Shown: piece by piece, positions 1-64,000 of the stretch
How positions within the stretch are numbered: position 1 is the stretch's first letter
Layout: every line of letters begins with the position of its first letter
DNA from: Aphrocallistes beatrix
Lineage: Eukaryota; Porifera; Hexactinellida; Sceptrulophora; Aphrocallistidae
NCBI GenBank assembly: GCA_963281255.1
Contig: OY725488.1
Span: 6,793,524-6,857,523 of the forward strand
Direction of reading: 5' to 3'
DNA: 64,000 nucleotides
Notes under the pieces: generated by a model
Database searches by the model: none
The model's input: only the letters and a program-made list of their open reading frames with translations
What the model was told of the DNA's origin: nothing
Position numbers and translations under genes: made by a program

Positions 1-252
1 ATCAGATCGTCTGATTCCTTGGATCACTGTTCAACAAATGTGTTATGTGTTTTGGGAGTGGTCAGAAGTTTTACATTGATAATTAGCTGTATGTATGCAG
101 TGATCATAACTAACCACGCCTGCTGGTGAAATTAGATAGTGGAGATAGACACCACATGGAGCGATAATAATTAATTGACTTCCAGATTTAATTACAGTAC
201 TTTGTTTTTATTAATTAATGACAGATTACACTGGTCAACAAAAACAACTTTT

Positions 253-540
253 TAGTGCAGCTCCTAGCATAGGAGATGCCTTATGTCATGGTCTGCGTGC
301 GACGTCCGTCCGTCTGAAATGTTTACAAAACATAATTCTTCTGACCGATGAAGTTGCAGGTTTCGTGATATTACAGTTGGCTTTGATTTTATTGACCAAT
401 AGGGACTAGAGCTAACTCAATGCACGTAAACGAGTTAGAATGACACTCTAAGCTTGAAATTTGGTTGGCTGAAATGAAAAATATCTATAAAACAAAACTC
501 TGCTGGCCAATGAAATTGCAGGGTTTTAATTTCACAGTTG
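253..540 (-). repeat. MITE copy, 'tagtgcagctcc' family
   Basis: The left edge carries the terminal motif TAGTGCAGCTCC. The interior matches, in reverse orientation, the better-preserved copy at 39113-39521: both hold the stretch around the 'ccaatagggac' motif and the adjoining 'gcacgtaaacgagtt'-like segment. The opposite terminal motif is not visible, so this copy looks truncated at about 540. A third copy lies at 16307-16966. The family is non-autonomous, and its superfamily is not clear from the ends. Confidence 0.6.
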
Positions 541-692
541 GCCTCCTCCCGGGTTCGGCGCCTATGCATGCATACAGATAAACGTGGAACGCCGCTCATA
601 CGATAAGGACGTCTCCCAAGAGGGCCTACAGTAAAAACTACTTATTACTCTGTGACTGTACTAATACTAGGTACCAAGATCCCTCTATCCAG

Positions 693-1308
693 TGGTGTTA
701 TGGGGTGATGAAGAATAAGCAGGGCTGGTTCCCCAGGAGGTGCGTAAACCTACCAGGAAATGGTTTGTACAATCGATCCGATGTGAGTAAACTGAAATGG
801 TCTGAAATCGCAGTGATGAAAAAACAATTGTTACAACTCAGTGATATTGGTCTCCAAGAAACAGAAGACAAAACAGTGAAGGTACACAATCAGAAATAAT
901 TTCTAAGCATTTAAATCCTAGAATAAAATGATTTCATTATAATAATTAAATTCTCTTTAGAATTTATTCCCTAGAAATCATTACATACTCCCTAGAAATT
1001 ATTTCAAAATTAGGCAAAAAATATGGAAATATTTTGTATATAATTTATTTTTCCAGGTGGAGTATCGGGAAACTATCAAAAACATCACACTACCATCAAA
1101 TTGTACAATAAACGATTTATTGGACTTATATTTCGATGATCAAGAAACTCTCACCAATGCTTATCATTGGAATGTTTTGGAAGTAGCATTGGATACTTCC
1201 TTTAAAAGAAAACTTGCAAAAGATGAAACTCCCTCAAATATCGTCAACTTTTGGGGACAGGGAAAGGATCTATTAAAATTCGTTATTGAGAAGGATACAA
1301 CTCAGTAA
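693..1308 (+). CDS. SH3 plus RA-like domain protein, last two exons (partial)
   Basis: Two exons join in phase 0: 693-881 (acceptor tatccag, donor AAG|gtacac) and 1057-1308 (acceptor ttttccag, stop TAA). The first encodes the end of an SH3 domain, with the hallmark order W-C-Y-G, then G-W-F-P-R-R-x-V-N. The second encodes about 83 residues ending the protein. Their pattern (hydrophobic strand, helix 'TINDLLDLYF', W-x-V-L-E-V, R-K-L-x-x-D-E-x-P, W, then K-F-V-I-E-K) resembles a Ras-association/ubiquitin-like fold. I infer a small-GTPase-linked adaptor or regulator. The exact family is not recognised. Upstream exons were not found and probably lie beyond the left edge. AATAAA occurs near 1661. 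The SH3 call is firm; the RA call is tentative. Confidence 0.6.
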
Positions 1309-2212
1309 CATGTGAATAGTTTTCTTTGTAAAAAATTTTGTTTAGGTATTAATGTAAATAATGTTCACACATTCAAAATTGTCGCATATATTTTTTAATG
1401 ATTAAAAGTTACAATTTCTCGTTAAATACCACGACACTTCATACTTACACAGCGGAGGACTCATAGAAAGAATTAGTTCTTATTCGCATCAAAAAATCTC
1501 AGAATAATTATCATTTTAATGTTAATCTCCTACTCGAATTTAAACGTAGAGAGCTTTTATTTCGTACACCGTTAAAAATTAGACAAAACAGGATCAATTA
1601 TCCTGGCAAATTTAAATCTCAGAGCAATTAGAGAGTGAGCACATTATATTTCTTTATTAATTCAAATAAAAGAATGGTATGCGTATTACTACTTGATAAC
1701 TACATTATCTGAGCTAACACATATCATCAGTACAGATGTCCCTGAATTAATGCAACTCTCATACAGTAGTTGGAGCACGTGCAGCAGTTCTAAGTAATGA
1801 TATTTTATTTCATTTTTTTAACCCACTAATTGAACTCTAGTCATTTCAGATAATAACTATAAACATGCCTAATGGCTATATATATTAATTAATTATAATC
1901 AGGGCAGGGTGTTTTTCTATGTCCATCCTCGCACGTGTTCATCATCTCATTTCGTAATAACACATATCACAATATCACTTAATGTATTCACAAAGTAGAC
2001 AATGCATACTTAAGTTCGGATACAAAGTACTGAATTGTTTGTATATATAAAAAGAAAAGCAATGGCTTGCATAGCTAGAGCTAGAAAATAGTCCTACGGA
2101 ATACAGATGCTACAAGCTAGATGGGTAAGTAAATTAGTTGAACTAGTTGCTAGTGATGTGTAGCATAACATTAGGGCCTAAGATAGTAGAAAGATAGTAA
2201 TTGTTAACCGTA
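1309..2212. other. intergenic, 3' flank
   Basis: AT-rich sequence between the SH3/RA-like gene and the end of the PRDM-like gene. It contains candidate polyadenylation signals for the + gene. I see no further gene or clear repeat. Confidence 0.4.
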
Positions 2213-4524
2213 TTATTTTCCATTAGGAGAGCGGCGATTGGGAGTTAAGTAGACCGGTGACACTTTATGCGTCTTCTTGTGGGAGCGGAGCCCTGCAGAC
2301 TGAGTGAAGGATCTGTGACAGATACCGCACTTGAACGGTTTTTCACCAGTATGCAATCGGAGATGCGATCGTAGGGTAGACATCTGGCAGAAAGATCTCT
2401 GGCAAAACGAGCACGTATAAGGCTTTTCCCCAGTGTGAATTCTCGCGTGTGCCCGAAGACTGCCCGTGGATATAAAAGTCTTGGTGCAGCGGACGCATTT
2501 CCAAACTTTTTGCTTCGGACCGTCCTCACTTGGCAAAAAGAGACCGTGTAAGAGGTCCCGTGATCTCTCATGGTGTTGGCTGTGAGGATACGAGAGTCCT
2601 TTCTCGAGGCTTGGGAATGCTCCGCTGCCTTCGGCTCCAGGGGTCGGAGTGGCACATTCTGAATTTACTAAAAAAAAAAAAACTCGTGTCAGTCCAGTCC
2701 ACTAAGCGATCGCATGTCTGATTAGCTCTTGTTCCCACAGAATCATCACTTTAAAGAAGGTCTACACTAATTCTCACACACACACTCACTCTCACACTGT
2801 CACGAACTCACACACTCACTCACTCTCACACTGTCACGAACTCACACACTCACTCCACTGATTCGCACTCACTCAACATAGCTCTCAGTCAATTTTCACT
2901 CCCACAACAGCATATTTAAATAATCACCTTGTATGTTTATAATTTGTAATTAATGTCTATATGAAGGTCTTATAACAGCATTTAAAAACTTATAAACTTA
3001 AATGGTTATTTAAAACCCTTAATTGCGGTAGATTTTTGCTAACTCATTTCCGGTTAAGTCATTTTGGGCGGGGAAACCTTAGAAGTGGTCTTTGCTATAA
3101 ATAGAAATGACCCCAGGTAATTTAAAGGTTAATATCGTATATCCTCGAAAAGTATCCAGGAATTATTAATTTTTAGCCCCGTTTAACCTGATGAAAAATT
3201 AAGACCTTTGGGTTTTTTTGAGGGTGAACTCTTTTGGTTCAGAATATGGCTTTTACGACCTTTAAAATCATGATTTAAATCAAACAAACATTATAAATCA
3301 TCCGAGGCACCTTAATTAAGAGTTGAGAAAATAATAATTATATTTTTTATTTATAAAAATCATTGATTTAATCAACAACCCTTTTCTGCTGTAAAAAGTG
3401 GCGATGACTGTCACATTTTTGGACAATTTGTCAGTATATTATATTAAGTGTTTTCCACTACGGGTTCGGTTCGGCACACTCAGATTCTCTTGTGGCCTGT
3501 GCCCACCTAGCCCCACCCTCGCGCAGCCACTGGCCGGACCCTCACTACGGCTCTGATAATTGGTATTTGGTTGCTATATATAAAATTCTCAGCATCCTAT
3601 ATTGATAGATCTCAATTAAAAACTAGAGTGCTGGTAGTTTCCAGGTAGCAGCATAATTATTTCCATGGTAGCCATCTTTCGAGATACCTTATGGCATGGG
3701 CAATAACGAAGTAATTTTAGAGCAAGTAACCTGCAAGTGATAACCATACAACTGCTGTTTTTTTTAGTTAGTTATTAATTACTTTCGCTCAGTGGTGTAG
3801 CCAAGGTGGTGCGTGGTGATGCAGCGTACCACCTGACTGTGGGGGTTTTATATTGAGACATAGCCTCCAGCGGTGCGCACCATCACCAAGCAAACACTGG
3901 CTACGCATCTGTTTCCACTATAAAACATTAATCTAACATGATACGTACCAAGTGCCAGTGCTTCTACTGAAGGGATTCCACATTTCAAGTCGTAGAAATC
4001 TCCGTACCAGATGAGCAGTTCCTCGTTTGAAAGTATATCTCGAATAGCGATGAAAAATAGTTGAGATTTTTCTTGCACTATTATGAGATTTTGTTCTTTC
4101 TTATTTCGAGCGTACCGCACGAACTGCATCCAGTTCTCCATTCCGGTGGAACTCACCAGGAATTTAGATATTCCCTCTGGTTTCTCATATTCCCCGACTT
4201 CATATATCTACACAAATATACATATTTAATTAGAATAAATAATTATACCTTAAACTACTCTTTACTGATTTCAAAATGATATTTAACTTACCTCGATACG
4301 TTCCCCATCTATTCCTTTATAGTCCTCCCCGATGCTGTAGAGTTGGCCGCTATATGGTCCAATTTTTGCACCTTTAGTTATAATGGTCTTACAAAATAGA
4401 CCGATTGCGTTGAGCTGTACACGTGATTTTTTGCACTCAATCACATCATCCTGTTTTAAGTTTTTCAGCTCTTTAGCGACTAGGAGTTGAAATTCTTGTA
4501 CGCTCTTATCCGGTGGTATTACCT
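2213..4524 (-). CDS. PRDM-family PR/SET zinc-finger protein (5' end missing)
   Basis: Three exons fit in phase: 4524-4292 (acceptor tattag, donor GAG|gtaagt), 4207-3949 (acceptor tttgtgtag, donor CTTG|gtacgt) and 2667-2213 (T-rich acceptor, stop). The first two encode a PR/SET domain with G-P-Y-S-G, E-N-W-M-Q-F-V-R, A-R-x-x-x-E-Q-N-L and E-L-L-I-W-Y-G-D-F-Y. The last exon gives a roughly 50-residue linker and three tandem C2H2 fingers joined by TGEKPY and TGEKPF linkers. The domain order is that of PRDM histone methyltransferase or transcription factors. The NWM...EQNL...WYGD spelling recalls PRDM9 and PRDM14 most, but the finger count fits neither well, so no symbol is given. The SET tyrosine in WYG is kept. 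The N-terminal exon(s) lie above 4524 and were not identified; an open stretch with a C-x-x-C at 4553-4762 is a weak candidate. Confidence 0.85.
2758..2872. repeat. minisatellite in PRDM-like intron
   Basis: A run of ACTC/ACAC-rich units holds two copies of a longer unit containing 'cacactgtcacgaactcac'. It sits just upstream, in gene sense, of the zinc-finger exon acceptor. Confidence 0.7.
3035..3118. repeat. dispersed repeat, partner at 12116-12180
   Basis: The segment with 'aactcatttc', 'ggcggggaaac' and 'gaaatgaccccagg' recurs as a diverged inverted copy at 12116-12180. The element type is unknown. It lies in the long intron of the PRDM-like gene. Confidence 0.5.
3790..3911. mobile_element. 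hAT-like MITE
   Basis: The ends are an inverted pair: CAGTGGTGTAGCCAAGG at the left and ACTGGCTACGCATCTG at the right. The length is about 120 bp, with no coding capacity. CAGTG termini are typical of hAT elements. It lies within the intron between the PR/SET and zinc-finger exons. Confidence 0.55.
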
Positions 4525-4870
4525 CTAATATGTAAATGAGGATAAATACTATCTAAATATAGGCGCCATTTTTTACAATAAAATAAACCTTGGAGGGATC
4601 AACCACAGTATATTTTTCAATCTTGTCTAATCCGATAATTAGTAATGTATATTTAAAATCATACATATAGTTAACACATACCCCTAGCTTCAAACCTGGA
4701 GAGGGGGCGGCCCCCAGAAACCCACACTTGGTGCATATATCCGAACTCATGTGCAAGCCCAAATGTCAGAATTAATGTCGCTGAGTAATATAGATTAATC
4801 GAGGCTTAGAAAGATAACAAAAAATAATCTAAATGTTGGATAAACCAGTTTGTTGATAATTAATTGTTTA

Positions 4871-5353
4871 CAAGCGCGCTTCGCTTGCTTGCGCTGCGCG
4901 GCTGGCGGACACTTTGTCCGCCGGAGGCTCCCTTCGGTCGCCTGGGGTTCACATTGCTTAGTTATAAGGGAGATAACATCTCTAAATACGTCTGTCCTAC
5001 TGTTATAATCAATATCGCACAAAAAAATCACCAAATTTAACAATTTTTGAAATTTTGATGATTAATGATGACGTCATAACAAAGTGATGAGTCATCATTT
5101 TTTGATGATAGTCGCATCATATGTTAGTATACAGATTCTATTAAAATTTCAGTCTTCTATCTCCTATAATGGCTGAGTTATGCTCGAATAACTGTATTGC
5201 TTAACTTTTAAAAATGTGACAATTACGTCATAACTCCATGATGAGTCGACATTTTCGTCTGAGCTCAGAACTTACTGGAGCCATAGCCAAAAAACTCACA
5301 TGCCAAAAATCAGCTTTCTGCACCTGGCAGTTTCTTCAATCAATTCGTTACAG
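4871..5353. repeat. GC-capped dispersed repeat, copy A
   Basis: This is the first of six copies of a family that starts with a GC-rich cap (CAAGCGCGCTTCGC, then the small hairpin GGCGGACACTTTGTCCGCC) and ends at CAATTCGTTACAG. The body is AT-rich and contains TGATGACGTCATA, a GATGAGTCATC motif and a second, here decayed, CRE. There is no coding capacity; short ORFs crossing it are spurious. Other copies: 9907-10426, 18224-18717, 19887-20318, 20353-20847 and 22169-22662. See the Helentron-like element at 18726 for a possible relative. Confidence 0.75.
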
Positions 5354-5777
5354 AATTTTGTACAACTTTTTTGTGAGAAGATTTCATCAGGAGTAAATGT
5401 ATAAAGGGTATAGACATTTTCGATAATTTCAAAACAGGTACAATTGAATGATACAACAGTTATCCTGATCCTCGTTTGATTATTATTGAATCATTCGAAC
5501 CATTACATTCAAATTCCACGTAGAAAAGTACGATGATTTGCAAGTGAATATTACTTATAGAACAATAATTCTACACCTTTCATATATCAAGTTCTTTGTT
5601 ATGTGAACCTCAAATTAGCAGAATAAATTATTTTGCAATTATAGCAATTTGCAAATCAAAAATTGATACTCTACTCATTTACACTTTTGTCCGAATTTTA
5701 TTTAATCTATTATTATTTAATTCAGCTATAATATGTATTACCAATCAGTCTACAATTGGTTGCTGCTCATAATCTGC

Positions 5778-6445
5778 ACTGCCTAGCCAAAAGTATTCGA
5801 ACACCATATTGCTTTGCATCATAAATAATACTAAAATGAATCTATATATATACACTGCCTGAACAAAAGTATTCGTACACCTCATAATTCCCCATACAAA
5901 TAGTTATAATACTGATTTATTTAGCGAGTCAAGGTATTTAATTGGTAAGAGATACGCTTAATTTAACTTCAAATTCGAATTCTCCATATTCGAATTACTC
6001 ACTTTTTAATCTTCCAACTTGTTTACACTCTCACAAGGTTAAAATTTTTCAAACTGTGCCACCTCATACCACCAATGCCATCATATACAATGGTGATCAC
6101 TCGCGACATGTGGCATAGGAAAGCAAATGCTGAAAATACTTAATCTTGAAGAAGAGTAATTAAGTTAAAAGCTTATAAAGTGGGTAATTTGAATGTGGAG
6201 AATTCGAATTTGAAGTCAAATTAAGTGTATCTCTTACCAATTAAATACCTTGACTCGCTAAATAAATCAGTAATATAACTATATGTATGGGGAATTATGG
6301 GGTGTACGAATACTTTTGTCCAGACAGTGTATATGGAGTGGTACCAATTGATTCAAATCACGACAGCTACTAAAAAATCTAACATCAAATTTGAAATCTA
6401 CACACTCGAATTACTCAGTTTATAATTTTTTTTGGCCAAGCAGTG
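5778..6445. mobile_element. Tc1-like MITE carrying a second MITE
   Basis: The outer ends are CACTGCCTAGCCAAAAG and its rough inverse, TTTGGCCAAGCAGTG, typical of non-autonomous Tc1/mariner elements. The interior is split by a second Tc1-like MITE at 5853-6330, so the outer insertion is older. Confidence 0.65.
5853..6330. mobile_element. inner Tc1-like MITE with long terminal inverted repeats
   Basis: The ends CACTGCCTGAACAAAAG and CTTTTGTCCAGACAGTG are inverted. The inverted arms extend about 150 bp on each side, covering the 'tggtaagagatacgct' and 'gaattcgaat' segments. It sits at a TA within a TATATATA tract, as expected of Tc1/mariner. There is no transposase. Confidence 0.75.
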
Positions 6446-8045
6446 TATTTATTTTGGCTGTTCTATGTCCAGAGATCTTATGGTTATCCCATTCGGGGTA
6501 ATTTACCTAAGTTGAGAACTCCTTTAACATACTCGGCAAACTAAATATGATATAAACTGTCTTGTATTTCAATAGTTAGCCAGTTCGGTATATTCAATGG
6601 GAAAGAACTTAAATCGCACCCTGTAAAGGTCACGGATTGTCGAGTCACGAATTGTACATGTCACGAATTGTCGGGTCACGTATTGTAACCCATCTAGGTG
6701 AATCATAATTGTTTATGATTACAGATCGCGAATTTTCTGGGATTCTATTGGATGTACAATCTACTAAATCTACTCTTAACGCAGTCTAAATATACTAATT
6801 GGTGGACTGGTTCCAGAATTATTGCATGTTTGCTCGGTCATAGAATTATTGAGAAAAGTCAAAAATTGGTCAAGTCATTAGAAGTCATATATAAATATAT
6901 GTGTCAAATTTGGATAGCTATTATCAAAATGACAGACACCACCAAGGCTAGTATCAATGTACTCCAAGTGCCATCCCAATTGCTCCACTAGTTAATACAT
7001 CTTATAGTGTGGCGGTTTCTCGCTGCGAATTCGCGGCTAACTTCACACTCGTGTTGCTATACAGTGCACGCACCGCTGATAACCGCTGATTTGCTATATC
7101 AAGGTTGTACAATGGACATGTCCTGAATTAAATGTAAATAACGGTCCAGCTTAAAATTTTACAGTTTAAGAGGTATGACTGATACAATAAACTAATGCAC
7201 CGGTTGATAAGTACAGCGGCTTATCTAGGTCAATTTATTTGGAGGGGGGCAAAACATTTTTGGGGGCTTTGCCCATCCAAGCCTCTCCTAAAATACGCCA
7301 CTGGATAAGTATGTATATCATTACTAGATACAGTAAAGTTCAATAATGTTCTGAATCAAGCCGTAAAATACCTAACATGATTAGGTTACCAGCTTTAGAA
7401 ATGTCCATAATTGTACACATAAAATTTTATTTTTGAGATCATTATAGATGGGCTCAGACGTGTTTATCCTACATATTGATTCAAGATATACCTATGTACA
7501 AAAATATTTGAACATATCTGCTGGAGCATTTTTAGTACGTGGGCTTGGGTTTTGTTAGATACTCTAACCTAGGCCTAGGCACCAAAATATTTTAAGTATA
7601 CAGACAGTAAACTAAAATCCCAAGATCATTAGTAATGTCTGCTGAGTTTTAGGATGTAATTAAATAGCTCATGATACCTCGTGGGAAAAGAAAGATTCTT
7701 AAATGTCGCTGTGGTAATATGCGTATATATGTTAGCAGTATTATATTAGACTTCTACCAAGTCCTATGAATACATTATTATTGAACCCAACAAAATTAGG
7801 CAGCCTGACCTGTAGCTTCTACATTAGTGACTAGTTTAGGACTTGAAAATGTAGAAAGTACATACCGTCCATTCTCGAATAACCCTCCCTCAAATAATCG
7901 CCCCCTCCCCAAAGAAGGTTCTAAATAATTTGTACCTCTTAGAATGATAGTTTATAACAAATAATTGCCTGTTTACATTTATCAAATGACTGACAAAATT
8001 AGATTCATTGAAAAGTCTAGCTAGTCTTTCTTATCTAAAATGATA
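6446..8045. other. gene-free stretch with decayed repeats
   Basis: No gene was found. About 6870-7060 is a diverged copy of 27950-28150 (shared 'accaccaaggctagtatca' and 'ggtttctcgctg'). Near 7200-7305 is a hAT-like fragment whose right part reads TACGCCACTGG. Near 7866 a short segment resembles the end of the MITE at 60484. Confidence 0.4.
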
Positions 8046-8141
8046 CAGTGGAACCTGCACGGCCACTATATCGCGGTCACCTGTACATAACGGTTATTTT
8101 TGGTCAGTCCCTTGGGTGGCCGTTATAGACAGGTTTCACTG
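8046..8141. mobile_element. short MITE, 96 bp
   Basis: The termini CAGTGGAACCTG and CAGGTTTCACTG form an inverted repeat, and the body repeats ACGGT/ATAACGGC-type motifs inverted between the arms. It sits at TA. This is the pogo/Tc1-like style common in animal genomes. Confidence 0.65.
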
Positions 8142-9735
8142 ATTTTATCATGTAGTAGGAAGTGAGGTCAAACAATAATAATAGCCAGCGACCACTATCC
8201 GACGATATACGGTGTTTTAACCAATTGATATTATAAACCAAATTTGAGAAAGCAATGTTCCGTATACAACACAAGTCTATTCTTCCCTCGGCTTGTGGAT
8301 TACAATTATTCTTCAAATGGATAGTCAATTTTGGCCGATCTTCAAATCGTTTGATAAAGTACGTATATGCAAGGGCGTAGATGTAAATTTTACGGTAGTA
8401 TACAATTTTCTTAGCAACATGCTAAATCACAGCAAAAGAACATTTAGCAGAATCTAGATTCCAAGTAGTGGTCAAGTAATTATTTTCTTAATTGAACTGT
8501 CGTTGAGTTTAAACACGATGTCAGTGTTGTTGTGGGAGGATTGATAATCTGAGAAGTATGGCAGTTAGTTGTGATTTCCCAGCAGAAAGGATTATTAGGG
8601 AACAAGAGTGACGGCTGAGGCTAATCAGAGCAAAATTAATCTCAGCAATATGATATAAAATATACTAATACCGGACTAAGAAAATTCATTTTAGCAATAT
8701 ATTAATTGATTTTGTTTACGGGATTCAGTTCGTAATTCTTAATAGATGAAATGTTAATAAAATTTAACCATGGCTAAGTGTTTTTGTTGTTTGTTGTTAG
8801 CATTACAATCATCCAAAAGTTAATTTATTCGACAAAAATGAAAACTATTCATGAATGTGTTTGAATTTTACTTACCTAAATTTCCATAGAGAATCGTGTT
8901 TAAATATTGAGATACGACCTGACGACTTTCTAGTGGATTCATCAAAACTGCAACCTGAGAAAAGATTGGAAACTTTAAAGAAGTGGAGATGAGATCGTAA
9001 ATGTGTAATATCGTTTTAGATTTATGCTCTCATTTATGCTCTTTTGTTAATAATAGATTTGAATCTACTAAATTGTTAGTAAAGCATACTAGTTCGTGGC
9101 TTCATGCATAATACCTTGATAATGCATATCAGGTGACTTACTAAGTAATTCAACATTTCATTGTTTTCTCTTCTAATTATTCATTCTCTAAACATATTCT
9201 ATTAAATGAATCTACATTTTTGCACGCAACAATTACAAAAAAGAGGAATTTCTTACCCTTTTCCTTAGCTGATAATGAACTAATTCGTGTTTGATGGCAA
9301 ATTCTTCTTGCGAGTATAGATATACAGCTAACTCATTCTTTTGATTCACTATTTAAAGTATTACGGTAGTCAAACTGTAATATTTATCCTCAAATAATAT
9401 TATGAGAAAGCTTTGAAAGAATGCAGAACAATGGACACAAATATGCTAACATTTCGTTTTGATTGACGTGCAACCATTTGTTTGATTAACATCAACCACA
9501 TATTATTTGATATCCAAAAGTCTTTGATAGTGGGTCAGCCAATGCATTCATTATTGTCAGTATCATCCATTAGGTTTTGAATGCAATTTAACTTTGAAGT
9601 AGTCATTTGTTACTAAGTTCAAAACTAAATGGAGTTTAAGTTTAAGATCTCTTGTGAATAAGGCCCCAGGTTTCCTATCAACGAAAAGATTTTTTGGATT
9701 AGTTCTTCTAATGATTTTCATTCTTTTAATTAACT
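8142..9735. other. gene-free AT-rich stretch
   Basis: No coding region, RNA gene or clear mobile element could be supported here. Confidence 0.4.
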
Positions 9736-9906
9736 CAGTGGTTCTCAACCTCGGGGGCGCCATTAACATTTCTTGGGGTCGCCGAAATTTATTGAGGTAT
9801 TTAGTGTCACTGATATTAATGAGATTTTATCCGAATCCTTACTTAGAGCTCAATTCTGGTAGCTGACCCGCCTACAAATGCATTTTTATGTTATTATTCA
9901 CAGTAA

Positions 9907-10426
9907 CAAGTGCGCTTCGCTGGTTGCGCAGCGCGGCTGGCGGACACTTTGTGTCCGCCGGAGGCGCCCTTCGGGCGCCTGGGGTCACATTGATTAATTA
10001 TAAGGGAGATAACATCCCTAAATATGTCTGTCGTACTGTTATAATCGATATCGCACGAAAAATCACCAAATTTGTCAAATTTTTTGATGCGTAATGATGA
10101 CGTCATAACAGTGATGAGTCATCATTTTTTGATGATGGTTGTATCATATGTGAGATATATTCATATACACATTCTATTAAAATTTCAGCCTTCTAGAGTT
10201 ATAGTCGAAAAACTGAAATTTCTAATAATTTAAAAAAGGTGACAATGACGTCATAATTCCATGATGAGTCGACATTTTCGTCTGAGCTCAGAATTTAGTG
10301 GAGCCATAGCCAAAAGACTCCCACATGCCAAAAATCAGCTTTCTGTGCCTGGCAGTTTCTTCAATCAATTCGTTACAGATAGATAGATATATACACAAAC
10401 ATTAATCGAGTTTTAATAGTAAGGAT
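9907..10426. repeat. GC-capped dispersed repeat, copy B with tail
   Basis: It starts CAAGTGCGCTTCGC, shows the GGCGGACAC/GTGTCCGCC hairpin and the two TGACGTCA boxes, ends CAATTCGTTACAG, and is followed by a GATA/TATA tract and a tail ATTAATCGAGTTTTAATAG. The same tail follows copy F and closes the Helentron-like element at 18726-19838. Confidence 0.75.
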
Positions 10427-10491
10427 TCATAATTGGGGTCTCAAGGGATTAAAAATTGTATAATGGGGTCGCGAGAGAAAATAGGTTGAGA

Positions 10492-11185
10492 CATAGCCTA
10501 CTATAATAAGGCCTCAGAGTAACTTGCGAATTTGGCACTAGGGATGCAGTAGAAGATGGTTGAAGAAATACATGAGCTGCCTTAAATCATTAACAAAGCA
10601 CAATAGAGATTAGGAATGTATTACCAGCATATATACATATGGTGTCAAAGCACCCATATCCGTTGTGAAAATTTAGATTAGTCATCAAATGATTGCGCCA
10701 CAGGCGATATTTGGGTCAAATTTAGTGATTTTCAGAGGTCGTTTAAGGGCACTTCTAAGTGTTTTTATTACAAAGTTTTTCGCATAGAACTGAGAAGTGA
10801 ATGTGTTAATACTAAAAATTTGGAATTTTTTCATGGAATGTAAGAACATTCCATGAAAAAATTCCAAATTTTTAGTATTAACACATTCACTTCTCAGTTC
10901 TATGCGAAAAACTTTGTAATAAAAACACTTAGAAGTGCCCTTAAACGACCTCTGAAAATCACTAAATTTGACCTAAATATAGCCTGTGGCGCAATCATTT
11001 GATGACTAATCTAAATTTTCACAACGGATATGGGTGCTTTGACACCATATGTATATATGCTGGTAATACATTCCTAATCTCTATTGTGCTTTGTTAATGA
11101 TTTAAGGCAGCTCATGTATTTCTCCATCCATCTTCTACCGCATCCCTGGTAAAGTTACTCTTAGGCCTTATATATAGTAGGCTAT
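10492..11185. mobile_element. near-perfect foldback element with 4-nt loop
   Basis: Arms of about 350 and 340 bp (10492-10841 and 10846-11185) are inverted copies with very few differences, separated only by AAGA. The outer ends are CATAGCCTACTA and its inverse. The 8-bp sequence GGTTGAGA flanks it on both sides (10484-10491 and 11186-11193), which shows it inserted as a unit into the right terminal repeat of the hAT-like element. The arms have no convincing ORF. It could be a recently moved foldback MITE. If transcribed, it would give a long hairpin RNA. Confidence 0.85.
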
Positions 11186-11210
11186 GGTTGAGAGAACCAC
11201 CGGATTAACT

Positions 11211-12900
11211 GATTATGTCTAAAGTCACTCAAAACTATTCTAACTAATGAAAAACTGTTGATGACCGCTTAAAATTTTAACAATGCTGCGTCCCATTAAA
11301 ACTGGTTACCCAGATAACCATCCAATTGTTGGGTCGGCATCACGAACACAAAGCTCATGGGGGAAAAGTATAATTTTCAGGATTTCTTAGAGAATCACAA
11401 AGAACTTATTCTTTGCAAAAGGTGTCCAACTAGATGCGGCTGCAGTTCATTTTGCGAACCAGTGTAAACCTGTCGAGTTCTCTATAATGCATTAACTAAA
11501 CTTGAAAATTATAATCATCCTAAAATATATAGAGAGAAGTCATTTGATGATCTTGAGGCCTACGATTTGATAATTATAATTATAATGCTTAGAATACATA
11601 AAAGTATATATTCAACATTCTAGCACAACTACAAGTAGTATATTCGAATATCAGCTCTTAATTTTAATCCTTTTGGTGGACTCGATCAGTATATCTCTAG
11701 TTTTACCCCGAAGCCTGTAATAATGCCTGCCAAAACCCAGTCTCCGGGAGGCCAGGGCCTGCAGTCGCCCACCCAAGTGAAATTAGTCCAAGGACACATT
11801 ATTCCCTCTGTCCAATAACTACAAGTTCGCGGGCTACAATTTTATAGAAAACCGTAGGGAAGAGAAAACTAGTTGACTCCCCGTCCTGTGGCTTTGCAGT
11901 CCCCATCTTATTGTCAACTGTATCCCCAAACTCATGGTTCCAGTCAGTTATCCTCCAGGATTAGGCATAATCTATCCATTTGAAAGGTACGGAGACATGG
12001 CTACATCGACTGTTGATTATGCCTTGTTTATTTAGAACAAATCCTTGAACTCTGGATAAACGATGAGCAGAAATCGAGCATTATTTCCCTTAGGAACACC
12101 TCTTGCACTCCTTTCAAAATGACCCCGGGTTTATATAGTTTCCCCGCCAAAAAGACTTACTGAAATGAGTTAGCAAAATTCTTAGTCTGATTGGTTATTA
12201 ATCAAGATTTTTGATATTATAATATGACGAAATTGATCATTGTATATTTTGCCAGTTTGATTCAAACTCAAAATACCCTAAAAAGATAATGTTACAGTTA
12301 TCTATTGGTGATATTCCCTTGAGTTAGAAGTTAAATAATGTTACTAACAAGGAAATATGTATTGACATAATTAATAACTTACTTTTACCGTCTAACAAAG
12401 GAACATTAATATTCGAGGTGTTTTAACTAAAGTTAGGCGAAGTAATATTCAAATGATTTCGTATTCATTACATAGCTATGTATTATAATTCAATGTTCAT
12501 ACTATACCTATTTGTACATCACCGTTGTTAGTAGTTACTACGTACTTATGTTGAAGCAAAACAAACAACTATGGATGTCTGTTTGAATTAAAGCATTATG
12601 ATTTCATCAGGTTATTACGTTTGAAGGGGACACATGCATTTTAGTATATATGTGTGTGTCCGCCAATCGACATGCAATTTGAATGCATTTGTCGGAATGA
12701 AACCACTCCCACCCTTTACTACGCCTCTCAAAAGTTCAGGGGATAGGAATTGCCTCTATATGTACACACAGAAACAATATCAACCTCCATATCAGTTTTA
12801 TTCTAGTTTTTATCGAAAATGCTTACTTATCATAAATAATTTCAGTGTTACCATTAATTATTCTCAATTTTACTAGCTAATTTAGAATTGATATTAATTA
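11211..12900. other. gene-free stretch
   Basis: No gene was found. 12116-12180 is the inverted partner of 3035-3118. Otherwise I see nothing assignable. Confidence 0.4.
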
Positions 12901-13030
12901 CAGTCGATTCCGCTTAATCGGATCACCTTTTTTTGTAGGACCGAATAGTTCTCATACATAGAAGCTAATACAAAATATTTTCGGTTAATTAATAGGGTTC
13001 TCGGCTTAATCGGGCCAAAATGTCCGACTG
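12901..13030. mobile_element. short TA-flanked MITE
   Basis: The 130-bp body starts CAGTCGATTCCGCTTAATCGG and ends with the loosely inverse CGGGCCAAAATGTCCGACTG, and it is bounded by TA. Similar sequence, including 'gaatagttttcatacatag', occurs near 26155-26265. Confidence 0.65.
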
Positions 13031-13031
13031 T

Positions 13032-13340
13032 ATACACTACCCGGACAAAAGTATTTGGACTATCCATTATTTCACAATGCATATAATACTAAAATGGGTT
13101 TATTCATGAAGATCATAACTCCTAAACGGTAAGTGATACAACTAATCGGATTCAGATTCGGAATCTGCGCATTCGAATTAGCTATTGTAGAATATTTCAA
13201 ATCAATTATAAATTCCAAAAAAGGTTTTCAAATTATCAATCACTGCCACCTTGTGCCACATATGTCGCTATTTACCACTATATATGATGGTAATGAATTA
13301 CCTCTTGTAATTCATTACCATTGGGACGGACACCTTTTTT
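13032..13340. mobile_element. Tc1-like end fragment
   Basis: It begins CACTACCCGGACAAAAG, a typical Tc1-type terminus, followed by AT-rich sequence with 'aatcactgccaccttgtgccac', which resembles the interior of the MITE at 5853. No partner end was recognised, so it is truncated. Confidence 0.5.
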
Positions 13341-13374
13341 AAGTCCAGGTTTTCTCCTATCCTTTAACATTGAT

Positions 13375-14305
13375 ACCTATCTCCCATTAAGGAACACCTC
13401 CATATAGTGAACAGGGAACACTCTTTTGTGTCCCAAATGTCACTTAGCCATTCATATGGACCTCCCATTAAGGAACATAAGTGTTTATCATAATTTCTGG
13501 GAATCAGCATGACAGTCAGTGGGCTGTACGTATTCTGTTCACAGTTTGTGGGGATCAGTGTGATCGATGTTTGTTTTGTTCTTTACATGACTGATTAATT
13601 GAAATGAGTTGTTAAATGAAAAGAAAGCCATTTCCCATTGTTTCTATCTAACCTTTTCACAGAAGTTAGAGATCTTGAAGGAAGGTGAAAAAAGTAGTCA
13701 GCGGGCCCCGTTGCGGTTAAGTTTGGCGTTTCCCTTGGAGTTGTTAACCGCGTGGTTAAACGAATGCTAGAACTTGAGACATTGGCCGAGAACAACTGCC
13801 ATCATGCTGCTAAACGCGTAAAAAAATCTAAAAACGAAGATCTCAATGAGAAAGTGTGGGAGTGGTTCGTTGCAGCCCGATCCAAGAACATCCCAGTGTC
13901 AGGTCCAGGGGTTTATCTAGGTACTCGGTCGGCACTTATAGGTGCCAGCCTGGAATCGTCCGAGGAGCAAAGGTGCTTGCAGTGTGATTCGATTTTGGTC
14001 CCGGGTTGCTATCACCCCTGGAATTACAAGATAGACCACTGTTTAGGTGCCATATAACTTTTATCACCTCCAAAAAAGTGCCGGATTGGAAAACTAGATA
14101 AACCCATGGTCAGGTCCTATCCTCCAAGAGAAGCCCTGGATATTGCGACAGACGTGTTAAACGTGTACAAACAAACATTCATACACCGCATAAAATTTAT
14201 GACAGGCCCCTAAAAGGCAGACCTCTTATCAAGGAACACCTCCATATTAGGAACACTTTTCAGCAGTCCCAAAAGTGTTCCCTAATTGGAGGTTTTACTG
14301 TAGTG
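13375..14305 (+). mobile_element. pogo/Tigger-like transposon relic
   Basis: About 13752-13905 encodes a CENP-B/Tigger-type helix-turn-helix segment ending in V-W-E-W-F...I-P-V-S-G-P, a signature of Tigger transposases. The reading resumes after a later insertion (13907-14108) with an L-D-I-A-T-D-V stretch. The right terminus reads GGAGGTTTTACTGTAG; related 'ggaacacctccata' motifs lie at both ends. No DDE core is left, so the copy is dead. Confidence 0.65.
13907..14108. mobile_element. MITE inserted in the Tigger-like gene
   Basis: The inverted ends GGGTTTATCTAG and CTAGATAAACCC enclose about 200 bp. The 9-bp duplication GTCAGGTCC lies at 13898-13906 and 14109-14117. A 9-bp duplication suggests a Mutator-like mover, though the family was not identified. 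Confidence 0.75.
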
Positions 14306-15017
14306 TTAAACTTGAATAATTAATTTTTAAATAAAGATTGTAAAAAAATGGTACGTCATAGAAGAAATCTGCAACTGCAGAAGGTGTTAAAATTGTCTTA
14401 TGCACCTTTAATGTCAAAACATGATTGGGTTGCATTCACGGATTCTAAGTTAACACCTTGTTTGGAGTCTCATTCTGTCGTTTGGTGTCTGATCAAAAAT
14501 CGCACACTCCATGCTCTCAAAACCTATTCCCAGAATTTCAGACCTTAATCTATCATGGTTTTGACATACGGGAAATCACCGAGAAAGTATATTATAGCCG
14601 CTCATTTGACATAATTTGGTTATTTTTGTTGATTTCGAGAGCAATTATTTTACATTTATGAATAACAATAAAGCAAATAGTGAGCAAATTATACAATTCA
14701 TCTAGGGTTTGCGGTTTATTTTTATACACAATGTCCTTACAGAAGCCCCAGAGAAATTAGCCATTTAAATGGAAATGGGCTTCGTCAGAAAACCACACTT
14801 TTCATCCGCTCATTGAACTTCTGAGACATCTGCAGCTCTTCTGTTTATGGAGATCAGTCAGTTTCTGCCCCGTGTGAATTTTGTAAGGATATAGTTTGAG
14901 ATCCTGAGTCATAATCCGCCAAAGAGACGATTTACTTATTCCGAGTTCTGAGGATCGCCGTGATAATGATTTTCGGGGACTCTTGTTAACATAGTCCAGG
15001 ACCATCATGGATATAGG

Positions 15018-15246
15018 CATAGGCGTCGGAAATGGGCCCACCGGCCCTTGGGCTGCCCGGTCCGTAGGCTCCGGGGTCGGCCCAATCGATTCCGGGGCCG
15101 CTACATTCACGGCATAATACATAATACTGCCTGATACACGGTTCTAGGACTTTGGGAATGTATCGGGTACGCTTTTAACCCAGTCAGGTAGGCCCTCCGG
15201 GCCTATCCGGCCCATGCCGGGTGGCCGGGTGGATCCGACGCCTATG
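15018..15246. mobile_element. hAT-like MITE with perfect 8-bp TSD
   Basis: The inverted ends are CATAGGCGTCGGA and TCCGACGCCTATG. The duplication GATATAGG is perfect at 15010-15017 and 15247-15254. The interior is GC-rich (GGCCC/CCGG runs), unlike its surroundings. A fragment starting CATAGGCGTC near 58997 may belong to the same family. Confidence 0.8.
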
Positions 15247-16090
15247 GATATAGGGGTCAGCCGAGAAATTTGAGAAGTATGAACTTTTTTGGTGGTTTTG
15301 AGTTCTTGGGGGGTCTCTTTGGTCAAAATTAAGCCCATGCCACTTTAGCATGTTTGGGCAATTTTGTTGCATGCTTAAATATTTTGGGGCGCCTGAATAA
15401 TTCGGACAATTCCGCATTCAGGAAATCCTACTAAATGATCATGTAGGGTGTTTTATGTTTATTTGAACTCATGGAATATAGGGGAGCAAAACAAGGGGTC
15501 ACTCGATGGGATTACGGAGGTTTGAGATTGGAATGTTGCACATTCCTGCGTCGTTAAGGAAAATATTCAGCTCGAATATGGTCATGTGACCCTCAAATTT
15601 CTCCAAATTTAATCCTGAATACGAATATCAGTATTTGATAAAGGATTCAGCAAGATTTAGGCTCTGAAAAAATAGTCAGATTTATAAAGGAAAAATCATT
15701 TTAATATAATATAATTGTACTTTAGTTTAATCGTAACTAGGAGTCCAAATTATAGTTAAACTATTACTTAAACAAGGCAAGTATAAAATTGTGAATTTTA
15801 AGGGTGAAATTACAATTTTGCACTGTCATTTTGTGCTGAAGTCAGTTATGCACCATATTCTGACTTTCAAAGGTTATTATATCTTGCTGAATCCTCTAAA
15901 CAAATACTAAAAAATTACACAACTAAATGATATTTACATACATGAGTATTTGCATAACTAAATTAATATATAAGAATACATTGCTATACTGTGATAGATA
16001 TTTGCTGGGATTTTCAAAAAATTTCGACAAAAAATAAGTTTGCATCCCAGAAAAGGTGCTGTTTAAACGCATGGTATGGTAGTATAACTC

Positions 16091-17058
16091 GGTAAACGGA
16101 CATTTCGTCGCATGGATATTTCGTCGCATAGACATTTTGTCTCCTGAACATAAGTTACCGGATAATGAGTAGCGTCCCTGGAATTTTTGTCCCCGAAAAA
16201 TTCGTCTCATTAGAGACTAAAATAAACGGGTACTAATATGTAAGGAACGGAAATTGAGGCTTTTGGAGTGGAGTATATTTGAAAAAAATGTCGGTCGACA
16301 GACCGATAGTGCAGCTCCAGGAAGTGACTCGAAGGAACATGTAATATAAATATCGGATTACATCGTCAATTACTAATCTTACGGCATTCTAAGTGTGAAA
16401 TTTGGAATCTACATATTAAAATACTCTATATTTGCCATTGAGAGCTAGCTTTTAGCTCAAAATAAGTTTTTTTTAAAAGGTGTGAAAATATGTATATATA
16501 CATATGTTAAAATCGGAATCTACACATTAAAATATCCTATATGAGCCGTTGAGAACTCGCTTTTAGCTCAAAATAAGATTTTTTCGAAAGGTGTGAAAAT
16601 ATGTATACATACATATGCTAGAAACTCATAAAATATTCATATTATTACTTTCAAAGTTCGAAAATCGGATCCTACGTGGTGAAATACCCTACATTAGTCG
16701 TTGAGATCTTACTTATATCTTTAAACAAAGCTTTGCATTGGAGGTGTTAAAATATGAATATATACTCATAAAAACCAGAAGTGATGAGATTTTGCGAAAA
16801 AAAGTTGACGGTGCACATCTACACCATGAAGAGATCCGACATGCGAAATTTGGTAAAATTCGGACTGTTAGATTTCGCAGTAGCGCGCGTACGGACATAC
16901 ATACATACGGACGGACGGGATACTCCGTCCATGTCATAAGGGCATCTCCCTATAGGAGCTGCACTAAAAAGGGTGAAAATGAGGGCTTTTTATTGAGAAA
17001 TAAGTAGGTGCAAATTGGGCATTTTGGGACAAAATTCCGCGTGACGAAATGTCCATTC
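16091..17058. mobile_element. MULE-like MITE with 9-bp TSD
   Basis: The inner-facing inverted segments GGACATTTCGTCGC and GTGACGAAATGTCC lie near the ends. The 9-bp duplication GTATAACTC lies at 16082-16090 and 17059-17067. It contains the 'tagtgcagctcc' MITE at 16307-16966, which therefore inserted later. Confidence 0.75.
16307..16966. mobile_element. MITE copy, 'tagtgcagctcc' family
   Basis: The perfect 12-bp inverted ends are TAGTGCAGCTCC and GGAGCTGCACTA. The interior contains three related segments starting near 16380, 16500 and 16640 (each with 'gaatctaca/ctcatttt' and 'ggtgtgaaaatatg' motifs), so part is tandemly repeated. The family is the same as at 253 and 39113. Confidence 0.75.
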
Positions 17059-17775
17059 GTATAACTCAAGATAGTGTATATATAGGATGAAAACGCGTAA
17101 ATGAAGTCATCCTGAAATTATAATACTCTTCCTAAACATATGTTTAATATATTACACGAAGTTAAAGTTCACTGTTAATAATTTTGGGATATACTGTAAA
17201 CAGGGGCGGATTTCCTGGTCCGAATTATTCAGGCACCCCCAAAATATTTAAGCTTGCATAAAAAAAATTGCCCAAACATGCCAAAATGGCATGGGCTTAA
17301 TTTTGGCCAAAGGGACCCCCAAGAACTCAAAACCACCAAAAAGTTCATACTTCTCGAATTTCTCGGTTGACCCCCAGTGGACCTGGACTAACAGATTTCC
17401 TTACTCGCTCAATGTTGGCACCAGTGCGTATTTGAACCTCTCCAAAGTTGTTCTTTCGTTGATCTGTGATCTCACCAGTTTTGTGAAACGATTCCACAGC
17501 ATTCTTGTTCTGCCATCTTGTTGGAACTTGATAAAGACTGCACTTGAATGTCCTCCTCCACTCGCTGAACTGGTGAATACGATTGATTTTTATGGTAGAA
17601 TCCCACCATTTTGATCATCTTTTGTTTTCATCTAATGCGTCCATTTTGCTGTCACAGAAATGTCAGAAGGTGCTAAACAACACTTCAAAAGGAAAATATG
17701 ATCAGTAAAAAACTTAACGGGTAATTACGAATTATTTTGGTGATACAATCACTGAAACACCCTATATACTATATA

Positions 17776-17946
17776 CAGTAGAACTCGGTTAGTACGTACT
17801 CGGGATAAGACGTACTTCGGCTTAGTAAGTACTCATTTCTCTGAACCAAAATTCATTTATTATATAGATTCCTATGTAATATCAACTCGGTTAGTACGTA
17901 CTTGTTTCTGCTTCCCGGAGGGGTACGTACTAACCGAGTTCTACTG
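17776..17946. mobile_element. TA-flanked MITE with 25-bp inverted ends
   Basis: It starts CAGTAGAACTCGGTTAGTAC and ends with the exact inverse, flanked by TA. The motif GTACGTAC recurs inside. It has the pogo/Tc1-like MITE style and looks intact. Confidence 0.85.
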
Positions 17947-18223
17947 TATATTAAAGACTACTGTTACTTTGTCATATTTTCTGGGGAAGGTTTACATTTT
18001 CAACGAAACAAGTAAAACTTTTTGTATTCATTATCTAATGCCTAGGTATCGAATAGTAATCCAAATTTTGGAATCGTGTATTCCCTGTGTATTTGAGAAC
18101 CAAGTAAAATGAATTATGTATTACTAAATCGATGTTATACAGTTTGTCCGATAATTTACAAAATTTTTAGCAATTTTTTTGACAAAACTAAAGGGAATAT
18201 CGTTCTGATATTTTTACTGCGAA

Positions 18224-18717
18224 CAAGCGCGCTTCGCTTGCTTGCGCTGCGCGGCTGGCGGACACTTTGTGTCCGCCGGAGGCTCCCTTCGGTTGCGTGG
18301 GGTCACATTGGTTAATTATATGGGAAATAACATCTCTAAACACGTCTGTCCTACTGTTATAATCTTTATCGCACGAAAAATCACCAAATTTATCAATTTT
18401 TAAAATTTTGATGAGTAATGATGACGTCATAACAAAGTGATGAGTCATCATTTTTTGATGATAGTTATACCATATCTGAGATATATTAATATACATAATC
18501 TATTAAAATTTCAGCCTTCTATATCCTATAATGGCTGAGTTATGCTGGAATAACTGTATTGCTTAACTTTTAAAAATGTAACAATGACGTCATAATTCCA
18601 TGATGAATCGACATTTTCGTCTGAGCTCAGAACTTACTGGAGCCATAGCCAAAAAACTCCCACATGCCAAAAATCAGCTTTCTGGGACTGGCTGTTTCTT
18701 CAATCAATTCGTTACAG
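18224..18717. repeat. GC-capped dispersed repeat, copy C
   Basis: A full copy runs from CAAGCGCGCTTCGC to CAATTCGTTACAG, with both TGACGTCA boxes and TGAGTCA. It directly abuts the start of the Helentron-like element. Confidence 0.8.
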
Positions 18718-18725
18718 ATATATAT

Positions 18726-19838
18726 ATCTTATATATTAAAATGCTAGGATTTTTTTTTTTGTGTTTGTCCGAATTGATTGAAGAACTGGGAAGTCGTAGA
18801 GGTGTGAAAATTTGCATGTAGGTGTCAAATGATATGCCTACGATTAAGTTCTAAGATCTAAGCGAAATTTTCACATCTCGGCAAAAAAAATGGAAAACAA
18901 TTTTTCGCACCTTTTCTATACAAAATAAATGACTACTACACTATTACAATAGAAATCATTGTACAAGTACGACACTACAATAAATAGATCGTCATTGTTA
19001 TTAATACTTCAAAGCCACAACTTATGTTTGATATCTTAAATGTATTATAGTGTATGGCTATAAAAAAGATTATCTGCATATTTTCACACCTTTATATACA
19101 CATTTTCACACCATTTGATTAATTTTGAAAATACCTAATACTAGAGACTAGCTTCCAACGGGTGACATGGGGTTTTCAGGGGTGTAGATTTCGAATATCA
19201 TATTTTCAGATCTATATGATAATTATTTGTTTACTTTTGTTTACAATAGATACATAAAGTAAACAAATCTCAAAAATATGCTAGAAACTAGCTTCCAACG
19301 GTTGACATGGGGTTTTCAGGGGTGTAGATTTCGAATATCATATTTTCAGATGTATATGATAAATTATTTGTTTACTTTTGTTGACATTAGATACATAAAG
19401 TAAATAAATCTCAAAGATATGCCAGAAACTTGCTTTAAACAGTTGACATGGGGTTTTCAGGGGTGTAGATTTCGAATATCATGTTTTCGAGCAAATTTGA
19501 TAATTTAATTGTTTACTTTTGTTTACATTGGATACATAAAGTAAACAAATTACAAAAATAGGCTAGCGACTAGCTTCCAACGGTTGGCATGGGGCTTTTA
19601 GTGCTGTAGATTTCAAATATTATATTTTCAGATCCATATGAGAAATTATTCGTTGACCTTTATTTACAATATTTATATAAAGAAAAAGAATTCCCAAATA
19701 TGTTAGATTAAGTAACTCCAGGCGCCCGCAGGGCGACTCTGCGGACACGCAGTGTCCGCAAGCCGCGCAGCGCAAGCAAGCGAAGCGTGCTTGTATATAT
19801 ATATATATAAATATTAATCGAGTTTTAATAGTAAGGAT
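18726..19838. mobile_element. Helentron-like non-autonomous element (HINE type)
   Basis: The head (CTTATATATTAAAATGCTAGG) and the tail (inverse of CCTTACTATTAAAACTCG) are subterminal inverted repeats. Between them are four tandem units of about 140 bp (roughly 19135-19705, marked by 'gacatggggttttcagg'), then a GC-rich hairpin block (19716-19793), a TA tract and the tail. This layout of sub-TIRs, core tandem repeats, hairpin and microsatellite is that described for Helentron-associated interspersed elements. The GC block is the reverse of the cap of repeats A-F. Confidence 0.65.
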
Positions 19839-19886
19839 AGTCAGCTAATATAAAATTAATAATTTATCTTTCTCCTTTCATAGCAA

Positions 19887-20318
19887 CAAGCGCGCTTCGC
19901 TTGCTTGCGCTGCGCGGCTGGCGGACACTTTGTGTCCGCCGGAGGCTCCCTTCGGTCGCCTGGGATCACATTGGTTATTTATAAGGGAGATTTATCAATT
20001 TTTAAATTTTGATGAGTAATGATGACGTCATAACAGGGTGATGAGTCATCATTTTTTGATGATAGTTGCATCATATGTGAGGTATGTTAGCATATAGATT
20101 CTATTAAAATTTCAGCCTTCTATCTCCTATAATGGCGGAGTTATGCTCGAATAACTGTATTGCTTAACTTTTAAAAATGTGACAATGACGTCATAATTCC
20201 ATGATGAGTCGACATTTTGCTCTGAGCTCAGAACTTACTGGAGCCATAGCCAAAAAACTCCCACATGCCAAAAATCAGCTTTCTGGGACTGGCTGTTTCT
20301 TCAATCAATTCGTTACAG
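19887..20318. repeat. GC-capped dispersed repeat, copy D (internally deleted)
   Basis: Same ends as the other copies but lacking roughly 70 bp after 'ataagggaga'. It keeps both TGACGTCA boxes and TGAGTCA, and it is followed by a TA microsatellite. Confidence 0.8.
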
Positions 20319-20352
20319 ATATATTATAAATATATATATATATATATATATA

Positions 20353-20847
20353 CAAGCGCGCTTCGCGCTTGCTTGCGCTGCGCGGCTGGCGGACACTTCG
20401 TGTCCGCCAGAGGCTCCCTTCGGTCGCCTGGAGTCACATTGGTTAATTATAAGGGAGATAACATCTCTAAATATGTCTGTTCTACTGTGCTAATCGATAT
20501 CACTCGAAAAATCACCAAATTTGTCAATTTTAAAATTTTTGATGCGTAATGATGACGTCATAACAAAGTGATGAGTCATCATTTTTTGATGAAAGTCGCA
20601 TCATATGTGAGGTATGTTAGTATACAGATTCTATTAAAATTTCAGCCTTCTATCTCCTATAATGGCTGAGTTATGCCCGAATAACTGTGTTGCTTAACTT
20701 TTAAAAATGTGACAATGACGTCATAATTCCATGATGAGTCGACATTTTGCTCTGAACTCAGAACTTACTGGAGCCATAGCCAAAAGACTCCCACATGCCA
20801 AAAATCAGCCTTCTGCGCCCGGCAGTTTCTTCAATCAATTCGTTACA
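20353..20847. repeat. GC-capped dispersed repeat, copy E
   Basis: A full copy flanked on both sides by long TA tracts. The right TA tract is the target of the Tc1-like transposon that follows. Confidence 0.8.
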
Positions 20848-20867
20848 TATATATATATATATATATA

Positions 20868-22142
20868 CAGGGTGTTTCATAATTGATGCCCTATCCAGAT
20901 TTAACACACTTTATAGAATATCCACTAGTAGTCTTTTACTAGTTAATCGATTCAGCTTGCATCTCAATAGTATGACTCCAATGAACATTTGTTAAGCATT
21001 TAGCTCCATTATAATCGTTATTTTGATCTGCTTACTCCGAAATTAGGTATTCCACTAATATTTACTAAACTAATGGTCAAAGAACAGACTGTTCAAACTC
21101 GTAATCGGGCAATTGGCATGTTACAAGGTGGGCTGACGCAAAAAAAGGTTGCTAAACAGATTGGTGTCAATATCCGAACAGTTCGTCGTTGGTGGCTTAG
21201 CTTTCTTGAAGGTCACTCACTCGAAAACAAAAGGGGCCTGGACGAAAAACATCCGTCCCAATGCCAGCAAAATTGGTCATCACAAAGTCTACCAAGAAAA
21301 GGCACCAATCAACCAGATCCATCTCTCGGAAGTTGAAGTCTAAGGGGTATTCTATCTCATACAGCACCGTTTACGGGAAAACCGATTGAAATTTTGTAAG
21401 GCACGACAAAATTGGACAACAGAAGAATGGAAAAGAGTTATTTTCTCAGATGAATGTCCCTTTGAACTGATCCATGCACCCAATCGACAGAATGATCGAA
21501 TTTGGGCACCTGACAAGTCTGATGTTCCACCCATAGAACTGGTAAAACACCCTCCTAAAATTCAGGTATGGGGGATGATCTCTTACCAGGCTGTCTCCGA
21601 TTTGCACATGATAGATCCTGGACAAACAGTAACTGCAGATTACTATGTGAACGAAGTTCTGACGAAGACTCTTAGTGCCACGTATAAACGAAAACGAAAA
21701 ACCGGATCAACTATCCAGAGAAAGATGGTACACAACATGTCCAATTCAATTTTCCAACAAGATGGTGCACCGGCCCATCACTCGAAAAAGTCTCAAGAGT
21801 GGTTAAAAAATAATATACCTTCGTTCTGGGAGAAAGGTATTTGGCCAGGTAACTCCCCAGATCTCAATCCAATAGAAAATGTATGGGCAATAATGAAAAG
21901 TGATATGGATACGATGGCTTTTCCACACAACCTGAAAAAGCTTGAAAATAACATTAAACTGGCCTGGTCGAGACTTTCGCCTGAAATGTTAGAAAATTTA
22001 TATAATGGGATGCCGAATAGAATAAATAAGTGCATCAAACTGCATGGTGGTTATATTGCAAAGTGATTTCTTAGATTTTTAGCTGTTAGTGTTGCGTTAA
22101 TTCTTTGTGTGTTATAGAGGGCATCATTTATGAAACACCCTG
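20868..22142 (+). mobile_element. Tc1/mariner transposon, DD37E, whole ends but broken gene
   Basis: The inverted ends CAGGGTGTTTCATAATTGAT and ATCATTTATGAAACACCCTG sit inside a TA microsatellite. The transposase gene covers 21073-22066. The helix-turn-helix part opens at 21073 (T-Q-K-K-V-A-K-Q-I-G-V). A middle segment starting at 21261 is in another frame, and the catalytic part (21386-22066) is in a third, so there are at least two frameshifts. Catalytic motifs are I-F-S-D-E, F-Q-Q-D-G-A-P-A-H-H and S-P-D-L-N-P-I-E-N, with 37 residues between the second aspartate and the glutamate, a DD37E spacing. The ends look young, so the copy could still be mobilised in trans. Confidence 0.9.
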
Positions 22143-22168
22143 TATATATATATATATATATATATATA

Positions 22169-22662
22169 CAAGCGCGCTTCGCTTGCTTGCGCTGCGCGGC
22201 TGGCGGACACTTTGTGTCCGCCGGAGGCTCCCTTCGGTCGCCTGGAGGTGACATTGGTTAATTATAAGGGAGATAACATCTCTAAATACGTCTGTCCTAC
22301 GGTTATAATCTATTTCGCACGAAAAATCACCAAATTTATCAATTTTTAAAATTTTGATGAGTAATGATGACGTCATAAAAAAGTGATGAGTCAACATTTT
22401 TTGATGATAGCGATATCATATGTGAGGTATGTTAGTATACAGATTCTATTAAAATTTCAGCCTTCTATCTCCTATAATGGCTGAGTTATGCCCGAATAAC
22501 TGTGTTGCTTAACTTTTAAAAATGTGACAATGACGTCATAATTCAATGATGAGTCGACATTTTATCCTGAGCTCAGAACTTACTCGAGCCATAGCCAAAA
22601 GACTCCCACATGCCAAAAATCAGCCTTCTGCGCCCGGCAGTTTCTTCAATCAATTCGTTACA
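22169..22662. repeat. GC-capped dispersed repeat, copy F
   Basis: Full copy with both CRE boxes. It is followed by a TA tract and two successive copies of the ATTAATCGAGTTTTAATAG tail near 22684-22706 and 22735-22759, separated by a TAAA microsatellite. Confidence 0.8.
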
Positions 22663-22759
22663 TATATATATATATATATATATACAATAATCGAGTTTTA
22701 ATAGTAAGGATATAAATAAATAAATAAATATTCATTAATCGAGTTTTAATAGTAAGGAT

Positions 22760-24300
22760 GACAAACTGGCAACGCTTTGGCATTGAAGACCAATAATTCT
22801 TCAAGAATGTTCCATCGATACCCCCCCCCCCCAGGCCTTCATCTGGGTGCGCAATGCGCACCCAGAAGTGCATAGTGCGCATCCAAAGTAGTGCGCACTG
22901 TGCACCCAGAAATGCGTAATGAAGGTGCACGAAAATATTGTTGGTGAGCATAACGTATTACTCGAATCAGTCCCAGAAATGGTGTGAAGACATCATTTCT
23001 TCATATTATACTCGTGTAAATACAAACAATTCTAAATAAATAATGCTACTATGAATAAATTTACAAATCTATTCTACGCGGAGACTTCGCCCACATCAAA
23101 AATACACGATGCAAAAACTCTAAATATGTATTCCTACTGTCGTAGACTCCTGGCAGTGCAACCCCTTGGACAGCTATCCTTGTTAACATCGAGATGTGAG
23201 CTGGAGTCAAAAATTTTGAGATGGTTCGCCTAATTTAGCAAGTACACTATGAGACTAGATGTCTAGGGTGCGCGCACTTTTGGGTGCGCATATTTGCGAA
23301 GGCTAGATGAAGCCCTGCCCCCCCCCCCCCCCCCAAATACTGGTTATATCACTTTTCAGCTGTTTAATTGAATTTGGAGCACGCTTTACCAAGTTTTCTT
23401 TGATCCATGCGAATAAATTTTCGATTGGATCAAGGTCAGGGCTCTGACTCGGCCATTCAAAGATGTGCGGGACATTTTGTTGCATCAATGCCTTAGTCAA
23501 TTTTGAGGTGTGTTTGGGGTCGTTATCCTGGACTAAAAACCACTCATCTTAATGGAAAACATGCTTGAACCAACAAATGTTCATTCAATATCTTCACACA
23601 TATTTCAGAATTTAAAATCTCGGTGAATATGCACAAAGGAAATGTACCTATCGAGGAGAAAGCAGCCCAGATATTAATTTTTGAGTATGTTTCATTGTGG
23701 GTTGAAGTCTTACAATGCACTTTTTCGTCCACATTCGTACTCGACCTCGATGGAGCCAGATGGATGCCTCGTCTACGAATATTGCGTGCTCCCAATGGCT
23801 ATGAATATTTTTCCTTGCCGACTGTTGTCTAAAAATTCTTTTCAGAAAGGAGGGGAATAGCCTTAGGATAAGGCTTTGAATATTCAAGATTATGTAAACA
23901 GCGAGAGACGGCATCCTTCCCAACATTAACAGGCCACTTCGCAGTCAGATCACGTAGTGAAATTGCAGGAGTTTGGCTTACTACCTTCATCACATATCTC
24001 TTAATATTGGGGATAAGTTTGGCTGGTCTCCCTGCTCCCTTCTTGTGTAATAGATTGGATGCAGACTTTACCTTAGACATGGCGTTGTAGACAGTCTTGA
24101 GTGAAACACCCACAACCCGACTAATCTCTTTCGGAGAATGCTTCTTTCCATCTAAAAGTATTCGAATGTTCCTGTCACGCCGTAACTGGTCCGGCCGGAT
24201 CATCCACGGCAGCCGTGGATGGTCCCCCCTATTAATATTACATGAAATGTGCTCTCGTAACATTGTATTTGCATTTTCACTTTAGTATATTGTCTCAATC
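22760..24300 (-). mobile_element. Tc1-like transposon relic
   Basis: The minus strand holds pieces of a Tc1 transposase in several frames. 24263-23829 is the HTH region (H-S-P-K-E-I-S-R-V-V-G-V-S and K-K-G-A-G-R-P). 23926-23544 is the first catalytic region (A-I-F-V-D-E-A-S-I-W). 23500-23303 ends W-P-S-Q-S-P-D-L-D-P-I-E-N. Multiple frameshifts make it dead. A MITE (22832-23317) lies in its 3' part, and a short palindromic insert (about 24183-24236) lies near its 5' end. The outer ends were not resolved. Confidence 0.7.
22832..23317. mobile_element. hAT-like MITE between poly-C tracts
   Basis: The ends CAGGCCTTCATCTGGG and its loose inverse CTAGATGAAGCCCTG are followed inside by GTGCGCA/TGCGCACCCA repeats on both arms. 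Poly-C runs of about 11 and 17 flank the two ends on the same strand, consistent with an 8-bp duplication of CCCCCCCC or insertion into a C tract of the Tc1-like relic. Confidence 0.6.
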
Positions 24301-24487
24301 AATCTATTTGGCAACATTAAATAGGGGTAGGCCCAACCAATATTTGGTGACAATAATTTATGAAGCTTAGAACCTTAATAGAGAGAAATAATAATATAAC
24401 ACTTCACTCATACATCATTCAATATCGTTCTCTGATTCAATAATTAGGTCTAGTAGGTATGTATATAAAACCCTTATTTGGTTACAT

Positions 24488-24709
24488 ATGAGAGTTTTTT
24501 ATTTGTATTTTATACTGGCAACCAGTGATGATGAAGTAGATAAAGAATTTCTACTTACTGAGAAGGCGTTTATTTATTTAACTGAGCATAGCTACCCCAT
24601 AAACTGCACAAAAAATGAAAAAAGAAGTATAAGGAGGAGATCTGAAAGACTACGAGTATGCAACGGGGAATTTCTATTCAAAAAGAAGGATGGCATTGAG
24701 GTAGATTGA
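24488..24709 (+). pseudogene. fossil fragment, integrase-type N-terminal region
   Basis: A 73-residue open stretch has the pattern Y-P...K-N-E-K-R-x-I-R-R-R, then G-E-F-L-F-K-K-K-D-G. This resembles the segment just before the zinc-binding domain of gypsy-type integrases and their domesticated or Ginger-type relatives. No other part of such an element was seen nearby, so it is only a fragment. The identification is weak. Confidence 0.3.
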
Positions 24710-24747
24710 TAAGTTTTCTTTGTATACATGATATTGTTAAATTGTGT

Positions 24748-24895
24748 ACAGTGAAACCTCGTTAATATAAACACGAAGGGGTTGGCGTCAAAACTGTTCC
24801 GAAATTCGTACTAACCGTTGTCATTTGTATAGAAAATAATTTGAAAGGTCCAAAAATTGTGTTCGTACAAATCGGAAATTCGTATTAATTATTTT
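24748..24895. mobile_element. MITE-like end (pogo style)
   Basis: It starts ACAGTGAAACCTCGTTAAT, a terminus common to pogo/Tigger-derived MITEs. An internal pair 'ccgaaattcgta' and 'cggaaattcgtat' repeats. No clear inverse end was found. Confidence 0.4.
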
Positions 24896-24971
24896 GCAAA
24901 TAGGGGTAAGCAAGGGGCATGCTTAGGAATGAATTTGCGACGCCGTGAATAGTCGAAAAGTATATTATATG

Positions 24972-25182
24972 ACAAAGGGGACCGTCCATGGCGCTGTACA
25001 TGGTCCGGTCGGACCATACATGGCGCCATACATGGTCCGAGGAGGGACATTATATGGCGAAAGGGGACCATTCACGGCGCCATGGATGGTCCGGCCGGAC
25101 CATGTACTGCGCCGTGGATGGTCCCCCGGACCATGTACGGCGCCGTACACTGACCAACTGTAGGGGGGACCATATATAGCGT
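24972..25182. repeat. palindromic GGACCAT array
   Basis: About 210 bp is built of linked palindromes of the type GGACCATGTACGGCGCCGTA plus CATGGTCC, spaced by GG[CT]CGGACC junctions. Units alternate GGCGCC centres with CCGG centres. A single related unit sits at about 24183-24236 inside the Tc1-like relic. ORFs across it in both strands are by-products of its symmetry. Single strands would fold into several strong hairpins. Confidence 0.8.
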
Positions 25183-25465
25183 GACATTCCCGCTTAGATA
25201 ATTGAGACATTTCAACAATAGATCTAATCAAGAACAATGGGAAGGATCAAAAGGTGAAGGAAGTCATGTAAAATTATTTCGGGTCATCATGACGTCATCA
25301 ATTGTGGTTAAATATTTTTTAGATATTTTTGATATTTGTCAATGAAAACAATACTAAAATTCAGTCATAATTGTACAATACACAATAGAGCCTAACTCGA
25401 CAACATTATTCATTTGCTTGTAACCAGGAATTATAATACAAAAAATTGTAAATAATTATCGGACG

Positions 25466-25857
25466 GGCATGCCTAATTTACGGGACGGGACGGGTCAAGA
25501 TGCCTAATTTACGGGACGGGACAGAATCATTCCGGAAAACTTTTGTCAGTACTTAATTTGCGAGACGGGACAAAAATACCTCACTATAGAGTCGAGTCGA
25601 TTCAGTGTATTGTGACACTTAGTTATCCCATTATTCACTAGACTACGTATATTCTATTAACTATGTATTTTATTCATTATATCAATATTTATTCTACAAT
25701 TCACAATATAGTTATGTACTACAGTGAAGATTGGATATAACGACAAATCGCAAATAACGACATTTTTATCTTGCCCGATAGTACGTCGTTATATCCAATC
25801 TTCACTGTATATAATTATAATCTTCACTGTATATAAAAATTAGGCATGCCCTTATCA
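25466..25857. mobile_element. GGGCATGCC-ended palindromic element, larger copy
   Basis: It starts GGGCATGCCTAATTTACGGG and ends ATTAGGCATGCCC, matching the compact copy at 28788-28964. Between the ends are GGGACGGGAC repeats and one of two inverted arms described in the next entry. Clear target-site duplication was not found. Confidence 0.55.
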
Positions 25858-26524
25858 TTTACGGGACGGGACAGGACCATCTCGGAAAATCTAGGTACCT
25901 AATTTACGGGACGGGACAGGATCATTCCGGAAACTTTGTCAGTACATAATTTGCCGGACGGGACAAAAATACCTAATTATACAGTCGAGTCGATTCAAGG
26001 TATTGTGACATCGATTAATCGCGAAAACTGCTTAAATCTCTAGGAATAGAATCAGGGGCGGTCACAAGAATTTTCTAAACCGGGGCAAGCGGAGAAACAA
26101 ACTCGGGAAAATGACCCGGATGCCCCCCCCCCTTGGGAACGCCCCTGAGTAGAATAGTTTTCATACATAGAATTTAGTATTAAATACTATTGGTTAATTG
26201 GGAATTCTGCTTAATCGGGACAAAGTATCACGACCCAATGTGTTCTGATTAAGCGGATTCATTGTACCCGAATAATTATATACAGTGAAGATTGGATATA
26301 ACGACGTACTATCGGGCAAGATAAAAATGTCGTTATTTGCGATTTGTCGTTATATCCAATCTTCACTGTAGTACATAACTATATTGTGAATTGTAGAATA
26401 AATATTGATATAATGAATAAAATACATAGTTAATAGAATATACGTAGTCTAGTGAATAATGGGATAACTAAGTGTCACAATACCCTGAATCGACTCGACT
26501 CTATAGTGAGGTATTTTTGTCGGA
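25570..26524. repeat. large inverted repeat, arms ~235 bp
   Basis: Arms 25570-25809 and 26281-26524 are inverted copies. Each contains a small MITE with ends CAGTGAAGATTGGATATAAC and its inverse (25731-25808 and 26284-26369), plus an outer shared stretch ending at a GAGTCGAGTCGATTC motif. A partial third piece with the same GAGTCGA motif lies near 25980. The spacer holds GGGACGGGAC repeats and a hAT-like MITE. Confidence 0.8.
26053..26147. mobile_element. hAT-like MITE, 95 bp
   Basis: The ends CAGGGGCG and CGCCCCTG are inverted. Flanks AATAGAAT and AGTAGAAT match at 7 of 8 positions. The interior contains a C10 tract. Confidence 0.7.
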
Positions 26525-26564
26525 CATCCTGTATACCCAATACCCACCCCTAGTGTATAACTGG

Positions 26565-27508
26565 CAGGGTTACCATACGTCCTTTTTTAGAAAGGACAGT
26601 CCTTCTTTTTTGCTATCTGTCCTTTTTAAAATATGCTGTCCTTTTTGTCCTTTTTTTTCGCTTTTTGTCCTTATTGTCCTTCTTGTTCTTATAAACTCAT
26701 TCTTGTCCTTTTACGTTTTACTTGTAGATTATATACTAGAATGGCTATCATGATGATTTAGCATATTTTGGAAATCGAAACCCTAGGTGAGAATTTACAT
26801 ATATGTCCGCGGCTTCACAAAAAAATTCAAACCGATATCTCTTAAACTCAGGTCTGTACACCACATACGGCCAGACACCAGCACTCATTTTAGAACTGTG
26901 CTACTATAACATTATATTGGATCAGAGATCCAATATAATGTTATAGAAGCACACTAAAAATATTCAAAACAATTCCTTGGGGTGCTAGCACCAGGGATTT
27001 ACTTGCTACTTTTTTTTTACTTGCTACTTACTACCTTTTTATTTTTTTGGAGAAAAATAAAAGGTAGTAAGTAAATATTCTGGATTGCGAGCAAAAAAAA
27101 AGTAGCAAGTAAATTTCCCGGACACCCTGATGAAATGGACATGTTTCTGAAATACTCAAATATTCCTGCAAATCCCTCGATGCACCCTCGTTTCTGTCAT
27201 ATATTGTACAATCAATAATTTTTTCTCCTCACGCCAACTAAATATCGGTCAAAAAATAAGTAGCAAGTAAAATAAAAGTAGTGAGTGAGTAAAACTAAAT
27301 CTAAAATGGAGGAAAAAATAAAGTAGCAAGTAAACGGTGGGCAAAAAAAAATACGTACAACTTTTTTTTTGCCAGTTCTGGAATCCCTGGCTAGCACCCA
27401 GACAGCCATTATTGTCGTTCGCTACGCTCTCTCTTTACATCGTTTTTCTAAATCTTCGATCTATCCCTGAGTGTCCTTTTTTTTATGATTGAGGAGATGG
27501 CAACCCTG
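26565..27508. mobile_element. hAT-like element with a nested MITE
   Basis: The ends CAGGGTTACCATACGTCC and GGAGATGGCAACCCTG are loosely inverted, and both flanks read GTATAAC. The left interior is rich in TGTCCTTTTT. A perfect 20-bp palindrome with a 3-nt loop lies at 26904-26946. A second hAT-like MITE (26993-27389) is nested inside. There is no transposase. Confidence 0.65.
26993..27389. mobile_element. nested hAT-like MITE with perfect 8-bp TSD
   Basis: The inverted ends are CAGGGATT and AATCCCTG. The duplication GCTAGCAC is perfect at 26985-26992 and 27390-27397. The interior repeats AAGTAGCAAGTAAA in both orientations. Confidence 0.8.
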
Positions 27509-27949
27509 GTATAACAGCAATTTAGTAATAATACATGATGTCCGTCGACATTACTAAATCGATGTTACACTACATAGTATATCACGAATTGTAAGGGTCA
27601 TGAATTGTTGCCCCCCTCCCCCTCCTAGATCCACCCATGTAAATTTTCATGTGATTTTAACACTTTAAAATAATTATCATTGCGGGAGTCAGTAGAGAAA
27701 TTAACGTCACGAATAACTAAGGTAGGAAACTACCAAAGAAGAACCCAGTTTTAGTCAAAATCATGTAAATCATCCCCGAATTAATCCATCATTTAGTACA
27801 CTTGTACATGATTTAGCATTGGATTAAATTGCAATAGGATGCTGAAACACAAGTCTACATATTTGATTCATTTCAAATGTCATACCGATTGGTGTACTTT
27901 CCAGAGTATAGCATGTTAATGTGTGCTCGTTCTGAGAACAATTGAGAAA

Positions 27950-28150
27950 ATGACGAAAATTGGTCAAAATTTGCTATGTCATTAGGAGCCACATAAGTGT
28001 CAGATTGGGCTATTATCAAAACGACAGAAACCACCAAGGCTAGTATCAATGTACTCCAAATGTCATCCCAATTGCTTCACTTGTTCCCGAATTATTACAT
28101 CTTAGTGTGCCGGACTGCCGGTTTCTCGCTGCTAATTTCACACTCGTTTA
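27950..28150. repeat. dispersed repeat, partner at 6870-7060
   Basis: It shares 'accaccaaggctagtatca', 'atgtactccaa' and 'ggtttctcgctg' in the same orientation with 6870-7060, with many differences. The type of repeat is unknown. Confidence 0.55.
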
Positions 28151-28578
28151 ATAATGTTATCTCGTATAGCAATATGTCTTATAGAGTCAAATACGTACAT
28201 TTCAATCCGAACACAAAATAATTATTACTTTGACTCCCTCAAGGATTTTATTGTATCTCTTTTGGAATAGGCTTACCTAATTAGCAATAAATATAATTTA
28301 TCAACTAATGAGTTTTAATGGAGTCCAACAGTTTTATCAAGTTATCACAGGCTGTGGTTCAAGAGTCAGTAAAACTTGACTCCAAGGAGGCCAATTTCTC
28401 ACCATCAGCCGTTATTCATCACAAAATTCTTAAGTTGTCTATACAGTGCTTAGTTAATTTTTAAATAAATTATCGTCCACGAGTATATACTCAGCTTTTA
28501 AGACGCACACTCAGTTAACACGTACTATTCTCCTCCCATAACAGATTCATATATAATCATAAACTTGGCGACTATGGT

Positions 28579-29123
28579 CAGGCTCAATGAGAGGGGGTGG
28601 TGCCAGCAGGGCCATTTGGCCCGGGCCTCGAGTTCCAAGGGGGCCTCCTCACCCTCCATAGTCCCACAAAAATAGACAGAGTTCATGATAATAATTAATT
28701 ATGTATTCTATTTTACAATATTTGGATTATGTAGTGTTCTTGTTAACTCAATTATTGATGCATTCGCAGAGAAAAATGCTAGAAAAGGGGCATGCCTAAT
28801 TTCCGGGACGGGACGGAACCGTCCCGGAAATTAGGCATCTTAACCCGTCCCGTCCCGGAAATTAGGTACCTTTTCTGTCCCGTCCCGGAAATTAGGTACC
28901 TTTTCTGTCCCGTCCCGGAGATTAGGCATCTTGACTCGTCCCGTCCCGGAAATTAGGCATGCCCTAGAAAAGTATTTATCAATTAAAGCTCGTTTGTATT
29001 CACACAATTATACATCTATTATTATCGTATAATATTTATCATCTCATGTTTTCATAGATTGAAATTGTAGGCTACAATTCTAGCAAAGTGGCCCTGCCCT
29101 CTCTGATTCTCTCAGAGGCCCTG
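28579..29123. mobile_element. hAT-like element with perfect 8-bp TSD
   Basis: The ends CAGGCTCAATGAGAG and CTCTCAGAGGCCCTG are loosely inverted. ACTATGGT is duplicated perfectly at 28571-28578 and 29124-29131. It contains the palindromic element at 28788-28964, which is therefore younger. Confidence 0.75.
28788..28964. mobile_element. palindromic GGGACGGGAC element, compact copy
   Basis: The ends GGGCATGCCTAATTTCCGGG and their exact inverse enclose about five units of CCCGTCCCGGAAATTAGG alternating with short spacers. TAGAAAAG is duplicated perfectly at 28780-28787 and 28965-28972, so the whole array moved as one unit with 8-bp duplication. A relative lies at 25466-25857. Confidence 0.8.
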
Positions 29124-29598
29124 ACTATGGTACCTAGTGACTAAGGTGACCCGCATTGGGCTCACTCAAACTTGGGACCTATGCTACAAACAAAGTACGA
29201 TTTATCCAAGAGACTGTATATTTTAATCAACGGCTATGTAGGATTTTGATCAACGATGTATCGGTGGGATTTTGATCAAAGATTTATCGATGTAGAGATT
29301 AAGGCCTAATTTGAAATAGGAATAAGACCTAAAATCTCGAAAGTAGGATAAGACATAAAATGCCACACAGTACCTACTCCAGAAATAAAAATGCCACTTT
29401 CACATTCAATTGGACACTATTTCAAACCTAAAATGCCCCCCCCCCTTCACTAGGTTCTTACACATATCACTCTCCAAAATGCTCACTTTCGCTCTCCCTC
29501 AAATTTTAGGTTTATTCCTACTTAGCAGGTTTTAGGTCTTATTCCGATTCCCCCTATGTGCGGCAGGATATAAACATTGAAAAAGAATAGTCACATTA

Positions 29599-29900
29599 CA
29601 GTAGGACGTCAGTTATCCGAACGGGTTGGGACCGCGGGGGTTCGGATAACTGAAGTTGTTATGTGATTATATAGAAAAGTTGGTCAGTAGTACTAAGTAG
29701 TCATAATGATGAATATGGATAAAATACTCATTAGCTTATGTAGGTATCATAGTATATAAAATGATGGCAGTGTAATAATTTCAATTATCAACTCAGGATG
29801 CATCATTTATACATTTATTATATTTTAGTTTGGTCAACCAAGGGGTTCGGATAACTGAAGTGTTCGGATAACTGAAGTTCGGATAACTGACGTTCTACTG
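29599..29900. mobile_element. TA-flanked MITE, 302 bp
   Basis: It starts CAGTAGGACGTCAGTTATCC and ends with the near-inverse GGATAACTGACGTTCTACTG, flanked by TA. The motif GTTCGGATAACTGAAG recurs several times near both ends. Pogo/Tigger style, no ORF. Confidence 0.8.
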
Positions 29901-30085
29901 TATATAGTATTGCAAGTGACAAATGTATATTTGTTGATTTAAATCGTTGATCAAAATCCCACATGAACGTTGATCAAAATATATAGTCCCTTTATCCAAG
30001 TCGTATACGTATGTTACACCAAGGATTTTAACCATTTTGTTGAATGAAACAAATTTTTTAAAATACATTTGTCCACGTTAAGAGT

Positions 30086-30769
30086 ATGGCAGCTAAGCAA
30101 GATGTGCTAGGTGTTCAGAAATATCCAAGGACACCTCACTTCTCGTTCTCTCCAGGAGTTAGTGGTGACGACATCGTTCTACCCTCTACTTCGAAACAAC
30201 CTTTCCTTTCTCAAGAATCAATTCTCACTGAAAAACTAGATGGAGGAAATTGCTCGATATTCCGTGGCAAGGTTTATGCGAGAACTGTGAGCGAAGAAGC
30301 GACACATCCATCTTTCGGGCCGATCAAACAAATAGCTGCGCAAATATCCTGTCTAATACCAGATAATATCCAAATATTCTGTGAGAACATGTTCGCAGTA
30401 CATTCAATACAATATGATCAGTTAGATTCATATTTATACATTTTTGCAGTCCTAGAACATGGGAGAGAATGGTTGTCATGGGATGAAGTTGTCGAATGGT
30501 CTGATACTCTAAGTATCCCAACAGTGCCGTTAGTGCAGAGAGGAATATTTGGAACTTTATCAATAGTTGAAGAAATAATTATCAAGAAAATGAAACAACC
30601 TTCTCTCTTGAGTACTGGCACTCCTGAAGGATTCGTGCTCAGAAATGGGAATAGATTTGGATATGATGAACTTAATAAGAATGCGGTAAAATACGTGAGA
30701 GCTGGACACATACAAACTGATGAAAAATGGAAAAAAACTTGGAAGCAAGCAAAGTTATTTCCTAAATGA
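30086..30769 (+). CDS. bacterial-type RNA ligase (pfam RNA_ligase family)
   Basis: A 227-residue intact, intronless ORF carries all nucleotidyltransferase motifs of ATP-dependent RNA ligases in order. Motif I is E-K-L-D-G-G-N with the nucleotidylated lysine at about 50. Then come motif Ia Y-A-R-T at about 64, motif III F-C-E-N-M-F-A at about 98, motif IIIa Y-I-F-A-V at about 118, motif IV P-E-G-F-V at about 180 and motif V V-K-Y-V-R at about 201. The N-terminal K-Y-P-R-T-P-H-F-x-F-S-P-G and the W-L-S-W-D-E segment match a family I know from bacteria, full length. It is unlike the animal RLIG1 ligase. The start ATGG at 30086 is the first in frame. The predicted role is sealing of RNA ends through lysyl-AMP, either repair or tRNA ligation; the substrate cannot be told. 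No host gene overlaps it, and only transposon relics lie to the left. I infer horizontal transfer or an under-noticed animal branch of the family. Confidence 0.9.
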   Translation: MAAKQDVLGVQKYPRTPHFSFSPGVSGDDIVLPSTSKQPFLSQESILTEKLDGGNCSIFRGKVYARTVSEEATHPSFGPIKQIAAQISCLIPDNIQIFCENMFAVHSIQYDQLDSYLYIFAVLEHGREWLSWDEVVEWSDTLSIPTVPLVQRGIFGTLSIVEEIIIKKMKQPSLLSTGTPEGFVLRNGNRFGYDELNKNAVKYVRAGHIQTDEKWKKTWKQAKLFPK

Positions 30770-33181
30770 TATCTCCGATTTGTGAATTGTATATGTTTGT
30801 TAGTTCTAAGTTAGTTCAAAGATCACGTAGTTGTGTACTTTTGGTTATATCAACATGTTACAGTGCTGCCAATTTAAACTAAGCCATAAAAATACGGGGT
30901 CAATATTATGCATGTAATTGACCCCATGGCATTGGCGGGTTTTAATAATTAGAAAACATGTATTGTGTAACTCGATTACAGACTATTCAATGGAGCAGAG
31001 GACGACTGAATGCAAGTTTAGGACTGAGTCTACTGTTCCAATAACATGTTTTAATTGAGCTAATTTCACTGAATTGAATTTTAAGATTGCAGTTGTAGAT
31101 TCAGCTGATATCAAAATATCAATACAATACTAATGTTAATAATTTAATGTGGCAAAAAGTAAACAAGAAAACATGGTAGTATATAAATGAAAAAAAGTTG
31201 CGCATATAGCAGATGCAGTTCATCACTTTAGCAGAGAGAATTGGCAGAAATCGGCAACCAGCATATAAAGCATTTCACCAGTGTGGTTCTCTTGTGGCCT
31301 GAAGAATCTACATTAACAGAATCAATTTAATTGTATTTTAAAATGAGTGGACACTTTTCTGTGCAACAAGGCAATTCTGAGTATTACCTGATATTTGGTG
31401 TCTTAATACTAGCCTTCGGTTCTGTAGTATTCCAACCTTGAAAGAGAAAGCAATAAACTAATAGAATATAACATAAATATTCGAAACATGTCGTAATTGG
31501 GCCTAATATATGCATTAGTGTGATATTCTAGGAGGGAAACTTACCTTTCTAACAATTACTGCTGGCCATAAAATGGGACCCCCTTCCCCCAATCCTTGTT
31601 AATGTAATTTTAAGAATATATGCACAAGTATAATTATAATCATAACTAGGGTAAACTTTGGGTACATAACTCGAAATAAATCCTTATGGCACAAACATGA
31701 AATATGTAAGCCTAGCAGCGCGAACAAGTGAAAACATACTCGTACCTATAATAATGATAGCTATGATTAGCAATGACAATTATTAGATTTATGATAAAAA
31801 CAGATTAAGTTCTAATCAAACAATACGGCCTAATTTTATTATAATTGTATCAATTTACTGCGGTCATGTTAGACGGAGTGAATAAAAAATATTTTTAAAA
31901 GGAAGATACGTACTTGACTCATTTAATTTATCATTAATGAGCTAATAATGTAGTAATATTTAATTTAAAATATAAATTTAATTTGTGAAACTTACCGTGA
32001 TAATGCTTCGAAAAAAAAATTGCCCACAAGAACAAGACACAAACTAATATCGAAATATTAGTTTGTGTCTTAAAACGAAGGCTAGTATTAAGACATGGCG
32101 TAAATCCAGTGGTTCTTATTTATACATCACTCATAAAACTTTAGCACATCTATGTCGAATTTTCAGCTAATTGGAAGTCTATTTGAGGTCACAAATACTA
32201 TGATATGTTGATTTTTGATTGTCAAATTAAAATCTTTTCGTATCGTGACTGGGTACACTATACGTCCATACGGTGCCTGGATAACCCAGCTTCAGGAGAA
32301 GCCGGCCTAGGATAAGTTAGCGTTCCAGAGAACTACTACTCACGCCGTAATTGAAACAGTTCCCTGGAATGCGAGGAGTTGCTTTGTTTGGTATTTGCGT
32401 AGTAATAAGTATTAATTTAATACATACTTATGAAAGGACCAAGTATCTAGGTGTTAGCTTAAAATACAATCGAGTTGAATTGGGCTGAGATCTCCCATTG
32501 GCTGAGTTCGTATTGTACCGACACAGTGGAGTAATTGTTTTGTTGCCTCACCCTACTAATAGAGTAATTCATCATTGAATGAGCTATTTTATTTTAGGTG
32601 AATATGTTATTCATCAATGAAAAATTTTGCTGATTCAGACATTTGTCACTATCTCAATTTTTGTGAAAATTATCACCATTCCATTCAATTTAATCAATTA
32701 TAAATTTTTTTTATTTTTTGGCGAATAACTTTAAAGTGGGTACGAGGACGTTCATAGTTTTATTACTAAAACTACGTAATTAACCGACAAACAAGTAACC
32801 ATGAATCAATCATCAATCATGCCCCATTTTATACCAATATATCTAGATATCTCTATTAATCCGAGATAACCGTTTGAAACTAGATGAAAAAGCAATACCC
32901 CGGGGTTAAAAATGAACAATTATGATAATATGATATCTTTATTAAGTTTATCTGTGCGCAAAACACATCCATAATTATCACTAATATCAAGAATATTCAG
33001 TACGAAGCACGTAATCATAATACTATAATCCATAGCACAAGACAGTGGAAAAACCTTCAAAAACACAGACAGATCAATAAAACCTATCAAACCCAAATTT
33101 ATAAAAGCCAAACAAGTCAAACACTAACAAGGAATAAAAAACGTATTTACAATGTGGGGGGCGGTCTGTGTAGGCTTGTGA
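30770..33181. other. gene-free stretch, 3' flank of SGK3-like gene
   Basis: No gene was found. A hairpin GGGGTCAAT/ATTGACCCC lies at about 30896-30927. 'tgtcttaatactagccttcg' near 31400 is inverted at about 32076-32096, possibly the ends of a 700-bp element. A perfect palindrome (arms AGACACAAACTAATAT, 4-nt loop) lies at 32036-32071. On the minus strand an AATAAA near 32938-32943 is a plausible polyadenylation signal for the SGK3-like gene. Confidence 0.5.
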
Positions 33182-35237
33182 TTAAGATAATTGGCGTGTG
33201 GAATCGCCGATGTAAGAAAATCCTGCAAAGTTAGTATCTTTACTGACACTCACTAGCACGTTGTCCCCGGGTGTTACGATGGGTACGGCCTCGCTCGTAA
33301 ACTCAGGGTCGAAATTTTGCAGATCTAAGTCTCCGTTGAGTTTGGGTTTGAATGGCGGATCGATCTTCTTATTGAAGAGGTCTTCCCAGTTGATCGAGTG
33401 GAAGAAGGAATGTTGATAGAGCTCTTTAGCATCATCCTTCGAACCAAGTCTGAAGCGCCTATCCTTCTGAAGAAGTGCCTCTAGGATCTGCCTAGCGCTA
33501 GAAGACACCGTGCTCTTCAGCTGTAGAGGCTTGTAGAGAATAGCTTCATACATCTCCGTGATATTCCTGCTGTAGAAGGGAGGCAGTCCATACATCATCT
33601 CATACAGGACCACTCCAACACACCACCAGTCCACAGAGTTGCTGTACTCCTGCTTCTTGAGCACCTCTGGTGCCAGGTACTCAGGTGTACCACAGAAAGT
33701 GCTTGTGGTGTCCCCCTGTGCCACGCCCTCCTTACACAGTCCGAAGTCAGTCAGCTTAATGTGTCCGTCTTTGTCCAGCAGAATGTTCTCTGGCTTCAAG
33801 TCACGATATATTATATTGATTTCGTGCAGGTAGCCGATAGCCGAGGTGATCTCAGCTGCGTAGAACTTGGCCCGAGACTCTTCGAATGTTCTCTCGCGTT
33901 GTAAGTGAAAGAACAGCTCTCCCCCATTAACGTAGTCCAGCACGAAGTAGAGCTTCTTGCCCGTCTGGAATGAGTAGTGGAGGCCAACTAGGAATGGGTG
34001 CTTTAGATTCCTGATCAGCACATTCCTCTCCGCCATGATGTGCTTGACTTCATTCCTCTTCATGATGATGGCTTTCTCGAGTACCTTGAGTGCGTAATAT
34101 TTGTTTTCGGTTTTCTTTTTCGCAAGCAGAACCTGTAAAATATATTATCAGATTAATCCACATCTCATTTGCCAAATTCAATTTTTCACTTGGTTTAATG
34201 GTTTTTAAAATATGAGGATGGTATAGGCAGTCCCGGTCTTAGCACTAGGCGAACTGGGCATTCACCTAGGGTGGCGCAATTTAGGGAGTGACATCACATA
34301 AATATTTAAATATACGAAACATAAAACAATCTAAATAGAGGGAAGGTAAGGGCGGCATAATGTTTGTATACTGAGCAAGTAATGGGAGGCAGAATAGATT
34401 CAGTTGCTAGTGCGGCAAATTTTGAACTTGCCTGGGGTTAGGCAGTACACGGATATAATGAGTATTTTTATTAATTAATAAACTCACTTTACCGAAGCTA
34501 CCTTTACCGATCACAGTAAGGAGCTCGAAATCTGTCACTTTAGCAACCTGACTCTCAGTCGCCCCCAAGTCCATTCTGTTCTCCTCACTCACGTCTCCGT
34601 CGTGCTTGTGATCGTCTAGTTTCTCGTGGGTGTAAATCTTGACAGTCCTGCGTGGGTCGTCAATTGCCAAGAATTCTTTGACAGCAGAGTGTGAGAATAA
34701 ATTAGGAGATGAACAAACCTAAAAGAATCACAAATAATTATAATAACATTTACGTATTCATGTGAATTAGATCTCTTTTTTCGGAGCGGAAACTAACATA
34801 TCTAATCGAGAGAGTAAGTGATCGGTTTTAGATATCGGTTAGAGACGTATTCCAAGAATTTGCTGAAGTAAAATACGAGACAAACCGGAGCACATTTTGG
34901 GAAATAATGATAAGTGTAGATTTAAGGAAAACAGAATAAAACTTTCCTTCGCAATAAATTCATTGAGACCTTCTTGCCTAGCTTTGATGAACTCTGGATC
35001 GAAATTGTTTCCGATCAATCTTTTCCCCGGGAGCTTTAGACCGGAATCAGGAAAATCTTTCTTCAACTTCTCGTACAACTGATAGAAATCATTATACCGG
35101 TGGAAAACGAAATAGCACATGCTTGCACTCTTCACTACTAGCTTGTAGACGGTGTACCGCTTCGACTCCACCCAAGTCTGAGAGTCATCGATGTGCACAT
35201 TCGGCTTGGCTTGATCCAGGACGCCACCGTTAGCCAT
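33182..35237 (-). CDS. SGK3: SGK3-like PX-domain AGC kinase
   Basis: Three coding exons are placed: 35237-34947 (start M-A-N-G-G), 34718-34488 and 34132-33182, giving 490 residues against 496 in human SGK3. The first exon plus the start of the second form a PX domain ([15 protein letters not shown]), a phosphoinositide-binding module that targets endosomes. The kinase follows: G-K-G-S-F-G-K-V at the exon 2/3 junction, A-L-K with lysine about 190, [13 protein letters not shown], the PDK1-site loop T-F-C-G-T-P-E-Y, and the hydrophobic motif F-A-G-F-S-Y, as in SGKs. Intron 2 is GT-AG. Intron 1 (34946-34719) begins GAAAGT and ends TTTTAG; alignment spacing requires this junction, so it is read as GA-AG. 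PX plus SGK-type kinase identifies SGK3 rather than SGK1, 2 or AKT. Confidence 0.9.
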
Positions 35238-35289
35238 CAAGAAAATATAATGAATTACTAACAATAAAAACACCCCAGATGAGTAAATA

Positions 35290-35600
35290 TTATTAATTAA
35301 CGTGTTTCATGCGCAATGTTTCCATATCATGAACAAAGTTCATAGATGTGATCATTTTCATGAACTTTTGAGTTGTGGCATGAACTTTTGACTTTTAGCA
35401 TGAACTTGGCAAGAACTTTTACTTTTGGCATGGACATGGCAAAATACTTCTTTGATTTGACATGAACATGGCATGAACCATGAACTTTGGCATGAACATT
35501 TAATGCTGTATGGCAAGAACATTTGAAGGTATATGGCAAGAACTTGGCATGAACATTTGAAGGTATGTGGCATGAACATACTAAGCAGTTTATCTGACAA
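35290..35600. repeat. degenerate GGCATGAACAT tandem repeat
   Basis: About 300 bp are built from loose repeats of GGCATGAACATTTGAAGG and GGCAAGAACTT. It lies just upstream of the SGK3-like start. Open frames in it are by-products. Confidence 0.65.
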
Positions 35601-35663
35601 CACTGCCCATGCGTCAGTATTAGAGCATTAAGAGTTCTTAATTTCTAATTAGAAAATGGCATT

Positions 35664-35772
35664 ACAGTACCGGCGCTACAGTTTTAGAAGTGGTCCGGTT
35701 TAACAGGACCAACCGGGGGCTACTTTTGAAAAGTGGTGCGGTTAAAACCGGACCAGTGGCGCCGGCCCACAT
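35664..35772. repeat. ~105-bp palindromic dispersed repeat, copy 1
   Basis: It contains CCGGCGCTAC, AGAAGTGGTCCGGTTTAAC, AAAAGTGGT and ACCGGACCAGTGGCGCCGG, so its halves are inverted. The same element occurs at 59548-59646 with substitutions. Confidence 0.75.
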
Positions 35773-36131
35773 TGGACATGAAGACAGGTAAAACATCTCT
35801 CAGTACAAACTATCCACCTCTTCCATCTCCTGGGAATTTTCTAATGAATTTCAGGTATACTTCCGCTCTTTTGTGTGGCCAATTTTAGAAAAATTAAAGA
35901 AGGGCTTAGCGGAGCGCGTCCATAATTTGCGGAATGCTTAACCCTTTGATGTAAATTTGTACTTCTAACAATCCGTTCCCGCGGTCGTTATAATTAGAGT
36001 AATCAACTGCTGTGAAATAACAAGTACCGCCAACTGGAGTTAATTACGGCAATTAGATGTGGTTGTCGGTAATAGAGAACGTTTCCATAATAATTAGTAT
36101 TTGTCAGATCATTAGAGAGTAAATTTAAAAT

Positions 36132-38001
36132 TCATCTTAGTTCGACGCCGTAGAAGTCCCTCAGCAGTTCTCTAGCAAGGGACTGCAGTTGGTGCGCTTG
36201 TCCGCGTGACAGGCAGTAGTCAGGGGACTGTAGCACGAGTCTGTAGTTGTGACTCAGTCTATTCAGAGGACAGACAAACTCGTTGAAGAGAGTAGCGCTG
36301 AGAGCGAACTCACCGCAGTAGCACTGAATAGCAGTCACCACCTCCTGCTCAGGAATCTCCCTGTCCCATGGGTGCCAGAAACAGAGGTCATGTTGTAGAC
36401 GCAGAGGGTGCAATGTGGGTGGGGTCCATTGTAGGGGTTCTTTTCCAAGAGGGAGCATGCTTCTGAACAAACCGAATACCCTCTCACTTCGAGACCATAA
36501 AACCCTAGCATCTGAAACCTTGTATAATAACACTGCTAGAGCATCTAGCTCGATGAGCACCACATCCCCCATGTGACCACCGAATGAATCCTGTCTGAGT
36601 GTCCCGGCAGTGGCCAGTACACAATCTCCAGACATCAGTTTCTGGCACTGGTCTAGGAAATCAGTGCATAGCATGGCACTGCATGGCAGCCAGCTAAGAG
36701 GGGGCATTCCTGCTAAGCTGAGCAGATCTGACAATACGTGCAGTAGGATGGTAGGGAAATGGAAAGTCTCAGTAGGCTTGTGACGTGAGAACAGCATTAG
36801 TTGATTCGATGCAGACTGTTCACTGGGGAGGTGTGAGATTCCGCATCTGCGGTACACTTCGCCTAATAAGAGGATTAATCCCTGTTGATGCGAGCCAACA
36901 CCCGAGGTAAGGAGGGATGGAAGATGGAACAATAGGGAGGGAAGTAGGTAATGTTCTGTCGGCTGTTGAGTATCAGAAGAGTTCTGATAACACGTATACA
37001 TGGTGAGCTTGAGCCTAGCAAGAGTGGCCGGGGAGAGTGGAAGGGAGTCAATTTGAGAGGTAGACAGACTAGAATGCGAGAAAGTTGTTTCTTCCCCAAT
37101 CACTCCGTAGCTCGCTAGTTGTTGGTCTAGTAAACGCGTCAGCAGGCAGTACACCTGTTGAATAGGATGAGAAGGAATCGTCCACAAATCGCGTTTGTAG
37201 CGGAATTTAAGTTCGTAAGGGATCAGCAGGTCGCCCAGCTGAATGAGAGGGTAGGGACAGTCTGGTATCACATCCTTCCACCTCAGTAGGGAGGAGAGGG
37301 GAGGGGGACCAATCGGATCCGAGTGAGGGATGAAGGTATGGTTCAGAGACCTCTCAAGGTGAAATTTCAAGTCTCGAGACCGGAACCCCGTAGGACTATA
37401 ACTGGGGAACTGTGTGGCCGAGAAGGGTTCAAGTCTGATGAGTATCAGCTCTGCCATCGCTGCTATCTCCACCACCTTCCATGTGTTGCTGTATTCTCGC
37501 TGTATCAACTCTCCCGGCGTACCTAGATACAGCAATAAAACAAGGATGTGTGTACCTCAAAGATTAAGTTAACAAGTCCTCACCTCCTTGCCCCTGACAC
37601 AGCGCTACGGTTATGGAGCCGCACTTGTCTAGGGCGAGAGCTGAGCTGTGAAAGAATTCTCTCAGGAGGCGTCTGTTCGCTCCGATGTTGCTCTTACCCC
37701 CAACGTGTGGAAAGTTAAATATGATGTGGTGGAACTTAACACCTCGAATTGCATCAGATTCCTGCAGTTTAGTAGCATCTAGGTTAAACAGGAGAGTGAC
37801 ATTTTGAAATTTAACAATAGTTTCAATTGATACTTTTCCTTTTTTCTTTGAAAGGACCTCTTCTTTGCTCTCGAGCGTGCTTGTTATCACTTCTGAATAT
37901 TCAGAGTGATGTTGCAATAAGAAATCACAAGAAAATGAAAAATCCCCATCTCCTAAAATAAGGCAACGAGTTCCCTTGATTGCAGCTGAACAACTCGCCA
38001 T
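36132..38001 (-). CDS. FDXACB1: FDXACB1-like protein (DUF2431 plus FDX-ACB domain)
   Basis: Two exons, 38001-37584 and 37522-36132, join through a GT-AG intron to give 602 residues; human FDXACB1 has about 620. The N-terminal part is a Rossmann-like DUF2431 module (L-I-L-G-D-G-D-F-S-F-S, I-I-F-N-F-P-H-V-G-G, V-A-L-C-Q-G-Q-G-G-T-P across the splice junction) related to yeast Bmt5 rRNA uridine methyltransferases. The last 95 residues are a ferredoxin-fold anticodon-binding domain as in phenylalanyl-tRNA synthetase (P-P-T-L-H, H-D-L-C-F-W, Y-R-L-V-L-Q-S, Y-G-V-E-L-R at the end). Between lies a less conserved region. The role is presumed RNA modification or binding; the animal protein is poorly studied. 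The downstream gene on the same strand is the SGK3-like one, with no sign of co-regulation. Confidence 0.9.
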
Positions 38002-39112
38002 GGCAGACTAGACATAGAGTATATGCTATTTAGTCTATGGCATTTCTAGAGATTACCAGTCTACATTATTCTACTAACTACGTGTTAAGGAGATTAAGGA
38101 GATTAACAATCTGACTCAAATAAAATAACAGACTATCACTCTGGAAACTTGGCATTTACTTCTCGACAAGTTAATACGTATTGTTAATGCGTATTTGAAA
38201 TTACAATTGATTCACGTTATGAAATTGACAAACATTGTGTCATTATAACATTAAAATTGTGCGGTTAATGACATGGAGCATAGCATTTTATAAAGGGACG
38301 CTGCATTTGTAAGACAAAAGGTACTTGCATTCGTCAGATATTAATATGCATTTGTAACTTACGACACCCAATAACAATCTAGGAGGAAGAGGAGGAGAAG
38401 AAATGGATTTAATATCTCCTGGGCAAAATTTTAATAAACAGATACAAACTGGAATGTCTGATAAATGCATACTTGTGTCTGACAAATCAAGGGTGGTGGA
38501 GTGAGGGTGGCTGGGGGGCCTAGAGCCCCCCTCCCCCAATATGTAAAACGTTTCGCAGCCCATGTGACAAATGCAAGTACCTTTTGCCTTGTATTACAAA
38601 TGCATGTGCCTTTTGCCTTACAAATGTATGTGCCCCTTCTTGCACTGCATAGGATGCTATTCATGGAGCTATTCTTGTAGGTAGTCTTAATAACTTGATG
38701 GTATTTTTCGGGGTTAATTAAGAACTTCTTCATGTGGAAATGATAAATTAACTAATTAACACATTAAAGAGTAGCACAATTATAACATTTCATTGGATAG
38801 TAATTATGGAGAAACAAATTTACAAGAAAATGAGAAATATTAAGTCTACATATCTCATATAGGTTAGAAAATTAGTTTTACACATCATCAAATGAAAAAC
38901 GTTAATTGCATACTTTTAGAACAGGTTTGTTCCTACGCCCCGGACGTACCGTACCATAAACAGTATATGCCGCAGGATAGCTGAACTTCAGTGCTAATAT
39001 TACAGTAGCATGATCTCATCCAATTATTGACCTCATGTGCAAAGATCAATTACATATTATTATTAATTAGCAGTGTAGCTTGCAAGTAAAAAATTGTCGG
39101 TCGACATACCGA
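38002..39112. other. intergenic with an inverted repeat
   Basis: No gene was found. 'caaaaggtacttgcatt' near 38318 is inverted at about 38566-38585, followed by GCATGTGCCTTTTGCCTTAC repeats, suggesting a decayed MITE around 38296-38640. The segment between the FDXACB1-like start (38001) and this repeat probably holds that gene's promoter. Confidence 0.45.
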
Positions 39113-39521
39113 TAGTGCAGCTCCATTAAGTGACTCGTAGGGCATTTGCATAATATACAGCCTTAATTGAGTTTTAAACAATTTTTTTCATTTCAGTCAA
39201 TCAAATTTCAAGTTTAGGGTGCGATTCTAACTTGGTTATGTGCATTGAGTAAAATGGAATCCCTATTGGCCAATAAAATCAAAGCCAACGATAATATTAA
39301 AACACTGCAATTTCATTGCTCAACAGAGTTATGCTTTGTGGACATTTTTTTCATTTCAGCCAATCAAATTTTGGACCCAGGTTCAAATCTGCACCATACA
39401 AGGAATATACGGTTCAAATTTTGTGCAATTTGATCCAATAGAATTTCCAGGAACGAGCAGATATACGGACGTCGCAAGCCGATCATGACATAAGGCATCT
39501 CCTATACTAGGAGCTGCACTA
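39113..39521. mobile_element. MITE, best copy of the 'tagtgcagctcc' family
   Basis: It has perfect 12-bp inverted ends TAGTGCAGCTCC and GGAGCTGCACTA, is about 409 bp long and has no ORF of substance. Internal duplicated segments 'tttttcatttcag[tc]caatcaaat' occur near 39187 and 39350. The two other copies are at 253 and 16307. It lies about 270 bp upstream of the channel gene. Confidence 0.8.
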
Positions 39522-39794
39522 AAAATTAGGCGCCCGAACGATCTCTGACACATAATGTCTTCAAGCCGCAATGGGTAATTGCTTGCTTCTGCTAAATTGC
39601 TGTGGATAATTCGAGATATGAGAGGAGAAATTAGTAACGATTGAAATTCATAGTACGATACATTGGTAGCAAATCGCGTTATCTCATTGGCTGTCAAATA
39701 AAAAATTAACGAATATAACTAACACTAATTAGTTGAAATTTCTATAAGAGTATAAACAATTCCTACAATTTCATTTTAATGAACAAATACATTA

Positions 39795-42700
39795 ATGCGA
39801 TCTATGCTGTATGAGGTAAGTGATAAGCCCTTCAAGGAAAAAATGCCAAATTTTGCTCAACGTATTGCTACTACCTATCTGGTTGCACTACTCTCTCCTA
39901 ATGGCATATTCGTGCATATATGGGATAACCTAATATTAACAAGTATTATTATCAACGCTCTCATTGTCGGATTCCAAGCTTCCTTCAATTCTTCAGTCCT
40001 CTGGTTATGGATCAGTAGCTACTTGCTCGATGGGTTATTCATTATAGACATTATCTTACAGTTTATCATGGGATACAATGATAAAGGAATAAACGTAACG
40101 AAGATATCAAAAACAGCGAAACATTATGCCAAAACTATCCTCGTTATTGATATGTTATCCATAATCCCCTTCGAACTGTTGGGAGCGATTCCGATAATAG
40201 GTCCAACCTACTATGTTATAGCACTGGCCAGACTAAATCGAGTGATTAGAATCTACAGGATATTTTGGCTAGTATTGAAAAATCAGTCTTCACTTGGAAC
40301 AAATTTCAACTTCATGCAAACGCTGAAATACCTGAGCTACATATTTATTCTGTTACAAATCGCATCTTGTGCTTGGTATTCAGTCTCCTGTAAGAACCTA
40401 ACTGACCTCACTGACAGAACGGTCTGCACTAGAGACAGTTGGTACTACAATTCTCCTTTGTCAATCGTTAGCACTCAGACTAATACAACTGATGTAGAAA
40501 ATTTCATCGTCTCGATATACTGGGGGATGGCAACGATAACTTCAACTGGATTCGGAGATATTGTGGCAGTTAGGAGAGGCGAGAAAGTGGTTGCAATCTT
40601 TTTTATGCTAGCTGGAACACTTCTATTTGGATTCATAGTTGGCAGCATCACGTCAAACATTACCAACTCAGATACAAACTGGTTCCTATACGCCCAAAGG
40701 ATAAGAGCAATAATGAGTTTTATGCGAGACACAGAAGTTAGTCAGTCTCTACGCGACAAGGTCTGGCTCTACTACAAATACTTATTCGAGTCAAAACACG
40801 GTGTGGAGGATAAATCAGTCAGGAAAGGATTGCCTAAGCATATGGAGGGAGATATTTCAATGAAAATCGCTCAAGAATTTTTGGAAAATTTGAGTTTATT
40901 CAAAGATGCTCACTACAGTTTTCATAGGGCATTAGCCTTAGAAGTAGAATCTTTCTTTTATCTCCCAGGTCAAAAAATTGTTACAAAGGGGAAGAACTGT
41001 GACTTCATTTATTTCATCAGGCGAGGAAAGGCGGCTATAATGTCTCCCGATGACGAGTCCGCCCAGCAAGATGTCCTGAATGAGGGAGACATAATAGGAG
41101 AAATGTACATGGTCTATAATTATGAAAGAATATCGGACATTGTTGCAATCACAAATTGTGAGACATTGCGAATATCAAGAGAGAAACTGAATAAAGTGCT
41201 TGTTTTCTTCCCCAATGTGAGACAGAAGATGAAAGAAATAGCGAGATCATCCGTCAAAGATGCAATGAAGACATGCTCAAAGGAAATTATAACTGATAAT
41301 CTTCACAGTTTGTCCAGAGATACAGAGCTGAGTCGTAGTAACGCAAGCACCCGAACAAATTTAATTCAAGCTCGTAATTCAAGTGCCACTAATTATACTG
41401 CATCTAAGGGATCAATCTGGAGTCACAAAAGTGATTCATTAACGACACAACGTAAGAATACGCTCATCAACGCTCTCTCTCAGAGAGTTAAACGTTTTGA
41501 AAAAGTATTTATGTTTGGAATGATGGTTGTTCTGCCTTTGTGGAGCATCTTGGTCCCATACGTAGCTATATTCTCATCGGTCGAATGGCATGTGACTCAA
41601 AACGTATCTGCAGGTTTCTGGGCTCTCTATGCTTTACTATACATCTTGGATTTGTTCTTGATCTTGGACACACTGCTAATAGGAAATCTCTCTCTGGACT
41701 TCAAATCGCCTTATTACATTACCTCAGTAATAATCGAAGTAAGCGCAAATCTACCGATAGAAATTGTCGGCGCCATTATGGGAGGGAGCATCAAAAGTTT
41801 TAAAGTACTTTGGTTGTTACGACTGAATCGGCTGCTAAAATGGATTAAATTATCTGAATACTTCAGTATCTTGGAGAAGAAACTTGGATCGCATATAGAA
41901 CTTCTACGATGTTTCAAGTACTTTCTATATCTTCTCTGCGCCACTCATGTCGTTGCTTGTGTTTGGTTTTCGATCGCAACTTTTGAAGGTTGTATAAACC
42001 CGAACAGTTGGGCGTCATTTCACCAGCTCAACTTCTCCCATTCTATCCTGCAAAACTACGTCACTTCTTTCTACTTCTCAGCTGTGACACTCACCTCCAC
42101 AGGATTCGGTGATATCCATGCATATACTACGTTGGAGCAGATTTTCGTTATCGGTCTCAGTTTAATCGGATTCATGCTCTACGGCCACTGTCTTGCTACG
42201 CTGGCATCCACGCTTGGGAATAATGCGCTACCCAAAGTTCTGTTTCAGGAAAAGATCTCAGCTGTTAACAACTTCCTATCTAATCACAAGGTTTCCGCAA
42301 GTCTCAGAAAACGGATTGAAAGATATTTTGAACTGTTCTGGATCAAATGGCAGGGACAATCAGGACAAGAGCATGTGATGTTTGACCTCCCGCTCCCTTT
42401 CCAAGAGAACATGGCAAGTGAAATACAAGAGGATATTATCCGGAATTTACCGATATTTAAGCAAACAGATCCAAACTACATCAAGCGTCTCTGCCTGAAT
42501 ACGATAACATATGCTTATAGCCCCGGGGAAATAATAATCTACGCTGGAGATATGGGGAAAGAGATGTATTTTATTAGAAGAGGGAGCGTGGAGGTGTTGG
42601 ATGAGACAATGTCGTTCGCTCTAAGTACGATCGGAGCAGGCGGCTACTTCGGTGAAGAAGGTTTATTGTTCGGGACACCAAGAGCTGTGTCCATTAGAGC

Positions 42701-45700
42701 TAGCACTTACTGTGAAGTCATTATGCTGCACAAGAACGCAGTAGATGATACGACAGAGGCTTACCCACTCATCAGGAAACATTTTGAAGAGCTGGCTGAA
42801 AAGAAGCATCATTCTCAAAAAGCTCTCAAGGATTCCGCTATCCAACTTCCCACTTTATCAGACAAGATGTATCCTAATTTATATAATACAACTTATTCGC
42901 TCTTAAGAACGCTTCAACCACTCCTTAGCTTCGCTCTCCCTTACAATCTCACAAGTATTGTCATAAATTCTATTAACGACGACAAAGTATTGAATAAGAT
43001 AACGCATCCTATGGCTACGCCATTTGGACTCTCGGGAACTATCAGGCCATTCAGCATAAGCGATAATCTTAGAGGGGGAGTTACCCCTCGAGATAGTGCT
43101 AGTTCAATCCAAGATTCAATTAAGAAGTATTTTAACGAGAAATGTATAGGAAACATTGAGCCAGAAAAACTTCAGGAAGAAAGTCAAGGCTGGACGAATA
43201 ATAGAATATTCAAAAGGCCCCAAAATCTAGAAGGTGACAACATTGAATCACAACAAACAAGTAGCATTAAATCATTGGAGAAATTGAAAAAAATCATAGC
43301 AACTTTTATGCTACGATTTGCTTTCTTGCCGACATCTACCTTTTATAGTTGGTGGGAGCTTTTATTCACTCTTTTGTCTTTCACAAGTTTCTTTCTTGTG
43401 TGTTTGCAGGCTGGATTCTGCCCAGATGCAATTCCTTTAATCTTTTTCAATTACCTGATCGACATCGCATTCATCGTTGACATGATACTTAAGATGCACA
43501 CAGCTTACTTTGATAGAAAACAACATCTCATCACACACCCGGTTCACTGTGCAGTGAACTACTTCAAAGGAAATTTCATAATAGATTCGTTGGCTAACTT
43601 TCCAACTGAGTTGGCACTTCCTATACTATCTATCTGGGGACTGAGCAGTTACTTAAAAATACTCGCACTGGTCAGGATGAATCGTTTGATACGCATTTAC
43701 AAAATTCCCCTAGCATTCGGACACATTGCAAAGAAGATAACCAGGACAGGCTATGTATTCTTACAACTCGAATTCATTATCATTCTATTTCTACTAATGC
43801 ACCTCACAGGCACAATCTGGTTCCTGTTAGCTCAATCCCATGAATATTTCCTCACAGATATGGTTACTATGTTCACAGAAGAGAGTTGGGCTGCGAAGCA
43901 AAATCTTTTCCACAATTCTTCAACCGTACGGCAGTACATCATCTCTCTCTACTGGGCCGCGACTGCTACATCTACTGTCGGCTACGGAGATATCTATGCC
44001 TCCACTGTAATTGAGAGGCTCTACACATCGTTTGTTGTTATCATTGGGATACTGTACTATGGATTCGTTATGGCAAATGTGGCTGCAAATATCGCGAACG
44101 CAGATGCTCAGATGGCAAGTTTCAAGGAAAAAATGATGAACGTATTTTTCTTTTTAAAAGATCAGAATATTGATACCGGACTGCAAAAGAGGATTATGAA
44201 CTATTTTAAGTTCCTTTGGGGAGAAACAAAAGGTATAAATGCAAACGAACTTTTCAAAGAGATGCCTCTTGCACTACAGGGCGATATAGCACTCAGTCTA
44301 TATAAAAGTTTGATTGACAAAGTACCTCTATTCAACAATACTGAAATCGGATTCACCAAACTCTTATCACTCTCTATACACCCTGAGTACTTCCCGAAAG
44401 GTGAATATGTGGTGAAGAAAGGAGATTTGGGCAGTTCTATGTATTTTATCTACAGAGGTACTGTCGAGGTAGTGAGTGAAGATGGTTCAACAGTATTCGC
44501 AAGCATGGGTGAAGGAAAGTTTTTCGGAGAAATTAGTGTCTTGAGTCAACTTCCTAGAACTGCGTCAATTCGCGCTGGTACGAATTGTGCATTGTTTGTT
44601 TTACGAAAAGTTGATCTCGATTTAGCGCTAGAGGCGTACCCGCACATCAATGACCAGATCAAAGAGGAAGCCAATCGAAGGCTCAACCTAGTAAAGCAGA
44701 GAAGCAAAGCCGCAAAAGAAGCGAAGGAAAAGGGGGCTGATGCAAAAACTGCGGCGGAAGCAGCAGCTAGAGCTGCTAAAGATAAAGATGAACAATCTGG
44801 AAAATCTGAGCTTCCGCCCGCACCTACTGAAGATGATGTTCCTATTGTCCATTGTCACAAAGTCAAAGATGAGAAGGATTGGGCTTGGTTTCAGTTATTC
44901 GTGAGGGAATCCATTACTAAGACATGGGATGGTGCAATCACAAAATATGAGAAATGGAATCCAATCAAGTACACAATCCATCCTAACTCTAAATTAGCAA
45001 TGGTGATTAAACTAGTTGAGTTCTTCCTCCTCTACGTCAGTACTTTCACAATCACATTCCAAGGCTGCTTTCAAGATACTGCGATCCACTTTCTTGTCAT
45101 CAACTATGCATTCGAAATTTGTTTCGTCCTCCTCATGATAATTAAGTTTTACATGGCATACATTGACTCAGATGATGGTTCGCTTAAGAATGGCCTGAAA
45201 GACATCGCTGAACATTATCTTTTTCAGCCGCTCTCTTTCGGTCTTGAATTAATTTCTCTATTGCCAATTGAAATATTTTGCTTAGCACTGAGTGATTCAA
45301 AGCTGCGAATCTCATACCTCCTCTACTTCAGAATAATTCACGCACTACGTGGTATCAGGATACCTTTCATTCTTTCAGAACAAGAAAAAACTCTGAGTTC
45401 ATGGACTACATACATCAGGATATTCAAATTCTTTGTCCTCATAACTCTCTGCCTACACATTGTCTGTTGCGTATGGTTCGTGATTGGCTGTCAAGTCAGT
45501 ATTTGCAAACCAAATAGTTGGGCAGTATCTAAATTCGTTTCCATCGCCAACTATAAAAACGGAACATACCAATTGGACAATGACATATCCTCTCTCTTGG
45601 ACCAATACCTGACAAGCATGTACTGGACTGTTGCAACATTGACTTCAACCGGTTATGGGGACATTGTGCCCACTCAAGAGATGGAAATGGTGCTAGCAAT

Positions 45701-46394
45701 CGTGCTCATTCCAATTGGTAGGTTTGTAATGGGATTTATCTTGGGAAACATTACTTCAACACTTGCTAGCTTGAATTCACAGAAAGTGCAATATGAGTCT
45801 AAGTTTAGGATCATGAAGAGCTATATGGATGACTTGAACATGCCGACTCACATCCAAGGGCGTGTAAAAGAATTTTACGAGTATTGCTGGAGCAAAAATA
45901 AAGGAACCAATAGAAACGAATTGTTGGAAGAGTTTCCATTTTGCCTCAGAAATGAACTTCTCGGGATAGTCAACAATCAAGCTTTAAACGGCATTCCAAT
46001 CCTCAGTCAATTTGATGCGAATATACAGCGACACATCGCAGTGTTACTTGAACCACTTCTCCTCACACCGGGTGAATTCGTAGCCAAGGTAGGAGATGCC
46101 GGACAGGAGATTTACTTCATCAAGAAAGGTTCAATCGAGTGTTTGGATTACAACCGACATCTGGTGAAGATGCTAGGGCCAGGCGACTACTTTGGTTTCG
46201 AAGAAACCTTCGGTCGTAAACCGTACATTAACAATCATAGAACAATAACGCATTGTGAATTGATTATTTTCTCTGAAGAGAGCATCGAACTTCTGAAAGA
46301 AGCTTATGACACTGAGAGCAATAAAGTCATCTCGAATGTGGTTGATGCAACAATCGCGGATTTAGAAACAGAAGAAATTGAAACTGATATCTAA
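39795..46394 (+). CDS. CNGK-type four-repeat cyclic-nucleotide-gated K+ channel, single exon
   Basis: A 2199-residue uninterrupted ORF contains four homologous units, each with an S1-S6 core, a pore and a C-terminal cyclic-nucleotide-binding domain (CNBD), as in sea urchin sperm CNGK. Pore signatures are T-S-T-G-F-G-D (about 249-255), T-S-T-G-F-G-D (767-773), S-T-V-G-Y-G-D (1393-1399) and T-S-T-G-Y-G-D (1950-1956), all potassium-selective. S4 segments carry spaced arginines, for example R-L-N-R-V-I-R-I-Y-R in repeat 1 and R-M-N-R-L-I-R-I-Y-K in repeat 3. Only CNBD3 is canonical (F-F-G-E-I, L-P-R-T-A-S-I-R-A near 1587). CNBD2 has P-R-A-V; CNBD1 and CNBD4 lack the P-R-T-A motif. An alanine/lysine/glutamate-rich linker follows CNBD3. 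The gene has no intron, unlike its neighbours. AATAAA occurs at 46577; no poly-A tract follows. The predicted role is cGMP-gated K+ flux, perhaps in sperm or sensory cilia as in other animals. Confidence 0.93.
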   Translation: MRSMLYEVSDKPFKEKMPNFAQRIATTYLVALLSPNGIFVHIWDNLILTSIIINALIVGFQASFNSSVLWLWISSYLLDGLFIIDIILQFIMGYNDKGINVTKISKTAKHYAKTILVIDMLSIIPFELLGAIPIIGPTYYVIALARLNRVIRIYRIFWLVLKNQSSLGTNFNFMQTLKYLSYIFILLQIASCAWYSVSCKNLTDLTDRTVCTRDSWYYNSPLSIVSTQTNTTDVENFIVSIYWGMATITSTGFGDIVAVRRGEKVVAIFFMLAGTLLFGFIVGSITSNITNSDTNWFLYAQRIRAIMSFMRDTEVSQSLRDKVWLYYKYLFESKHGVEDKSVRKGLPKHMEGDISMKIAQEFLENLSLFKDAHYSFHRALALEVESFFYLPGQKIVTKGKNCDFIYFIRRGKAAIMSPDDESAQQDVLNEGDIIGEMYMVYNYERISDIVAITNCETLRISREKLNKVLVFFPNVRQKMKEIARSSVKDAMKTCSKEIITDNLHSLSRDTELSRSNASTRTNLIQARNSSATNYTASKGSIWSHKSDSLTTQRKNTLINALSQRVKRFEKVFMFGMMVVLPLWSILVPYVAIFSSVEWHVTQNVSAGFWALYALLYILDLFLILDTLLIGNLSLDFKSPYYITSVIIEVSANLPIEIVGAIMGGSIKSFKVLWLLRLNRLLKWIKLSEYFSILEKKLGSHIELLRCFKYFLYLLCATHVVACVWFSIATFEGCINPNSWASFHQLNFSHSILQNYVTSFYFSAVTLTSTGFGDIHAYTTLEQIFVIGLSLIGFMLYGHCLATLASTLGNNALPKVLFQEKISAVNNFLSNHKVSASLRKRIERYFELFWIKWQGQSGQEHVMFDLPLPFQENMASEIQEDIIRNLPIFKQTDPNYIKRLCLNTITYAYSPGEIIIYAGDMGKEMYFIRRGSVEVLDETMSFALSTIGAGGYFGEEGLLFGTPRAVSIRASTYCEVIMLHKNAVDDTTEAYPLIRKHFEELAEKKHHSQKALKDSAIQLPTLSDKMYPNLYNTTYSLLRTLQPLLSFALPYNLTSIVINSINDDKVLNKITHPMATPFGLSGTIRPFSISDNLRGGVTPRDSASSIQDSIKKYFNEKCIGNIEPEKLQEESQGWTNNRIFKRPQNLEGDNIESQQTSSIKSLEKLKKIIATFMLRFAFLPTSTFYSWWELLFTLLSFTSFFLVCLQAGFCPDAIPLIFFNYLIDIAFIVDMILKMHTAYFDRKQHLITHPVHCAVNYFKGNFIIDSLANFPTELALPILSIWGLSSYLKILALVRMNRLIRIYKIPLAFGHIAKKITRTGYVFLQLEFIIILFLLMHLTGTIWFLLAQSHEYFLTDMVTMFTEESWAAKQNLFHNSSTVRQYIISLYWAATATSTVGYGDIYASTVIERLYTSFVVIIGILYYGFVMANVAANIANADAQMASFKEKMMNVFFFLKDQNIDTGLQKRIMNYFKFLWGETKGINANELFKEMPLALQGDIALSLYKSLIDKVPLFNNTEIGFTKLLSLSIHPEYFPKGEYVVKKGDLGSSMYFIYRGTVEVVSEDGSTVFASMGEGKFFGEISVLSQLPRTASIRAGTNCALFVLRKVDLDLALEAYPHINDQIKEEANRRLNLVKQRSKAAKEAKEKGADAKTAAEAAARAAKDKDEQSGKSELPPAPTEDDVPIVHCHKVKDEKDWAWFQLFVRESITKTWDGAITKYEKWNPIKYTIHPNSKLAMVIKLVEFFLLYVSTFTITFQGCFQDTAIHFLVINYAFEICFVLLMIIKFYMAYIDSDDGSLKNGLKDIAEHYLFQPLSFGLELISLLPIEIFCLALSDSKLRISYLLYFRIIHALRGIRIPFILSEQEKTLSSWTTYIRIFKFFVLITLCLHIVCCVWFVIGCQVSICKPNSWAVSKFVSIANYKNGTYQLDNDISSLLDQYLTSMYWTVATLTSTGYGDIVPTQEMEMVLAIVLIPIGRFVMGFILGNITSTLASLNSQKVQYESKFRIMKSYMDDLNMPTHIQGRVKEFYEYCWSKNKGTNRNELLEEFPFCLRNELLGIVNNQALNGIPILSQFDANIQRHIAVLLEPLLLTPGEFVAKVGDAGQEIYFIKKGSIECLDYNRHLVKMLGPGDYFGFEETFGRKPYINNHRTITHCELIIFSEESIELLKEAYDTESNKVISNVVDATIADLETEEIETDI

Positions 46395-47796
46395 AATCGT
46401 AACTTAACATGTAATATTGTAACTGCTTGTGTATATGCTAGGGTTGTAGCTTATGTTTACTGATTTTGATACAGGGTATAATCGAATTATTACATCAAAC
46501 TCATTAAATACTCGTGTTAATACCAGTTTATTTGATAATAGCTTGTCATGCATATGCGCCAAGTTTTGGAAAATAGAATAAAATCTGGGGGGGGCCAAGA
46601 GCGAGCGACGGTAAGGGGGGGTCTGTGGGGCTTGCCCCCCAGAAAATTTTTTAAATCTTAGATGCTCAAATATTTACAGCTATTGTTGTTACCTAGGAAA
46701 AGAAAATCTCGGACTATAGTGGAAGAGAAATGTAATTGGGATATATATTTAGACTCAATTAACATAATTTTGGGATTTAGTTGTAACCTATAAGTTTGTG
46801 TGGAGTCAACTTGATAACCTCCAAAGAACTAGTGTAATTGTAAACGAATCGAACAGTGAAGAGTTTAAAAAAGAGGAAAAATATGACTCAGGAAACAGGA
46901 AAGCTAAAATTATCATTTTAACAAAGTAGCATGGGAATGGGGGGGGGGGGGGCACTTTTTAACAATACCCCACACCGTTAAAATTAACCTCTTTAAGTGA
47001 ATTCAGGAATGCTGAGCTCAATTTCTGAAGAAAAAAAAAAATTATTGCTATAAACAGTCTGGAATAAGTTTTTTTAGAAGAAATTCTTCTATTTTCGAAA
47101 ATAAATTCCCAGGACTCTTTAATAATATGATAAAAATTAACTGTTTTGCAAAAAAACTATAAAACTATGACTATCTACGGTTAATCTAACATTAAATGGA
47201 GACTTACAATTTGAATTATAACTGGGGAATGGAAGGGTTCATAATGTTCGCCGGCCCGACCTCTCCCACTTATAGAGGTTCTACTGTCACTCATTTAACC
47301 CTACTTGGACTCGGAATGTTGAAGTGAAAGTGAAAGTTAATTGAAAGTGAAAATGAAAGTGGGAATTTTCTATTTATACTTTGAGCTTAATAAACCAATA
47401 TTTTGACACCTGCACAGGTCAAGTCTCTAGAGATAGTACTTAGCATTCCTCAATCATTTCCGCAACAATCAAGCAAACAAAACTCTGAGTAAATACAAAG
47501 TGAGGTGATATGTTCTAATCATATTTCAAATTCTTAGTATAAATAATTTCCCTACAAACTTGTATACTGTTATATTTCATTCAAATTCTCATCATAAGGC
47601 TGTTATGAGGGACTAATAATGAAATACATAACTGGTTAAGAATATAAGAAACAATACGAGAATATATACGAATTAATTTTAACTAAATATTAGAATATTA
47701 AAATCTCTGCAGCACAGAATAACCTGCCACTATTGCCAATATATATACAACCAAATTACTCAGAAGCAAGACAAGAAGGGGAATGCTGGCATGAGA
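46395..47796. other. intergenic, low-complexity
   Basis: It contains the polyadenylation signal of the channel gene (AATAAA at 46577), a G-rich block near 46589-46640 that looks like a transposon-end remnant, a G14 run near 46940, GAAAGT-rich simple sequence near 47325-47360 and a short end-like AGAGGTTCTACTGTC near 47274. No gene is seen. Confidence 0.4.
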
Positions 47797-50598
47797 TCAA
47801 ACTATGTACTCAATATAATTCTCAGGAATCAGGCCCCGTTTACCTCTCAAGTCTGCATATAGCCACTGCGGTTCATCAGAATTGCGAACATTCTCGAACA
47901 CATCGAACTTCTTAAAACAAAGTTCATTATCATTCTCTCCGTCACAATCGAATATAGCTCTCGCTTTTTGTCCCTTTGAGGTGTCGTTATCAACTTCTTT
48001 GATTTTTTCTGTTCTGGGGGGTAAAACATTCGAGTCACTGCCCTCACTAGTTGAGATGCCATCTATAGAATTGTTAGAGGGAGAAGATTCCAGCTGAGGA
48101 GGTGAAGTAGCAGATTGGTCTCCCGTTGCCTCTACGCTATCCATCCCCTCTTGCAATCTTTTGTCACGAGCAGACGATTCTTCTGTGCCTTCTTGAATCC
48201 CTCTCGAGCTCCTGGCTCCTAGGGGCTGCTTCTCTCTGTGCACCGGTCTCCGTTTGAAGGGGGAGGAGTTGCTGGCAGTGAGGTCTGCTTTAGGAGGCAG
48301 CAGTGGTTTGTGATTCGAGTCCACCATGACGGAGAACGGGCGGTTGGCGAGGACAGGCTTTCGGGTTGGATCGGGGAGAGGCGGAGGGGGCTTGGTGATT
48401 CCAGAGGGCTGTGGAGGCCTGGCTGGCTGGGGGGGCTTTGGCATAAATGAGAGAGGCCGATAAGAGGGATAGTCGGGCGAAGCTTCCTTTTGTCCGGGTT
48501 CGATGAACAAAGTCTGCCTGTTCTCTAATAAGAAGCGGGGCTGGAAAGAGGCGCGAGACGAAAAGTTGCTGTTGATAGCTTGGCTGAATGGTCGGGTGGT
48601 CATGGTCGCAGAGTTTCTCGCACCTCCTGTACTCGACACAGTTACTGTCCCATGGAATATTCTCTGGAAATCTTCGATGAGTTGCTGCACAATTGAGTTT
48701 TGGTATTTAATATTCATAATCGATTGAACAGTCTCGTCACGTGGACGCATTAAGGTGGGACCGAACACAACTCCCACATTGCTAGCACGCATCATATTCT
48801 TATCTGAATGCTCAGCCACCAGTGAGAGATGGTTGATCAACAGCTTCAGCAGGTCTTGGTTTGCTTGCGGCAGGTCTTTGATTATTCCCTGTAACTTAAG
48901 ACTGCGCTCGTCGTAGTTTGAAATCTTTCCAGCCAGAATGAGATCCTCGTGCTTGGAGAAAGTAAAGAGGGGTTCCGGTAGAGAGTTGGCTAGCAACGAC
49001 TTGAGACAACCGCCAATGGTGTGAATGTCGTAATCGGTCTCATCTGAGAAGTCGATACGTTCGAATTTACCTTTGTCGATATCTTTAGTGGTTTTGGAAA
49101 TCTTTGCCTGCATCCCTGACTTGCGGTATATCCCTTCTTCGTCTAGTCCTCTCGCCTCGATCGTAGCGATACATTTCTGTGCGAATCGAATCATCTCAGA
49201 AGTCACTTCGACTTCTACGGGCAGAGTTTCCATGTCGAAGTAAGTGGGTTCTTTTCCTCCGAGAGCGCCAAGCCAGGTTCTCCTGTTGGCCTACAGGCAT
49301 CAATTATCACAAGCTATCATGAAAAACAACAAACAACAAACAAACAAACAAACAAACAAACAAACAAACAAACAAACGAATGAACAAACAAACTTACTTG
49401 TGAGTCGGCCTGTAGGATAAAATTACGCTTTTCAGTGGTCAGTACTTCAAAGCAAAACCGTCTATCCAGCTCCTCTGTCTTGCAACGAGTGCAAGAATCC
49501 AATTTCAGTTTTATTGTGTCTTTTTCAGATTGATGAGTTTTGAACCCTGCTGGATTGATCAAGTAGAGGTCAAACTCCCCTGACTCATGGAACTCCACAT
49601 AGTGCCTGACCCAGGAGCTGAGAGCGCCTTTCTTCTTCTCAGAAATGTATAAATAGCCGCGTGTAATCCCGAGACTCGTGGCTCCCTTTTCTCGCACCCG
49701 TTTCATCAGTTGCTGCGCCTTCTCCATGGTCCCGCTGTATGCGTCCCTGGTTACCTGTATGTTGAGCTGGAGATCCAGAAGAAGAGGCGCCAGGTTCTGC
49801 GATTCTTCATAAGACTGAAATTCAAAGTGTAAAGAATTAGTCAGTAGCAGTATACAAAGATTGGTAAACACATCCAAGGTACCTGGTGGTAGAAGGTAAA
49901 AGTGTCTCTCATGAGTCCCAGAATGGGCTCCATGCACTCAAACACCTTCTGTTCATGGACAGATTGGAGACTCTCCAAGTACTGGAAAGCTTGGGTCTGA
50001 TACAACTCTTTGGTTCTATCCCAGTCCTTGTCACTCTCCAACAGTACCTAGTTACAATGTATGAAGTTAACGCAGAAATATTATATTATATAGGTTGAGG
50101 AGTATGCGTATATTGATAGAGTCATACCTGCTCCTTCTTTTTAGTTGTCAATGCCATCCGTTTGTCCATACTGGCATAGAACTGGTCTGTACTCCGTTCA
50201 AAATGTTTCTTCTGTTCCTTCAGAGGACTGATGCGAGCCTTTCTGAATGTGTCCAGCCCATCGCACACTCTGATCATTATGTTGTCAGCCAGTCTCTCTC
50301 GCTGCTCCTCGATAGACCGGATGTGTTCTGCGAACTCTTTGAGTGAATTGAGAATTTTTTCTTCCATCTCAGATCTCTCTCCAACTGTCTCGAAGCTGAA
50401 TCCGCCTAGCACATCAGCAAAAGCAAGTTGGACTTTAGAGAATTCTTTAGCTGCGCTAATTACCTTTCGTACTTCTTTAACGAGCCCCTTGATAGAGTCG
50501 GATGTGTTCTCCACCTCTTTCTCGTACGCCTGCAGTTTCTCTCTGAAGCCAGGCGTGTCGTGGTAGCACTCATGATACTCGATTACCTTCAGGACCAT
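47797..50598 (-). CDS. GRAF-like RhoGAP (BAR-PH-RhoGAP-SH3)
   Basis: Four exons, 50598-50128, 50047-49883, 49814-49398 and 49290-47797, all in phase 0 with GT-AG introns, give 848 residues, close to ARHGAP26/GRAF1 (about 814). Domain order: BAR (about 1-230; H-D-T-P-G-F-R-E-K-L near the start, F-T-F-Y-H-Q at the exon 2 end), PH (about 255-365; G-Y-L-Y-I-S-E-K-K), RhoGAP (about 375-560; arginine finger in G-I-Y-R-K-S-G at about 407, N-V-G-V-V-F-G-P-T-L), a proline-rich linker and a C-terminal SH3 (A-R-A-I-F-D-C ... G-L-I-P-E-N-Y-I). The family stimulates GTP hydrolysis by RhoA/Cdc42 at curved membranes and focal contacts. The 107-bp third intron is largely an AAAC/GTTT microsatellite reaching to within a few bases of the splice donor. 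ARHGAP10, 26 and 42 cannot be separated here. Confidence 0.93.
49325..49391. repeat. (AAAC)n microsatellite in GRAF-like intron
   Basis: About 65 bp of CAAA units fill most of the 107-bp intron 49291-49397, ending next to the donor CTTAC (minus-strand GTAAG). Confidence 0.9.
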
Positions 50599-52814
50599 TT
50601 ATATCAGCTAAGACACTTATCGATACTATCAAGAAATTCTGTAATTAAGTACTGCTTGGGAACTGTAGACGCGATTTTACAGACTAGAGCGAAAACAGTC
50701 TCCCAATTATCCCAAAGCTCGGGAGACTCAATACAGCCTCATTTCAATACGTGGAGCTTACAAAATGACAATCTAGATATTTAATAATGCTATGACTAGA
50801 CTGTCGATTAGCGAAATGATCACTACAAATGACCGTTGACCACTTTTTGGGCCTAATTATGTCGAAATAATGAGAAAAACGCTCAATTTACGAATGAAAT
50901 ATTGGAAATATTCGTCTTAAAAATAGCGGCATCTTCGGTTTATGCTGCTAAGTGCTAACAAGATATATTTATAGTGGATTACTCTCACCAGATGGCAGAG
51001 TGAAACTAATAAGTGAACAGAAATGGTAATTAGTCATCTCGTTATATAATGCAAGCCATCTCATTTAGTGGGTAACTTAAATATAAAGTTGCTGGAGTAT
51101 AGGTGACTAAATAACTGGCAAAATCGGATCAAAATGGTTGCTGAATTGGTCCTAATAAATCAGCAAGTTGGAAACCTACTTAATGAGATGAGTCTGATTG
51201 CAAAAACTGCATTTTGGCGTTAGTTAGGGATTAAATAACCATTAAACTCGACGGAGATGTTCTAAAAAACTTTCCCCGATTATGGCAACAGTCAATAAGA
51301 GTTGATTCAACAGTTTAAAATATTAAACGTGTTTAGTCAGATCTATGTACATATCTTGTGGATAAGATGAATCCGAGAGAATTTCTATAGAACATTCTAA
51401 TTTGAGGTCAAAATCAGACAGAACTAACTATAATTATATTGTTACCAATTAACAACTACGTATGTATATGTTTTTTGAGAAGAATTCTGTTGAAATATTA
51501 TAGTTTGTTCGTGGATTAATTGGGTATTTCGCATTATTTTAAGTAAAATGTTATTCTCAATGTGACAAAGTTATTAAATGAATTTTAATATGCAAAATCT
51601 GGATGTAAGCTGTTTCTGACGATTTTTTTGTGATTTGCACTGGGTAATCGTACATCTAACTTGCAATATTTCGATTGCAGAGCTACTTAAGTGGTATTCA
51701 GTTTTAGATAATTTGGTTAGAAAATTGGCACATTTAAGAGAAATAATTTATCCCAGTAACAAATTAAATACAAACTATTATATAATTATATAAGACTTAG
51801 ACATCACTCTTTAACACTGTTTTGATGATGGTTTCAAGAAGAACTGGCCGAGTCGAAGTGAACCATCCAGAATCAAGGAAATATTACTAAATTAACACAG
51901 AATTATAAGTGTATGTACACATCTCATAACTCCAGTTCGTATAAATAGCAGAGATTAACCGGCTAGAAACCCAGATTTTGTTGGGTGCATATTAGCATAA
52001 GCCATTATCTGTTATCTCAGACAGAACATTTTATATCATAAAACTCAAATGACCAAATACGGTCTACTTAAACTCAGATACTAAATTAGGCGATATGAAA
52101 CAAGTTAAACCATAAAACTTCAGTTAAATTTATACCTCAGATTTAGAGTTAAACAGAGTGAAGCTAAGGAATCATAAAATTCTTTCTTACCTTCAAGCAT
52201 CTGCAGGGTAATATCTTAGTGGCATTCGAGCTCCCATGTTGCCACACATAACGATCAGATAGCTGACTACACTCATACATTCGGCAGTATTACTAAGTTT
52301 ACCAACTTTAGCAAGTGGTTTATATGAATAATTACAATAGCCAATGAATATTTAATCAGAAGCTATTAGATTCATTCAGTATGTCAGGGGATATTAACTT
52401 GTACATATTCCAAGACAATTTGAACCACCAAAGCCGTTTAAATTCTCGAATGACAATAAAAGTATTATTACGAGATTAGACCCTGAATAAGTTAATAGTT
52501 ACAGGCATATGTAGTTTTATAGAGAATTGAATTTCAGATTTTGATGAGATGTTTATGATTAAACATAAATTAAATCAAAACAAACAATAAGTAAATAATA
52601 ATAATAGTTACAACAGCCATAAATTTAAACAATCTAAAATATAGTAAAAAGTTTAAAATAACTTAAAATAAAGTTTAAAAGAAGTTTAAAGGAGCTTAAA
52701 ATATCTTTCATGACAATGTTTCTATTCAAAAACAAACAATTAATACATCTCAGGTAGAGTCTCCTGGGAAACAGAGCTGAAAGAACAAATGGATGACTGT
52801 AGACAAGCAAATTG
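50599..52814. other. intergenic between GRAF-like 5' end and ATP7 3' end
   Basis: AT-rich, no coding region. It should contain the promoter of the GRAF-like gene. On the minus strand, CTTGAAG|gtaagaaag near 52190 could be the donor of a non-coding first exon, but this is only a splice-site match. Confidence 0.4.
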
Positions 52815-55800
52815 CTATGGATTGTCCGAAAAATGATAAGAATTTTCCAATTCCAAGGAATCATCCTCATCCACACGTTGAAAAGTACCGTATCTATAAA
52901 AGATGATTTACAAAAGCTGGAATTGTTGTTGCAATAACTGCATTCGAGTAAGAGAGAAGATTTACCTGTTATTTTGAAACCAGCTTGTTTTGTACTTTGG
53001 TTTCCTATACAACTTGAGCAGGAGAGAAGAGCACACCACGGTTAGAGAAGAGAAGATCATAGCAGCAGCTGCCATCCACGGTTCCATCACAATGCCGACT
53101 GGGAAGAGAACGCCTTCAAAATTACAACTTGAAATAACTTCTTTTACGAGAAAACAACAAATATTCACTTATATTCAGTATGAATTTAGAAATCTTACCC
53201 GCAGCAATCGGTATAGCTATGTAATTGTATAGAGTGGCCCAGATAAAGTTGAGGTAGATCCTCCTCACAGTAGTTCTTGACAGGTCAATTGCTGTAGCTA
53301 CATCCAACAGATTATTCTATATGAAAACAAATAGAGAGGAGAGATAACAAACAATGAAAAAATGGAAATTTTGATCAATCTACTCCAAACCAGTTCAATA
53401 TGGTATGTCGCTCGTTATTTTTTTAAATTTGAAATCGCTGTTTTCGAGTGCTAACCTTGACCAAGACGATATCAGCTGATTCCATCGCAATGTCTGTTCC
53501 AGAACCTATCGCTATCCCTACGTCTGCCTGCGCCAGAGCAGGGGAGTCATTGATCCCATCTCCCACCATGCACACCTTGAATCCAGCTTTCTGCAGCGAT
53601 TGGATGCACTCTTTCTTGTGGGAAGGAAGCACCTCTGCAATAACGTTTTTATCTGAAATACCTGCTTGCTCTGCAATTACTTTTGCAGTCCTCTTGTTAT
53701 CTCCCGTTAAGAGCAATACCTGAGACAACCAGCATAACAAAACTATCTGCCATGGCTTAGAATCTTAGATAAAGACATATCTAAACGAACCTTTTTCCCC
53801 ATCTGTTTGATTATCTCCACCGTATTCCTAGCATCTGGTTTGATCGGATCGTGAATGGCTAGTGTCGCTACCAGCAGAGAATCAATGGCTACGAACACGA
53901 GGGTATTTCCATCTCGTTCTAGATATTCCTGGCCCTGTTCTATCATGGTTGGGAGAGGTACTTGATTTTGGCGTAAAATTTCTCTGTTTCCGACCAGGAC
54001 AGAATACTCCTCCTTACAATCAGCTAAAACGGATAGAAAGTAACATCGCGTATTATAATATGCGAGATTGCCAGCTTACTAAAAAGATTCTGATTTCGAC
54101 AGCATATTTTAGTTTTAATCCCCAGGCCGGAACAGAGCTCAAATTCCAAACACTTTCCGTGCTCCAGCGTCTGTAGTTCTCTGTTGGCATAGTTGACTAT
54201 TGCCCTGGCCAGCGGATGCTCACTCCCGGACTCAGCCGACCCGAGTAGCCAGATGATGAGGTCTCTCGATAATACATCTAACGGTACTAGCATGTTAAGT
54301 CGAGCTACTTCCGGTTTACCACAAGTGAGAGTCCCTGTCTTGTCGAAAACGATGATCTTTGTCTAAGATTCACGCATAGTATTCAAACAGAACTTTCTAA
54401 AACTATAAATTGAAATTGGCCCTACTTTGTACATCTTTTCCAGAGGCTGTCCGCCCTTGATGAGGATTCCCTGCGTGGCTCCAACACCTGTGCCTACGAT
54501 AACCGCAGTGGGGGTGGCTAACCCGAGTGCACAAGGACAAGCCACCGCCAGGACTGCAATCGCGAACTGAACTGCGTAGGATAATTCATCCAGACAGTTG
54601 ACGTAAAGGCTCCCTGGAGAATGACAAGATCATTATATCATAGCGCCTTATAATGTTTAACAGTGTATTACAGAATTAGGTATGTTCGCATAGACACAAA
54701 GTCTTCCAATACACGATTGGCCTACTAATTTAAGAACTGAGTCATGGCTCAGGAATCAGTTGGATGAATAAGAAGATATTGTACCGACCTGATCCCGTAG
54801 AGTTCATATTCGCGCTGGAGTTCATATTTATAGTGGACGCGTTGAAAGAGTAATTAAAATGGCAAAGGAATTTCCACTCAAAGTGCTGTGAGAGGAGGAT
54901 GAGTATGAGCCAGAAGGAGAATGTGAGGAGGGAAAGGGTGATGATAAGGGGCACGAAGACACTGCTAATCCTGTCTGCAAGTTTCTGCACGCTTGCTTTA
55001 TTCATCTGAGCCTCTTGTACCAGGTGCAGGATTTGAGAAAGCATGGTGTCATCTCCAGCGTGAGTCACTTCAACCAACAGCCAGGAGTTGGTGTTGAGTG
55101 ACCCCCCGATCACCATGTCACCCTGGGACTTCATCAGGGGAATCGGCTCACCTGTGATCAAAGATTCGTCTAGATATGAGTTGCCTTCGAGTATTATTCC
55201 ATCGATTGGCACCTTTCGGAAATATATTTTCAAAACAAACAGTAGACATCGTTTATGTCAAGATGTAAAGGACATACTTTGGAACCAGGGTATATTTTGA
55301 TGACGTCACCCTTTTGTAGCAGCTCAGTTTTAATCGATTCCTCTTTGACTACGTTTTGATGCTTGTCCAACTCAACTAGCACTGCTTCTTTCGGCTGTAG
55401 AGAGATCAGCTTGGAGAGAGCAGCAGAGGTTTTACCTGCACCCAGCACATTAAGTGTACAGTATAATGTAATGAAGTTTAGAATAAATTTATGCATTGAT
55501 AAATAGCAAACCTCTAGCGAGATGCTCAAGCCACCTGCCAAATGAAATGAACGTGATTAACATAGGCGGAGTTTCGAAGAAAGTCTTAAGCTTATCCTCT
55601 CCTTCCACCACACTCCAGATACTGACTGCCAGACTGTAAATGTAGGCGATACTAGTCGCGAGAGCTATCAAGAGGTCCATACTCGCGCTCTTGTGCCGCA
55701 GGGCGCGTAAAGCAGGGATGTAGAACTGACTGCCTCCGAATATCTGGGTTACTGTCGACAGAGAGAATAACAGTAGGGTGCGTAGAGATAGGCCGGAGAG

Positions 55801-58792
55801 AATCATTATTTTAAACAATTCCAGAGGTACCCATGTGATGAACATGACAGGGAGAGTGAAGGTGAGTGAGATGAAGAAGATGATAGCCCATTTCTTGGTA
55901 ACACTGTGATCCACGAGTCCTTTCAGACCATTCCCGCCCACTTCTTCCGCCTTGAAGCCTGCACTCTGTATGCGCCTTAAGATTTCCCTCGGAGTCACCA
56001 CTCCTGGATTGTACTCAATCCGACCTCTGGCAAGAAAGAACATTTCATTAAAGGGTCTTAGACAATATGAGTTACCTCATTGACATTGGTTTGTTTATTC
56101 CATTCTACATATGAGTGTGTAGAATTTTATACTACTCAAAAAAAGGTCATACTTACCCATCGTTTGGTGTCTATTTTTGAAAATTAGATATCATTTAGCT
56201 CTGCAAAAAATGCCGAAAATTAGGCCGATATTGGCTAACGGGTCCGGCATACTGCAGGGGCCTCATTCACTAAAGTTCTTAGAATTTTTCTTAATTTAAT
56301 TCTAAGTGCCATTCTAAGAATATTTCTTAGAATTCAAGGATTTTCTAAGAATTTGCCAAATTCTAAGAAAAATTCTAAGAATTTGACTTTAGAACTTTAG
56401 TGAATACCACTTAAAATAATTCTAAGAAGAATTCTAAGAATTCGCTAAATTCTAAGAAAAATTCTAAGAATTTCAGTTTAGAACTTTAGTGGATGAGGCC
56501 CCTGGCAGGTCTATAGGGACCACTTTCACTTTTGTCATCTTAAGGACAATTTATGCAACGTTTCACTCAAACTGTATAGCTTTGTAAGTATATATGTTAC
56601 TTCAACTAAAAAAAAGAGCTAAGCTCTATAATACAGCCTGAGTGCAACGCTGTATAAAATTGTTAATTTTTGTGTCTTTTTTATAATTCTTAGAAAAAAG
56701 TCAAGTGAGGTCGAGAATTCATAAAGAATTCTAGGACATCAAATTCTTTACGGAGTGAAATTTTCTTAGATTTTGTTTAAATCTAAGAATACTACGAACA
56801 ACTTAAATTTTGGGTTAGTATTTGTCTTAACAGCAAGGATGTAACATATAACACAGCACATGTTCTAAAGTTATCAAGTACCTGTTTGTAGAGAGAGTGA
56901 CAGAAGCCTTCTTCACCCCCTTGTACTTCGTGAGTGCTCGCTCCACAACGAACACACAGGAACTGCATGTCATGCCTTGTATGGCTACATTCAGCACAGC
57001 CACACTGTGATCTGGACTCTTCTCGTCCTTCACTAGTCTACTTCTGTAGCCGAGAAGTGTGACCTGTGGCACTATGAGCTCCTGGATGTCTGAGAGTTGG
57101 GTTGGATCATACCTGTAATTACGAAATAAAACACTGGAATCGACACGGCACACCTACTATCTACCTGATATGTAATAGTATTCTACTACTGGCACTACGT
57201 GTACTCGTATATAGTAAATTTATTGATAAACCAACCTAACAACAAGCTTCTGGACCAATAGTTTGGCAGTGACGGAGATTACTCCTTCCAATTCCATGAC
57301 TCGACTTTCCACCTTTCTAACACATTCCTGTCCCCGGAGACCTCCCAAAGTAAACTCAGCTGTCCGGTATTCACTGAGAGGGGATGATTGGTCTAGAAGA
57401 GGACCTATCTCACTAATCTCCCCCAGGTCTCCTAATGATGGATAGCGAGTAGCGCCAGTGTCTACAATAAAGTATCACTAACTACTTGTCCATTAATTTA
57501 TACTCAGACACCAGATCGGTAGTTACAGACCTGTGTTAGAACAGCTCATTAGAGCGTATTTGAAGTTGAGATTTTCGAGAGAGCTGGTTATTGCAGTACG
57601 CGGGTCTGTCCCTTGACGGAAGAACACGTTCACTCTCTTCTCAGGAAGCAGTACCTCAACACCTTCGACTGTTGGAACATCCATCAGAGTAGTCCTCACC
57701 TTCATAGCGCACTTACAACACCTCATGCCTATCACTGAGTAGCTGGCCTCTCCACATCCGCCCCGCTCTGCCGCCCCCAGTCTCAGCTCGGGGATGTCAG
57801 GCTGCGCATGGGTGCTCGTGGTGATAATACGCAGTTGCTCATCTTCGTAATAAGCACACTTGATTTCTAGATAACAAAACCGAATGCATCATATAAGCAT
57901 TTGCATTAATAGGTAGAATCGTCAAATGTACGGCGAGCATGCGAGCACCTCTTTCTAGGCTGAAAATATGGGCCTAACTAGTTCTGAAAAAATGCTACTT
58001 TCCCTCAAGAATGTAGAAGCTAGTTTGGAATTATATGTGCATATCTATGGCTCTATGGCTATTGGGCCTAAATGGGGAGTGCTCACACCTGCTTCAAGCC
58101 CCTTCCGCCGCCACTGGTTGATGCATACCTGGCAGTGAGCTGATCTCCTCCAATCTCCTCTTCAGCTGCTCAGGGTCTTCCGGGAGTAAGGCATGCCCAT
58201 TTAAGTGGAAACATCTAGAATCCGTCCACGGACTCCTGCCTAGAACTCCCGCAGTATTCACTGAGAATCCTAGACTCTGGACTTCTCTCTTGAGACTGAG
58301 ACAGTCCTGGGACAGGTGGAGCGACTCACTCCTCAGCTCGGCTACTCCGAGGTTGGGCTTCAGGTACACTTTAAATCTGTTAAGCAGGAAGTTATGCGTC
58401 TGTTTCAGAGGACCGTCTGGATCTGAGACGGAACCCTCGATCTTCTTTACACAAGCACAACACCTCATTCCCTGAATCCGATAGAGTATTATTTTACTGG
58501 TATTCATCTGGATGTCATGTAGGATGATGTCACTGCTTTCTCCTACTTCGCTCCCTTCCGGTGTTAGGATCCGCAGAATTTTTTCTCGGCTTGTGGACTG
58601 ATGAGCCCTGAGGATGAATGCGGTGTAGGGGGTATCTATCTCAACAGGGTCGGACAGCTGCGATGAAATGAGGTGTATGTCATTGTCTGAGAGTTTCTGT
58701 AATGTATGTGTCCACGCGTCTGAGGAAGAGAGCACAGGATTCACGACCAGCAGTCGTTCTGTTGGAAAGGTCCGAGTGTGTTCTGCACACAT
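52815..58792 (-). CDS. ATP7: ATP7-type copper-transporting P1B ATPase
   Basis: Fourteen exons with GT-AG introns and matching phases: 58792-58129, 57866-57531, 57461-57236, 57112-56882, 56026-55512, 55435-55278, 55212-54789, 54613-54426, 54362-54080, 54023-53791, 53719-53456, 53316-53199, 53113-52966, 52893-52815; total 1288 residues. The N-terminus has four heavy-metal-associated domains: G-M-R-C-C-A-C (about 108), G-M-R-C-C-K-C (about 268), one without a C-x-x-C (G-L-R-G-Q-E-C) and G-M-T-C-S-S-C (about 455). The core has T-G-E, the copper-pathway C-P-C (about 877-879), D-K-T-G-T-L-T with the phosphorylated aspartate about 921, S-E-H-P-L-A, and G-D-G-I-N-D-S-P (about 1138). These identify a Cu+ exporter of trans-Golgi and vesicles. 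A TATA box lies about 60 bp upstream of the chosen start. One intron carries a MITE. Invertebrates usually have one gene for vertebrate ATP7A/ATP7B. Confidence 0.93.
56255..56504. mobile_element. hAT-like MITE in ATP7 intron
   Basis: It starts CAGGGGCCTCATTCACTAAA and ends with the near-inverse TTTAGTGGATGAGGCCCCTG. The 250-bp interior is many copies of TTCTAAGAA-type motifs in both orientations. It lies in the 855-bp intron between ATP7 exons 4 and 5. Confidence 0.8.
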
Positions 58793-58852
58793 ATCGTATG
58801 TCAAGAGTGCACTAGAGATCTTGTTTGATTTTAATTCGGCGTTGTAGTCAAG

Positions 58853-58860
58853 TATTTATA
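58853..58860 (-). promoter_or_regulatory. TATA box of the ATP7-like gene
   Basis: On the minus strand TATAAATA lies about 60 bp before the ATG at 58792, which would place transcription start near 58825 and leave a short 5' leader. An in-frame TAA overlaps the box, so the coding exon cannot extend past it. It supports 58792 as the start, or a nearby one. Confidence 0.55.
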
Positions 58861-59547
58861 CCCGATTCGGCATTGATAGTAGAGTCTTGACTTTTTGCAA
58901 AAAAACTACAAATTATTCAAGAATCATATTTTGTGACATTCTCAAAATATCTAGTGCATTAAAAGATTATCTAACGATTATTAGGATGACCAGGTGCATA
59001 GCATAGGCGTCATAACTGATGGGGCCGAGACCCTTTCGCCCCACCAACTTGTCTCTACAAACCCCAAAGTACGAAGCCCATGACTAAATTAGCACTTTTT
59101 TCCCTGGACAGTCTAGTTTGTTTTTATTAGGTAATTGTCCAGGTTTTAAGTTTGTGCTAAATATTTTGTTGTATTTTGAACTAGAAACGAGATCTCAATG
59201 ACTATTAGGGACTATTTGTGAAATGCCTTGCCAAATCGTGACAATTTCTTCTACAATGAATATCTATCCTATATTTCATCATACGTATGTATCTTAATGA
59301 TGATATCAAATGCAAAGAGGTCCACCACCTCTGGATCCGACGCATGATCCGGATTATCTGCTATGTGGTTAGCTCAATCTTGAAAATTCACTTCTTATCA
59401 ATTATGAGAACTTCAGCGATAGAGACCTGCCCCAAATTGTAATATAGCAAAATTGAAATGCAAACTTTGAGCCGACCCCTCGCCCTCCGCCTTATCCCAA
59501 GCAGTTGTGGTAATCGACAGAGGTGAAAATGTAGAGATCATAGCGCT

Positions 59548-59646
59548 GGCGCCACAATTTAGAAGTGGTCAGGTTTAACCTGACCAACTGGGGCTATTTT
59601 TGAAAAGTGGTCAGGTTAGAACCGGACCAGTAGCGCCGGCCCAGGA
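59548..59646. repeat. ~100-bp palindromic dispersed repeat, copy 2
   Basis: It matches 35664-35772 in order and orientation (AGAAGTGGTCAGGTTTAAC, AAAAGTGGTCAGG, GACCAGTAGCGCCGGCCCA), with scattered substitutions. There is no ORF. Confidence 0.75.
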
Positions 59647-60483
59647 TCATAAAACAGAATATTTATTTGAGCAATACAGAATGAATCATTCTGTGTAGTG
59701 ATGCTATAATGATTGAAACTTCCCGGGTCTCCAAGTCACTGTGTTCCTGTTCAATAAACTGCCTGTATGGTGCACCACACTGATGATATGATATTATAAA
59801 GTATCGTAAGGCTTTTATCTCTAAAAATATTATCAAGTTACTAATAATAACTCTAGTCTAGTGGTTGTTGCTCAATATTAGAATCTGATATAGTAAGATG
59901 AAAAGTTAATTAACAACTATCACACGACATGATACCAAATATTAGATAATCTACGACGAGATACATATGTATATAATAGGTGTTAATATATTCTATGACT
60001 GTAGATTACTCTTGAATATTTTCCAGGTACTCATCATAAAATGATTTTGTGACCAGCTCATAATTACGAGTAATGCAACTATGACTTAAATTACAAATTG
60101 GGTACAATTAGAATCTCATATTTGATAATAGGGGAATAGATACATGTATTTTTCTTGTAACGAATCCTCTCTAATTAACTAACTCTCTTTTAACGAATCT
60201 CTCTTTCTTGTAACGAATACCCTATAATTGCATGTACCATATAATCAGTAGAAGGTACATTAGTTTAAATCGAATATATTGTTTGGAACTCGTTTCTAAA
60301 TGGCAGACATGAGCTCATTCGTTGGGAGAAGAATCAATTAAAATAACAATATTTAACGAATAACGGCATATTCAGAAATGATGTGAGTAAAGATATTAAA
60401 ATTTCACATCCCAAAGTTTAATATAATACAATTATCAATTGAACCAACCAGCCCTTCATATTTTAACAAGATAATTGCCAAAA

Positions 60484-60679
60484 CACCGTATATACTCGAA
60501 TAATCGCATAAAAGAGGGTGCTAATATATTTTAATACCCCTTAGAATAAAGTACAATTTAGAGTCATTTGTTGGTTATATTCATTGAAAGTATCTTATAT
60601 CTGAAGTATTAATTTTTCATCAGGTGGTACATGGGCTAAAATTAAAAATGGCACCGGCAACTATTCGAGGATATACGGT
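60484..60679. mobile_element. TA-flanked MITE
   Basis: The ends ACCGTATATACTCGAATA and TATTCGAGGATATACGGT are inverted, and the body is about 195 bp with no ORF. Pogo/Tc1-like style. Confidence 0.75.
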
Positions 60680-61047
60680 ATATGTATCTAGTTGAGATTT
60701 GAGAGACTGCATTTTTCGAACATCATATTACCTCCTACATAACTAAGATCACATAATATCAAATAGAATGACAAAGCCATACATGTAATCCATGAATATA
60801 CTACCTACACTCGCAGAATTACGCTTGACATAACTAGTAGAGTATGGGTTTATATGATTATACAAGTGAGTCTCTGACCAAGGCATAGCAAAATAAATTA
60901 GGTACATCAACAGTTTTCCCTAAGTTCTAACGACTTGTAAAGAGAGAGGGTAATGATCGCGTACATGAATGGGATAGCTAGATTGTAAAGGCTGTTCTCA
61001 CTAATTATAATGAGCTGTGATACAGATAAGCATGCTAATTGATGTGT

Positions 61048-62067
61048 CTATGAATCTGGAAGAAAAGTAACAAACTCGCTGTAAGCTTTTGACAGTGTGA
61101 GACCACTCTCTTCATCCTCTAGTGCCTCCAGACACTCGTCTCGGATCTTTTTAGCAAAGAAAGCATGTGCTTGAGCCGTAAAATGCTTGCAAACTTCTTT
61201 TCCATTTGCAATCTTTTCCGAATCGAAGGATTTGCCTGCTTTGTACCTGACGTAGATCATCACCCTCAGTACGAACCAAGGCATCTGCTCTGGGTCCAAA
61301 CTGTACTCATCCATCATCTCTTCGAAAGCAGAAATGAGAGCAGGAGTCGCGTAGACTTTCTTACGCATGATGACATCAGCGCAATCATTGAATGTGCTTG
61401 TGCTAGAGTACAAGGTCTCTACGCACGGAGACTCCACCTGTCCGAGAATCTGACGAGCTGGACTGTCGCTTTTGAGGCGTTTGAGTTTTAAAATAAGGTC
61501 TCTGTCATAACTAATATTTGTAGGGTAGACAGGGAAGACAGACTCACTCTGAGTGTCCTGCACATCAACATCTGCAGCCTGCGGCTGATCAAGTGAGGCT
61601 GCCTCTAACCTGGCTTCCAACTCTGAAACGCTGATGGCCGAGATCGGAGAGGGAGAAGCGCGCGGGGAGAGATCCTGTGAGCTCATTTCCTCCTGTCTCT
61701 CCCAGTCAGTGTACGGGAGGCTGAGGTCGTTGTTGGGGGAGAGCTCCCCCTGATCGCCTTGCGGACTCCAATCAGAGCTTTGCTGATACTCCCACGAGGT
61801 CGCGAGGTCGATATCGGAAGGGATGTAGTCTCCAACGCTGCTAGAAGAAACGAAGTTGACACGCCTGTAGTGTGGTTGCGGTTTCTCGTTGTATCCATAG
61901 GACACAGGCATGTAGTAGACTGGGAGCATTTGGTACTGGTAGCAGGGGACCATGGGGTATGGACGATCTGAGGCGGAGCGAGCGACTACGTATCGCACTG
62001 GCTGGCTGCTAGGGGAGTGGTGAGACGGAGCGTAGTATGGGGAGTGATGAGGATGGTTGATTAACAT
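61048..62067 (-). CDS. unknown protein with a possible eIF4E-binding motif
   Basis: A 339-residue single-exon ORF. The ATG at 62067 (M-L-I-N-H-P) is preferred, since the longer in-frame start at 62130 adds a low-quality hydrophobic leader. The N-terminal half is Ser/Pro/Tyr/Gln-rich and looks disordered. At about 187, Y-D-R-D-L-I-L-K-L-K-R-L resembles the Y-x-x-x-x-L-hydrophobic helix by which 4E-BPs and eIF4G bind eIF4E (4E-BP1 has Y-D-R-K-F-L-L), with isoleucine in the leucine place. The last 120 residues look helical and folded (A-L-I-S-A-F-E-E-M-M, W-F-V-L-R-V-M-I-Y-V), which I do not recognise; they are not clearly MIF4G. I infer a translational regulator as a hypothesis only. It is divergent from the RING gene, with about 300 bp between starts. 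Confidence 0.75.
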   Translation of the reverse strand: MLINHPHHSPYYAPSHHSPSSQPVRYVVARSASDRPYPMVPCYQYQMLPVYYMPVSYGYNEKPQPHYRRVNFVSSSSVGDYIPSDIDLATSWEYQQSSDWSPQGDQGELSPNNDLSLPYTDWERQEEMSSQDLSPRASPSPISAISVSELEARLEAASLDQPQAADVDVQDTQSESVFPVYPTNISYDRDLILKLKRLKSDSPARQILGQVESPCVETLYSSTSTFNDCADVIMRKKVYATPALISAFEEMMDEYSLDPEQMPWFVLRVMIYVRYKAGKSFDSEKIANGKEVCKHFTAQAHAFFAKKIRDECLEALEDEESGLTLSKAYSEFVTFLPDS

Positions 62068-62366
62068 TGTTGCTGAGTTTGCAAATAAAATATAAAAAAG
62101 GTAATCAGGAAAATAATTAAAAATTATCATTTCTTAGTGTTGTATATGTTTATAATAGAGTATTGAGCTTAAATTGTGGTGGGACCGTCCTGACTCGGCA
62201 ATTTAATGATCGATGAGTACGAGTATTGTATTAATATTGCCATGTGAATAGTTCCTTTCCTAGATAAGATAACTAAATCACTTCATTCCAAGTTGTATTT
62301 TATTGTAATTATCCCAGTTAGTTATCCAGCTTCTATAGCTATTTAGCATCGAATTGCTTAGGATTC
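62068..62366. promoter_or_regulatory. bidirectional intergenic promoter region
   Basis: About 300 bp separate the start codons of the unknown protein (-) and the TOPORS-like gene (+), so it must hold both promoters. I saw no clear TATA box or conserved element. Confidence 0.45.
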
Positions 62367-63026
62367 ATGGCTGAACCCAGCAAATCATCAGAATGTCCGA
62401 TATGTATGGAAAAAATAGAAGATAGGGCTATAGTCAAGATCTGCAGACATGAATTCTGTGTGAAATGTTTTATAGACGCAATGAAGGTGTCCAGAAGGTG
62501 TCCCTCACTCGATTGCAAAGATGATGAAATACGCTACTGCGAAGTAGACACAAATGCAGAGTCTCAAACAATAATACTAAGCAATCCGAAGTTGATGATC
62601 CGGAGAGAATCCTCAGTGTCCTCACCCAAGGACAAAATTGGAATTATTTCTCGTGAGGAAATCTATCGCTACGGCCTGTATGCTGAGCCGATAAGAGAGA
62701 AAGCTACAGGCCGCCCGAACCATTTCGTCTTATTCTTAAATCCAAAGATTCTCTCAGAGAATAGGATCCATCTCCTAAAAGTGGAGCCTTTGATCAAGAA
62801 GGACCTGAAAGTTTTGCTGGGAAACTATCCCACGCAACATATCTTGAATCGACTTCAGAAGATGATGGTTACGGAAGGAATTCTATCCGCCAAAGTAGTT
62901 GAGTACCTGTCTCCTTACCTCCGAGAGCAGACGTTCCACTTCATACACGAGTTAAGCAACTTTCTATCCAGCGTATACTCAGTCAACGAGTATGTACGAC
63001 TTGTCCAATACAACAGACCCATCTAA
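62367..63026 (+). CDS. TOPORS-like RING-finger E3 ligase, short form
   Basis: A 219-residue single-exon ORF. Residues 10-50 form a C3HC4-type RING (C-P-I-C ... C-R-H-E-F-C-V-K-C ... C-P-S-L-D-C), but the last cysteine pair is spaced C-x4-C instead of the usual C-x2-C. Residues about 125-215 match the second conserved region of TOPORS: a segment ending L-L-K-V-E-P-L-I-K-K-D-L-K-V-L-L-G, then S-P-Y-L-R-E-Q-T-F-H-F-I-H-E-L. The long C-terminal SUMO-ligase, p53-binding and RS-rich parts of human TOPORS (about 1045 residues) are absent. It likely acts as a nuclear ubiquitin ligase with an E2 partner. AATAAA occurs near 63253. The family call rests on both regions together. Confidence 0.8.
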   Translation: MAEPSKSSECPICMEKIEDRAIVKICRHEFCVKCFIDAMKVSRRCPSLDCKDDEIRYCEVDTNAESQTIILSNPKLMIRRESSVSSPKDKIGIISREEIYRYGLYAEPIREKATGRPNHFVLFLNPKILSENRIHLLKVEPLIKKDLKVLLGNYPTQHILNRLQKMMVTEGILSAKVVEYLSPYLREQTFHFIHELSNFLSSVYSVNEYVRLVQYNRPI

Positions 63027-63349
63027 AAATAACGAGTTTATTGTTAGGTAAAATGTTGTCGACGTCATAGTACCTATATTCAACATAGTAGGAGTATACA
63101 ATATTGTTTATTTATCCAAACTTGGAACTTGAAATGGAGAAAATCAGACAGACATATACACTGTACAATCAATCAAGACGGGAACTAATAAATGCTATCA
63201 TAATAAAAGTACAATTTACAAACCTTTTTCGAGTCAACAATCAACAATCAGACTCAATAAATTAATTTACTTTGAAAAGGTATGCTACTGTTTTGGTGGA
63301 ATGCTCTGGTGCAGTGTTCCAGAACATTACTATCTACATACATATTACA
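63027..63349. other. convergent intergenic region
   Basis: The 3' ends of the TOPORS-like (+) and MFSD8-like (-) genes meet here. AATAAA near 63253 may serve the + gene. Nothing else is seen. Confidence 0.5.
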
Positions 63350-64000
63350 TCATGCGTCACTGAGAATTACTATCTTTTGAGTATATTTATAAGGCACAAG
63401 ACGTTTATAACTGACCACTGACAAGATGATCATGAATCCAACGTAACCATCGAGAATTCCGAATGTTATTTGCGGGCCTGTATGCGTGTAAACGTAGCTC
63501 ACGAATACTGGACCGAGAGAACGAGCTAGGCTCCCAGCGGCAGTCAGGAATCCCATCATAGTTCCTTGTGGAAATGGTCCCAGCATTTTGGAGAAGATCG
63601 CGTAGCACATGACTTGTGCATTTGCGAAACCAACTCCCATCAACACAGAGCCAAGGAGGAACTGCCACAATCGCAACTGAGGTACATATTCACACCACTC
63701 CTGCTCAAAGAAGTCACACCCGACCGCTTCTGTGACATTTTGTAAGAAATCAGGCGAAGGAGAAGAGCCGTTAGGGTAGATAGGTTCGTACTTGACGACA
63801 GGAGTGGGGCCAGGGAGGGGAATGAAGAGAAAGAGAGCTATACTGATGATCATGAGTCCAGCTACAAATAAGGTGCGCTCTTGCACGTAACGGTTCAGCA
63901 CCTTGATGATAATAAACACTATGATTGCTGTGATTCCGAGTGCAGCATAGACTATGTTGTTATAGATATTCGCCTCTTTTCGAGTCCATGCGAACTCATC
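63350..64000 (-). CDS. MFSD8: MFSD8/CLN7-like lysosomal transporter, C-terminal part
   Basis: An open frame from the right edge (no stop up to 64000) to the stop at 63350 gives about 216 residues, the last third of a major-facilitator protein. Several hydrophobic spans are visible. Family-specific segments are C-x-W/E-C-x-Y ahead of a W-Q-F-L-L-G-S-V-L-M-G-V-G helix, then F-S-K-M-L-G-P-F-P-Q-G, M-G-F-L-T-A-A-G-S-L-A-R and L-G-P-V-F-V-S-Y-V-Y, which match MFSD8 (CLN7), a lysosomal chloride/anion-type channel or transporter mutated in human neuronal ceroid lipofuscinosis. A luminal loop has an N-V-T glycosylation site. The 5' exons are beyond the window. Confidence 0.85.
   Translation of the reverse strand, partial: DEFAWTRKEANIYNNIVYAALGITAIIVFIIIKVLNRYVQERTLFVAGLMIISIALFLFIPLPGPTPVVKYEPIYPNGSSPSPDFLQNVTEAVGCDFFEQEWCEYVPQLRLWQFLLGSVLMGVGFANAQVMCYAIFSKMLGPFPQGTMMGFLTAAGSLARSLGPVFVSYVYTHTGPQITFGILDGYVGFMIILSVVSYKRLVPYKYTQKIVILSDA

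What the first reader, a model, noticed from the sequence alone, without database searches (positions are those of the whole stretch)
30086..30769. Bacterial-type RNA ligase gene in an animal contig
The ORF keeps every ligase motif (K-L-D-G, C-E-N-M, E-G-F-V, K-Y-V-R) and the N-terminal K-Y-P-R-T-P-H signature of a family I know from bacteria, yet lies intronless between animal genes and transposon relics. The reading frame is intact, so it appears to be under selection. That points to an acquired RNA repair or splicing function, or an unrecognised animal branch of the family.
Basis: partly seen in the sequence, partly recalled or inferred. Interest (0 to 1): 0.78.

Follow-up and report, generated by a model that had tools for sequence, protein, structure and literature searches.

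The report
Bacterial-type RNA ligase in a sponge
What looks like a sponge chromosome carries one intact copy of a small RNA-joining enzyme whose relatives found here are all in bacteria and their viruses, probably an old gene transfer that may help the animal mend broken RNA.

Summary
Window 30086-30769 (+) is an intact 227-aa ORF matching Pfam RNA_ligase PF09414 (6e-23) and phage family phrog_34045 (9e-47), single copy in its genome. It belongs with Deinococcus DRB0100: it keeps 18 of 18 columns fully conserved in 78 relatives, and its model (pLDDT 92) matches the catalytic domain of RNA ligases. Relatives found are bacterial (576 confirmed loci, 80 kept) or in virus contigs (339, 80 kept); best identity 44%. 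In 58 of 80 bacterial loci an HD-phosphatase/kinase gene lies nearby, pointing to RNA end-healing and sealing. The genome looks like a glass sponge's. The ORF sits on a 12.5-Mb contig, 183 bases from a transposon repeated on 14 contigs and 111 bases from another repeat, with mostly host-like composition: not ordinary contamination. Lateral origin is the best reading, but the donor is unresolved, no animal relatives could be searched, selection and expression were not tested, and lack of introns means little in glass sponges. DRB0100 itself did not ligate in vitro. New member of a known kind.

The parts
30086..30769 (+). RNA ligase ORF, 227 aa, DRB0100/phrog_34045-like, PF09414
30119..30139 (+). 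N-terminal K-Y-P-R-T-P-H motif (residues 12-18)
   Evidence: K12 and H18 fully conserved in 78 relatives
30233..30244 (+). motif I K-L-D-G (K50 is the predicted AMP-accepting lysine)
   Evidence: equivalent K40 of DRB0100 shown to take AMP (PMC1997131, passages)
30380..30391 (+). C-E-N-M; E100 fully conserved (motif III, name recalled)
30626..30637 (+). E-G-F-V (motif IV, name recalled)
30689..30700 (+). K-Y-V-R (motif V, name recalled)
29597..29902 (.). transposon-like repeat with 26-nt inverted ends and TA borders (pogo/Tc1-like is my reading), 183 bases before the ATG
   Evidence: arms 96% complementary; 39 other places on 14 contigs at 90-98% identity
29208..29992 (.). 53-nt inverted repeat arms (29208-29260 / 29940-29992) enclosing the repeat above: probably an older element with the younger one nested in it (inference)
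   Evidence: 85% complementary
30881..30946 (.). short repeat 111 bases after the stop codon, 14 other places at 79-88% identity
33182..35306 (-). SGK3-like PX plus protein kinase gene (exon pieces), nearest downstream animal gene recognised
21344..22066 (+). Tc1-type DDE_3 transposase piece, upstream side

Best explanation
The ORF is a nuclear gene of the animal (probably a glass sponge) for a minimal covalent-nucleotidyltransferase RNA ligase of the DRB0100/phrog_34045 family, gained long ago by lateral transfer from bacteria or their large phages and kept as a single copy. Shown: intact frame, catalytic motifs, catalytic-domain-only fold (predicted), family affinity, embedding between host repeats. 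Inferred: K50 takes AMP from ATP, the AMP is passed to a 5'-phosphate RNA end, and a 3'-OH end is then joined to it. In many bacteria the ends would be prepared by the nearby HD-phosphatase/kinase; in the animal its own PNKP-like enzymes would do this. The likely job is repair of RNA broken by stress or by ribotoxins, not splicing.
For: Family and motifs. Model pLDDT 92.1, pTM 0.90; best PDB matches are Naegleria RNA ligase, an archaeal RNA ligase, an Aquifex ligase and T4 Rnl2 (E 2e-7 to 1.2e-6). Bacterial, plasmid and phage relatives. HD (PF01966) + AAA_33 (PF13671) neighbour in 58 of 80 bacterial loci, 54 of the 58 downstream on the same strand, 15 within one long ORF. Host embedding: 12,531,196-base contig, host repeats on both sides, CpG o/e 0.69 against 0.79 for the window and codon log-likelihood within the range of nine chunks of a neighbouring host gene, Kozak-like AGTATGG. 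The genome has two PNK3P hits and three full RtcB hits. Parallel: bdelloid rotifers carry RNA ligases judged to be laterally acquired and induced by radiation (PMC10809525, passages) or by fungal attack (PMC11258130, passages).
Against: No close donor: best identity 44%, end branch 1.23-1.56, support for the exact place weak, AU tests reject none of the tested placements. No animal but this one was searched, so a vertical eukaryotic family is not excluded. DRB0100 showed adenylation but no DNA or RNA joining. No HD-kinase was found in the genome (without a positive control). Third-position GC of the ORF is 0.31, below the 0.43-0.61 of four neighbouring host genes. Transcription, splicing and selection were not tested; 8 of 42 near-invariant columns are changed.
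Confidence: 0.6

Rival explanations
1. An old eukaryotic (or animal) branch of the family inherited vertically and lost in most lineages; the bacterial look only reflects where relatives were searched.
For: Lone long branch with no sampled bacterial sister; 44% best identity; the same genome holds another PF09414 gene on C6, with introns by eye and a K-F-P-R-T-K-H start, and an Rnl2-like piece on C17, so several such ligases exist in this animal. [quoted passage not shown]
Against: Every relative found is in a bacterial genome, plasmid, phage or virus contig, but no eukaryote collection was available, so this is weak; the C6 gene is only distantly related (branch 3.97).
Confidence: 0.25
2. A recent, functionless insertion: bacterial or phage DNA caught in the genome and not yet decayed.
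For: Single copy; no expression evidence; some near-invariant positions changed; third-position GC differs from neighbouring genes.
Against: 44% best identity with 18 of 18 fully conserved columns kept, and host-like overall GC, CpG and codon likelihood: enough change has gathered for an unselected frame to have broken, unless the donor itself is unsampled.
Confidence: 0.08
3. Contamination or a chimeric join in the assembly.
For: Sponges carry microbes; no reads could be examined.
Against: Host repeats 183 and 111 bases away on the two sides, present on many contigs; mostly host-like composition; none of 11 other window ORFs put to Pfam looked bacterial.
Confidence: 0.04
4. It is an adenylyltransferase rather than a polynucleotide ligase (for example it modifies RNA 5' ends or a protein). 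This may hold whatever the gene's origin.
For: DRB0100 takes AMP on K40 but joined nothing in vitro (PMC1997131, passages); the window protein has no domain beyond the catalytic one in its model.
Against: Bacterial neighbourhood with a predicted end-healing enzyme and fold matches to RNA ligases.
Confidence: 0.15

Closest known systems
Deinococcus radiodurans DRB0100 (DR_RS15960, WP_010884034.1), operon DRB0098-DRB0100
   Same: PF09414 catalytic domain only, about 210-230 aa, K-Y-P...H start and the motifs
   Different: 36% identity; bacterial operon with HD-kinase and PARG; the sponge gene has no such neighbour
Saprospiraceae/Chitinophagales ligases (L024 and kin)
   Same: Closest by identity (44%) and share the C-terminal W-x-x-x-W tail
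   Different: Of a list of 25 rows of this group (24 bacterial loci plus Proteus record L017), 23 have the HD-kinase nearby; clustering with the sponge gene is neither supported nor rejected
Large-phage ligases (XacN1 ORF260, phrog_34045/phrog_24030; IMG/VR L002 and the K-L-D-G-G-N subgroup)
   Same: Same domain; L002 and the sponge gene share E-K-L-D-G-G-N-C-S and V-Y-A-R-T
   Different: 31-43% identity; no HD-kinase near them (0 of 81 viral loci); some carry an N-terminal extension
Naegleria gruberi RNA ligase (Rnl5 type), T4 Rnl2, archaeal RNA ligase (Rnl3 type)
   Same: Best fold matches to the catalytic domain
   Different: They have a further domain (recalled) that this protein lacks
RNA ligases of bdelloid rotifers judged laterally acquired
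   Same: Animal genes with bacterial/phage best matches; PF09414 is among the domains examined (PMC11258130, passages)
   Different: Their sequences were not compared here

Membership tests
Covalent nucleotidyltransferase RNA ligases (PF09414) | catalytic domain with motif I lysine and motifs III, IV, V | tested here: met
DRB0100 / phrog_34045 ligases | short (~210-230 aa) catalytic domain starting K-Y-P-x-T-x-H with the family's fully conserved columns | tested here: met
   phrog_34045 9.2e-47; 18 of 18 columns fully conserved in 78 relatives
DRB0100 / phrog_34045 ligases | HD-phosphatase/kinase partner gene (common in bacteria, not universal, so not defining) | tested here: not met
   none seen beside the gene; none in the genome by protein search, no positive control; in relatives 58 of 80 bacterial, 0 of 81 viral loci
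Rnl5 (DraRnl, NgrRnl) | N-terminal OB-type domain before the catalytic domain (recalled) | tested here: not met
   conserved family columns begin at residue 12; the 227-aa model has no such domain
Rnl2 (T4 type, TIGR02307) | curated Rnl2 profile and C-terminal domain | tested here: not met
   no TIGR02307 match up to E 10; the protein ends 22 aa after motif V. Some authors file such phage ligases under Rnl2 in a wide sense (PMC7824862, passages)
RLIG1/C12orf29 | membership of the RLIG1 protein family | tested here: inconclusive
   only PF09414 matched in Pfam up to E 10; no RLIG1 sequence was compared directly
RNA repair ligase (function) | joins 5'-phosphate to 3'-OH RNA ends | not testable with these tools
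   needs enzyme assay
Horizontally acquired animal gene | nested in a non-animal clade with animals sampled, and present in the host's chromosome | tested here: inconclusive
   chromosome embedding met; nesting unresolved and animals unsampled

The most novel reading that the evidence does not exclude
Glass sponges own a domesticated branch of the bacterial/phage DRB0100 RNA-repair ligase that has cut loose from its bacterial HD-kinase partner and been rewired to the animal's own PNKP enzymes, giving the animal a second 5'-phosphate/3'-OH sealing route beside RtcB, used against stress or ribotoxin damage as proposed for bdelloid rotifers.
Probability: 0.2. Interest if true: 0.6.

Novelty: new member of a known kind. 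Interest (0 to 1): 0.42.

Why it matters
If expressed, it adds a second animal group, far from rotifers, in which microbial RNA ligases were kept, and it makes the idea testable that animals recruit RNA-repair enzymes from microbial conflict systems. It also offers a fresh enzyme for a family whose studied member, DRB0100, showed no ligation in the published assays.

Tried and rejected
A single-sequence scan of bacterial genomes found no confirmed relative; the alignment-based scan did. A phmmer search of the PDB gave only chance hits; a profile search gave 3qwu ('DNA ligase', 2.8e-5), 9qw7 (tRNA ligase, 0.004) and 5cot (Naegleria, 0.23), with many fatty-acid-binding chains that I take as chance. 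'Recent mobile-element cargo' was rejected: one copy in the genome. 'Giant-virus donor': no NCLDV capsid in 0 of 17 related virus records, but the control was also empty; phage terminase in 8 of 17, not in the record of L002. 'Donor is Bacteroidota' or 'is the L002 phage': neither shown nor rejected. The first, larger tree with the C6 paralogue as outgroup was set aside for its long branch. The ten paper searches listed no report of this gene in sponges that I recognised; I saw listings, of open-access papers only. Papers opened for passages and little used: PMC9503650, PMC9931718, PMC10282587, PMC10280926; PMC8162421 was irrelevant.

Full report
WHAT IS THERE. The window lies at 6,793,524-6,857,523 of contig C1 of a 100.5-Mb, 28-contig genome; C1 is 12,531,196 bases long. 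The ORF 30086-30769 (+) is intact, 227 aa, present once. Chance expectation for a stop-free frame of that length in the window is about 0.002. It matches PF09414 at 6.4e-23, phrog_34045 at 9.2e-47 and phrog_24030 at 1.1e-42.

THE ORGANISM. C28 is a 17,996-base contig with COX1 and an ATP-synthase subunit c gene (PF00137, 4.8e-14): a mitochondrial genome. Read with AGR as Ser its COX1 aligns nearly end to end with animal COX1 (residues 2-516 of 523), while ATA reads better as Ile (by eye). atp9 in mtDNA together with AGR=Ser is, from recall, a mark of glass sponges (Hexactinellida). A small genome also fits: A. vastus 80 Mb and O. minuta 61 Mb (PMC10282587, section 5 read). I did not identify the species; the 18S search failed.

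THE FAMILY. tblastn found 30 of 50,697 phage records and 49 of 72,556 plasmid records, among them D. radiodurans DR_RS15960 and Xanthomonas phage XacN1 ORF260. That DR_RS15960 is DRB0100 follows from its gene order (ligase, PARG, HD-kinase), as described in PMC11833690 (passages) and PMC1997131 (passages). Best identity is 44% (a Saprospiraceae MAG). In an alignment of the window protein with 78 relatives (78 of 172 extracted) it agrees with 18 of 18 columns fully conserved in the others and with 34 of 42 that are at least 90% conserved.

STRUCTURE. AlphaFold2 on that alignment gives pLDDT 92.1, pTM 0.90. Foldseek's best PDB matches are Naegleria gruberi RNA ligase (6vt4, E 2e-7, TM 0.53 by query), an archaeal RNA ligase (2vug), a putative Aquifex DNA ligase (3qwu) and T4 Rnl2 (2hvr, 1s68); 45 matches reach E 0.001. 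The protein is the catalytic domain alone; the extra domains that (from recall) mark Rnl5 and T4-type Rnl2 are missing.

GENOMIC CONTEXT IN RELATIVES. With DRB0098 as query, an HD + AAA_33 gene (Pfam of DRB0098) is detected in 58 of 80 bacterial genome loci, 54 of the 58 downstream of the ligase on the same strand and 4 upstream; in 15 of the 80, all Actinomycetota, the ligase ORF is over 500 aa and includes it. It is detected in 5 of 11 phage/plasmid-collection records and 0 of 81 viral loci (the 81 count one contig twice, L002 and L109). Some loci are cut by contig ends and the search used one query, so these are lower bounds. The microbial PARG neighbour is detected only in D. radiodurans among these 172. 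This is the layout of an end-healing and sealing unit. DRB0098 phosphorylates 5'-OH ends, DRB0100 takes AMP on K40, but no ligation was seen (PMC1997131, passages). Phages' ATP-grasp RNA ligases are thought to mend tRNAs cut by host RNases, and some Rnl2 members carry N-terminal HNH domains (PMC7824862, passages); the N-terminal extensions of rows such as L009, L015 and L016 look like these (my reading).

IS IT PART OF THE ANIMAL? Upstream, 183 bases before the ATG, a 306-base element with 26-nt inverted ends has 39 other places on 14 contigs at 90-98% identity (40 of 607 candidates scored). Downstream, 111 bases after the stop, a 66-base repeat has 14 other places at 79-88%. GC is 0.39 against 0.385 for the window, CpG o/e 0.69 against 0.79, and codon log-likelihood -1.195 against -1.15 to -1.325 for nine chunks of the neighbouring channel gene; against this, third-position GC is 0.31 where four neighbouring genes have 0.43-0.61. 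The start context AGTATGG suits a eukaryote. The gene is therefore not ordinary contamination; reads were not available.

WHERE DOES IT COME FROM? In a 73-row tree (of 174 rows; long, identical and most actinobacterial rows dropped and the rest thinned) the window, L002 and 23 Bacteroidota-type and phage rows are split from 48 others with 100/99 support, but the window's own place has 92/64 on an end branch of 1.23. AU tests for window+23 (p 0.61), window+L002 (0.62) and window+16 Bacteroidota-type rows (0.20) reject nothing. With phage rows of a K-L-D-G-G-N subgroup added, a 65-row tree leaves it on a weakly supported branch (62/90), and six more AU tests reject nothing (p 0.16 to 0.72), among them window with the subgroup and window with the other-phyla group. 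The W-x-x-x-W tail (by regular expression) is in the window, in 23 of 23 rows of the group, and in 23 of 148 other rows, 9 of which are further kin of that group; L002 lacks it. So: inside a bacterial/phage family, donor unknown, and a eukaryotic origin of the branch not excluded since no eukaryotes could be searched.

HOW IT WOULD WORK. Inferred chemistry, from the superfamily: ATP + K50 to enzyme-AMP; AMP to the 5'-phosphate of RNA; attack by a 3'-OH and release of AMP. The animal has two PNK3P-family hits in open frames of 446 and 541 aa that could heal ends, and three full RtcB hits. The bacterial HD-kinase was not found (no positive control). Rotifer parallels: two RNA ligases predicted to be laterally acquired and over-expressed after radiation in A. 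vaga (PMC10809525, passages), and RNA ligase genes among the most induced by a fungal pathogen, with ribotoxin repair proposed, though not enriched under desiccation (PMC11258130, passages).

VERDICT. A real, host-embedded, bacterial-type RNA ligase gene; lateral acquisition likely, old, donor unresolved; repair function plausible and untested.

Noticed in passing
G000:C6:4271319-4271588 and L021 about 3660-4960 (minus strand): A second PF09414 ligase in the same animal, K-F-P-R-T-K-H start, four exons with GT-AG borders by eye, beside an ESF1-like gene (name by eye); E 1.9e-31 when the exons are joined by eye.
   Followed up: partly
G000:C17:2239078-2239314 (L007:1378-1785): Rnl2-family-like piece (TIGR02307 1.6e-17, below its curated cut-off; 135-aa frame), a third RNA ligase type in the genome.
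   Followed up: no
G000:C3:46936-48249, C7:16203-17516, C7:4623714-4625027: Three full-length RtcB hits, each in one open frame of 509 aa; two lie within 50 kb of contig starts.
   Followed up: no
39783-46394 (+): Intronless 2203-aa ORF with four Ion_trans and four cNMP-binding stretches: a four-repeat cyclic-nucleotide-gated channel in one exon.
   Followed up: no
G000:C28: 17,996-base mitochondrial genome with atp9; by eye AGR behaves as Ser (sometimes aligned with Gly) and ATA as Ile, TGA as Trp.
   Followed up: partly
L056, L059, L061, L063, L066, L070, L076, L077, L078, L083, L086, L092, L094, L102, L103: Actinobacterial ligases in ORFs over 500 aa that include the HD-kinase: apparently one-chain healing-and-sealing proteins.
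   Followed up: partly
L168, L198-L206, L208-L210: A well-supported phage-type subgroup (100/100, 13 rows) with K-L-D-G-G-N in motif I and G-E-D in place of G-E-N.
   Followed up: partly
28840-29007 (-): Minisatellite-like run coding V-P-N-F-R-D-G-T-E repeats.
   Followed up: no
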